A DNA stretch of 45,502 nucleotides from a gamma proteobacterium HTCC5015 (GTDB taxonomy: Bacteria > Pseudomonadota > Gammaproteobacteria > HTCC5015), in assembly GCA_000155715.1 (NCBI GenBank), contig DS990599.1, positions 1-45,502 of the forward strand. The letters run 5' to 3'. Shown in pieces: positions 1 to 45,502 of the stretch. Numbering within the stretch: the stretch's first letter is position 1; each line of letters opens with the position of its first letter. The position numbers and the translations under genes are program-made. A model generated the notes under the pieces. That model saw only the letters and a list, made by a program, of their open reading frames with translations, made no database searches and was not told where the DNA came from.

Positions 1-23
1 CCCGCACTAGTTGGAGTTTGGAC

Positions 24-335
24 ATGTACGCAGTTATCAAAACCGGCGGCAAACAGTACAAAGTAGCCGAAGGCCAAACCGTTCGCGTCGAAAAGCTCGA
101 CGTCGAGTCAGGCGCAGCCGTCGAGTTTGACGAAGTGCTGATGATCGCCAACGGCGACGACGTAAAAGTCGGCGCCCCCGCAATCGAAGGCGCCACTGTA
201 AAAGGCGAAGTGGCCTCACAAGGCCGCGCCAAAAAAGTGGAAATCATCAAGTTCCGTCGTCGTAAGCACTCAATGAAACGCCAAGGTCACCGTCAGTACT
301 ACACTGATGTAAAAATCACTGGCATCAACGGATAA
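24..335 (+). CDS. rplU: 50S ribosomal protein L21
   Basis: Structural protein of the large ribosomal subunit that binds 23S rRNA. The 103-residue product has the usual family length and begins [14 protein letters not shown], the L21 N-terminus. The basic stretch [16 protein letters not shown] near residues 75-90 matches the L21 signature. ATG at 24 is chosen over an in-frame TTG six bases upstream because GGAG at 13-16 sits seven bases before it. rpmA follows after 13 bases, the standard rplU-rpmA pair. The promoter lies outside the window. Confidence 0.98.
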
Positions 336-348
336 ATAGGGGTTAAAA

Positions 349-2922
<2,574 letters not shown>

Positions 2923-2926
<4 letters not shown>

Positions 2927-3741
2927 GCGCATCTACGCCAATTGCCATGACAATCGCTGGCTCCGATAGTGGCGGAGGCGCTGGCGTGCAAGCCGACATC
3001 AAGGCCATTTCCGCCACGGGCGCCTTCGCCTGCTCCTGTATTACCGCACTCACCGCCCAAAACACACGAGGCGTCGATGCCATTCACCCCGTGCCCCAAG
3101 CGTTTTTAAAACAGCAAATCGACACCACGCTCAGCGACCTCGATGTCGGCGCGATTAAAATTGGCATGCTCGGCGACCGGGCCACCATCGAAACCGTGGC
3201 GCTGGCACTGCAACAACATCGCCCTCGATGGCTAGTACTCGACCCCGTTATGGTGACCAGCAACGGCGATCTACTCTTGGCAGAGGATGCAGTCGACGCA
3301 CTGGCACAGCAACTTTTGCCACTGGCGCAGTTAATCACACCCAACTTGTACGAAGCGCTGGTACTGCTAAACGAGCCGCGACACCCCCTGCCACAAGAGG
3401 AGTCGATCATTGCCGATTGCGCTGCTCGCCTTTATAAAAAATACGGTGTCGCAACTCTCGTCAAAGGTGGGCGCCAACAGGGTGAACACAGTGTCGACGC
3501 CCTCGCCACTGAACAGGGCGTTAACGTACTAACCACCCGGCGCGTCGAGACGAAAAACACCCACGGAACCGGCTGTTCGCTATCGGCCAGCATCGCCAGT
3601 TTTCTCGCCCAAGGGCTCACCCTGAGCGACGCCGTTGAGCAGGCAAAAGCCTATATTCAAAGCGCCATTGAAGCGGGGGCTCATCGCAATATCGGTGGCG
3701 GTCACGGCCCCATCGAACACTTTTTCGCCCTGCCTCGCTAG
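2923..3741 (+). CDS. thiD: Hydroxymethylpyrimidine/phosphomethylpyrimidine kinase
   Basis: Phosphorylates HMP and HMP-P in thiamine pyrophosphate synthesis. The 272-residue product belongs to the ribokinase-like ThiD family: [19 protein letters not shown] at the N-terminus, KIGMLGD, the [11 protein letters not shown] segment, and the anion-hole motif [10 protein letters not shown] near the C-terminus. The start is taken as GTG at 2923, which overlaps the proB stop (GTGA); ATG at 2947 is an alternative. A longer in-frame extension back into proB is not credible. thiE and hemL, frequent neighbours in pseudomonads, are absent. Confidence 0.95.
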
Positions 3742-3745
3742 GAGA

Positions 3746-4603
3746 CTACAAAAAAGATTGTGTTAGCTGTTCGGAGAGCTGCCACAGCTTCGCTTGAAGC
3801 TGATCGTCTCGGGCAAAGGACTTCACATCCTTCTCTTTCATTTCAAAAAAGAAAATCCCGCTTCGATTGGCCATCTCGGGATCGAGGGCGAGATGTACCA
3901 TCGGCCTTGCGCCCTTCTCGGGGCTAATGAGATAGATTTTTTTCAACAAGCCAAATAGTAGCTTTTCATACCATTTTTGATCGGGCCAGATATTGGTGGC
4001 CACACGACCGGGATGGAAGCAGTTGGAAACAATCCCCGTGCCTTCAAGGCGTGCCGCCAAATCGTTTGAAAACAAGACATTGGCGAGCTTGCTGTCGCAA
4101 TAGGCTTTAAAGACAAAATACTTGCGGCGCTCCCAGTTCACATCATCGACAAAACTCGGATCGGCCATGTAGTGCGCTTCTGACGCAGTGTGGACAATTC
4201 TTGCGCCGCTCGTCGCGCCGGCTTTTTTCAGCGCGGGCAGCAAGTGATGAGTCAGGACAAAGTGCGCGAGATGATTGACCGCGAAGGTGCGCTCGACGCC
4301 ATCCTCGGTTTTCGAGTACGCCATCTCGGCAGTGCCCGCATTGTTGATAAGTAGTTCGATACTCGCATAGCGCTGGGCTAAATCGCGCCCCACCTGGGCT
4401 ACGGACGCCAAGCGGTCGAGCTCGCACTCCACGACATCAATCGCAACATCGGGGGCCTGTGCTTGGATTTGCGCCTTGCAGTGTTCGCCTTTTTCGACAT
4501 TGCGACACAGTAGAACGAGATCAAATCCCGCCTTGGCAACTTGCGTGGCGCCGACCAGACCAATACCGCTGGTGCCGCCTGTGATAATAGCCGTTTTTCC
4601 CAT
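3746..4603 (-). CDS. SDR-family oxidoreductase, retinol-dehydrogenase-like
   Basis: NAD(P)-dependent short-chain dehydrogenase of unknown substrate. The 285-residue product has the cofactor motif TGGTSGIG at residues 8-15, NNAG near 86-89 and the catalytic YCDSK near 165-169. The layout and length resemble the retinol-dehydrogenase/WW-oxidoreductase branch. ATG at 4603 is preferred to an in-frame start 51 bases upstream because it begins just before the Rossmann strand and is preceded by GAGGGGAA. It converges on thiD with a 4-base gap and no visible terminator. It lies 54 bases downstream of hemF and could be the last gene of that run. Confidence 0.85.
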   Translation of the reverse strand: MGKTAIITGGTSGIGLVGATQVAKAGFDLVLLCRNVEKGEHCKAQIQAQAPDVAIDVVECELDRLASVAQVGRDLAQRYASIELLINNAGTAEMAYSKTEDGVERTFAVNHLAHFVLTHHLLPALKKAGATSGARIVHTASEAHYMADPSFVDDVNWERRKYFVFKAYCDSKLANVLFSNDLAARLEGTGIVSNCFHPGRVATNIWPDQKWYEKLLFGLLKKIYLISPEKGARPMVHLALDPEMANRSGIFFFEMKEKDVKSFARDDQLQAKLWQLSEQLTQSFL

Positions 4604-4657
4604 CGCGCTTCCCCTCGAACTAATAGTCAATGGAGAGAATAACACGGCTTTCAAGAA

Positions 4658-6122
<1,465 letters not shown>

Positions 6123-6126
<4 letters not shown>

Positions 6127-8420
6127 GCCTCGTCTTCGCTGGGAGCGTACTGTGGCGCGGGCTCGCTAAAGCGGCAATCCTGCTGCGGACAAACGCGCTC
6201 TGTACCGCGTCGCTTAGTGGTTTTAATCGTAGTGATCGGCCAAGAACACTCGGGGCAAGCCTCCGCTAGTGGCATATTCCACACGGCGTAATCGCAATCG
6301 GGATAGCGATTGCAGGAATAGAATATTTTCCCGCGGCGCGACTTGCGCTTGAGAATACTGCCCTGCTTGCACTTGGGACACTCCACTCCCGTGTCCACGG
6401 GTTTTTCTAGGGGCTCCGTGTGTTTGCAATTCGGGTAGTTGCCGCAACCGATAAACTTGCCATAGCGACTGCGTTTCACCACAAGCTGTCCGCCACAATC
6501 TGGGCAGTCGCGCCCCTCTATCACATCGGGCTCACTGTCATCCTCGTCGACATTGCGCGTGTAATCGCAATCGGGGTAGGCAGAGCATCCAATAAACTTG
6601 CCGCTTCGCCCGAGCTTAATCTGTAGGTGGCTTTGACACTTGGGACATTTCTCTTCGATGTCCTGAGAAGTCACATCGGAGCGACTGACGCCACTCTCCG
6701 TCGTTTGTACGCGCTCGATAAAGGGATTCCAAAAGGTTTTAAGCAAGGGAATCCACTGGCGCTCACCGCGTGCCACTTCGTCGAGTTCGTCTTCTAAGTT
6801 GGCGGTAAAGTCGTAGTCGACATACTGAGTGAAGTGCTGGGTCAAGAAGCGATTGACGACTTCACCCACATCCGTGGGCTGGAAGCGTTTTTTCTCCAAA
6901 ACCACATACTCGCGGTTGATCAGCGTGGAAATAATACTGGCGTAAGTCGAGGGGCGACCGATGCCAAACTCTTCCAGTGTCTTAACCAAGCTGGCCTCTG
7001 TGTAGCGAGGAGGTGGCTCGGTAAAGTGTTGGTCGGTACGCACGGCATCGAGGTCAATCAACTGTCCCTCTTCCAGCGTCGGCAGCATTTTTTCATCTTC
7101 ATCCGCTTTGCTGTCGTCTTTGCCCTCTTGGTACACCTCCATAAAACCGGGGTGTTGAATCGTCGAGCCAGTGGCGCGGAATTGATGCCCGCCCTTTGCG
7201 GTGGCCAAGTCTGCCGCCACCGTATTCATCGTCGCGTGTATCATCTGACAGGCGACGGTTCGCTTCCAAATCAAGCTATACAGGCGATACTGATCTCGAT
7301 CGAGTTTATTTTTGATCTCGTCGGGGTGGCGCAGCACCGATGTCGGACGAATGGCTTCGTGCGCCTCTTGGGCGTTTTTTGATTTGGTTTTAAAACTGCG
7401 CGGCTTATCGGGGACGAAATCCTTGCCATAGCGATCCGCAATCAAATCTCTAATTTCGTCCAGCGCCTCTTGGGCGAGGCTCACCGAGTCCGTACGCATA
7501 TAGGTAATCAGGCCGACGGGGCCATCGCCCGTATCAATACCCTCGTATAACTTTTGAGCCACGGTCATCGTGCGCGAGGAGGAGAAGCCCAGCTTGCGCA
7601 CCGCCTCCTGTTGTAGCGTCGAGGTAGTGAAGGGCGGCGCGGGGTTGCGGCGACGCTGTTTGCGGTCGACCTTGGCCACTTTCAAGCGGCCATCGGCGGC
7701 TTCGCTTAAATCACTTTGAACTTGCTTGGCGTGCTTTTCCGTCTCAATGGTGAATTGTTTGACCTTTTCACCGGACAGCACGCTCAATTTGGCGACAAAG
7801 GCCTGCTTGGCTTTTTTAAGATCGGCCTCCACCGTCCAGTACTCGCGTGGCTTAAATTGCTCGATCTGCTGTTCGCGTTCGACGATCAACCGCAGTGCGG
7901 GGCTCTGAACGCGCCCCGCTGAGAGGCCTCGGCGAATCTTGCGCCACAACAGCGGCGACAGGTTAAAGCCCACGAGATAGTCGAGCGCACGGCGCGCCTG
8001 CTGCGCGTCGATCAAATCGGTCGACAGCGTGCGCGGGTTCGCCACGGCCTCTTGTACGGCGCGCTTGGTAATCTCATTAAAAACAATGCGGTGTACTTCT
8101 TTATCTTTAAGAATCCCCGCATCTTCTAGCAATTCTTTTAAATGCCATGAAATGGCTTCACCTTCGCGGTCGGGGTCAGTCGCGAGATAGAGTGCGTCAG
8201 CCTTTTTCATGGCCTTTTTAATCTCGCTGACATGCTTTCCATTACGCTCTATAGGCTCGTAAACCATGGCGAAATCGTTGTTGGGATCTACGGCGCCTTC
8301 CTTGGGCTTTAGATCGCGCACGTGACCATAGGAGGCCATGACTTCGTAGTCTTTCCCCAGATACTTTTTAATCGTTTTCGATTTGGCTGGGGACTCAACA
8401 ATGACTAAATTTTTGCTCAT
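6123..8420 (-). CDS. topA: DNA topoisomerase I
   Basis: Type IA topoisomerase that relaxes negative supercoils. The 765-residue product starts MSKNLVIVESPAKSKT (Toprim) with ATDPDREGEAISWHL near 80, LSAGRVQSPALR near 165, and the active-site tyrosine in ITYMRTDSVSL near 320. The C-terminus has four four-cysteine zinc ribbons (CPKC..CSAYPDC, CPDC..CGNYPNC, CPKC..CNRYPDC, CPEC..CPQQDC). It is about 100 residues shorter than E. coli TopA. It lies between dprA and tsaC, genes that are direct neighbours in Pseudomonas. A good sigma-70 promoter precedes it at 8494-8522. Confidence 0.97.
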
Positions 8421-8493
8421 GCGGGTTCTCTATGTCCTGCTGGGCGTTAGGGCCCGCGTGCAATAATGCGCGCGAACCACGACAAGGCGGCCA

Positions 8494-8522
8494 TATATAA
8501 GGTGTCAGTGACTGGATTGCAA
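8494..8522 (-). promoter_or_regulatory. Putative sigma-70 promoter of topA
   Basis: On the minus strand, TTGCAA (8522-8517) and TATATA (8499-8494) are separated by 17 bases, about 75 bases upstream of the topA ATG. This suggests topA is transcribed independently of dprA. Read from consensus only. Confidence 0.55.
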
Positions 8523-8543
8523 GGAAAAGGCCTCAAGTGATCG

Positions 8544-9665
8544 CTACTTTAACCGTTGATAACGCCCCCCGGGCTCGGCGCTGACGCGGCCTTCTAGCTC
8601 TAGAATGAGCAACATAGAGGCGAGTTCAGACGCGTCAAAATCCGTTTGTTGGACGAGGGCGTCTAACGTCACCGGGTCAAAACCCATGGCCTGCAACAAG
8701 GCCTCGTGATCGGAATCGAGCGGAGGGTCTGCCGACAGTGCCTCGCTGGCACTCACTGAGGTCTCTACCCCCTCAGCGAGCCGAGCTCTCAATTGTGGCG
8801 CCAATTCCTCAAGGATGTCTTCGGCCGACTCTACCAGTTTTGCGCCCTGCTTAATGAGAGCGTGACAGCCTTTGGCCGTGGGCTGGTGGATCGACCCTGG
8901 CATGGCAAAGACCTCCCGCCCCTGTTCTTGAGCAAAACGCGCCGTAATCAAAGAACCACTGCGCAGCGTTGCCTCGACAACTAACACCCCCGTACTCAGG
9001 CCTGCAATCACGCGATTGCGCTGGGGAAAGTGAGATTTTTGTGGCGTCGAGCCCAACGGAAATTCCGTCACCAAGGCCCCGCCTTCGGCAACAATGCGGT
9101 GGGCTAAATCGCGATGCTTGGCGGGATATACACGGTCCGCGCCCGTCGCCATGACCGCCACCGTTGACCCCGTGGAAGCTAGGGCTCCCTCGTGGCAAGC
9201 CCCATCAATACCCAGTGCCAAACCACTGGTCATCACCAAGCCTTGGGCCGCAAGATGCTTCGCAAACGCTCGGGCACTCTCCGCTCCTTGGCGGCTGGCG
9301 CTACGACTGCCCACCATGGCGAGCTGGGGGTCACGCAACAGGGATACATCCCCCAAAACCGCGAGCACGGCGGGTGGGCGGGCAATATCTTCTAGCTGGG
9401 GCGGGTAGTCGGGATGACCTCGATAAATGAGGTGGCGAGCACTCTCCGCCTCAACCCAATCTCTCGCTTGAGCAACCGAGGCCGGCGACTGCTCGGCCTG
9501 TAAAAAGGCAATCGCCTCATCGCTCAATCCACACTCCCGCAATTGATTGGGGCGCATACGCAAAACCGCCGGCGCAGAGCCGGCGGTACTGACCAATCGA
9601 GCCGAGGTAGCTGCGCCTAGGTTGGGGGCCAACCAAAGCCGCAACCACGCCGAGAGCTCATCCAT
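8544..9665 (-). CDS. dprA: DNA-processing protein DprA
   Basis: Loads RecA on incoming single-stranded DNA during natural transformation. The 373-residue product has an N-terminal helical domain (about 1-75), a Rossmann-like DprA core with MVGSRSASRQG, SGLALGIDGACHEGAL, FPLGSTPQKSHFPQRNRVIAGLS and GREVFAMPGS, and a C-terminal winged-helix segment (DALVQQTDFDASELASMLL). ATG at 9665 lies 29 bases after the LysM gene stop, so the two probably share a transcript. Other competence genes are not in the window. Confidence 0.95.
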   Translation of the reverse strand: MDELSAWLRLWLAPNLGAATSARLVSTAGSAPAVLRMRPNQLRECGLSDEAIAFLQAEQSPASVAQARDWVEAESARHLIYRGHPDYPPQLEDIARPPAVLAVLGDVSLLRDPQLAMVGSRSASRQGAESARAFAKHLAAQGLVMTSGLALGIDGACHEGALASTGSTVAVMATGADRVYPAKHRDLAHRIVAEGGALVTEFPLGSTPQKSHFPQRNRVIAGLSTGVLVVEATLRSGSLITARFAQEQGREVFAMPGSIHQPTAKGCHALIKQGAKLVESAEDILEELAPQLRARLAEGVETSVSASEALSADPPLDSDHEALLQAMGFDPVTLDALVQQTDFDASELASMLLILELEGRVSAEPGGRYQRLK

Positions 9666-9694
9666 GAGTATTCACCTCTCGCGTAATAATGTGC

Positions 9695-10996
9695 TTAGTA
9701 GTCTTTGGCTAACTCGGGGTTGCGCACCGTGTCGCCAACGTGAATCGCTCGGCTTGAATCGACAATCAACACATAGCTCACACGGTCAAATACGCGGAAC
9801 ACCATGCCCAAACCCGCTTGAACCTTAGGCAATTGAACTAGGCGCGACCGTGTGGAGCCGGGAACCGGCTCGCGAATAATGGCTCCCGATTGATCGATAG
9901 CCAGCACATTACCGTGCTCGACTCCGTCTCGAGCGCCCTTATTGATAATGAATACTTCATTCGTCGCCACATTGGAAATCGCATTGTGCAAAGCAATGAT
10001 TTCACCGGTCACTTCGACCTCTGGCGCCTTGGGAACAAAGTTATACTTCGTGGTCTCAGAATTGTTGATGGGTAGCAGCAGATCGCCGGTTAGCACTTCT
10101 CGCTTCACGCTTCCCAAGCTAAAGGTCGACAACTCACCATCCACCTCAAAGGCCTCGAGTCGCGCTTTCCCAATTTCTAGTGCCTCTCGGCCTAAAATAT
10201 CCGTCGACCCCGGTGTGGTGAAGGTGCGGCCTAGGCGAACAATTTCGAATCGCTGGTTTTGATCGTCCTCCACACCACGGGCATACACCTTAGTCCCCGT
10301 CGCCGAGATCAAACGATTATCCAGCGAACCGATGATGCGCGGTAAATTGTCCAATTGCTCTTTGGTCAAAACATGCGAAGAGGACAAAAATGGGCCTATC
10401 GATGCCATCGACAGGGTGGGAATAGCCTCGTCAATTGACATCGCACGCACACGCGGCTTAAGCGAAGTCACTTTGTCCGACACCTTTTCTTCATAGGAAA
10501 TCGCACCGTCTTCACCGCGCACGACGCGCAGTTGAGGGCGGTTGCCGACATAGGACATCACCAGCACATCGCCCGGATAAATTAGATGGGGATTTACGAT
10601 CTGTGGATTGAAATACCACAGCTCGGGCCACTGCCAAGGATTTTCCAAATACTGACTGGCCAAATCCCATAGCGTATCGCCCTTCTGCACCGTATAGCGC
10701 TCGGGGGCAGAATCGCGGATCTTAATAATCTCGGGGCGAGGTGGCTCTCGCACCACAACCTCAGTCTCTTGATCGACCGACTGCGCCTCAGTTGTCTCGG
10801 CGGGCTCATAAGCAGCGGCGTCCTGCCCATCACTAAACGAGAACTCTTCGCTCTCTTGAACCTGTCCCGAAGAGGAACAAGCCGCCAGCAAAACTGCTAC
10901 ACTTACCCCTAGGCTAGCGCCTAAGGCAGCCTTTCCGATCTGATTTAAGCCATTGAATTTAGCAGGTTTTTTATTTCGGTTGCCGCTTGCAAACAT
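9695..10996 (-). CDS. LysM-domain lipoprotein (PA0020-type)
   Basis: Predicted envelope protein that binds peptidoglycan through one LysM domain. The 433-residue product has a positively charged N-terminus, a hydrophobic segment ending in a lipobox-like VAVLLAACSSS (Cys near 40), an acidic low-complexity linker, a LysM domain (RYTVQKGDTLWDLASQYL to YPGDVLVM) and a large C-terminal region without a motif I can name. ATG at 10996 is preferred to a TTG six bases upstream. Position opposite def and ahead of dprA matches the Pseudomonas PA0020 locus. Its exact role is unknown. Confidence 0.85.
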   Translation of the reverse strand: MFASGNRNKKPAKFNGLNQIGKAALGASLGVSVAVLLAACSSSGQVQESEEFSFSDGQDAAAYEPAETTEAQSVDQETEVVVREPPRPEIIKIRDSAPERYTVQKGDTLWDLASQYLENPWQWPELWYFNPQIVNPHLIYPGDVLVMSYVGNRPQLRVVRGEDGAISYEEKVSDKVTSLKPRVRAMSIDEAIPTLSMASIGPFLSSSHVLTKEQLDNLPRIIGSLDNRLISATGTKVYARGVEDDQNQRFEIVRLGRTFTTPGSTDILGREALEIGKARLEAFEVDGELSTFSLGSVKREVLTGDLLLPINNSETTKYNFVPKAPEVEVTGEIIALHNAISNVATNEVFIINKGARDGVEHGNVLAIDQSGAIIREPVPGSTRSRLVQLPKVQAGLGMVFRVFDRVSYVLIVDSSRAIHVGDTVRNPELAKDY

Positions 10997-11098
10997 TATC
11001 AATTACTCGCGAGTTGTGATTTGCGGAGCCTTGAAAAAGGATTTTTTAGGGCCACTTAATGCAATACAATCATAGTCTTACGAGACAATATTGTAAAT

Positions 11099-11117
11099 TT
11101 ACTAGAAAATCTAGTAA
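11099..11117. repeat. Inverted repeat in the def upstream region
   Basis: TTACTAGA and TCTAGTAA are perfect 8-base arms around AAA, 17 bases before the def ATG, in an AT-rich stretch between the divergent LysM gene and def. It could be an operator or a 5'-UTR hairpin. No recognisable Shine-Dalgarno sequence lies between it and the start codon. Confidence 0.6.
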
Positions 11118-11133
11118 CAACTGATTTCACACT

Positions 11134-11643
11134 ATGGCCAAACTTGAAATTTTACACTTCCCCGATCCGCGCCTGAGACAAGCCTGCAAGCCCGTCGAAC
11201 AGGTCGACGACGAACTGCGCCAGTTCATCGATGATATGTTTGAAACCATGTACGACGCGCCCGGCATTGGATTGGCAGCCATTCAAGTAAACCGCCACGA
11301 GCGCCTTTTAATCACCGATGTCTCCGAGGACGCATCCAACCCCTTGGTATTCATCAACCCCGAGATCATTGAAGCCGACGGCGTTGAAGTCACCCAAGAG
11401 GGCTGCCTCTCCGTGCCCGGCTTTTACGAAAACGTCGAGCGGGCCGAACACATTGTAGTGAAAGCACTCGACCGCGATGGCAAAGCCTTTGAAATGGCCT
11501 GCGATGGGCTACAGGCCGTTTGTGTTCAACACGAAATCGATCATCTCGATGGCAAGCTGTTCGTCGACTACCTCTCGCCACTCAAGCGCAATCGCATTCA
11601 GAAAAAACTCGAGAAATTGAAAAAACAGGGTCGAGTCGCCTAG
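11134..11643 (+). CDS. def: Peptide deformylase
   Basis: Removes the N-formyl group from nascent proteins. The 169-residue product has all three family motifs: GIGLAAIQ (45-51), EGCLS with the metal-ligand Cys91, and QHEIDHLDG with His133, catalytic Glu134 and His137. ATG at 11134 gives the standard N-terminus [15 protein letters not shown], although no clear ribosome-binding site precedes it. fmt follows after 30 bases; the two enzymes act at opposite ends of the formyl-methionine cycle. Confidence 0.97.
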
Positions 11644-11673
11644 CTTGCCCACCAGAACCCAACACTGCCTACT

Positions 11674-12633
11674 ATGAGCCCTCAACGTATCGTCTACGCG
11701 GGCACGCCAGATTTTGCCGTGCCCGCCCTAGAACAACTCATCGCCGCCCGCGATGAGCACAATATCGACATTGTCGGCGTGTACACCCAGCCCGATCGTC
11801 CAGCGGGGCGCGGCCGCCAACTCAAACCCAGCCCCGTCAAACAATGCGCGCTCGATCACCAACTCCCTGTTTTTCAACCCGAGCATTTTAAAGATAGCAA
11901 TGCACAGCGCCAGCTCACCGAGCTCGCGCCCGATTTGATGGTCGTCGCGGCCTACGGCTTACTGCTGCCGCTATCTGTGTTGCAGACACCGCGCATGGGT
12001 TGCGTCAATCTGCACGCCTCACTACTGCCGCGCTGGCGCGGCGCCGCCCCCATTCAGCGAGCGATTGAGGCAGGCGATAGCGAAACAGGCATTACGCTGA
12101 TGCAAATGGCCGAAGGGCTAGATACTGGCGATATGCTCGCCAAAGCCACCGTCCCCATCGACGAAACCACCACCGGCGGTCGCCTACACGATCAACTCGC
12201 CGAGCTCGGCGGACAGCTATTAAAAACCCACTTGTCCGAGCTACTCTCGGGGCAGCTCAACGGAGAAGCTCAAGAAGACGCACTGAGCAATTACGCCCGC
12301 AAGCTCGACAAGGCTGAAGCCAACATTGTGTGGAGCGATAGCGCTCTCGCCATCGCTCGCCGCATCCGCGCCTTCAACCCATGGCCTGTAGCCTCGACCC
12401 GATACAGCGATGGCGCGCTGCGGCTTTGGCTAGCAACGGCGGCGGATAACGGTGCAGCCACCACGCCCGGCACCGTGCTCCAATGCAATAAACATGGCAT
12501 TGTCGTGAGCTGTGGTGAAGATGGCAGTCAGCGCCTAAACATCTCTCAACTACAGCGCCCCGGAGGCAAACCGATGGACGCCTCTGCTTTTGCCAACGCC
12601 GTCGATCTCAGCGGCCAGGTACTCGGCTCGTGA
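11674..12633 (+). CDS. fmt: Methionyl-tRNA formyltransferase
   Basis: Formylates initiator Met-tRNA using 10-formyl-THF. The 319-residue product begins with RIVYAGTPDFAVPALEQL, contains the catalytic NLHASLLPRWRGAAPIQRAI region near 108-127 and the LDTGDML motif near 150, and has a C-terminal OB-like domain (FNPWPVA, WLATA). It ends overlapping the rsmB GTG start by 4 bp. The def-fmt-rsmB-trkA order is the same as in pseudomonads. Confidence 0.97.
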   Translation: MSPQRIVYAGTPDFAVPALEQLIAARDEHNIDIVGVYTQPDRPAGRGRQLKPSPVKQCALDHQLPVFQPEHFKDSNAQRQLTELAPDLMVVAAYGLLLPLSVLQTPRMGCVNLHASLLPRWRGAAPIQRAIEAGDSETGITLMQMAEGLDTGDMLAKATVPIDETTTGGRLHDQLAELGGQLLKTHLSELLSGQLNGEAQEDALSNYARKLDKAEANIVWSDSALAIARRIRAFNPWPVASTRYSDGALRLWLATAADNGAATTPGTVLQCNKHGIVVSCGEDGSQRLNISQLQRPGGKPMDASAFANAVDLSGQVLGS

Positions 12634-13925
12634 ACGCTCGGCAGCAGGCGCTACGCGCCATTACCTCCGTGCAGCAGGGCCAGTCCCTAAGCGCCGCACT
12701 GCCCGATTTGCTCGCGCCACTGCCCAAGCGCGACCGCGGCCTTTGCCAAGAGTTGAGCTACGGCAGCCTGCGCTACTACCACCGCTATGAATGGCTAAGC
12801 CAACAACTGCTCAAAAAGCCGTTTAAACACAAAGACAGCGACCTGCAGGCGGTACTCGCGCTAGGCCTGTATCAGCTGTTTGAAATGCGCATCCCCGACC
12901 ACGCTGCCGTTTCAAATACCGTCGCGCTGGTCAACGGGCTTAAAAAATCTTGGGCCAAGGGCGTCATCAATGCCGTGCTGCGCAACGCGCTGCGCCAACG
13001 CGATGAGTGGCGCGGAAAAATCGCCGATGAAGAGGCCGCCCAACACAGCCTGCCTCGCTGGCTGTTGAATTTTTTGGAAGGCAACTGGCCCGATCAGTGG
13101 ACAGGCATCGCCGAGGCCTCGCTCGCCAAGCCTCCAATGACGCTGCGCATTTCTGGGGGAGCACGCGATCAATACCGCCAACGTCTCTCTGCACTCGATA
13201 TCGAATGCCACGCCCCCGAGCGCGCCGACTGGGCCTTAACCATCACCCCGCCTGTCGACACCGATGTGCTGCCCGGCTTTGCCAAAGGTGAGGCCTCCGT
13301 GCAGGACGCCGCGGCCCAATGGGCAGCTCCGCTCCTCAACCCACAAGCGGGCGAGCGCGTTTTAGACGCCTGTGCCGCCCCCGGTGGCAAAACGGGGCAT
13401 ATGCTCGAATGGGCCAGCGCCCTCGATCTCGTCGCTCTAGACTTAGAACCCAAGCGCCTCGCTAGGGTTGAACAAAATCTCACCCGACTGGGCCGAAGTG
13501 CCGAGCTGCTCAGCGCCGACCTGCGCGATACCGCGCGCTGGTGGAACGGACAGGCCTTCGACCGCATCCTGCTCGACGCCCCCTGTTCAGCGAGTGGCGT
13601 CATTCGCCGCCACCCCGATATCAAACTATTGCGTCAACCAGAGGACATCAACGCACTGGTCGAACTACAGGCCCAGTGTCTAGACGCCGCATGGTCCACC
13701 CTAAAAGAGGGCGGCACACTGCTCTATGCCACCTGCTCTCTCTTCAAAGCAGAGAATCAGCACCAAGTTCGGGAATTCCTAGAGCGCCACTCCGACGCCG
13801 CACTGGATGCCTTCAGCGAAACCGCACTGCCGGGTATCGATACGGGCTACGGGCAACAATTTTTCCCCGGCGGCCCGTTTAATGGCGATGGTTTTTTCTA
13901 CGCCCGCCTCCGCAAGCGCCCATAA
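12630..13925 (+). CDS. rsmB: 16S rRNA m5C967 methyltransferase
   Basis: SAM-dependent methylation of C967 of 16S rRNA. The 431-residue product has an N-terminal NusB-like RNA-binding domain (about 1-140) and a C-terminal Rossmann methyltransferase domain with the SAM loop DACAAPGGKTGHML, the LLDAPCSASGVIRRHPD motif with one catalytic cysteine and YATCSLF with the other. GTG at 12630 overlaps the fmt stop. Length matches E. coli RsmB (429 residues). Confidence 0.96.
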   Translation: MNARQQALRAITSVQQGQSLSAALPDLLAPLPKRDRGLCQELSYGSLRYYHRYEWLSQQLLKKPFKHKDSDLQAVLALGLYQLFEMRIPDHAAVSNTVALVNGLKKSWAKGVINAVLRNALRQRDEWRGKIADEEAAQHSLPRWLLNFLEGNWPDQWTGIAEASLAKPPMTLRISGGARDQYRQRLSALDIECHAPERADWALTITPPVDTDVLPGFAKGEASVQDAAAQWAAPLLNPQAGERVLDACAAPGGKTGHMLEWASALDLVALDLEPKRLARVEQNLTRLGRSAELLSADLRDTARWWNGQAFDRILLDAPCSASGVIRRHPDIKLLRQPEDINALVELQAQCLDAAWSTLKEGGTLLYATCSLFKAENQHQVREFLERHSDAALDAFSETALPGIDTGYGQQFFPGGPFNGDGFFYARLRKRP

Positions 13926-13977
13926 AACGCTACACAGTGGCTGCCAATCTAGGGCAAAGCGTCTAGAATAGACAGCC

Positions 13978-15354
13978 ATGAAAATCATCATCCTTGGTGC
14001 CGGCCGCGTCGGCAGCTCAGTAGCCAATATTTTGGCCAGCGAAAATAACGCCATTACGATGGTTGATAAGGATCAGCGGCTGCTCGCCGAGCTGTCCGAC
14101 CAAATGGACATCAAAACCATCGTTGGCCACGCATCACACCCGCGTGTACTGCGCCGCGCCGGCGCCGCAGACGCCGACATGCTGATTGCCGTGACGCAGT
14201 CCGACGAAGTCAACATGGTCGCCTGCCAAGTGGCTTACACACTGTTTCACGTGCCCACCAAAATTGCCCGCGTTCGCTCCGAGCAGTACACCAACAAACA
14301 GGAGCAACTGTTCTCCCAAGACGCGCTCCCCGTCGATGTACTGATCAGCCCCGAACAAATCATGATGAAATATATTCGGCGCCTGATCGAATATCACGGT
14401 GCGCTTCAGGTACTCGATTTTGCGGGCGGGCGGGTGCAGATGGTCGCCGTTCAAGCCGACAGCGGCAGCCCACTCGTGGGCCAACCGCTGCGTGCACTCA
14501 AGGCCCACATGCCCGATACCGATGTGCGCGTGGTCGCCATTTACCGGCAGGGCACCGCGATTTTCCCCCATGGCGACACCATCATTCAATCGGGTGACGA
14601 CGTGTTTTTTCTCAGCGCCACGCAAAACGTACGCCGCGTCATGAAAGAACTGCGCCAAGCGGACAAAGCCGTCAAACGCGTGATGCTAGCGGGTGGTGGC
14701 AACATTGGTCGCTTGCTGGCCAAAAAGCTCGAGGCCAAATACCAAGTCAAAGTGATCGAGCACAACCGCAGTAAGGTGCGAACCATTACCGAGAGCCTCT
14801 CCAAAGGCCTAGTGCTGGAGGGTGACGCCGCCGATGAAGACTTACTCAAGGAAGAAAACATCGATGCCATGGACGTGTTCTGTGCGCTAACCAACGACGA
14901 TGAGGCCAACATACTGTCCGCCATGCTGGCCAAGCGCATGGGTTGTAGTCGCGTCATGTCGATCATCAACCGCTCCGCCTACGTCGACCTCGTCGAGTCG
15001 GAGGTTATCGATATTGCCATCTCGCCACGACAAGTGACCATCGGCACACTGCTCGCCCATGTGCGCCGCGGCGATGTCGTCGCTGTGCATTCACTGCGCC
15101 GCGGTGCTGCGGAAGCCATTGAAGCCGTTGCCCACGGCGACGAGCGCACCTCCAAAGTCGTCGGCCGCCGATTGAAAGATTTGAAACTGCCCGAGGGCAC
15201 CACCATCGGCGCCGTGGTGCGAGGCGAATCCGTCATGATGTTTAGTGGCGATATCGAAATTCAGCCCGACGACCACGTCATCCTATTTCTCGCCGACAAG
15301 CGCAAACTGCCCGAAGTCGAACGCCTGTTCGCTGTCAGTGTGGGATTCATCTAG
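13978..15354 (+). CDS. trkA: Trk potassium uptake regulatory protein TrkA
   Basis: Cytoplasmic NAD-binding subunit gating the TrkH potassium channel. The 458-residue product has two RCK halves, each with a Rossmann nucleotide-binding motif (LGAGRVGSSVA at 6-16, AGGGNIGRLLA near 239-249) followed by RCK_C segments. It shares its last base with the trkH GTG start (CTAGTG), so trkA-trkH are tightly coupled. The 52-base gap after rsmB has no terminator, so transcription from the def operon may run through. Confidence 0.96.
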   Translation: MKIIILGAGRVGSSVANILASENNAITMVDKDQRLLAELSDQMDIKTIVGHASHPRVLRRAGAADADMLIAVTQSDEVNMVACQVAYTLFHVPTKIARVRSEQYTNKQEQLFSQDALPVDVLISPEQIMMKYIRRLIEYHGALQVLDFAGGRVQMVAVQADSGSPLVGQPLRALKAHMPDTDVRVVAIYRQGTAIFPHGDTIIQSGDDVFFLSATQNVRRVMKELRQADKAVKRVMLAGGGNIGRLLAKKLEAKYQVKVIEHNRSKVRTITESLSKGLVLEGDAADEDLLKEENIDAMDVFCALTNDDEANILSAMLAKRMGCSRVMSIINRSAYVDLVESEVIDIAISPRQVTIGTLLAHVRRGDVVAVHSLRRGAAEAIEAVAHGDERTSKVVGRRLKDLKLPEGTTIGAVVRGESVMMFSGDIEIQPDDHVILFLADKRKLPEVERLFAVSVGFI

Positions 15355-16805
15355 TGCAAATCAAAGTCATTCAGCGGATTCTCGGCTTGCTGCTGGTGCT
15401 GTTCAGTACCACCCAGCTGCCGCCTCTGGCGATCTCTCTTTTTACGGGTGACGGCGCCCACTGGGCTTTTGTCGGCGCCTTTGCCATCACCTTGTGCACG
15501 GGTATTGTCCTGTGGTTTCCCGTGCAGCGCGTACGCAGCGAGCTGCGTCTGCGCGAGGGTTTTCTCGTCGTCGTCCTATTTTGGAGCGTTCTCAGTGCCT
15601 TCGCCTCGCTGCCACTGCTCATTTCCGAACAACCACAGATGGATGCCGCCGACGCGTTTTTCGAGGCGGTATCGGGTCTAACCACGACGGGCTCTACCGT
15701 TATCGTCGGTCTGGATGCTCTGCCTCCCTCCATCCTGTTCTATCGGCAGGAACTGCAGTGGCTCGGTGGCATGGGTATCATTGTGCTGGCCGTAGCGATT
15801 CTCCCCATGTTGGGCATTGGCGGTATGCAGCTTTATCGGGCCGAAGCGCCCGGCCCCGTCAAAGACAGCAAGCTCACACCGCGCATCAACGAAACCGCCA
15901 AAGCGCTTTGGTATATCTACTTCAGCCTCACTGTGCTGTGTGCCTCGGCCTATTGGCTGGCGGGCATGTCGCCTTTCGATGCCATTTTGCACAGTTTCTC
16001 TACCATCGCCACAGCGGGCATGTCGCCCCACGACGCCAGCATTGGCTACTTTAATAACGCCGCGATCGAGTGGGTTTGCATCGTTTTTATGGTGCTCGGT
16101 GCCGTCAATTTCTCGCTGCACTTTATGGCGGCCAATCGCTCGAGCTTTGCCCCCTATATTCGCGATGAAGAATTTAAGGTGTTCTTAATCGTTTTACTGA
16201 TTAGCACTCTACTCATTTTAGCGGGGTTGTTGGCCACCGAAACGGCAACCAATGCCGAGCTAGGCTTGCGACATGCGGCCTTTCAGGTGGTGTCCGCTAT
16301 GACAACAACGGGCTTCACGACGACCAGCTTTGCCAGCTGGCCCAGCTTCCTCCCCGTTCTTTTGATTTTTATCAGTTTTATAGGTGGCTGTGCGGGCTCT
16401 ACCGCAGGGGGCATGAAGGTCATCCGTTTTTTGCTGCTCTCGAAACAAGGTTCGCGCGAGCTCGAACGATTAATTCATCCCCGCGCCCATCTCACGATTA
16501 AGCTAGGCGGCCATAAATTGCCTGAGAAAGTCATCGAAGCCGTGTGGGGGTTTTTCGCGACCTATGTGGCCGTCTTCGCCCTCATTATGCTGTTACTTAT
16601 GGCGACGGGCCTCGATCAAGTAACGGCCTTTTCCGCCGTTGCCGCCACACTCAACAACCTAGGCCCCGGCCTCGGTGAGGTTGCCAGCCACTTTGGCGAT
16701 GTGTCCGATACCGCCAAATGGCTATTGAGTATTGCCATGGTCTTGGGCCGCTTAGAGATTTTTACTTTTTTAGTGCTACTGACACCAGCCTTCTGGCGCC
16801 GCTAA
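15354..16805 (+). CDS. trkH: Trk potassium transporter membrane subunit TrkH
   Basis: Inner-membrane potassium-conducting subunit. The 483-residue product is hydrophobic throughout with the four selectivity-filter-like loops of the superfamily (VSGLTTTGSTV, FSTIATAGMSP, VSAMTTTGFTT, VAATLNNLGPGLG). The first loop is followed by LGGMGIIVLAVAILPMLGIGG, typical of TrkH/KtrB. Start is GTG 15354. No + strand terminator is visible after it; the hairpin at 16837-16857 has its T run on the other strand. Confidence 0.96.
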   Translation: MQIKVIQRILGLLLVLFSTTQLPPLAISLFTGDGAHWAFVGAFAITLCTGIVLWFPVQRVRSELRLREGFLVVVLFWSVLSAFASLPLLISEQPQMDAADAFFEAVSGLTTTGSTVIVGLDALPPSILFYRQELQWLGGMGIIVLAVAILPMLGIGGMQLYRAEAPGPVKDSKLTPRINETAKALWYIYFSLTVLCASAYWLAGMSPFDAILHSFSTIATAGMSPHDASIGYFNNAAIEWVCIVFMVLGAVNFSLHFMAANRSSFAPYIRDEEFKVFLIVLLISTLLILAGLLATETATNAELGLRHAAFQVVSAMTTTGFTTTSFASWPSFLPVLLIFISFIGGCAGSTAGGMKVIRFLLLSKQGSRELERLIHPRAHLTIKLGGHKLPEKVIEAVWGFFATYVAVFALIMLLLMATGLDQVTAFSAVAATLNNLGPGLGEVASHFGDVSDTAKWLLSIAMVLGRLEIFTFLVLLTPAFWRR

Positions 16806-16828
16806 CCGAATCGCAAAAATGCGCAGAC

Positions 16829-16857
16829 AAAAAAAACCCGCGGTGGTGAAGCGCGGG
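16829..16857 (-). terminator. Intrinsic terminator of the small RNA
   Basis: Read on the minus strand, CCCGCG and CGCGGG flank a 9-base loop and are followed by eight T residues (A run at 16829-16836 of the given strand). There is no T run on the plus side, so it does not terminate trkH. It implies a minus-strand transcript from the gap. Confidence 0.88.
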
Positions 16858-16994
16858 CCAAGTCCATTTTACTTTCAGGTGATGTGTTACAGTGATCGAT
16901 CCATGAAGTCCTTTACGGCCCAAGTCCTTTTGGGCAATAGAGGGGTTCCTTCCCTCGTCATCCGTGTTCAATCCCTGTTCCGTTGTGTGTATTC
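16829..16994 (-). ncRNA. Putative CsrB/RsmZ-class regulatory RNA
   Basis: A roughly 166-nt minus-strand transcript is predicted between trkH and dtd. The sequence shows nine GGA motifs (complement TCC at 16863, 16900, 16909, 16925, 16947, 16951, 16961, 16972, 16979). Two are in hairpin loops: 16940-16956, stem GAGGG/CCCTC with loop AAGGAAC, and 16918-16935, stem GCCCAA/TTGGGC with loop AAGGAC. The 3' end is an intrinsic terminator. An 18-bp GacA/UvrY-like palindrome lies upstream at 17040-17057. Repeated loop GGAs that sequester CsrA/RsmA, with a GacA box upstream, are the hallmarks of CsrB/RsmY/RsmZ RNAs. Primary sequence is poorly conserved in this class, so the call rests on architecture. 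The 5' end is an estimate. No protein-coding alternative of any quality exists here. Confidence 0.78.
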
Positions 16995-16999
16995 TCTCG

Positions 17000-17057
17000 A
17001 TTTAACGAACATAAAGTAAGTGGATAATTTCCCTACCCCTGTAGGAAATTTCCTACA
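17000..17057 (-). promoter_or_regulatory. GacA/UvrY-type palindrome and promoter of the small RNA
   Basis: TGTAGGAAATTTCCTACA at 17040-17057 is a perfect 18-bp palindrome, one base per half-site from the known GacA upstream activating sequence TGTAAG-N6-CTTACA. On the minus strand a weak promoter follows: TTATCC (17027-17022), 16-base spacer, TTAAAT (17005-17000). That places the palindrome centre about 55 bases upstream of the estimated start near 16994. A poor -35 suits an activator-dependent promoter. Confidence 0.7.
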
Positions 17058-17063
17058 CAGACG

Positions 17064-17501
17064 ATGATTGCCTTAATTCAACGAGTACAACACGCCCGCG
17101 TTACCGTTGACGACCGCACGGTCGGCGAAATCGGCCCTGGTCTACTCGCCCTAGTGGGCGTGGAAAAGGGAGACAACAGCGAGAGCTGTGCCAAACTCAG
17201 CCACAAACTCTTGCACTATCGCGTTTTTAACGACGAGCAGGGCAAAATGAACCTCAATCTGGCACAGGTTGACGGCGAACTCCTGCTCGTCTCGCAGTTC
17301 ACCTTGGCCGCGGACACTCGCAAAGGCCTTCGACCGAGCTTTAGCTCCGCCGCCCCGCCCAACGAGGGTCGACTCTACTTCGACCAACTACTAGAGCAGT
17401 TGCGGGACGCTGGCGCGCGAGTAAAAACGGGAGAGTTTGGCGCCGACATGCAAGTGCACCTCCAAAACGACGGCCCTGTTACATTTTGGCTCAAAGCCTG
17501 A
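17064..17501 (+). CDS. dtd: D-aminoacyl-tRNA deacylase
   Basis: Hydrolyses D-aminoacyl-tRNAs, preventing D-amino acids entering proteins. The 145-residue product has the family's usual length, with [15 protein letters not shown] at the N-terminus, the [17 protein letters not shown] segment near 79-95 and the C-terminal GPVTFWL motif. ATG at 17064 is supported by alignment to the Dtd N-terminus but has no clear ribosome-binding site and lies only six bases after the 18-bp palindrome, so expression of dtd may be affected by whatever binds there. Confidence 0.95.
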
Positions 17502-17517
17502 AGCATTAAACACATCT

Positions 17518-17534
17518 CGCACCACGACAGTGCA
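17518..17534. promoter_or_regulatory. NtrC-like binding site upstream of amt
   Basis: CGCACCACGACAGTGCA matches the NtrC dyad TGCACC-N5-GGTGCA at 10 of 12 defined positions. It lies about 75-95 bases upstream of the predicted start from the sigma-54 promoter at 17584-17600, a normal enhancer distance. Confidence 0.65.
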
Positions 17535-17583
17535 CTCAGCGATCGGCGAGTAGCGATATCCCCATTTTGGCGACCCGTTAAGC

Positions 17584-17600
17584 TTGGCACGCTTATTGCG
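17584..17600 (+). promoter_or_regulatory. Sigma-54 (-24/-12) promoter of amt
   Basis: TTGGCACGCTTATTGCG fits the RpoN consensus TTGGCACG-N4-TTGCA with the invariant GG and GC 12 bases apart. Predicted transcription start is near 17611, 28 bases before the amt start codon. Confidence 0.85.
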
Positions 17601-17638
17601 ATTTAGGAGACGGTCCTAAAAGCAATGAGGTTTTTACC

Positions 17639-18958
17639 GTGATCCTGCGTTTCGTTTCTAACCGCCTCCTAGGCGTTCTCAGTCTTTTCACTTTTTCCTG
17701 CTCGGCGCTGGCCGCCGACGCCTCTTTAGCCACTCAAGCCGATGTCGATGCCATTTGGATTGTCGTCGCCGGTGCTCTGGTGTTCTTTATGCAAGCCGGG
17801 TTTGCCTTGCTCGAGAGCGGCCTCTCTCGAGCCAAGAACTCCGTCAATGTCATCATGAAAAACTACGCCGATCTATGCGTCGGCAGTATTGCTTTTTCAC
17901 TGCTCGGCTTTGGCTTGATGTTTGGCGACAACGCCACTGGGTGGTGGGGGTCGACGCACTTCCTAATGAGTGATCTGCAATCCGCTAGTGAATACAGCTT
18001 TTTATTTTTTCAAATCATGTTTGCCGCAACAGCCGCCACCATTGCCAGTGGCGCTATGGCCGAGCGCACTCAATTCTTGGGCTACTTACTAGGCGCCATC
18101 GGGATTTGCGCCATTATCTACCCCGTGTACGGCAGTTGGGTGTGGGGCAGCTTTTACTCGGGTAGCGGCTGGCTCGCCGAGCTCGGGTTCATTGATTTTG
18201 CCGGCTCCACGGTGGTGCATTCCGTCGGCGGCTGGTGTGCACTGGCAGCGATTATCGTCCTCGGCCCGCGTCTGGGTCGCTTTGGCACCGGTGGCAACGC
18301 CCGCGAGATTCCCGGCCACAACCTCAATTACATGGCGCTGGGCGGCTTTATTCTCTGGCTCGGCTGGTTTGGCTTCAATGCCGGTAGCACTGTCGCCGCC
18401 ACAGCCGATGTCGGACTGATCGCACTCAACACCCATCTATCCGCCGCCTCTGGCGTCATTGCCGTCGTCTGCGGATCATTTCTATTCGGTCGACCCATAC
18501 TTTCCCGCAATGCCATCAATGGCGGTGTTGCGGGGCTCGTTGCCATCACCGCCGGCTGCGCCACTATGACGCCGTGGCACGCCGTGATTACGGGGCTCAT
18601 CGGCGGCCTCGTATTGTTAGCTGGCGACAAGCTGCTCGAGCACTTTGGCTTAGACGATGTCGTCGGCGCCGTCGCCGCTCACGGTTTCGCCGGCGCTTGG
18701 GGCACGCTCGCAGCGGGTATCTTCTTTGTCGACGACCCCTACAACTTCATTATCATCGGAACCCAAATGATTGGGGTGATCGCTGCGTTTGTTTGGGTAT
18801 TCCCCACCGCACTGGTGATGTACCTCCTCATTCACTACACCGTCGGCCTGCGCGCCAGTACTGAGGACGAACGTCGCGGTCTCGACTACACCGAGCACAG
18901 CGAGCTCGGCTACCCAGAGTTTCAACAGCAAACCCTTAATCAAATGCGAGAGCAGTAA
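17639..18958 (+). CDS. amt: Ammonium transporter, signal-peptide-bearing Amt
   Basis: Ammonium channel of the Amt/MEP/Rh family in the inner membrane. The 439-residue product starts with a hydrophobic leader ending SCSALAADAS (about 1-26), followed by about 11 transmembrane segments. Family motifs include FFMQAGFALLESGLSRAKN, the conserved FAGSTVVHSVGGWCAL segment with a pore His, and GAVAAHGFAGAWGTLAAG with another. The start is GTG 17639 with GAGG at 17627-17630. It differs from the 410-residue AmtB at 26.9-28.1 kb and has no adjacent glnK. The sigma-54 promoter and NtrC-like dyad predict induction under nitrogen limitation. Confidence 0.93.
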   Translation: MILRFVSNRLLGVLSLFTFSCSALAADASLATQADVDAIWIVVAGALVFFMQAGFALLESGLSRAKNSVNVIMKNYADLCVGSIAFSLLGFGLMFGDNATGWWGSTHFLMSDLQSASEYSFLFFQIMFAATAATIASGAMAERTQFLGYLLGAIGICAIIYPVYGSWVWGSFYSGSGWLAELGFIDFAGSTVVHSVGGWCALAAIIVLGPRLGRFGTGGNAREIPGHNLNYMALGGFILWLGWFGFNAGSTVAATADVGLIALNTHLSAASGVIAVVCGSFLFGRPILSRNAINGGVAGLVAITAGCATMTPWHAVITGLIGGLVLLAGDKLLEHFGLDDVVGAVAAHGFAGAWGTLAAGIFFVDDPYNFIIIGTQMIGVIAAFVWVFPTALVMYLLIHYTVGLRASTEDERRGLDYTEHSELGYPEFQQQTLNQMREQ

Positions 18959-18996
18959 CCATGCATACGATTCACTCCAACAAACACAGAGGCTCT

Positions 18997-19374
18997 ATGA
19001 GCTCACCAACCGCCCAAAACCAGACATCGGTCGCTTTTCAAATTTTTCTGGATACCTGTTTCGAAATGCTGGAACAGCGATATGCCGCAGACAGTATTGC
19101 TATCAAAGTAGGATTCATGGAGCGGCTAGTCACACTAGAGGCCCCCACACGACTTCGGCAAAAGTTGCGCAGAGCACTGCTGAGAAGCCACTTTGCAGCG
19201 CCGACGCTAGATATCGTCGAAAAAGAAACGGCCAGTAAAATGACTCAGCAACTCTACGAAGTAATTTGCAATGTCATTGGCCCCATTGAAGCCGATCAGA
19301 TTCTAGATTTTTGTATTCAGAACGCGAAGAAACAAGAAGCCGTACAGCACTACCCCTACCACCAGTGGCTGTAA
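18997..19374 (+). CDS. Conserved-looking hypothetical protein downstream of amt
   Basis: A 125-residue soluble, mostly helical protein that I do not recognise. It starts MSSPTAQNQTSVAFQIFLD and has no signal peptide, membrane segment or metal-binding motif. It is 38 bases after the amt stop. ATG at 18997 is chosen because GAGG lies five bases before it; ATG at 18961 would add 12 residues. It should be co-transcribed with amt from the sigma-54 promoter, which suggests a nitrogen-related role by association only. Its stop lies one base from the convergent hydroxylase gene. Confidence 0.7.
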   Translation: MSSPTAQNQTSVAFQIFLDTCFEMLEQRYAADSIAIKVGFMERLVTLEAPTRLRQKLRRALLRSHFAAPTLDIVEKETASKMTQQLYEVICNVIGPIEADQILDFCIQNAKKQEAVQHYPYHQWL

Positions 19375-19375
19375 C

Positions 19376-20299
19376 TCATGTAAAAAATATCGCGTAGATG
19401 AGTAGCGCAAACAAACTGTATTTGGTCAGTGTATACGCGGGCTTATTGCGCGCTTTAAAGGCTTTAGCAAACTCGCGAAACTTGTACACATAGCGAAAAA
19501 TTTTGTTGAGCCCCCCCGTGCGGTCCGCCTCTGTATTGGGCGACTCCGTTAACTTGCCCAGAGCGCGGCCAACCGAGCGATTGAACCATGCGCTGACGGG
19601 GCCTCGCATGGGGCGGGCGACATCGGCAAAGAAAATTAGACGCGTTTGATCGGTCTCGTTTTTGGCGTAGTGGATATAGGTCTCATCAAATAAAACATCC
19701 TCGCCATCGCGCCAAGAGTAGTGCTGACCATCGACACTGATGTAACAGGCATCATCATTTGGGGTCATCAACCCCAAGTGGTAGCGCAGCGAACCGGCAA
19801 AGGGATCTCTATGCTGGGGCAATTTTGCGCCCGGGGGCAGCAGAGTAAACATGGCGGCATTGATGCTGGGTACTTGCTCGATCAAATCCACCGTCGTCGG
19901 GCACAGCTCTCGGGCCGACGCCAGCGGCTCGCCGTACCATTTGAGATAAAAACGCTTCCAACCGGTTTTAAAAAAGGAGTTAAACGCCGCATCATCCCGT
20001 GATGAAGCCGAATCTCTCACGTGTCCAAATTCGTACATTTTGCGGGCTTCTTCAGCTATTTTCTCCCAATTGTCACGAAAAACTCTTAACTCCTCGTGCG
20101 AGTTAAGTGGTAAATACGGTGTATTCGGCGTTTTAGAGAAGGCATACACCAGCATGTTAATCGGCCCCATCACCGTAGAGTGATCGGTTAACTGACGCAA
20201 AAAACCGTGGCGTACCCGGCCTCGAAAGTGAATATAAACACCACTGGCCACAAAGAGATAAAAGACAAACAGCTTGGGAGAAAAAACCACATCTAACAT
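19376..20299 (-). CDS. LpxO-like aspartyl/asparaginyl beta-hydroxylase family protein
   Basis: Fe(II)/2-oxoglutarate-dependent dioxygenase, probably acting on the 2-position of a lipid A acyl chain like LpxO. The 307-residue product has an N-terminal membrane segment (about 8-25), the metal-binding HRD at 163-165, a distal His210 in FDETYIHYAKNETDQTR and the 2-oxoglutarate-binding Arg220, plus a hydrophobic C-terminal segment (about 291-306). LpxO of Salmonella is about 300 residues with both-end anchoring, which fits. ATG at 20299 gives the natural N-terminus. The substrate is inferred from family only. Confidence 0.8.
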   Translation of the reverse strand: MLDVVFSPKLFVFYLFVASGVYIHFRGRVRHGFLRQLTDHSTVMGPINMLVYAFSKTPNTPYLPLNSHEELRVFRDNWEKIAEEARKMYEFGHVRDSASSRDDAAFNSFFKTGWKRFYLKWYGEPLASARELCPTTVDLIEQVPSINAAMFTLLPPGAKLPQHRDPFAGSLRYHLGLMTPNDDACYISVDGQHYSWRDGEDVLFDETYIHYAKNETDQTRLIFFADVARPMRGPVSAWFNRSVGRALGKLTESPNTEADRTGGLNKIFRYVYKFREFAKAFKARNKPAYTLTKYSLFALLIYAIFFT

Positions 20300-20449
20300 G
20301 ATCTATACAGCCTCTTCTACGCCCCTGTGAGCGCTCTTTTTTGGTGCAAAATAGCAAAAGGCATTATAAGCCAACCTTGAAACGCGTCGTGTTAATTTGC
20401 GTTACACTATCGCCCCCTAAACTTATGAATGCCCGACAGGGCGGATTTT

Positions 20450-21415
20450 ATGTCGGTCTACACTTCGGTTTCTCAGCAACAGCTCGAGCAATTTCTCCAA
20501 CAATACGACGTCGGCGCGCTAGAGCACTTCGAAGGCATTAGCGCCGGCATCGAGAACACCAACTACTTTGTCGATACCCGCCGAGACGGCCAGCTACAGC
20601 GCTTTGTGCTCACTTTGTTTGAAACGTACACCTTTGAGGAAATGCCCTATTTTCTCAATTTGATGCAGCACCTTTCGCGGGCAGGCGTCCCCAGCGCGCG
20701 ACCGATTCCCTCTCTTAATGGCGAACTACTACTTCGCCTCAATGACAAGCCCGCCGCACTGGTGGAGCGCCTCAATGGCGGCGATATTGAACAGCCTGAA
20801 GAACCACAGGTTACAGCCATTGGCCGGGCGATGGCTCAGATGCATCTCGCCGGAAAGGATTTTAGCGGTCACCGCGACAACTGCCGCAGCTTTGCCTGGT
20901 GGGAGGAGGCCCTCGAGCGCCTGGCAGACAAACTCCCCAGCGCCGACAGCCAGCTCATTCGCCACGAAATTGACCATCAGCGAAAGGCCCAGCGCGACAC
21001 GCTTCCCAGCGGGGTCATCCACGCCGATCTCTTTCACGACAACGCCCTGTTTGCCGAGGACGGTAGCCTCGCGGGCATTATCGATTTTTACTTTGCCTGT
21101 AACGACGCCTTTCTCTACGACATCGCCGTTGCCCTCAACGACTGGTGCAGCGACAGCGAAGGACAACTCGACGCGAACTTATGCCGCCACTACCTGGACG
21201 CCTATCAAGACTTGCGCCCACTGAGCCATAGCGAAAAAGCGCTCTTTACCACCATGCTGCGAGCGGGTGCTCTGCGCTTTTGGCTGTCGCGACTCATCGA
21301 TGCCCACTTCCCCCGAGAAGGTGAGGATACGCACATCAAAGACCCCGACCAGTTCAAACGCATTCTGCTTCAGCGCATCGAAGCCGAGCCCGAGCTTCAA
21401 CCACTTGTCGCCTAA
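20450..21415 (+). CDS. thrB: Homoserine kinase, APH-fold type
   Basis: Phosphorylates L-homoserine in threonine synthesis. The 321-residue product belongs to the choline-kinase-like homoserine kinases of Pseudomonas, not the GHMP-type ThrB. It starts MSVYTSVSQQQLEQFL, with GISAGIENTNYFV as the nucleotide loop, catalytic HADLFHDNALF near 193-203 and IIDFYFACND near 214. ATG at 20450 is preferred to one 21 bases upstream, since AGGG precedes it and alignment starts there. dctQ starts two bases after its stop. Confidence 0.92.
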   Translation: MSVYTSVSQQQLEQFLQQYDVGALEHFEGISAGIENTNYFVDTRRDGQLQRFVLTLFETYTFEEMPYFLNLMQHLSRAGVPSARPIPSLNGELLLRLNDKPAALVERLNGGDIEQPEEPQVTAIGRAMAQMHLAGKDFSGHRDNCRSFAWWEEALERLADKLPSADSQLIRHEIDHQRKAQRDTLPSGVIHADLFHDNALFAEDGSLAGIIDFYFACNDAFLYDIAVALNDWCSDSEGQLDANLCRHYLDAYQDLRPLSHSEKALFTTMLRAGALRFWLSRLIDAHFPREGEDTHIKDPDQFKRILLQRIEAEPELQPLVA

Positions 21416-21417
21416 CC

Positions 21418-21951
21418 ATGGCTTTATCGCGCCGACTACAAGCGCTCTCCCGAAGCGCCGATAGGATCTCCGAGTGGAGCGGTCGCGCCGTGGCTTGGCT
21501 CACGCTAGGGCTGATCGCCACCACAGGCTTTCTCATCATCACGCAAAATGTTTTGAGCGCGGTGTGGCTGCAAGAGGGCGTCACCTATATGCACGCTGCC
21601 GTTTTTATGCTGGGGGCCGCCTACACCTGGCGCCACAATGAACATGTGCGAGTCGACATTTTTTACCAACGCTTCGGCGAGCGCGGCCGAGCCTGGGTCA
21701 ATTTGCTGGGCACGCTATTGCTGCTTTTGCCCTTTAGCGCGTTTATCGCCTACGAGGGCTGGCTCTACGCCGCGGACAGCTGGGCCATTATGGAGGGTTC
21801 GTCCCACACCGACGGCCTGCCCTTGATGTTTCTCTTTAAGAGTTTTATTCCCGCCATGGCACTGTTGATGTGCCTGCAGGCACTGGGAGAAATCGCTCGC
21901 TGCGCTGATTGCCTGCTCCATACAAAAAGCCGCAGGGACGACGCCCAATGA
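21418..21951 (+). CDS. dctQ: TRAP transporter small permease (DctQ)
   Basis: Small membrane subunit of a tripartite ATP-independent periplasmic transporter. The 177-residue product has four predicted membrane helices (about 23-48, 58-76, 98-125, 140-160) and the typical HNEHVRVDIFYQRFGERGR motif after helix 2. It overlaps dctM by 4 bp. The start is only two bases after the thrB stop, so thrB and the TRAP genes share a transcript. The substrate cannot be told. Confidence 0.92.
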   Translation: MALSRRLQALSRSADRISEWSGRAVAWLTLGLIATTGFLIITQNVLSAVWLQEGVTYMHAAVFMLGAAYTWRHNEHVRVDIFYQRFGERGRAWVNLLGTLLLLLPFSAFIAYEGWLYAADSWAIMEGSSHTDGLPLMFLFKSFIPAMALLMCLQALGEIARCADCLLHTKSRRDDAQ

Positions 21952-23330
21952 TTGAGTGGATGCCCCTTTTACTGTTCGGCTGCGTGTTGCTGTTGCTCAT
22001 GAGCGGCTACCCCGTGGCTTTTGTGCTCGGCGGCACCGCCTTGGCCTTTGCCTTTATCGGCGAGTGGAGCGGCCTGTATGAAGCCAGCACGCTGATCATT
22101 GGCATGGTCAGCCGCATCAAAGGCATTATGAGCAACGACATTCTCATTGCCGTGCCCGCCTTTGTGTTTATGGGCATTATGCTAGAGCGATCGCGCATTG
22201 CCGAGGGCTTGCTCGAAGCCATGGCACAGCTTTTCCGCGGGCGCCGCGGCGGCATCGGTATTTCCGTGACACTAGTCGGCATGCTACTGGCTGCGAGCAC
22301 GGGCATCGTTGGCGCCACCGTCGTCACCATGGGGCTACTCTCGCTGCCCACCATGCTCAAGCGCGGCTACGACCCCGCGGTGGCGACAGGCACGATTTGC
22401 GCCTCGGGCACACTGGGGCAAATCATCCCTCCCTCGATTATTTTGGTGCTGCTGGGCGACGTACTATCGAGCGCCTACCAACAAGCCCAGCGCGACATGG
22501 GCATTTTCTCACCTACCACTGTCTCCGTGGGCGATCTCTTTATGGGCGCCGTCTTCCCAGGCCTGCTGCTCGTGGGTCTGTACTTGCTCTACCAAATTGG
22601 GCTGGCCCGATTGAAACCCGACAGCATGCCCGCCCTGCCTGAAGCGGAGCGCGTCGAAGCCGGCTGGGCTCTGTGGAAGCATCTACTGCTTTCGCTGGCG
22701 CCGCCACTGCTCCTCATTACCTTGGTACTCGGATCGATTTTTAGCGGCGCCGCCACCTCTACCGAGGCCGCCTCCCTCGGCGCTCTCGGCGCCATCGTAT
22801 TAGCGGCCTGCTACCGCCGACTCAATTTAGCCACACTGCGCGAGACCATGCGCGGAACCACCCGCGTCAGCTCCATGGTGTTTATGATCTTAATCGGCGC
22901 CACCGCCTTTTCCGCCGTCTTTCGCGACCTAGGGGGCGACGAATTGGTGAGGCACTTACTCACTGATCTGCCCGGCGGCACGGCCACCGCCATCATCGCC
23001 GTCATGATCGCCATGTTTCTACTCGGCTTTGTACTCGATTTTATCGAGATCACCTTTATTGTCGTCCCCATCGTCGGCCCCATACTGCTCGCCATGGGTG
23101 TGGATCCCGTGTGGCTGGGCGTCATGATTGCCTTAAATTTACAGACCTCCTTTCTCACCCCGCCCTTTGGCTTCGCCCTGTTCTACTTGCGCGGCGTCGC
23201 CCCAGACAGTGTCCCCACTCGCGCGATCTATCGTGGTGTTATACCCTTTATTCTGATTCAATTACTGGCTATGGGAGTGATTGCGGCATTTCCTACCGTT
23301 GCCACATGGCTGCCACAGACACTCAACTAA
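21948..23330 (+). CDS. dctM: TRAP transporter large permease (DctM)
   Basis: Twelve-helix catalytic subunit of a TRAP transporter. The 460-residue product begins MIEWMPLLLFGCVLLLL and has the DctM hallmarks GISVTLVGMLLAASTGIVGATVVTMG, IIPPSIILVLLGDV, GAATSTEAASLGALGA and LQTSFLTPPFGFALFYL. ATG at 21948 overlaps the dctQ stop (ATGA), which is why an upstream in-frame start is rejected. No periplasmic binding protein (dctP) gene flanks the pair. The following gene encodes an outer-membrane barrel. Confidence 0.94.
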   Translation: MIEWMPLLLFGCVLLLLMSGYPVAFVLGGTALAFAFIGEWSGLYEASTLIIGMVSRIKGIMSNDILIAVPAFVFMGIMLERSRIAEGLLEAMAQLFRGRRGGIGISVTLVGMLLAASTGIVGATVVTMGLLSLPTMLKRGYDPAVATGTICASGTLGQIIPPSIILVLLGDVLSSAYQQAQRDMGIFSPTTVSVGDLFMGAVFPGLLLVGLYLLYQIGLARLKPDSMPALPEAERVEAGWALWKHLLLSLAPPLLLITLVLGSIFSGAATSTEAASLGALGAIVLAACYRRLNLATLRETMRGTTRVSSMVFMILIGATAFSAVFRDLGGDELVRHLLTDLPGGTATAIIAVMIAMFLLGFVLDFIEITFIVVPIVGPILLAMGVDPVWLGVMIALNLQTSFLTPPFGFALFYLRGVAPDSVPTRAIYRGVIPFILIQLLAMGVIAAFPTVATWLPQTLN

Positions 23331-23355
23331 TACGATTGACTACGAAGAGGCTTTT

Positions 23356-23874
23356 ATGAAAAAAATCGCTATTGCAGCAGCGACTGCGGTCGCTATGAGT
23401 ATCGCCCCCGTCAGCAACAGTTTTGCTGAGGTGATTATCGGCGTCAAAGGCGGCGTCTATAAACCCGACTTCAGCGGCTACGACCCTGCAGGGCAAGTCA
23501 GCGCTCAGCTCGGTATCGAATTTCTCGACCTAGCCGCCGTCGACATTGCCGCTGAGCTCGAACTCAGTAAAACGCTCGCCGACGGCGAAGTGAGCACCTC
23601 AACCGCACTGGGTACCGCAACAACTGACTACTCGGCGCAAACTGTAGGCGCCTACCTATCAGCGCGCAGTATTGGCCCCATTTACGCCATTGGTCGCATT
23701 GGCTACGCCAACACCGAGATCGATATCGATGGCCTCGGCAGCTTCGATGAATCCGGTGCATCACTGGGTGCTGGTGTCGGCTTTAGCCTCGGCGCACGCA
23801 CCGAACTGGAATTGACCCAATACGATGTCGACGGCGACGATGTGCACTACCTAAGCTTGGGCTTCGCCTTTTAA
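23356..23874 (+). CDS. Small outer-membrane beta-barrel protein
   Basis: A 172-residue secreted protein with a clear signal peptide (MKKIAIAAATAVAMSI.., cleavage likely after SNSFA) and a mature part of alternating polar/hydrophobic strands rich in Gly, Tyr and Asp, ending in LSLGFAF with the terminal Phe typical of Bam-inserted barrels. It resembles eight-stranded OmpA-like/opacity barrels. ATG at 23356 follows AGAGG by five bases. It lies 25 bases after dctM and may be co-transcribed. The function is unknown. Confidence 0.82.
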   Translation: MKKIAIAAATAVAMSIAPVSNSFAEVIIGVKGGVYKPDFSGYDPAGQVSAQLGIEFLDLAAVDIAAELELSKTLADGEVSTSTALGTATTDYSAQTVGAYLSARSIGPIYAIGRIGYANTEIDIDGLGSFDESGASLGAGVGFSLGARTELELTQYDVDGDDVHYLSLGFAF

Positions 23875-23890
23875 GTGAAATGCACAAGGC

Positions 23891-23921
23891 AAAAAAAAAG
23901 CGCCCTTCAGGGCGCTTTTTT
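23891..23921. terminator. Bidirectional terminator between the barrel protein gene and gpmA
   Basis: AGCGCCC-TTCA-GGGCGCT hairpin flanked by an A run on the left and T run on the right, usable from both strands by the two convergent genes. Confidence 0.92.
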
Positions 23922-23951
23922 ATGGGTAGCGGAAACACACCTAAGCGACGA

Positions 23952-24701
23952 TCATCCCTTTTTTCCTTGGTTGGCCACCGCCTCCATCAGCTTGGCAACC
24001 TCTTCGGGGTCACCCAAAAACTCGCGTTTGATCGGGCGCAGGTCTTCGTCTAGCTCGTAGACAATCGGCACGCCCGTGGGAATATTCAGTCCCAGAATCG
24101 CTTCAGGGGTCATGTCGTCGAGGTATTTAACGAGCGCGCGCAGGCTGTTGCCATGGGCGACGACGAGGGGCGTTTGCCCCGATCGCAGGGCGGGCACGAT
24201 GCGATCTTGCCAAAAGGGAATGACGCGATCGATCGTCAGTGCCAAACTCTCACTGCGCGGCAGCAACGCTTTATCCATATTGGCATAGCGAGCATCATTC
24301 TCGGGTAGGCGCTCGTCGCCATCCTCGAGCTCGGGCGGTGGAATATCAAAGCTTCGACGCCAAATTTTGACCTGATCTTCGCCGTGCTTGTCCGCCGTCT
24401 CCGCTTTATTCAAGCCCTGCAATGCGCCGTAGTGGCGCTCGTTCAGACGGTAGCTGCGCTCAACGGGCAAGTGCATCAAATCCATTTCGTCGAGAATCGT
24501 CCACATGGTGCGAATCGCACGCTTGAGTACCGAGGTAAACACCACATCAAACTCAAAGCCCGCCTCGCGCAACTGCTGGCCAGCGCGCTTGGCCTCTTCC
24601 CGGCCTTGATCGGTGAGATCGACATCTTTCCAGCCGGTAAAGCGGTTTTCCAAATTCCAGATACTCTGGCCGTGACGAACGAGGACAAGTTTGTAGCTCA
24701 C
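23952..24701 (-). CDS. gpmA: 2,3-bisphosphoglycerate-dependent phosphoglycerate mutase
   Basis: Interconverts 3- and 2-phosphoglycerate in glycolysis and gluconeogenesis. The 249-residue product matches dPGM length. It contains [11 protein letters not shown] with the phosphohistidine at the N-terminus, [27 protein letters not shown] near 90 and [15 protein letters not shown] near 185 with the second active His. Start is GTG 24701 ([12 protein letters not shown]) after a GGGAA sequence. It is followed by a bidirectional terminator. Confidence 0.96.
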
Positions 24702-24780
24702 AACGGTTCCCGTGATAGTAAAAAGAGGGCGCGATTATAGCAGTTTGCCCACCCTCCACAGTAGCCCTTTAGGCCACGCT

Positions 24781-25647
24781 TCACTCTTTGCCCGTTTCCT
24801 TTTGCGACACTTTGGCCGAAAAGCGATCAAAGGCGCGATGACTGAGCAGGCGTTTCGCCGTCACAAAAATATGCGTCATTCTTGTCACGTAGTAACGCGG
24901 AGCGGGCTTTTCACTCTCTAGGGCATGAATCAACTTGGCCACCACCGAATCGGGCTCTTCGGTCATGGGAATACGCCCTGTCATCGCCAGTGCGTTTTGC
25001 ATTTTCTCGTAGGCCTCGGCGTAGCGGCTCTGTGCCATGATCGGTTGAATGTAGCGCTCGAAGTAAATTTGTTTGTTCTCGCGCACCCGACTCACAATTG
25101 GGCCTGGCTCGATGAGGCTGACCTTAATACCCGTTTCAAAAATTTCCTGCTCTAAGCGCAGGGCATCCGTAAAGCCCTCTAGCGCGTACTTACTGGAGCA
25201 ATAGGCCGCGCGGAAGGGAATGCTGGTCAAACCAAACACGCTGGTGTTTTGGACGATTCTGCCGTAGCCCTGAGGCCGCATAAAACGCTTAATGACGCGA
25301 TTGCCAATTTCCGCCGGCGCAAAAAAGTTCGTCGCGAACTGTTCTTGCAGCGCTTCGGAGGAAAGGTCTTCTGCCGCCCCCATTTGCGAGTAGCCCGCAT
25401 TATTGAACAAAGCGTAGAGCGTGCCATTGTCGCGCTCGATATAATCCAACACTTGGTCGACCTGATCGTAATCCGTCACTTCTAACTCTAGCGCGACAAC
25501 ACCGAGCGATTTGAGCTTTTCAATGTCTTCGGCCTTTCGCGCCGTGGCGTAGACCTTATAGCCGCGCTGGTGCAGCAGCTCAGCACTGCGAAAACCAATG
25601 CCCGAAGAGCACCCCGTAATCAAAATGGACTTGTTATCAACACTCAT
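24781..25647 (-). CDS. SDR-family oxidoreductase
   Basis: NAD(P)-dependent short-chain dehydrogenase, substrate unknown. The 288-residue product has TGCSSGIG at 11-18, NNAG near 88-91, an active-site Ser in QNTSVFGL and YCSSK near 151-155. The long C-terminal part resembles the 17-beta-hydroxysteroid dehydrogenase-like bacterial SDRs. ATG at 25647 with GGGGG upstream is preferred over one 36 bases earlier that would begin outside the domain. It is a single gene, divergent from xthA. Confidence 0.85.
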   Translation of the reverse strand: MSVDNKSILITGCSSGIGFRSAELLHQRGYKVYATARKAEDIEKLKSLGVVALELEVTDYDQVDQVLDYIERDNGTLYALFNNAGYSQMGAAEDLSSEALQEQFATNFFAPAEIGNRVIKRFMRPQGYGRIVQNTSVFGLTSIPFRAAYCSSKYALEGFTDALRLEQEIFETGIKVSLIEPGPIVSRVRENKQIYFERYIQPIMAQSRYAEAYEKMQNALAMTGRIPMTEEPDSVVAKLIHALESEKPAPRYYVTRMTHIFVTAKRLLSHRAFDRFSAKVSQKETGKE

Positions 25648-25777
25648 AGCGCCCCCTTTTACTGGAACGCAATAAACTACCACGAAGCTCCCACATCGCG
25701 ACAGGGTGTGCCGCCGTGTAGCGACTAACGATTGAGCGCGCTAGAATCTCGGCTTTCTCCATCCATGGGTTTGATTT

Positions 25778-26548
25778 ATGTATCGCGTGATTTCTGTCAA
25801 TGTGAACGGCATTCGAGCCGCCGCTAGAAAAGGCTTCTTCGAGTGGATGCAAGCGCAAAACGCCGATGTTGTTTGCATCCAAGAGACAAAGGCCCAAGCC
25901 CATCAACTGGACGATGAGGTATTTCACCCCGCAGGCTATCATCGCTATTTATTCGACGCGGAAAAGAAAGGCTACAGCGGCGTGGCCCTCTACGCCAAGC
26001 AAAAACCCGATGACGTCATTTACGGCTTTGGCGAAGAAGGCTTTGATCGCGAAGGACGCTATATCGAAGCGCGCTTTGGCGATCTCAGCGTTGCCTCTAT
26101 CTATGTGCACTCGGGCTCGTCGGGTGACGAGCGACAGCAGGAAAAGTACCGTTTTATGGACTTTTACCTCCCCAAGCTAAAAGCACAAGGCGAAGATGGG
26201 CGCCGCTATATTTTATGCGGCGATTGGAACATCGCCCACACCAAAGCCGACATCAAAAACTGGCGGGGCAATCAGAAAAATTCGGGCTTTCTTCCCGAGG
26301 AGCGCGCCTGGCTCGACACCCTCTTCGACGATATGCAATGGGTGGATGCCTTTCGCGAGATCGAGCAGGAGGAACACAGCTACACGTGGTGGAGCAATCG
26401 GGGACAGGCCTGGGCCAATAACACGGGCTGGCGCATCGATTACCACATCGTCAGCCCCAACTTAAAAGGCACCGTCAAAAGTACCGATATCTACACACAA
26501 GAGCGCTTTTCCGACCACGCCCCGCTGACCATTGATTACGATTTTTAA
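25778..26548 (+). CDS. xthA: Exodeoxyribonuclease III
   Basis: AP endonuclease/3'-5' exonuclease of base-excision repair. The 256-residue product has the EEP-fold motifs in order: SVNVNGIRAA, IQETKAQ with the metal-binding Glu, SIYVHSGSSGD, CGDWNIAH with catalytic Asp and Asn, GWRIDYHIVSP and the final SDHAPLTIDY with the catalytic His. ATG at 25778 gives the canonical N-terminus. No terminator follows; the repeat region starts 10 bases after the stop. Confidence 0.95.
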   Translation: MYRVISVNVNGIRAAARKGFFEWMQAQNADVVCIQETKAQAHQLDDEVFHPAGYHRYLFDAEKKGYSGVALYAKQKPDDVIYGFGEEGFDREGRYIEARFGDLSVASIYVHSGSSGDERQQEKYRFMDFYLPKLKAQGEDGRRYILCGDWNIAHTKADIKNWRGNQKNSGFLPEERAWLDTLFDDMQWVDAFREIEQEEHSYTWWSNRGQAWANNTGWRIDYHIVSPNLKGTVKSTDIYTQERFSDHAPLTIDYDF

Positions 26549-26558
26549 GCGCGCTTAG

Positions 26559-26638
26559 TTAGCCACAGAGGACACCGAGAGCACGAAGGTGTAAATGACG
26601 CTCTGCGCATGCTTTTCCTTTTATCTTGCCTCTGTGGC
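26559..26638. repeat. CTCTGTGGC-ended repeat, copy A
   Basis: An 80-bp unit with TTAGCCACAGAGGACACCGA at its left end and GCCTCTGTGGC at its right end, so its termini are inverted repeats. Its left 26 bases match the reverse complement of the right end of copy B (26767-26792) at 25 of 26 positions. No coding potential is seen. Confidence 0.8.
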
Positions 26639-26710
26639 CCGCAACTCGCGTGCACCTGAACGCTGCTCTGGAGTGAATGCTGTAGCAGCGCTACAGCTTG
26701 AGGGGACAAA

Positions 26711-26793
26711 CTAGCCACAGAGATTGGAATGAATATATTTACACATATTTTTTTATTTTCTCTCTGTGCTCTCCGTGTCCTCTGTGGCTAAAA
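26711..26793. repeat. CTCTGTGGC-ended repeat, copy B (inverted)
   Basis: Starts CTAGCCACAGAG and ends GTGTCCTCTGTGGCTAAAA, again with inverted termini, in the opposite orientation to copy A. The AT-rich middle (26730-26760) resembles the middle of copy A only around GTGTAAAT. Between the copies, 26639-26710 shows nothing recognisable. The right end abuts the amtB terminator. Confidence 0.8.
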
Positions 26794-26794
26794 C

Positions 26795-26821
26795 AAAAAA
26801 AGCCCCGCCAAAAGGCGGGGC
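26795..26821 (-). terminator. Intrinsic terminator of torF-glnK-amtB
   Basis: On the minus strand GCCCCGCC-TTTT-GGCGGGGC is followed by seven T residues, 48 bases after the amtB stop. The opposite strand has no T run. Confidence 0.92.
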
Positions 26822-26868
26822 AAAGAGGCTTTTTCCAGGAGTATTTCCTAGGTTGTTCGTGCAGCCGA

Positions 26869-28101
26869 TTACGACTGTTTGAACTCGGGGTAGGCTTCTT
26901 GACCACACTCTGAGAGGTCAACGCCTTCGTACTCTTCTTCTTCGCTGACGCGAACACCCATGATGGCTTTAAGTGCCAGCCAAACGACTAAGCTAGCTAC
27001 AAAGACCCAGATGAAGATGGTCAGAGCACCAATGATCTGGCCGCTGAAGCTTGAGTCCGTATTTGTGACTGGCACCAACAGTAGACCCAGAAGACCGACT
27101 ACACCGTGGACAGAGATAGCGCCAACGGGATCATCGATTTTCAGCTTGTCCAAGGTAACGATGCTGAACACCACTAGGACGCCACCGAAGGCACCAAACA
27201 AGGTCGCCTGTAGTGCTGTGGGCGTCGAGGGTTCAGCCGTGATGGCAACCAAGCCAGCCAGTGCGCCGTTCAACAGCATGGTTAAGTCGGCCTTGCCAAA
27301 CATCAGGCGAGCGACAATCAGTGCTGCAATCGCACCACCGGCTGCAGCCGCATTTGTGTTCATGAAGACCACGGCCACGGCGTTGGCATTTTCAACCGAC
27401 GATGTCGCTAATACTGAACCGCCGTTGAAGCCAAACCAGCCCATCCACAGGATGAAAGTACCCAGTGTGGCTAGGGGCAAGTTAGCGCCGGGAATGGCTT
27501 TAACTTCACCGTTGGGGCCGTACTTGCCTTTACGAGCACCGAGAACCAGCACGCCCGCTAGAGCCGCTGCGGCACCCGCCATGTGCACAATGCCTGAGCC
27601 TGCAAAATCAGAGAATCCTAGTTCGCCAAGGTTGTACAGGCCAAATACATCGGCACCGTTCCAAGTCCAAGAGCCTTCTAGGGGGTAGATGAAGCCCGTC
27701 ATAACAACGGCGAAAGCAAGGAATGCCCACAGCTTCATACGCTCGGCCACGGCACCAGAGACGATTGACATCGCCGTCGCCACAAAGACCACTTGGAAGA
27801 AGAAGTCGGCAGAGGGGGCGTAAGTCGCTGCTTCCTCGGCACCGGCAACGCCGTCACCAACGATGCCCGCCAAAAATGCACCGCCGTCGTACATGATGGC
27901 GTAGCCGCAAATCATGTACATGGTGCAAGAAATGGCAAACAGCGCAACGTTCTTGGTAAGAATTTCTGTGGTGTTCTTAGAGCGAACCAAACCGGCCTCA
28001 AGCATGGCAAAGCCCGCAGCCATCCACATTACAAAGGCACCGGACACCAAAAAGTAAAAGGTATCGAGTGCGTACTGGAGTTCAAAAATTTCGTTTTGCA
28101 T
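26869..28101 (-). CDS. amtB: Ammonium transporter AmtB
   Basis: Ammonium channel regulated by GlnK. The 410-residue product has 11 membrane segments and family motifs MWMAAGFAMLEAGLVRSKN, AGSGIVHMAGAAAALAG with a pore His, GWFGFNGGS and ISVHGVVGLLGLL with the second pore His. Unlike the other Amt in the window it starts without a cleavable leader (MQNEIFELQYALDTFYFL). It ends with an acidic cytoplasmic tail. glnK lies 25 bases upstream, the conserved glnK-amtB pair; GlnK is known to plug AmtB when nitrogen is plentiful. Confidence 0.96.
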   Translation of the reverse strand: MQNEIFELQYALDTFYFLVSGAFVMWMAAGFAMLEAGLVRSKNTTEILTKNVALFAISCTMYMICGYAIMYDGGAFLAGIVGDGVAGAEEAATYAPSADFFFQVVFVATAMSIVSGAVAERMKLWAFLAFAVVMTGFIYPLEGSWTWNGADVFGLYNLGELGFSDFAGSGIVHMAGAAAALAGVLVLGARKGKYGPNGEVKAIPGANLPLATLGTFILWMGWFGFNGGSVLATSSVENANAVAVVFMNTNAAAAGGAIAALIVARLMFGKADLTMLLNGALAGLVAITAEPSTPTALQATLFGAFGGVLVVFSIVTLDKLKIDDPVGAISVHGVVGLLGLLLVPVTNTDSSFSGQIIGALTIFIWVFVASLVVWLALKAIMGVRVSEEEEYEGVDLSECGQEAYPEFKQS

Positions 28102-28126
28102 ATCTATGCCCTCTTAAATTTTAGGT

Positions 28127-29175
<1,049 letters not shown>

Positions 29176-29222
29176 CGTATACACCTTTGTAGATTGCGTT
29201 GTTTTAAAGTCACCCCGTTTAC

Positions 29223-29239
29223 TGCCACACTCGTGCCAA
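29223..29239 (-). promoter_or_regulatory. Sigma-54 promoter of torF-glnK-amtB
   Basis: On the minus strand TTGGCACGAGTGTGGCA has the -24 GG and -12 GC spaced 12 bases apart; only the second base of the TTGCA box deviates. Predicted start is near 29212, about 37 bases before the torF ATG. Confidence 0.8.
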
Positions 29240-29314
29240 TTTTTATTTTTTTATAAAAAACAATTACTTATTGTTAATTTAAGTTTTTTTTAGCCGCTCT
29301 TAGAAAAACCCTGA

Positions 29315-29349
29315 TGCACCAGAGAAGCGCGGCGCACTAAAGTGGTGCA
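29315..29349. promoter_or_regulatory. Two tandem NtrC-like dyads
   Basis: TGCACCAGAGAAGCGCG (29315-29331) and, on the other strand, TGCACCACTTTAGTGCG (29349-29333) each have a perfect TGCACC half-site. The second dyad matches 10 of 12 positions; the first is weak in its other half. They lie about 105-135 bases upstream of the sigma-54 start, as expected for an enhancer. Confidence 0.6.
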
Positions 29350-29408
29350 ATATTTCGCATTGCCTCCATGGAGTGGCGCTGCGACAATTCGCTCAAAGGA
29401 GTAACCCG

Positions 29409-29648
29409 ATGCTTGACCCAAAACTACTCAACGAAATCAGCCAAAACTTAAGCCAATTAATCCCGCCAGAAATGAAGCAGATGCGCGATGACGTTGAAAA
29501 AGCCGCTAAGGTGGCCATTCAAAGTGCATTTAGTCGACTCGACCTGGTCAGCCGAGAGGAATTTGAGCTGCAAAGCGCGATGCTTGAAAAGACGCGCGCC
29601 AAACTAGAAGCACTCGAACAAAAGCTCAGCGAGCTCGAACAGCGCTAA
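29409..29648 (+). CDS. ubiK: Ubiquinone biosynthesis accessory factor UbiK
   Basis: Small factor (YqiC family) that assists aerobic ubiquinone biosynthesis with the UbiJ complex. The 79-residue product has the amphipathic N-terminal helix MLDPKLLNEISQNLSQLIP, the SAFSRLDLVSREEFELQ core and a C-terminal coiled coil with heptads (LEKTRAKLEALEQKLSELE). ATG at 29409 is preceded by AAGGAG at seven bases; an upstream in-frame ATG at 29373 lacks this. Its place opposite the glnK-amtB operon is the same as in pseudomonads, though comM, its usual follower, is not here. Confidence 0.9.
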   Translation: MLDPKLLNEISQNLSQLIPPEMKQMRDDVEKAAKVAIQSAFSRLDLVSREEFELQSAMLEKTRAKLEALEQKLSELEQR

Positions 29649-29654
29649 ATCGCC

Positions 29655-30005
29655 ATGGCACACCACAAGATTGATTACGTCGAACTGCCCGCCAGCGATC
29701 TACACGCCATCAAGGCCTTTTATCAAGCCGCGTTTGGCTGGCGCTTTATCGACTACGGCGACGAGTACTGCGCCCTCGATGGCGCGGGGCTGGATGGCGG
29801 CTTTTTCAAAGCGCCACTGTCTTCGTCGACGGCAAATGGTGCGGCTTTAGTCGTTCTCTACAGCGAAGATTTAGAGGCGAGCCAACAGGCCGTTGAGCAA
29901 GCGGGCGGCACTATTATTAAACCCATTTTTTCCTTCCCCGGCGGGCGCCGCTTCCAATTCACCGATCCCTGCGGCAACGAACTCGCCGTGTGGTCTCATA
30001 CCTAG
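29655..30005 (+). CDS. VOC-family (glyoxalase-like) protein
   Basis: A 116-residue single vicinal-oxygen-chelate module: DYVELPASDLHAIKAFYQAAFGW at the N-terminus, a middle GGFF strand, and FPGGRRFQFTDPCGNELAVWSH at the end. Residues at the usual metal positions (His5 region, Glu near the C-terminus) are partly kept, so it could be an enzyme or an antibiotic/metabolite-binding protein. It starts six bases after ubiK and is followed by a terminator; function is not determinable. Confidence 0.82.
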   Translation: MAHHKIDYVELPASDLHAIKAFYQAAFGWRFIDYGDEYCALDGAGLDGGFFKAPLSSSTANGAALVVLYSEDLEASQQAVEQAGGTIIKPIFSFPGGRRFQFTDPCGNELAVWSHT

Positions 30006-30033
30006 GCACTCCGCCTCTCAGTCGCAAATGCAC

Positions 30034-30070
30034 AAAAAAAAGCCCGATGGCATTGCCATCGGGCTTTTTT
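30034..30070. terminator. Bidirectional terminator
   Basis: AGCCCGATGGC-ATT-GCCATCGGGCT, an 11-bp perfect stem with A and T runs on its two sides. It ends ubiK-VOC from the left and the DUF4124 gene from the right. Confidence 0.93.
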
Positions 30071-30090
30071 ATGAACGAAAGGTACGTTGA

Positions 30091-30792
30091 CTACGGCGTA
30101 TCGCTAGCCTCTGTGTCAGCTGGCTCGGCCTCGCCTTCCTCGGCGCTTTCACTATTAGAAGCACTCTCTTCTTCAAGCGGAGGCAAACCCTTTAACTCGC
30201 GAAAGCGGGCACTGTCCTGTTTAAACTGCGCCTCTAACGCTTTGCGCTCTTTAATCTGACGCGCAATATAGGCCTCGTTTTCGCGCAGTTGGTTCTCCGA
30301 GCGCTCTACCTGCTTGATGAGATTTTCTGGCACCTCTCGGCCCGCCTTTTCTAAACGCTCAATTTTCTGTCGCGTATTGGCCAGCTTCTCGGTGATTTGC
30401 TCATTGTAGGTTTGCGTCAACTTAATATTAGAGGCGATAGCACTCACGCGATCCTCGCGCAGCATTTCAATATCGCGCACGGTCGTGAAGGTATCGAGCA
30501 AAATGCGGTCCTTGCGCTCTTGTGCTTCACGAACGGCTTTTTCTTTCGCCTTCCGCTCGGCCTCAGCTTTTGCCGCCGCTTGCTCTGCCGCGTACTCCTC
30601 TTGGCTCTTGGCGCGATCGACTTGGCGCACCTGAACACCCGATTGGTCGATCTCAGTGTGCTGATCGGACACTTGCTCGGGTGGCAGTCGATCACTGTAG
30701 TGAACATTGCCCTCCTCATCGACCCATTTGTACAGCGCTAGCGCGGGCTGTGATAGCAAGCCCAAAAGGCAGCTTAGTACTACGCGTTTCAT
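30091..30792 (-). CDS. DUF4124 domain-containing periplasmic protein
   Basis: A 233-residue exported protein of unknown role. It has a signal peptide (MKRVVLSCLLGLLSQPALA), then the DUF4124 core LYKWVDEEGNVHYSDRLPP, a long charged coiled coil (about residues 60-190) and an acidic Ser/Glu-rich tail. Two consecutive ATG codons occur; the second at 30792 is taken because the signal peptide then starts MKR. It is a single-gene unit, divergent from the TauE-like gene. Confidence 0.83.
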   Translation of the reverse strand: MKRVVLSCLLGLLSQPALALYKWVDEEGNVHYSDRLPPEQVSDQHTEIDQSGVQVRQVDRAKSQEEYAAEQAAAKAEAERKAKEKAVREAQERKDRILLDTFTTVRDIEMLREDRVSAIASNIKLTQTYNEQITEKLANTRQKIERLEKAGREVPENLIKQVERSENQLRENEAYIARQIKERKALEAQFKQDSARFRELKGLPPLEEESASNSESAEEGEAEPADTEASDTP

Positions 30793-30882
30793 CATGTCGG
30801 CCTACCCAGTAAAATCTCTTCTAATTATAGACTTGCTTTATACTAAATCATTCCCCACCAGCATCAAGCACTGGACACACAC

Positions 30883-31647
30883 TTGGAACACATTCTGCTT
30901 TTTTTCGTTGCCGTCGTGGCCAATTTGTTTTCTGCTCTGGCTGGCGGGGGCGCTGGCTTATTGCAATTTCCCGTGCTGATTTTCCTCGGGCTGCCCTTTG
31001 GCACAGCACTGGCCACCCACAAGGTAGCCAGTGTTGCCCTCGGCGTTGGCGCGACGACGCGACACTGGCGCGAGGGCCGATTCGAGCTGGGTTTTAGCGC
31101 CTTTATTTTGCTCTGCGGTGTGCCCGGCGTCTTGCTGGGCGCCAATGTGATCCTGCAATTTCCCGAGCGCTGGGCCGAGCTTTGCCTCGGGCTGCTCACC
31201 GCCAGCCTTGGCCTCTACTCCGCTTTCAAGCGCGACTTGGGACAATCCGCTTTACCCAAGCGGCGAAACACCTTGGGTTATGCTTGGGGTGGCCTAGGTA
31301 TTTTTGCCATTGGCTTTCTCAACGGCTCTCTCACCTCGGGCACGGGGCTTTTTTTAACACTGTGGCTGATTTTATGGTTTGGCTTCGACTATCAACGCGC
31401 TGTGGCTTACACGCTCGTGCTGGTCGGCCTAGTATGGAACGGCAGCGGTGCCATCGCACTGGGCGTACAGGGCACCATTGAGTGGAGCTGGCTGCCCGCG
31501 CTGATTGCGGGATCGTTGATTGGCGGCTACGCCGGCGCGCACCTTTCCATCGCCAAAGGCAACCCCCTGATAAAGCGCTGCTTTGAAGTCATTACGTTGC
31601 TGGTGGGCCTATCTTTGATCGTGCGCGGCAGTTTGGGGCTCAGTTAG
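30883..31647 (+). CDS. TauE/SafE-family membrane permease
   Basis: Eight-helix inner-membrane protein of the sulfite-exporter TauE/SafE family, 254 residues. Family features are the N-terminal GGGAGLLQFPVLIFLGLP with the following ATHKVASVALG and the second-half repeat GFLNGSLTSGTGLFLTLWLI. The substrate is probably a small sulfur-containing or organic anion but cannot be inferred. The start appears to be TTG 30883, since no ATG or GTG lies close upstream in frame; this start is uncertain. Confidence 0.82.
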   Translation: MEHILLFFVAVVANLFSALAGGGAGLLQFPVLIFLGLPFGTALATHKVASVALGVGATTRHWREGRFELGFSAFILLCGVPGVLLGANVILQFPERWAELCLGLLTASLGLYSAFKRDLGQSALPKRRNTLGYAWGGLGIFAIGFLNGSLTSGTGLFLTLWLILWFGFDYQRAVAYTLVLVGLVWNGSGAIALGVQGTIEWSWLPALIAGSLIGGYAGAHLSIAKGNPLIKRCFEVITLLVGLSLIVRGSLGLS

Positions 31648-31681
31648 CCTCAGCCCCGATGCACCACCGAAGTAGCAGCGC

Positions 31682-32545
31682 CTACAAGCCCATCATAGGC
31701 GGCAGCGCAAAGTAACCACCGTGCCCCGCGGGATTGTAGTAACGCGTTTCAAAATCTTGGCGCGCTTCGATCTCGGCCTGCGAGGGGCATTCAATGTTCG
31801 CCCCCTTGCGCGCCAATGTGGCCGTCCACCAACCCGAGGGATAGGTGGGTTGAGAAAAGTGCAAGCTCTTACTGTCTTGGAACCCACTGTCTCGCATGGC
31901 CTGATGCATGGGCTTAATAATGCTGTCTAAGTGGTAGAGCGGCGACTCGCTCTGCTGGCACACCATGCCCCCAGGGCGCAGCGCGCGCAGACAATCACTG
32001 TAAAAACTAGGGCCAAATAAACCCTCGGCAGGACCGATGGGGTCCGTGCTGTCGACGATAATAATGTCTAGAGATTCATCGGCGGCATCGGCAATCCAGC
32101 GGATCGCATCGGCAAACTGCAAGTCGGCGCGCGGGTCCGAGTTGTCGCAACACAGTTCTGGAAAGTGCTTTTCAGAAAGGCGCGTGACTCGCTCATCGAT
32201 ATCGACCTGAACCGCGCGCCTGACGCTGCGGTGCTTGAGCACTTGCTGCAAAGAGCCACAGTCGCCACCGCCGACAATCAAAACATCCTGTGGGTGGCTG
32301 TGATTAAACAGCACGGGGTGCGTCATCATTTCGTGATAGATAAAGTTATCTCGACTGGTCAGCATGACCAAGCCGTCGATGGTCATCAACTTGCCAAAGG
32401 TCAGCGTGTCGTAAATGGCAATCGTTTGAAATTCAGACTGCTCTTCGTGAATCTTTTCGTGGATGTGCAAAGAGAACGCACTGCCGCCCTCGGCGTACTC
32501 CTCTGTGTACCAGTGCGGCTGTCTTAAGGGGCTTTCGTGGCTCAT
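31682..32545 (-). CDS. speE: Spermidine synthase (polyamine aminopropyltransferase)
   Basis: Transfers aminopropyl from decarboxylated SAM to putrescine. The 287-residue product has the N-terminal beta-domain (WYTEEYAEGGSAFSL), LMTIDGLVMLTSRDNFIYHEM, the nucleotide loop VGGGDCGSLQQVLKH, VDIDERV and the catalytic DSTDPIGPAEGLF segment. It lies back to back with speA across about 100 bases, placing two polyamine steps under a shared control region. speD and agmatinase genes are not in the window. Confidence 0.95.
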   Translation of the reverse strand: MSHESPLRQPHWYTEEYAEGGSAFSLHIHEKIHEEQSEFQTIAIYDTLTFGKLMTIDGLVMLTSRDNFIYHEMMTHPVLFNHSHPQDVLIVGGGDCGSLQQVLKHRSVRRAVQVDIDERVTRLSEKHFPELCCDNSDPRADLQFADAIRWIADAADESLDIIIVDSTDPIGPAEGLFGPSFYSDCLRALRPGGMVCQQSESPLYHLDSIIKPMHQAMRDSGFQDSKSLHFSQPTYPSGWWTATLARKGANIECPSQAEIEARQDFETRYYNPAGHGGYFALPPMMGL

Positions 32546-32644
32546 AGCATCGTTCCAATTGATCTTGTCATCAGCGCATTCTAGTACGCCATACTGACTA
32601 AAAAAATGGTTTTATCGCCTGTAGCCATCGCGCATAATTTGCCC

Positions 32645-34507
32645 ATGAGTGCGCTCGACAATAACCGCCAGATCTATCGCATCGACCAGTGGGCCGAGCG
32701 CTATTTTTCCATCGATGCCGAGGGCCATATTTGCCATCAGGCCAGTGGCTACAGTTTGCGCGGCATCGCTCAAACGCTACAGCGCGACGGCTACGATCTT
32801 CCCGTCTTAGTGCGCTTTAACGACATTTTGCGCGACCGCGTTGAGCGGCTCTACCAAGCCTTTTGCCACGCTCTCACCCAGCGGGAAATGGCGCCCCACT
32901 ACACCCCCATCTACCCGATTAAAGTCAATCAGCAAGCCAGCGTCGTCGAGGCGCTACTCAAAGCCGACGCCCCACTGGGACTGGAGGCAGGCAGCAAAGC
33001 CGAGCTGGCGGCGGTCATCGCCAGCGCCCCAGCGGGTGCCACGATTATTTGTAACGGCTACAAGGATCGCGAGTACATTCGCATGGCCTTGATCGCCAAG
33101 CACATGGGGCACGCCTGTTATCTCGTGATCGAGCAAAGCAGCGAGCTGACTTTAGTCAACGAGGTCAGCCGACAACTCGACATTGCCCCCCTGCTCGGCC
33201 TGCGCATTCGCCTAGCCACCTTGGGCACAGGGCGCTGGCAAAACAGCGGTGGCGAGGGCGGCAAATTTGGCCTGACCGCCGCCGAGGCCTACCGACTGAT
33301 CGAAGATCTAAAACAGAGCTCGCAGCTCGAATGTCTGAAACTACTGCACGTACACATGGGATCGCAAATTGCCGAGCTATCGGCCATTGAACAAGGTGTA
33401 CGCGAGATTTGTCAGTTTTACGCCGACCTCTGTGCCCTCGGCGCCCCTCTCGATACCCTCGATATCGGTGGCGGCCTCGGCGTCGACTACGAGGGCTCCG
33501 CCAATCACAGCGAATTCTCCATGGGCTACACACTGTCGGGCTACGCCGAAGCCGTGGTCGCCACGGTTCACGGCGCCATGCAATCGGCCCGCTTGCCCAT
33601 GCCCCAGCTGTTTAGCGAATCGGGGCGCGCTCTCACCGCACACCACGCGGTGCTGTTGACGGAGGTCGGCGACATCGAATCGCCCTTTAACAGCCGCAAC
33701 ACCGTCGAGCTCTCCGACGTCGACCGCCAGTACGCGCCACTGAGCACGCTGTTAAGTGCCCACCATCAATGCCAAGCCAACGATTACGATGCCGCCTTGT
33801 TCGAGACAGCGGACAAGGCCGTGCAACAAGTGTTTCGCGACTACGCTCAGGGGCACTGCTCGCTGAGGCAGCGCATCGCCGCCGAAGAGTGCTACTACGC
33901 GCTGTGCCGCACACTCGACCAACGCGAACGCGAGGCTGCGGAAAAGTACCTGCCCGACGATGTGCGGCAAGCACTGCATCGCAAACTGGCCTCCAAGTTT
34001 TTTTGCAATCTCTCTTTGTTCCAATCGCTGCCCGATGTGTGGGGGATCGACCAAGTCTTTCCTATCGTGCCCCTGCAGCGGCTCGACGAAGCCACCACCG
34101 AATACGCCGTAATCCACGACTTAACCTGCGACTCCGACGGTCAAATTAAGCGCTACGCCTGCACCAACGAATTTGCCCACACCCTGCCCGTGCATGCGGT
34201 TCGAGATGACGAACACTATTTGTTGGGCCTTTTCTTGGTCGGCGCCTATCAAGAAATTCTCGGCGATATGCACAACCTGTTTGGCGACACCCACGCGGTT
34301 AATGTAGAGGCGCACGACCAAGGGCTAGACATCGTGAATATGGAGGTCGGCGACCGAGCCGACCAATTGCTCGAATACGTTCACTACGATCTACAACACA
34401 TGCAGCAACGCTACCGCGATAAGCTAGACGGCCTCCCCCAAGCCGACGAACACCTCGCCTGCCTGATGCGCAACCTGCATCACTACACGTATTTGAATCG
34501 TCGCTAA
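32645..34507 (+). CDS. speA: Biosynthetic arginine decarboxylase
   Basis: PLP-dependent decarboxylation of arginine to agmatine, entry to putrescine and spermidine. The 620-residue product has an N-terminal YRIDQWAERYFSIDAEGH motif, the PLP lysine in YPIKVNQQ near 95, the GGGLGVDYEGSA phosphate-binding loop near 280, and the long helical insert and C-terminal CDSDG motif of the SpeA family. ATG at 32645 fits the family N-terminus; ATG at 32606 would add 13 residues. Neither has a clear ribosome-binding site. pdxB follows after 34 bases. Confidence 0.94.
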   Translation: MSALDNNRQIYRIDQWAERYFSIDAEGHICHQASGYSLRGIAQTLQRDGYDLPVLVRFNDILRDRVERLYQAFCHALTQREMAPHYTPIYPIKVNQQASVVEALLKADAPLGLEAGSKAELAAVIASAPAGATIICNGYKDREYIRMALIAKHMGHACYLVIEQSSELTLVNEVSRQLDIAPLLGLRIRLATLGTGRWQNSGGEGGKFGLTAAEAYRLIEDLKQSSQLECLKLLHVHMGSQIAELSAIEQGVREICQFYADLCALGAPLDTLDIGGGLGVDYEGSANHSEFSMGYTLSGYAEAVVATVHGAMQSARLPMPQLFSESGRALTAHHAVLLTEVGDIESPFNSRNTVELSDVDRQYAPLSTLLSAHHQCQANDYDAALFETADKAVQQVFRDYAQGHCSLRQRIAAEECYYALCRTLDQREREAAEKYLPDDVRQALHRKLASKFFCNLSLFQSLPDVWGIDQVFPIVPLQRLDEATTEYAVIHDLTCDSDGQIKRYACTNEFAHTLPVHAVRDDEHYLLGLFLVGAYQEILGDMHNLFGDTHAVNVEAHDQGLDIVNMEVGDRADQLLEYVHYDLQHMQQRYRDKLDGLPQADEHLACLMRNLHHYTYLNRR

Positions 34508-34541
34508 AGCCAAACTCCAACAGCTGTGGCATCATAAAACG

Positions 34542-35669
34542 ATGAAGATTATCGCCGACGAAAACATCCCCTACTTGCGCGAATGCTTCGGCCAAAGCGC
34601 CGAAGTCGTTTCACTCAATGGCCGCCAGCTCACACGCAGCGACGTCAAAGACGCCGATGCCCTCATCGTGCGTTCGGTCACTCCGGTGGACAAACAGCTA
34701 CTCGAAGAGTCCTCGGTGCGATTTGTCGGCAGTTGCACCATCGGCATCGACCACATCGACACCGACTACCTCGATCAACGCGGCATTCAATTTGCCAGCG
34801 CCCCTGGCTCCAATGCCGACTCCGCCGCTCAGTACACGCTCTGTGCCCTGCTCACACTCGCCCAGCGATTTTCACTCGACCTCAGCAATACCACCGTCGG
34901 CATCGTCGGCTGTGGCAACGTCGGCTCTCGGGTCAAAACACTGGCCGAAGCCGTGGGCTGCCGCACACTGCTGTGTGACCCGCCGCTCGCCGAGCGCGGG
35001 CGCGACGGCTTTGTCTCGCTCGAAGAAGTTGTCGCTAACAGCGACATTACCAGCTTTCATGTGCCACTCACGCGCAAGGGCAGACACCCCACTTGGCGCA
35101 TGATTGATGCCAAACTGCTCGAACACATGCCCGAGCACGGCATTTTAATCAACTGCGCACGGGGCGATTTGATCGACGCCGAAGCCCTGATGGAAGACAT
35201 CAGCCGCCACGATCGCCGCGTCGTGCTCGACGTATGGCCCAACGAGCCGCGCATCGACGCCAAGCTGCTCAGCATGGTGCAAATCGCCACACCGCACATT
35301 GCGGGCTACAGCTTAGATGGCAAGTTGCGCGGTACGGAAATGGTTTACGCCGCCTGCTGCAAGGCGTTGGGCATGAAGTATATAGAACCGCGCGTGGACT
35401 TGAGCCGCACCCAGCCGCTGCACCTCAAAAGCCAGCTCTCCGAACGCGAGGCCATCCATCGCGCCTGCCGCGACTCCTACAACATAGAAGCCGACGACGA
35501 AGCGCTGCGCGAATTGCTCATCCAGCCCAGCTTTGAACAGGGCGCATTCTTTGATCGCCTGAGAAAACACTACCCAGAGCGCCGCGAGTTCGCCGCCTAC
35601 CGCTGCCACGGCGGTTCCGCCGCACTGCGGGAGACACTGTCCAAGCTAGGGTTTGATATCGGCGCTTAG
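34542..35669 (+). CDS. pdxB: Erythronate-4-phosphate dehydrogenase
   Basis: Second step of DXP-dependent pyridoxal phosphate synthesis. The 375-residue product belongs to the D-2-hydroxyacid dehydrogenases: MKIIADENIPYLRECFG start, VRSVTPVDKQLL, the NAD-binding VGIVGCGNVGSRV near 122-134, INCARGDLIDAEAL, and PHIAGYSLDGKLRGT with the catalytic His, then the PdxB-specific C-terminal dimerisation domain (about 290-375). It follows speA, whose product needs PLP. It is the last core gene before the accessory island. Confidence 0.95.
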   Translation: MKIIADENIPYLRECFGQSAEVVSLNGRQLTRSDVKDADALIVRSVTPVDKQLLEESSVRFVGSCTIGIDHIDTDYLDQRGIQFASAPGSNADSAAQYTLCALLTLAQRFSLDLSNTTVGIVGCGNVGSRVKTLAEAVGCRTLLCDPPLAERGRDGFVSLEEVVANSDITSFHVPLTRKGRHPTWRMIDAKLLEHMPEHGILINCARGDLIDAEALMEDISRHDRRVVLDVWPNEPRIDAKLLSMVQIATPHIAGYSLDGKLRGTEMVYAACCKALGMKYIEPRVDLSRTQPLHLKSQLSEREAIHRACRDSYNIEADDEALRELLIQPSFEQGAFFDRLRKHYPERREFAAYRCHGGSAALRETLSKLGFDIGA

Positions 35670-35672
35670 GGT

Positions 35673-35690
35673 GCCTTTATAAGGCTTTTT
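35673..35690 (+). terminator. Short terminator after pdxB
   Basis: GCCTT-TAT-AAGGC followed by five T residues, four bases after the pdxB stop. The stem is short, so termination may be partial. Beyond it, 35691-35778 holds an imperfect inverted repeat (AGTATCGCG ... CGC..GATACT) but nothing I can name. Confidence 0.6.
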
Positions 35691-35778
35691 CGCAGCTCAA
35701 TTGTGTTGCCAATGATTCGATAGAAATTCAGTATCGCGCTCTGAGAAAATACCGTCGCAGTTCAAACTTGATACTACG

Positions 35779-36045
35779 TTATTTTTCATAGTGGTAGCGG
35801 CATGAAATTATGATTAGCTGGTTATCATCGACCGCATAAACCAACCTATTTGTATCGTCGATACGTCTGGACCAAAACCCCGCCAAATTTTCTTTCAAGG
35901 GCTCAGGTTTACCAATCCCCTCAAAGGGGGATCGCTGAGTATCCTGAATCAGTTTATTAATGCGCTTAAGGGTTTTCTTGTCTTGTGTTTGCCAATGTAA
36001 ATAATCTGACCAAGCCTCTCGGGTCCATGAGAGCATTTCAATCAT
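35779..36045 (-). CDS. yoeB: YoeB-type toxin (ribosome-dependent mRNA interferase)
   Basis: Toxin of a type II system; YoeB cleaves mRNA in the ribosomal A site. The 88-residue product matches E. coli YoeB (84 residues) closely in key segments: NKLIQDTQRSPFEGIGKPEPL, the FWSRRI loop with catalytic Arg, RLVYAV and the C-terminal CRYHY with catalytic His/Tyr. The start is taken at ATG 36045, overlapping the yefM stop by 8 bp; ATG 36036, one base after that stop, is the alternative (85 residues). All active-site residues are present, so it is likely functional. Confidence 0.92.
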   Translation of the reverse strand: MIEMLSWTREAWSDYLHWQTQDKKTLKRINKLIQDTQRSPFEGIGKPEPLKENLAGFWSRRIDDTNRLVYAVDDNQLIIISCRYHYEK

Positions 36046-36292
36046 CAATTAGCCCATGCTGCTTGGTTTTACCGGCCCGATATTGCTTAATTGATTTTGC
36101 CAGATGGGCTGCATTTGCAGGACTCTTTAACAAATGAACCGTTTCCATAAGACCGTTGAATTGATCCAACGACATAACCACCGCATCCTCTGAGTCCCTG
36201 CGAGTAATAACAGTGTAGTCCGCATCGCTAACCACTTGATCTAAAACGCTTTTCAGCTTATTTCGAGCGTCAGAAAAATTAATAACTCTCAT
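36038..36292 (-). CDS. yefM: YefM-type antitoxin
   Basis: Neutralises YoeB and represses its own operon. The 84-residue product starts MRVINFSDARNKLKSVLDQV and has the Phd/YefM fold with ITRRDSEDAVVMSLDQFNGLMET, and a C-terminal disordered toxin-binding tail. It has its own promoter and a YefM-type operator immediately upstream, so expression does not depend on an integron promoter. It follows the attC of the TIR-like gene in the same orientation. Confidence 0.93.
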   Translation of the reverse strand: MRVINFSDARNKLKSVLDQVVSDADYTVITRRDSEDAVVMSLDQFNGLMETVHLLKSPANAAHLAKSIKQYRAGKTKQHGLIDD

Positions 36293-36308
36293 AGAAAACC
36301 ACCTAATA

Positions 36309-36354
36309 TGTACAATATATTGGACAATTATAGTCTGTACCGTAAATTGTTCAA
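36309..36354 (-). promoter_or_regulatory. Promoter and operator of yefM-yoeB
   Basis: On the minus strand TTGAAC (36354-36349) and TATAAT (36332-36327) are 16 bases apart, a strong sigma-70 promoter. Just downstream, an imperfect palindrome TGTCCAATATATTGTACA (36326-36309) contains TGTACA, the core known for YefM-YoeB operators, suiting autoregulation. Confidence 0.75.
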
Positions 36355-36370
36355 GTGGTGCTTTCTGGTG

Positions 36371-36435
36371 ATTTAACGCCCGACTTTGCGGCGTGCCGGA
36401 GCGTAGGCACGTCCGACAACAGCCGATTGTTATAC
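36371..36435 (-). other. attC site 1 (integron recombination site) after the TIR-like gene
   Basis: On the minus strand the site runs from GTATAAC (R'') at 36435 to GTTAAAT (R', exact GTTRRRY) at 36371, 65 bp. It begins five bases after the TIR-like stop codon. The arms CGG-A-CGTGCC and GGCACG-CCG pair with a single unpaired A, the extrahelical base expected of an attC. The ends TAACAAT.. and ..GGGCGTTA resemble aadA-type and Vibrio attC ends. Confidence 0.85.
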
Positions 36436-36439
36436 CTAT

Positions 36440-37204
36440 TTAGCTCGATGCTTTAGTGATATTTTCAGGGTTTAGAACAAAGCCTGCCGCTCTAAGCCTA
36501 TCTGCTAATTTTGGTACAGCTTCTTTTACATGGTCATTGAACGGTACATACAGGATTCCTTGAGCATCTGATGGTGCTTCAAGGTGGCCTTTTTTGAGTA
36601 TCGCGACGTTGCCACGACCAACAGCGGATATAAGCATACCCATTTCTAAAACCACGTTTTGGCGGGCTCTTGGCTGCACATTCTCGGCACCATCAGATTT
36701 GGAGTAACCCATATCGTCAGGGGTCATTAGTACAATGCCAAATCTAGCCTGATTATTATTGGTGCCGATTTCGGATTCTAGAGCTTCAATTATTGTTAGG
36801 CCCCCACCACCAGTATTTGCTAGAACAAACGGATCAAGTCCCAACTTGTGCAAAACAAGTTCTAATTGTTCGCGCGAAACAGTGTCATGCCCATGAACTA
36901 CAAAGACTTTTTTATTTGCAGCCGCAGGATTTACTGGAGCATGTGGAGCAGGTGCCTCTGTGGGTGCCTCAGCAGCTTGCTGAGGCGCAGAGCCGGTATA
37001 TGAACCCCACGCTTCTGTTAGTTTATCTTTTACTGGCTTTTTACCTTGAATTTGCACCTTACCAGTCGAGGTATACCAGTTGACAATTGCACCTTCATTA
37101 GTACGAATTTGGTGACCATGTTCTTGGTCTTTAACGTCACCGACAGTAAACCCGCATCCTTTTATTATTGTTTGCAGATCTTCTAAGGTTCCATTGTGAT
37201 TCAT
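36440..37204 (-). CDS. TIR-like predicted nucleotide-binding protein in an integron cassette
   Basis: A 254-residue protein in two parts. Residues 98-254 form a TIR-like domain of the predicted nucleotide-binding family (PF10137 type): KKVFVVHGHD at 98-107, IIEALESEIG, FGIVLMTPDDMG and the hallmark RARQNVVLEMGML at 179-191. Relatives act as NAD-degrading or nucleotide-sensing effectors in anti-phage systems. Residues 1-70 hold a small separate module with NWYTSTGKVQIQGK at 42-55, which recalls the TBP-like N-domain of RNase HIII; an Ala/Pro linker (71-97) joins them. AAGGAG precedes the ATG. attC sites lie on both sides. Defence function is inference. Confidence 0.8.
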   Translation of the reverse strand: MNHNGTLEDLQTIIKGCGFTVGDVKDQEHGHQIRTNEGAIVNWYTSTGKVQIQGKKPVKDKLTEAWGSYTGSAPQQAAEAPTEAPAPHAPVNPAAANKKVFVVHGHDTVSREQLELVLHKLGLDPFVLANTGGGGLTIIEALESEIGTNNNQARFGIVLMTPDDMGYSKSDGAENVQPRARQNVVLEMGMLISAVGRGNVAILKKGHLEAPSDAQGILYVPFNDHVKEAVPKLADRLRAAGFVLNPENITKASS

Positions 37205-37229
37205 TCAAAACTCCTTAGTTTGGATTTGG

Positions 37230-37287
37230 GTATAACGTTGCGAGCAGCGGCGCGTTTTTTTGCGTCCGCTGCCTTGCCTTGTTACGC
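37230..37287 (-). other. attC site 2 after the 118-residue protein gene
   Basis: On the minus strand it runs from GCGTAAC (37287-37281) to GTTATAC (37236-37230), 58 bp. It starts five bases after the preceding stop codon, as attC site 1 does. GCAGCGG-A-CGC pairs with GCG-CCGCTGC leaving one extrahelical A, with an A-rich terminal loop. The TIR-like gene begins 26 bases further on. Confidence 0.88.
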
Positions 37288-37292
37288 AACAC

Positions 37293-37649
37293 TCACTCTT
37301 TTTTGTATATGACTGTTACCGTGCCATTTACCTTGTTTTTGGCAATTTCGTAATCAGGATTGAAGGTTGCCAAATTATGCGCAGCAATACCTACTGCTGA
37401 GAATAACCCAGCAACTTGGGTAACACCTGTTGGTATGACCGCTCCTGCTAAAGCTGCACTTCTATACTCAGTGTAAACCCTACACCGTAGATCTTTTTTT
37501 TCTATTGCGCCTTCTATTTTATTGACGGTAAAAGAGACATCTTTTACCGCAACAACTTTGAAGGACTTTCTAGCTGAAATAAGCTCAGAAAGCTTTCCTT
37601 CGCTTAACTCATCTGATGTGAACTTCTGGACATCAATGTCTTTTGCCAT
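37293..37649 (-). CDS. Unknown 118-residue cassette protein
   Basis: I do not recognise this protein. It starts MAKDIDVQKFTSDELSEGKL and has a charged N-terminal half with strand-like segments, a hydrophobic Ala/Gly-rich stretch at about 70-94 (LAGAVIPTGVTQVAGLFSAVG) that could be one membrane or amphipathic helix, and a C-terminal strand NGTVTVIYKK. There is no signal peptide. GGAG precedes the ATG. It is the sole gene of its cassette, between attC sites 3 and 2, and AT-richer than the flanking core genes. Confidence 0.72.
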   Translation of the reverse strand: MAKDIDVQKFTSDELSEGKLSELISARKSFKVVAVKDVSFTVNKIEGAIEKKDLRCRVYTEYRSAALAGAVIPTGVTQVAGLFSAVGIAAHNLATFNPDYEIAKNKVNGTVTVIYKKE

Positions 37650-37703
37650 GTTTTGGTCTCCGCAGCCCTGTGGATTAGAACTGCTATGCGTAGGGCGGAA
37701 ACC

Positions 37704-37755
37704 GCGTAACAGTTAAGTTAGCGGTGTCAGGCCGCTAATGTCGATGCCGTTAAAT
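37704..37755 (-). other. Probable attC site 3
   Basis: On the minus strand ATTTAAC (exact RYYYAAC, 37755-37749) to GTTACGC (37710-37704), 52 bp, with a perfect TTAGCGG/CCGCTAA stem between. It is shorter than usual and the L boxes are unclear. It is placed correctly to be the start of the 118-residue gene's cassette. Confidence 0.5.
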
Positions 37756-37880
37756 TACTGATAACGGCTCGTTTTTAATAACGAAAACCCAATAAAAACA
37801 AAGCACTGGGTTTTGGGCTCTTGCCTACTTTCTGAAATTAACGGTTTTATGCCGTTAATTTCGTTCGATCAATTTTGATC
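37711..37880. repeat. Cluster of hairpins in a non-coding stretch
   Basis: The 353 bases from 37650 to 38002 hold no gene. Besides attC site 3 they contain GCCGTTA/TAACGGC, AAAACCCA/TGGGTTTT, a perfect 11-bp stem GAAATTAACGG-TTTTATG-CCGTTAATTTC (37834-37862) and GATCAATTTTGATC (37867-37880). This may be a non-coding cassette, degenerate attC material or a structured RNA. From 37881 to 37943 nothing is seen. Confidence 0.6.
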
Positions 37881-37943
37881 TGTCCCTTTTTTATGAATTC
37901 TCTGTAAAGGATCGCCACAATCGGGCTGCGTCCTTTCCAATAT

Positions 37944-38000
37944 AGGGCTAAATCTAGCACGGAGGTGCTCGAATCCCAAAGCGCGGCGAGTGCCATTGAT
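37944..38000. repeat. Direct repeat, left copy, flanking a toxin-antitoxin pair
   Basis: Contains GGCTAAATCTAGCAC and CAAAGCGCGGCGAGTGCC. It is a diverged copy, in the same orientation, of 38546-38595 (GGCTAAATCTGGCAC ... CCAAACGCGGTGAATGCC). The two copies lie about 600 bp apart and enclose the toxin-antitoxin pair. Confidence 0.65.
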
Positions 38001-38002
38001 GG

Positions 38003-38298
38003 TTATGTACGGGCATCCCAACTGGTGGGATTCTTGCGAACGTGAAAGACTGCAGTAATTATGATCTGCTGCTCACGCACCAAATACATTATACGGAATG
38101 GGAAGCGGCGAATAGGAATACGCCTCAAATCTTTATGGAATTTACGGTAGATGAGCGGGTTTGTGAGTAGCTTATCTAAGGCCTCTTCTACGCAAAGAAC
38201 AAGTCATAGCCTAAACCGATTCGCTTACTCTCGTACACCGTGTACTGCTCACCAATATCAAACTCAGCCTCTGGCCAAATTGTGAGCGTATACGTCAT
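38003..38298 (-). pseudogene. ParE/RelE-type toxin gene with a frameshift
   Basis: From ATG 38298 the frame reads MTYTLTIWPEAEFDIGEQYT to GYDLFFA and then hits TAG at 38190-38188. Moving by one base at that point restores VEEALDKLLTNPLIYRKF, then FPFRIMYLV and VFHVRKNPTSW, up to TAA at 38003, a complete ParE-family C-terminus. The total of 296 nt is one base short of a whole number of codons, so one base seems to have been lost near 38190. It could also be a programmed shift or sequence error. The start lies directly after the antitoxin stop. Confidence 0.85.
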
Positions 38299-38499
38299 CT
38301 ATTTGGACAAAATTCGAGCCTTGACGGCCGACCAGCTTGAACCCGAATTTTGGTCGATTTCAAATGCAGCTAACCGACGATCGAGCTCTTCCCGCTGAGG
38401 TGCTGTGACGTCAATCTCAGCATTTTCGGCAATCACACTATCCCAAAGGGTTTCGGCGAGAAGAGTCCGCTCAGAAATGGTCAGTGATTGAATTTCCAT
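38299..38499 (-). CDS. Addiction-module antitoxin (RelB-like, TIGR02574 type)
   Basis: A 66-residue acidic protein: MEIQSLTISERTLLAETLWDSV at its N-terminus and SSWSAVKARI at its C-terminus, the two hallmarks of the putative addiction-module component family. ATG at 38499 fits the family start; ATG at 38535 would add 12 residues. It stands directly upstream of the frameshifted ParE/RelE gene. With the toxin broken, it would now be an orphan antitoxin. Confidence 0.82.
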   Translation of the reverse strand: MEIQSLTISERTLLAETLWDSVIAENAEIDVTAPQREELDRRLAAFEIDQNSGSSWSAVKARILSK

Positions 38500-38545
38500 C
38501 GTAGTAAGACTCTTGCAAGAACACTCATCATTCATGCTAGCACAA

Positions 38546-38595
38546 GGCTAAATCTGGCACAGGTGGCGTCCATACCTCCAAACGCGGTGAATGCC
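38546..38595. repeat. Direct repeat, right copy
   Basis: The second copy of the repeat at 37944-38000, upstream of the antitoxin gene. The best-kept blocks are GGCTAAATCT-R-GCAC and CGCGG-Y-GA-R-TGCC. The middle is diverged. Confidence 0.65.
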
Positions 38596-38635
38596 GTATT
38601 TTTTGTGCTTAGCACTAATCCTTTAATCCGTTCTC

Positions 38636-39043
38636 TTATTGAGTGTTGCGCATAAAATCGGCCACCGCGTAGAGCGATTTTTCAAGATCGCGGCGCAGCG
38701 TTTCGTCTAAGCCCACTCGTTGCATGGCGATTACCATGCAGTGCATCCACTGATCGCGAGCCGCTTCATCGATTTCAAAAGGTAGGTGGCGCATGCGCAA
38801 TCGCGGGTGTCCGTATTTGTTCATATACAGCGGCGGGCCGCCCATCCAGCCCACTAAAAACTCGTATAACTTTGTGCGAGATCCGCTTAAATCGTCGGGG
38901 TGCATGCGCCGCACTGTATCGGTTTGCGGGTCTTCATCCATTACATCGTAAAAGGCATCGACCAGCTCGCGTATATGGGTCTCTCCGCCAATGCGCTGAA
39001 AAAAGCTAGCGGTCTCGCTACCGGGTTCGTTGATAGACAGCAT
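38636..39043 (-). CDS. Group II truncated haemoglobin
   Basis: Haem protein of the 2/2 globin fold. The 135-residue product has FQRIGGETHIRELVDAFYDVM, MHPDDLSGSRTKLYEFLVGWMGGPPLY and YGHPRLRMRHLPFEI with the proximal His, followed by RDQWMHCM, the O-type signature with its conserved Trp. Known relatives bind O2/NO or reduce peroxide. ATG at 39043 follows AGGAG by five bases; GTG at 39049 is the alternative. It lies 32 bases downstream of the AraC-type gene on the same strand and may be co-transcribed. Confidence 0.9.
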   Translation of the reverse strand: MLSINEPGSETASFFQRIGGETHIRELVDAFYDVMDEDPQTDTVRRMHPDDLSGSRTKLYEFLVGWMGGPPLYMNKYGHPRLRMRHLPFEIDEAARDQWMHCMVIAMQRVGLDETLRRDLEKSLYAVADFMRNTQ

Positions 39044-39075
39044 GGGCACTCCTATTGAAGAGCACCATTGTATCG

Positions 39076-40077
39076 CTAGGCGGGGTCGCGACGATAGGCG
39101 CTGGGGGATTTGCCCACCCAGCGGCGAAAGGCTTGATTAAACGCGCTGGCTTCCGCAAAGCCGAGCCGATCGGCAATTTCGCCGATGCTGCAGTCTTGGT
39201 AGCGCAGCATCTGGCAGGCCAAATCTTGGCGCACGCGGCTGACTTGCTCGCTATAGGACGTGCCATCTTGGGAGAGCCGCCGCTGCAATGTGCGCTCACT
39301 GAGATTAAAGTGCGCTGCGGCGGCTTTGATATCGGGCACGCCATCGACTAAGGCCGCCGCGAGATACTGGCGAAGCTGACTCGATACGCTGTCATCCACT
39401 TGCTGGGCGAGCTGCTCGACCACGCTATCAAACAACACCGCATTGCCCGAGTGTGTGGGCAAGCCGAGATGCTGTGCATCAAAATACAAGCGATTGGCCT
39501 TGCAGCCAAAATACACGGGCGCTTTGAGATAAGTTTGGTAGGCCTCTTGGCTGCCTCGGGCGGGGTGGCGAAACTCTATGCGGTTAGCCACTAAGTTGTG
39601 ATCGCGCCTACCCTCTCTCACAATAAATTCGGCCAATGCGAGAGATTCTGCCACATCTTTTTCCACCACGGGTTGCAAGACTTCCGGCTTGGCCCACTCG
39701 CAGTGATACTCGATATAGGCCTCGTCTCCTTCCACGCCAAACAGCGTTTGAATGCCATCTTGGAGTACCGTTTCGTAGCGCACGAGCTCTTTGATCGCAC
39801 TTTGTAGATCGGGTGCCGTTGCCAAGATACTGGCGAGGTCTCCCATATAGCCGGGGTGGAAGCGCCGCCCGACGGCGAGACCGAGCAGCGGGTCGTCGCA
39901 CAGGCGCATCGCCACTTGCCACAAATTTAAATAGTCGTCGTAGGAAATGCGCCCCTCGCGGTCGTCGAGCGCCTGCGGTGCCAAACCGGCCTCGCGCAGC
40001 AGCACCTCAACGGCAATACCCCGCTCTTCCACGGCATCGATTAAATTATCGGTATAAAATGTACACACGCTGGCCAT
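39076..40077 (-). CDS. AraC-family transcriptional regulator (OruR-like)
   Basis: A 333-residue regulator with an N-terminal arabinose-binding-like domain (MASVCTFYTDNLIDAV to about 210) and a C-terminal double HTH (AAAHFNLSERTLQRRLSQDG, then IGEIADRLGFAEASAFNQAFRRW). ATG at 40077 follows GGGGAGG; 27 further residues upstream would be in frame but lack support. The ligand is unknown. It diverges from the PLC-like gene, with direct repeats in the gap, and lies ahead of the haemoglobin gene, so either could be its target. Confidence 0.87.
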   Translation of the reverse strand: MASVCTFYTDNLIDAVEERGIAVEVLLREAGLAPQALDDREGRISYDDYLNLWQVAMRLCDDPLLGLAVGRRFHPGYMGDLASILATAPDLQSAIKELVRYETVLQDGIQTLFGVEGDEAYIEYHCEWAKPEVLQPVVEKDVAESLALAEFIVREGRRDHNLVANRIEFRHPARGSQEAYQTYLKAPVYFGCKANRLYFDAQHLGLPTHSGNAVLFDSVVEQLAQQVDDSVSSQLRQYLAAALVDGVPDIKAAAAHFNLSERTLQRRLSQDGTSYSEQVSRVRQDLACQMLRYQDCSIGEIADRLGFAEASAFNQAFRRWVGKSPSAYRRDPA

Positions 40078-40193
40078 CGTGTCCTCCCCTTGCCTCATTA
40101 TGCACCGAGACGCCTTTCTCGCAACGCCATCGACGCCACAGCGGCGCATTTGAAACAAACCGAGCGGATTTAAAGCGACTTTCTGTCACTTTA

Positions 40194-40221
40194 GGCAGCT
40201 TCACATCATTTTTTGGCAGCT
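40194..40221. promoter_or_regulatory. Direct repeats, candidate AraC-type binding sites
   Basis: GGCAGCT occurs at 40194-40200 and again at 40215-40221, 21 bases apart, two helical turns, the spacing AraC-family proteins commonly use. They lie about 70-95 bases before the PLC-like start codon and 117 bases upstream of the regulator's own. Confidence 0.4.
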
Positions 40222-40290
40222 GCGAATAAATCATTTGCGTTAAAGCGTAATAAGCTATTGCCGTTCAAAAATGACAACAGGGGATACTCA

Positions 40291-41619
40291 ATGAAATCAC
40301 GACAATATATAGCCGCAATGTTTCTGCTCAGCAACAGCTTTGCCGCCCTCGCCAGCGGCGGCAGCCCCGCTGAAGAGCCCGCGCCAGCGCCGAGCAATGG
40401 CACCGTCCAGTACTCGGGCCTAGACTGGCAGCGCACCGCACTGGACCTAGAGCGCGACCTCGACAAGGCCGCACCGCTGCGCCAAGCCACTTTCGTCGGC
40501 ACGCACAACAGCTATAACTCGTCGGCCTACGCCGACATCACACGCTATATCGATCCCAACCAAAATCAGAGTATTCGCGCTCAGTTGGATATGGGCGCCC
40601 GCTTCCTAGAGTTTGATGTTCATATGACCAACAAATTCGACACTCACGGCAGCCCGTGGGCGTGGGAGTGGACCTCTAACGACCAACTGTTGCTATGCCA
40701 CGGCCAGAGCAATCACCTAGGATGCAGCTCGGCTGATCGCTATTTCCGCGACGGGCTCAACGAGCTGCGCGATTTCATCGCTGCCAACCGAGACGAAGTC
40801 GTGTTGCTCTACATCGAAGATCACATGGATGGCGAGTACGCTTGGGCCTCCGACATTCTCGATAACAGCATTGGCCAATACCTGTACCGCCCCAGCCAAC
40901 ACGGTAGCGGCTGTCAGGGGCTGCCCAACCAATTGACCAAACAGGATATTCTCAACAGCGGGCGCAATGTTGTGGTGATAACGGGCGGTGGCTGTAGCGG
41001 CAATGCGCAGTACGACGCCCGTGTCTGGGGACAAAATTTCAACACCCGCAACACGGCCAATGCAGCGAACTGCGATGGCTTAAGCCGCAGTGGTCACGAC
41101 AGCGCTCTCGTTCGCTACTACGAAGATCGCACCAATCTATCGGCGGCATTCGGCAACCCCGGCGAGCCCATCACCACGGGTAATATCGAACAGCTTTTGG
41201 CCTGTGGCGCTAATGTGATTGGCTTTGACAAGCTCGACGAAGACGACGGGCGCCTAGAGCGCGCCATCTGGAGCTGGGGCTACAATGAACCCAACAACTA
41301 CAACGGCGCTGAGGACTGTGCCGAAAGCCGCAATGACGGTCGCTTTAACGACATCGGTTGCAGCGCGGTGCGCCGCTTTGCCTGCCGCCAAGCGGGTACG
41401 CACAACTGGTATGTGACCAACGGCAGCGGCTCGTGGTCGCAAGGCGCCAGCACCTGTGCCAACGAAACCGCTGGCCAGTATCAATTTGCCGTGCCCGGCA
41501 ACGCCTTTGAGAACAACCAGCTCAACGCGGCAAAATCTGCTGCGGGCGCCAGCTCCGTTTGGCTCAACTACAGCGATCAAAATAGCGAAGGACAGTGGAG
41601 CGGTTTCACCGCCCCTTAA
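40291..41619 (+). CDS. Secreted PLC-like phosphodiesterase with C-type-lectin-like tail
   Basis: A 442-residue exported protein. The signal peptide MKSRQYIAAMFLLSNSFAALA is followed by a PI-PLC-like TIM-barrel domain (about 60-325): FVGTHNSYN with the first catalytic-type His72, RFLEFDVHM with the second His, VVLLYIEDH and NVIGFDKLDEDDGR. The last 115 residues look like a C-type lectin fold in swapped order: WGYNEPNNYNGAEDCAE and FNDIGCSAVRRFACR come first, then WSQGASTCANE..FAVPGNAFENNQL..VWLNYSDQNSEGQW. AGGGG precedes ATG 40291. Substrate (phospholipid or glycan-linked) is unknown. Confidence 0.8.
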   Translation: MKSRQYIAAMFLLSNSFAALASGGSPAEEPAPAPSNGTVQYSGLDWQRTALDLERDLDKAAPLRQATFVGTHNSYNSSAYADITRYIDPNQNQSIRAQLDMGARFLEFDVHMTNKFDTHGSPWAWEWTSNDQLLLCHGQSNHLGCSSADRYFRDGLNELRDFIAANRDEVVLLYIEDHMDGEYAWASDILDNSIGQYLYRPSQHGSGCQGLPNQLTKQDILNSGRNVVVITGGGCSGNAQYDARVWGQNFNTRNTANAANCDGLSRSGHDSALVRYYEDRTNLSAAFGNPGEPITTGNIEQLLACGANVIGFDKLDEDDGRLERAIWSWGYNEPNNYNGAEDCAESRNDGRFNDIGCSAVRRFACRQAGTHNWYVTNGSGSWSQGASTCANETAGQYQFAVPGNAFENNQLNAAKSAAGASSVWLNYSDQNSEGQWSGFTAP

Positions 41620-41642
41620 GGCTTTACATCAGGAGCTCATTC

Positions 41643-41670
41643 AGCCCGGTCCATTGGCCGGGCTTTTTTT
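41643..41670 (+). terminator. Terminator of the PLC-like gene
   Basis: AGCCCGG and CCGGGCT around an 8-base loop, followed by seven T residues. It lies 23 bases after the stop codon and separates the gene from convergent ntrC. Confidence 0.92.
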
Positions 41671-41717
41671 GCATTGATCCAACTCGATTAAAACCACGGC
41701 GACCGAGCCAACGTTTT

Positions 41718-43133
41718 TTAGGCTTCCATATCCAGTTCTTTGATCTTGCGCGTCAGCGTATTGCGCCCCCACCCCAACAGCTTGGCCGCATCTTGGCGAC
41801 GCCCCTTGGTGTGCTCCAAAGTCACTTCGATCAACTGCCGTTCAAACTCGGGGCCAGCGACATCCAGCAAGCTGCTATCGCCGCGCAGTAGACACTGCTT
41901 GGCCCAGTGGCGCAGCCCTTCTTGCCAAGTTTTGCCCGTCTCCTGCACAGGTTCGGCTTGAATCATTTCCGACGGCAAATCCGACATTTGTACTTCTTTG
42001 CTCGACGCCATCACCGTCAGCCAGCGACTTAAATTTTCCAACTGGCGCACATTGCCCGGCCAATTCTGTGACGACAGCCACTGCTTAACGGGCTCGCTCA
42101 ATGTTTTCACCTCCGTATCGAGCTCTTTCGCCGAGCGACTCAAGAAAAACTCCATCAACAGCGGAATATCTTCGCGGCGCTCGCGCAGTGCGGGCAAGTG
42201 GACGCGGATGACATTGAGCCGGTGGAATAAATCCTCGCGGAAGGCGCCCTCCTGCACTAGGTTTTCCAAGTTTTGGTGCGTGGCCGCGACGATGCGCACG
42301 TTCACTTTGACAGGAGTGGTACCGCCCACTCGGTAAAACTCGCCATCGGCGAGCACACGCAACAATCGCGTTTGCAACTCGGCGGGCATGTCGCCAATTT
42401 CATCGAGAAAGAGCGTGCCGCTATTGGCCTGTTCAAAGCGCCCCTTTCGCTGAGTGTTGGCTCCGGTAAAAGCGCCCTTCTCATGGCCAAACAACTCTGA
42501 CTCCAGCAAGTCTCTTGGAATTGCCGCCATGTTCAGGGCAATAAATGGCCCGTCAGCGCGGGGGCTATGACGGTGTAGCGCTTGTGCGACTAACTCTTTA
42601 CCGGTGCCCGACTCGCCGTTGATCAATACCGTAATATTGGAGCGCGACAGACGACCGATGGCGCGGAACACCTCCTGCATGGCGGGCGCCTCACCAATAA
42701 TCTCGGGCATCACGTCGAGCTCGACTTCGTCTTCGCTGGAATCGCTCATCTCATCGCGGCGATGCTCGCAAGCGCGCTCTATTAAGGCCGTGGCCTCGTC
42801 GATATCAAAGGGTTTGGGCAAGTATTCGAAAGCCCCTCCCTCATAGGCGGACACCGCGCTATCGAGATCGGAGTGCGCCGTCATAATAATAATGGGAATA
42901 TGGGCTTGATCGGCCTGCAACTGGCTTAAAAAACTCATGCCGTCGGTGCCTGGCATGCGAACATCACACAGCACCACGCTGGGCTGGTGACCCTTGGCAA
43001 TTTCCGCCAGTGCCTCGTCGGCGCGTTTAAACGTGTTGTAGCGGTACCCCGCTTGGCCGACAGCCCGCTCAAGTACCCAGCGGATAGATTGATCATCGTC
43101 GATGATCCAAACAATGTCATTTTGTTGTGCCAT
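41718..43133 (-). CDS. ntrC: Nitrogen regulation response regulator NtrC
   Basis: Sigma-54 enhancer-binding activator of nitrogen-limitation genes. The 471-residue product has a receiver domain with phospho-acceptor Asp57 in VVLCDVRMPGTDG, an AAA+ domain with Walker A GESGTGKE, the sigma-54-contacting GAFTGA loop and LFLDEIGDMP, and a Fis-type HTH (GRRQDAAKLLGWGRNTLTRKI). Its start overlaps ntrB by 17 bp. Its likely targets within this window are the amt, torF-glnK-amtB and ntrBC promoters with TGCACC dyads. Confidence 0.97.
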   Translation of the reverse strand: MAQQNDIVWIIDDDQSIRWVLERAVGQAGYRYNTFKRADEALAEIAKGHQPSVVLCDVRMPGTDGMSFLSQLQADQAHIPIIIMTAHSDLDSAVSAYEGGAFEYLPKPFDIDEATALIERACEHRRDEMSDSSEDEVELDVMPEIIGEAPAMQEVFRAIGRLSRSNITVLINGESGTGKELVAQALHRHSPRADGPFIALNMAAIPRDLLESELFGHEKGAFTGANTQRKGRFEQANSGTLFLDEIGDMPAELQTRLLRVLADGEFYRVGGTTPVKVNVRIVAATHQNLENLVQEGAFREDLFHRLNVIRVHLPALRERREDIPLLMEFFLSRSAKELDTEVKTLSEPVKQWLSSQNWPGNVRQLENLSRWLTVMASSKEVQMSDLPSEMIQAEPVQETGKTWQEGLRHWAKQCLLRGDSSLLDVAGPEFERQLIEVTLEHTKGRRQDAAKLLGWGRNTLTRKIKELDMEA

Positions 43134-44190
43134 GGCTGGCCTCTCTTTCCAATGGCAAATAAATCGTAAATTGGGTGGAGCCCGGCTGGCTCTCGCATTC
43201 GATCAAACCGCCGTGCTGACTAATCAGTGACTGTGCGATGGGTAATCCCAAGCCTGTTCCCTCAGACCGCCCCGTCACCATGGGGTAAAAAATTTGTTCG
43301 ATTAAGTCCTCGGGAATACCGGGGCCGTTGTCGATAATGTCTAGGCAAAGCACCAATCGGTGCAGGGTATAGCCGATGGTGAATCGGCGCATGGCGCGGG
43401 TTCGAACGGTGATGACGCAACCCTCGCCCTTGGCCTCCCAGGCATTTCGAATGATGTTGAGCAGCGCCTGTACCATTTGATCTCGATCCATATCGAAATC
43501 TGGGATACTCGGGTCGTAATCCTTTATAAATTGAATCGCACCCTGGGTTTCCACTTCGAGCAAACGCATTACGTGGGACAGCACTTCTAGGATGTTTTGC
43601 TTTTCCAACTGAGGTCGTCGATTGGGGCCGAGCATGCGATTGATTAAACTTTGCAGTCGGTCGACTTCCGCGATCACGATGTCGGTGAACTCGCGCTGCT
43701 CGTCGCTCTCTAGCTCGCGCGCCAAAAGCTGGGCGGCCCCGCGAATGCCGCCCAGCGGATTTTTAATCTCGTGAGCCAAGCCTCGCACCACTTCTCGCGT
43801 CGCCTGGTGTTGATTGATCAATTGCTCTTCCCGAGCGATGCGCATGATGCGATCGACTTGAGACATCTCAATCAACAAATACGGCAGCTCCTCAACAACG
43901 AGCGTCACGGTGCAATCGACCGTCACCGTCGTGCCCTGAACAGGCAGTACGATCACCATTTCGCGGTGTGTGAAAGGGCGACCACTGTCGAGGGTTTTCT
44001 GTAGATACGCACCAAATATCTCGCCGTCACCCACGGGCATATCCGCCAAATTGAGCTGGTGGGCTCGGCGGCGGCTAATACCAAACATGGCCTCCGCAGA
44101 AGGCGACAGGTACACCACTCGACACTGCTCGTCGGTTAAAACAACGGCGTGGTTTAAGTGATTGAGCACTTTTTGGGGTGATGGCGTCAT
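43117..44190 (-). CDS. ntrB: Nitrogen regulation sensor kinase NtrB
   Basis: Cytoplasmic histidine kinase/phosphatase controlled by PII proteins. The 357-residue product has an N-terminal PAS domain (about 8-110), the phospho-accepting His140 in RGLAHEIKNPLGGIRGAAQ, an N box near IIRNAWEAK, and ATP-lid motifs DNGPGIPE and GTGLGLPIAQ. No membrane segment is present, as usual for NtrB. It has its own promoter in the 387-base gap after glnA. Confidence 0.97.
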   Translation of the reverse strand: MTPSPQKVLNHLNHAVVLTDEQCRVVYLSPSAEAMFGISRRRAHQLNLADMPVGDGEIFGAYLQKTLDSGRPFTHREMVIVLPVQGTTVTVDCTVTLVVEELPYLLIEMSQVDRIMRIAREEQLINQHQATREVVRGLAHEIKNPLGGIRGAAQLLARELESDEQREFTDIVIAEVDRLQSLINRMLGPNRRPQLEKQNILEVLSHVMRLLEVETQGAIQFIKDYDPSIPDFDMDRDQMVQALLNIIRNAWEAKGEGCVITVRTRAMRRFTIGYTLHRLVLCLDIIDNGPGIPEDLIEQIFYPMVTGRSEGTGLGLPIAQSLISQHGGLIECESQPGSTQFTIYLPLEREASHGTTK

Positions 44191-44245
44191 GTCGTCTCCG
44201 TCTATTACTCAATGCTTATGCAAAGGGTGTACCAACCTATTTTTG

Positions 44246-44264
44246 GGCGTTTTAACGCCTTTTT
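44246..44264 (+). other. Hairpin with T run in the ntrB leader
   Basis: GGCGT-TTTA-ACGCC followed by TTTTT on the plus strand. No plus-strand gene reads into it. It lies in the 5' leader of ntrB on the other strand, where it would be a plain hairpin. Role unclear. Confidence 0.4.
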
Positions 44265-44296
44265 ATTGGCCCGCCCTGTTCCGACGCGCCAACACA

Positions 44297-44331
44297 TGCA
44301 CCAAAATAGTGCATGTCAGTGTCTTGCTCAA
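44297..44331 (-). promoter_or_regulatory. ntrBC promoter with overlapping NtrC-like site
   Basis: On the minus strand TTGAGC (44331-44326) and TATTTT (44308-44303) are 17 bases apart. The dyad TGCACCAAAATAGTGCA (44297-44313) matches the NtrC consensus at 11 of 12 positions and covers the -10 box. That arrangement predicts repression by NtrC, as known for the E. coli glnL promoter, giving autoregulation. Confidence 0.75.
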
Positions 44332-44485
44332 GTTTTACCCTGCACTAACAACATGGCTCTACAGAAAGCCCACCCTAGGGCCTGCAGCCATAAACTGGCC
44401 ATACCGCGTTGACTGCACTGGAAGTAGAGATAGAGAACATAGGGCGTTTTATATTGAATCCATTCAAATACTTTTCTCTTAAAAA

Positions 44486-44505
44486 CTCGGTGAACTCTGT
44501 GTTAT
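44486..44505. repeat. Degenerate CTCTGTG repeat fragment
   Basis: CTCGGTGAACTCTGTGTTAT resembles the end of the repeats at 26.6-26.8 kb (CTCCGTGTCCTCTGTGGCTA). It is next to the glnA terminator, as copy B is next to the amtB terminator. The rest of the 44191-44577 gap outside listed elements shows nothing further. Confidence 0.45.
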
Positions 44506-44517
44506 ACCCCCCAAACC

Positions 44518-44558
44518 AAAAAAAGCCGCCCCAGAGCGATGCCCTGGGGCGGCTTTTT
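44518..44558. terminator. Terminator of glnA
   Basis: GCCGCCCCAG and CTGGGGCGGC form a 10-bp stem with a 9-base loop; A and T runs on both sides make it usable in both directions. It lies 20 bases after the glnA stop and separates glnA from ntrBC. Confidence 0.93.
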
Positions 44559-44577
44559 AATAGCAGCGAGAAAATGC

Positions 44578-45502
44578 TTACACGCTGTAGTACATATCGA
44601 ACTCACAGGGGTGAGTGGCCATGCGCAAACGCTCAACCTCTTCCTGCTTGAGTTCGATGTAGCCATCGATCAAGTCGTCAGAGAACACGCCACCGGCTTT
44701 CAAGAAATCGCGATCTTGATCCAAAGCCTCTAGCGCCTGCTCGAGGTTGAAGGCCACCTGTGGAATGTTGGCCGCCTCTTCTGCTGGCAGGTCGTAGAGG
44801 TTTTTATCCATCGCATCACCGGGGTGAATTTGATTTTGGATACCGTCGAGACCCGCCATCAACAACGCGGCAAAGGCGAAGTAGGGGTTGGCGGTTGAAT
44901 CGGGGAAGCGCACTTCGATACGACGCCCTTTAGGATTCGAAACATAGGGAATACGAATCGACGCCGAGCGGTTGCGAGCCGAGTAGGCCAGCATAACAGG
45001 TGCTTCAAAACCGGGCACCAAGCGCTTGTAAGAGTTGGTAGACGCGTTGGCGAAGGCGTTAATCGCGCGGGCGTGCTTAATCACACCACCGATGTAGTAC
45101 AGTGCCGTCTCGCTCAAACCGCCGTAGCCGTCGCCAGAGAACAAGTTTTCGCCGTCTTTGCCTAGCGACATGTGAACGTGCATGCCGTTACCGTTGTCGC
45201 CAACGAGGGGCTTGGGCATGAAAGTCGCCGTGTGGCCAAAGGCGTGAGCCACGTTGTGCACAACATACTTGTAGAGCTGAACTTCGTCGGCTTTCTCAAC
45301 CAATGTGTTGAACTTCACACCGATTTCGTTTTGACCGGCTGTCGCCACTTCGTGGTGGTGGACTTCGACTTCGAGGCCCATCTCTTCCATGGTGTTACAC
45401 ATGGCCGAGCGCAAATCTTGGTGTGAGTCGACGGGGGGAACGGGGAAGTAACCGCCTTTCACACCGGGACGGTGACCCGTGTTGCCGTCGATAATTTCGT
45501 CT
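44578..45502 (-). CDS. glnA: Glutamine synthetase, C-terminal part (runs off the window)
   Basis: ATP-dependent synthesis of glutamine from glutamate and ammonium. About 308 C-terminal residues of a type I GS are present; the N-terminus lies beyond the right edge, and the frame stays open to base 45502. Visible motifs are [26 protein letters not shown], the ATP-site [24 protein letters not shown] and the adenylylation loop NLYDLP with its Tyr. Order glnA-ntrB-ntrC is the classical enteric/pseudomonad one. Its promoter is outside. Confidence 0.96.

Follow-up and report, generated by a model that had tools for sequence, protein, structure and literature searches.

A predicted CsrA-sequestering small RNA beside dtd in gamma proteobacterium HTCC5015 and its counterparts in other Gammaproteobacteria

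The genome of gamma proteobacterium HTCC5015 leaves a gap between trkH (15354–16805, plus strand) and dtd, which encodes a D-aminoacyl-tRNA deacylase (17064–17501, plus strand); coordinates refer to the window, the 45,502-nt stretch of contig DS990599.1 that was analyzed. An initial annotation had read the minus strand of this gap as a small RNA of the CsrB/RsmZ kind, which raises the question of whether the gap does encode an RNA that sequesters CsrA and whether relatives keep such an RNA in the same place. Our analysis indicates that the stretch very probably encodes a CsrA-sequestering small RNA, and that this RNA belongs to a family kept beside dtd or pip-dtd in many gammaproteobacteria, distantly related ones among them.

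Anatomy of the trkH–dtd gap

The sequence elements on which the initial annotation was built are all present. The predicted RNA occupies about 154 nt of the minus strand (16829–16982), divergent from dtd. It ends in an intrinsic terminator (16829–16857, minus strand), which is seen on the plus strand as eight As (16829–16836) following a CCCGCG...CGCGGG stem and therefore reads as eight Ts on the minus strand; the predicted RNA gene is intergenic with a Rho-independent terminator, as is characteristic of Csr sponges. It contains nine GGA motifs, two of which lie in the loops of the minus-strand hairpins GAGGG-AAGGAAC-CCCTC (16940–16956) and GCCCAA-AAGGAC-TTGGGC (16918–16935). Both loops are presumed CsrA sites, and multiple (A)NGGA motifs, several of them in loops, are a mark of the class. 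Further along the same strand lies the sequence AUCACCU (16877–16883), a conserved 3′ element common to the dtd-linked RNAs, which together with a GGA segment and the terminator makes up a 3′ module (16831–16886, minus strand).

Upstream of the RNA, at 17040–17057, is the perfect 18-bp palindrome TGTAGGAAATTTCCTACA, which reads identically on either strand and is the presumed activator site. It is the sole perfect match to TGTARGN6CYTACA in the 2.6-Mb genome, and 100 shuffles yielded no match to it at three or fewer mismatches. An upstream 18-bp inverted repeat of the GacA/UvrY type is a further mark of the class; relative to the E. coli UvrY/GacA consensus TGTAAGN6CTTACA, as given in passages of PMC4682653 and PMC8523701, TGTAGGAAATTTCCTACA carries an A to G change at position 5 of both halves, and a TGTAGG half has been taken as a GacA box in Marinomonas according to a passage of the latter paper (PMC8523701). 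A simple scan detected no sigma-70-like promoter at the locus. By-eye comparison with promoters of relatives points to a putative −10 region, GAGAATAC (16989–16996, minus strand), the end of which lies 68–69 nt from where the box begins. Several relatives have −10-like sequences at like spacing from the box, from which we infer a start of the RNA near 16982.

How unusual this composition is depends on the null model. In the 154 nt from 16982 to 16829 on the minus strand, mononucleotide shuffling gives a mean of 2.8 GGA motifs and never reaches nine (0/5000), and dinucleotide shuffling gives a mean of 5.7 and reaches nine in 144 of 5000 shuffles. With both strands of the 45.5-kb window considered, seven or more GGA motifs per 154 nt occur at this locus only. 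The two loop GGAs compare with 0.8 expected, which is not significant for this RNA alone (P about 0.2), and the AAGGAC hairpin is the only one retained as a loop in the global minimum-free-energy fold. Single-sequence folding of the whole RNA is slightly better than that of shuffles (z −1.2). The last GGA, before the terminator, sits in a weak hairpin and is poorly presented compared with that of relatives. Because the fold of the lone sequence is unimpressive and chance could account for its two loop GGAs, it is the relatives that decide the case.

Recurrence beside dtd and the conserved 3′ module

Of the 369 genomes of the class, at least 22, spread over 15 families, combine a GacA box, GGA hairpins, and a terminator in an arrangement that diverges from dtd or pip-dtd; this count includes two genomes with TGTARG boxes (G043 and G046) as well as covariance-model matches. 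The initial annotation had proposed conservation in relatives as a check, and the relatives support its reading. Within one family (f1), for example, the three features are found beside pip-dtd in G001 and beside trkH-dtd in G003. Beyond the 22 or more genomes, three loci from a named collection show the same arrangement (L068, L103, and L113), the last of which is from Ectothiorhodospira mobilis, has a predicted RNA of about 180 nt, and is identical in sequence to G323. In these loci the gene from which the RNA diverges is either dtd itself or pip followed by dtd, and the neighbor on the opposite side, where it can be identified, is trkH or typA. When the 369 genomes were searched and the positions of boxes and dtd were joined by hand, both positions were listed for 35 genomes; in 15 of these the box is within 2 kb upstream of dtd, compared with 0.06 expected (binomial tail 1.7e-32). 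A box close to dtd in G028 was left out of the family, since only two GGA motifs occur on its terminator strand.

The loop GGAs, within chance for the window's RNA alone, are far above it in the family: 20 RNAs together have 57 GGAs in loops closed by stems of at least 4 bp, versus 13.7 ± 3.4 in dinucleotide shuffles, with a maximum of 27. In four loci (L159 from G289, L103, L113, and L164) the terminator loop itself holds a GGA, and the terminator might thus serve as a CsrA site in addition.

These comparisons bear on the possibility that the palindrome is an operator over the start of dtd, or of pip in relatives, and the GGA-rich segment a mere spacer. The box does stop 6 nt short of the dtd start codon, a position from which a bound regulator would affect dtd, and boxes are found upstream of pip or dtd in other genomes. 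In all well-formed members, however, the box goes together with a GGA-rich strand that ends in a terminator and points away from dtd; −10-like sequences recur at similar spacing, and the 3′ module is itself conserved at the locus. A spacer would not be expected to keep any of these, and we consider the operator reading improbable.

The 3′ module is the most distinctive part of the family. AUCACC occurs 49–67 nt from the end of 14 of the 20 RNAs and UUCACCU in three more; neither is present in the remaining members L025, L156, and L162. As DNA, ATCACC ranks first among 6-mers of the 3′ zone (13 of 20 RNAs), where no 6-mer exceeded five in 300 shuffles. In most members a short hairpin whose loop contains GGA comes after AUCACC, with variants that include GCC-AGGA-GGC and stems of GUC/GAC and ACC/GGU. 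In an alignment of eight rows, two of the three pairs of this pre-terminator hairpin show compensatory changes in both partners; 28 of 500 shuffles reach the same covariation value, which with so few rows amounts to modest support. The window's RNA has the family features throughout, namely dtd as neighbor, divergent orientation, and AUCACC(U) followed by a GGA hairpin and a terminator, the pre-terminator hairpin being weak.

R1, a covariance model 57 positions long that represents the 3′ module, was run on the 369 genomes at E ≤ 0.01 and gave 18 matches, one per genome, of which 17 are at dtd, pip, or typA-pip. Six matches at the dtd/pip locus come from outside the training alignment (G183, G186, G289, G292, G293, and G347), and in two of these genomes, G183 and G293, there is no box within one mismatch. 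The window's RNA scores 39.1 bits and is the sole match in its genome; its sequence is part of the training alignment. The eighteenth match, in G354, was not counted, as its locus contains no box, dtd, or pip.

AUCACCU is identical to seven nucleotides of the anti-Shine–Dalgarno tail of 16S rRNA, which suggests a pairing role as one option. The element is found at the same place in 13 relatives, and some members lengthen the match to the 16S tail to UCACCUCC. It is conceivable on this basis that the minus-strand RNA acts mainly by base pairing of AUCACCU with AGGUGAU ribosome-binding sites and that its GGAs are incidental, and indeed no sequence of the family is more conserved than AUCACC(U). 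This is less probable still than an operator, given that loop GGAs are so far above chance across the family and that a GacA box is described in passages of PMC8523701 and PMC4682653 as a signature of Csr/Rsm sponge genes. Least credible is a small protein with the GGAs as glycine codons or ribosome-binding sites: reading frames exist on both strands (69 aa, 16762–16971, minus; 66 aa, 16819–17019, plus), but they have no Pfam match above cut-off, the minus-strand frame runs through the terminator into trkH, and relatives conserve the RNA motifs with variable lengths.

A CsrA-sequestering RNA could also carry AUCACC(U) for another purpose. In E. coli, CsrB decay begins immediately ahead of the terminator, where CsrA sites guard an unstructured RNase E site (PMC5027483), and by analogy one possibility is that AUCACC(U) might be a comparable decay element. 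We tentatively suggest that the dtd-linked RNAs are one ancient orthologous lineage of Csr RNAs in the Gammaproteobacteria and that AUCACC(U) functions beyond CsrA titration, as a decay switch or in anti-Shine–Dalgarno-like pairing with ribosome-binding sites; the two parts taken together are possible rather than probable.

Regulators, proposed mechanism, and other candidate sponges

The host genome encodes the partners expected of a Csr sponge. It has one CsrA, which scores above the cut-off of the CsrA equivalog model, and, with uvrC and pgsA directly downstream of it, a GacA-like regulator for which the best model is UvrY/SirA/GacA (208.8 bits, below the cut-off of 280). A BarA-like kinase matches over nearly its full length (465 bits, below the cut-off of 890), so that both members of the GacS/GacA-type pair are sub-cut-off.

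A mechanism is proposed where the BarA/GacS-type kinase drives phosphorylation of the GacA protein (UvrY/SirA family), which would then bind the palindrome at 17040–17057 and activate the promoter. Transcription would start near 16982 and stop at the terminator at 16829, to give an RNA of about 154 nt. Several A-N-GGA sites, at least two of them in hairpin loops, would bind CsrA dimers and draw CsrA off mRNAs, and CsrA-repressed genes would be relieved for as long as the Gac signal is on. The same role is envisaged for the family of RNAs beside dtd or pip-dtd, most of which end in AUCACC(U), a GGA hairpin, and a terminator.

Boxes with one mismatch occur at chance level in the genome (13 versus 11 in a control). 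Twelve of the 13 were dropped because no terminator-associated GGA cluster was obvious nearby. The thirteenth belongs to a second candidate Csr/Rsm RNA flanked by lysS and a small HTH gene (G000:C30:401100–401315, plus strand; L188, L189), where the one-mismatch GacA box TGTCAGAAAATTCCTACA is followed by a terminator-ended RNA that contains two GGA hairpins, GGCAC-AGGAA-GTGCC and TAGA-TGGA-TCTA. The sequence folds better than 200 of 200 shuffles (z −3.7), and it is a candidate only, since one-mismatch boxes occur at the chance rate. The initial annotation had called the dtd-linked RNA the Rsm/Csr sponge of the species. A sponge design that recurs at this locus in 15 families, in a genome encoding CsrA and GacA- and BarA-like proteins, supports the proposed function; the definite article is less secure, because the dtd-linked RNA may be one of two sponges in its species, the lysS-linked candidate being the weaker.

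Similar loci were noted in other genomes. A second box in G001 (L131/L190, G001:C3:188912) adjoins a topoisomerase gene of the gyrB/parE type and comes with 13 GGA motifs per 300 nt; this is apparently another Csr RNA. In family f158, two loci (L166 in G364 and L167 in G160) have a box, 10–11 GGA motifs, and a terminator, and dtd is not near in the stretch examined; this is a different Csr RNA locus. Box-led, GGA-rich, terminator-ended RNAs were also found at L137 (G051:C22:19446) and L135 (G046:C18:43513), both in genomes that carry a dtd-linked RNA as well, which suggests two or more sponges per genome.

Relation to known Csr and Rsm RNAs

The Rfam search proposed in the initial annotation gave no match. 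At the window's locus, neither gathering scores nor E values up to 10 produced a hit to CsrB, PrrB_RsmZ, RsmX, RsmY, or CsrC, and no Csr/Rsm family of Rfam 15 matched the window or ten loci around dtd-linked boxes. The CsrB model (RF00018) found nothing in 55 genomes and did detect the E. coli control; the PrrB_RsmZ model (RF00166) had no match in the HTCC5015 genome and gave nothing above its cut-off among 55 relatives. The description of this RNA as CsrB/RsmZ-like consequently holds for its design of box, GGA hairpins, and terminator and is a statement of design only, as the Rfam CsrB and PrrB_RsmZ models miss it.

In that design the RNA resembles RsmZ/PrrB (RF00166), RsmY, and RsmX of Pseudomonas, with which it shares size class, an upstream GacA box, loop GGAs, and an intrinsic terminator; its nine GGA motifs are similar in number to the 6–10 published for Rsm RNAs of P. 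brassicacearum (PMC7911923). It differs from these RNAs in its AUCACCU 3′ element, and from RsmZ in its location at dtd, whereas rsmZ adjoins rpoS (PMC7911923). E. coli CsrB and CsrC (RF00018, RF00084) likewise have an upstream inverted repeat of the UvrY type (PMC4682653), GGA hairpins, and, as presumed here, CsrA sequestration, although CsrB has 22 GGA motifs and a box near −180 (PMC5027483, PMC4682653), compared with nine here and a distance of about 65 nt to the upstream box. Closest in the manner of discovery are the CsrB/CsrC homologues of Marinomonas mediterranea and Pf1–Pf3 of Pseudoalteromonas fuliginea, which, according to excerpts of PMC8523701 and PMC11882849, were also found bioinformatically from GGA density together with a GacA box or promoter and a terminator, and were published with experimental follow-up. 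The available excerpts of those two papers do not refer to any locus at dtd, trkH, or pip.

The initial annotation did not know the locus as a home of this class, and our literature searches found no paper that ties such an RNA to dtd or pip; a listing in a 2006 NAR prediction paper (10.1093/nar/gkl439) is possible. A BLAST search of the stretch against plasmids returned trkH only. The functional class itself is known from CsrB and RsmX/Y/Z, and the new part is apparently the conserved dtd locus and the 3′ signature.

CsrA sponge RNAs control switches in metabolism, motility, biofilm formation, and virulence. Low conservation of both sequence and copy number makes their genes difficult to identify, as stated in a passage of PMC8523701. 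A home beside dtd or pip, a unique upstream box, and the 3′ signature together provide a way to find Csr RNAs where Rfam sees nothing, and many of the lineages opened up in this manner are uncultured. The common locus also allows one to ask whether the dtd-linked RNAs descend from one ancestral gene.
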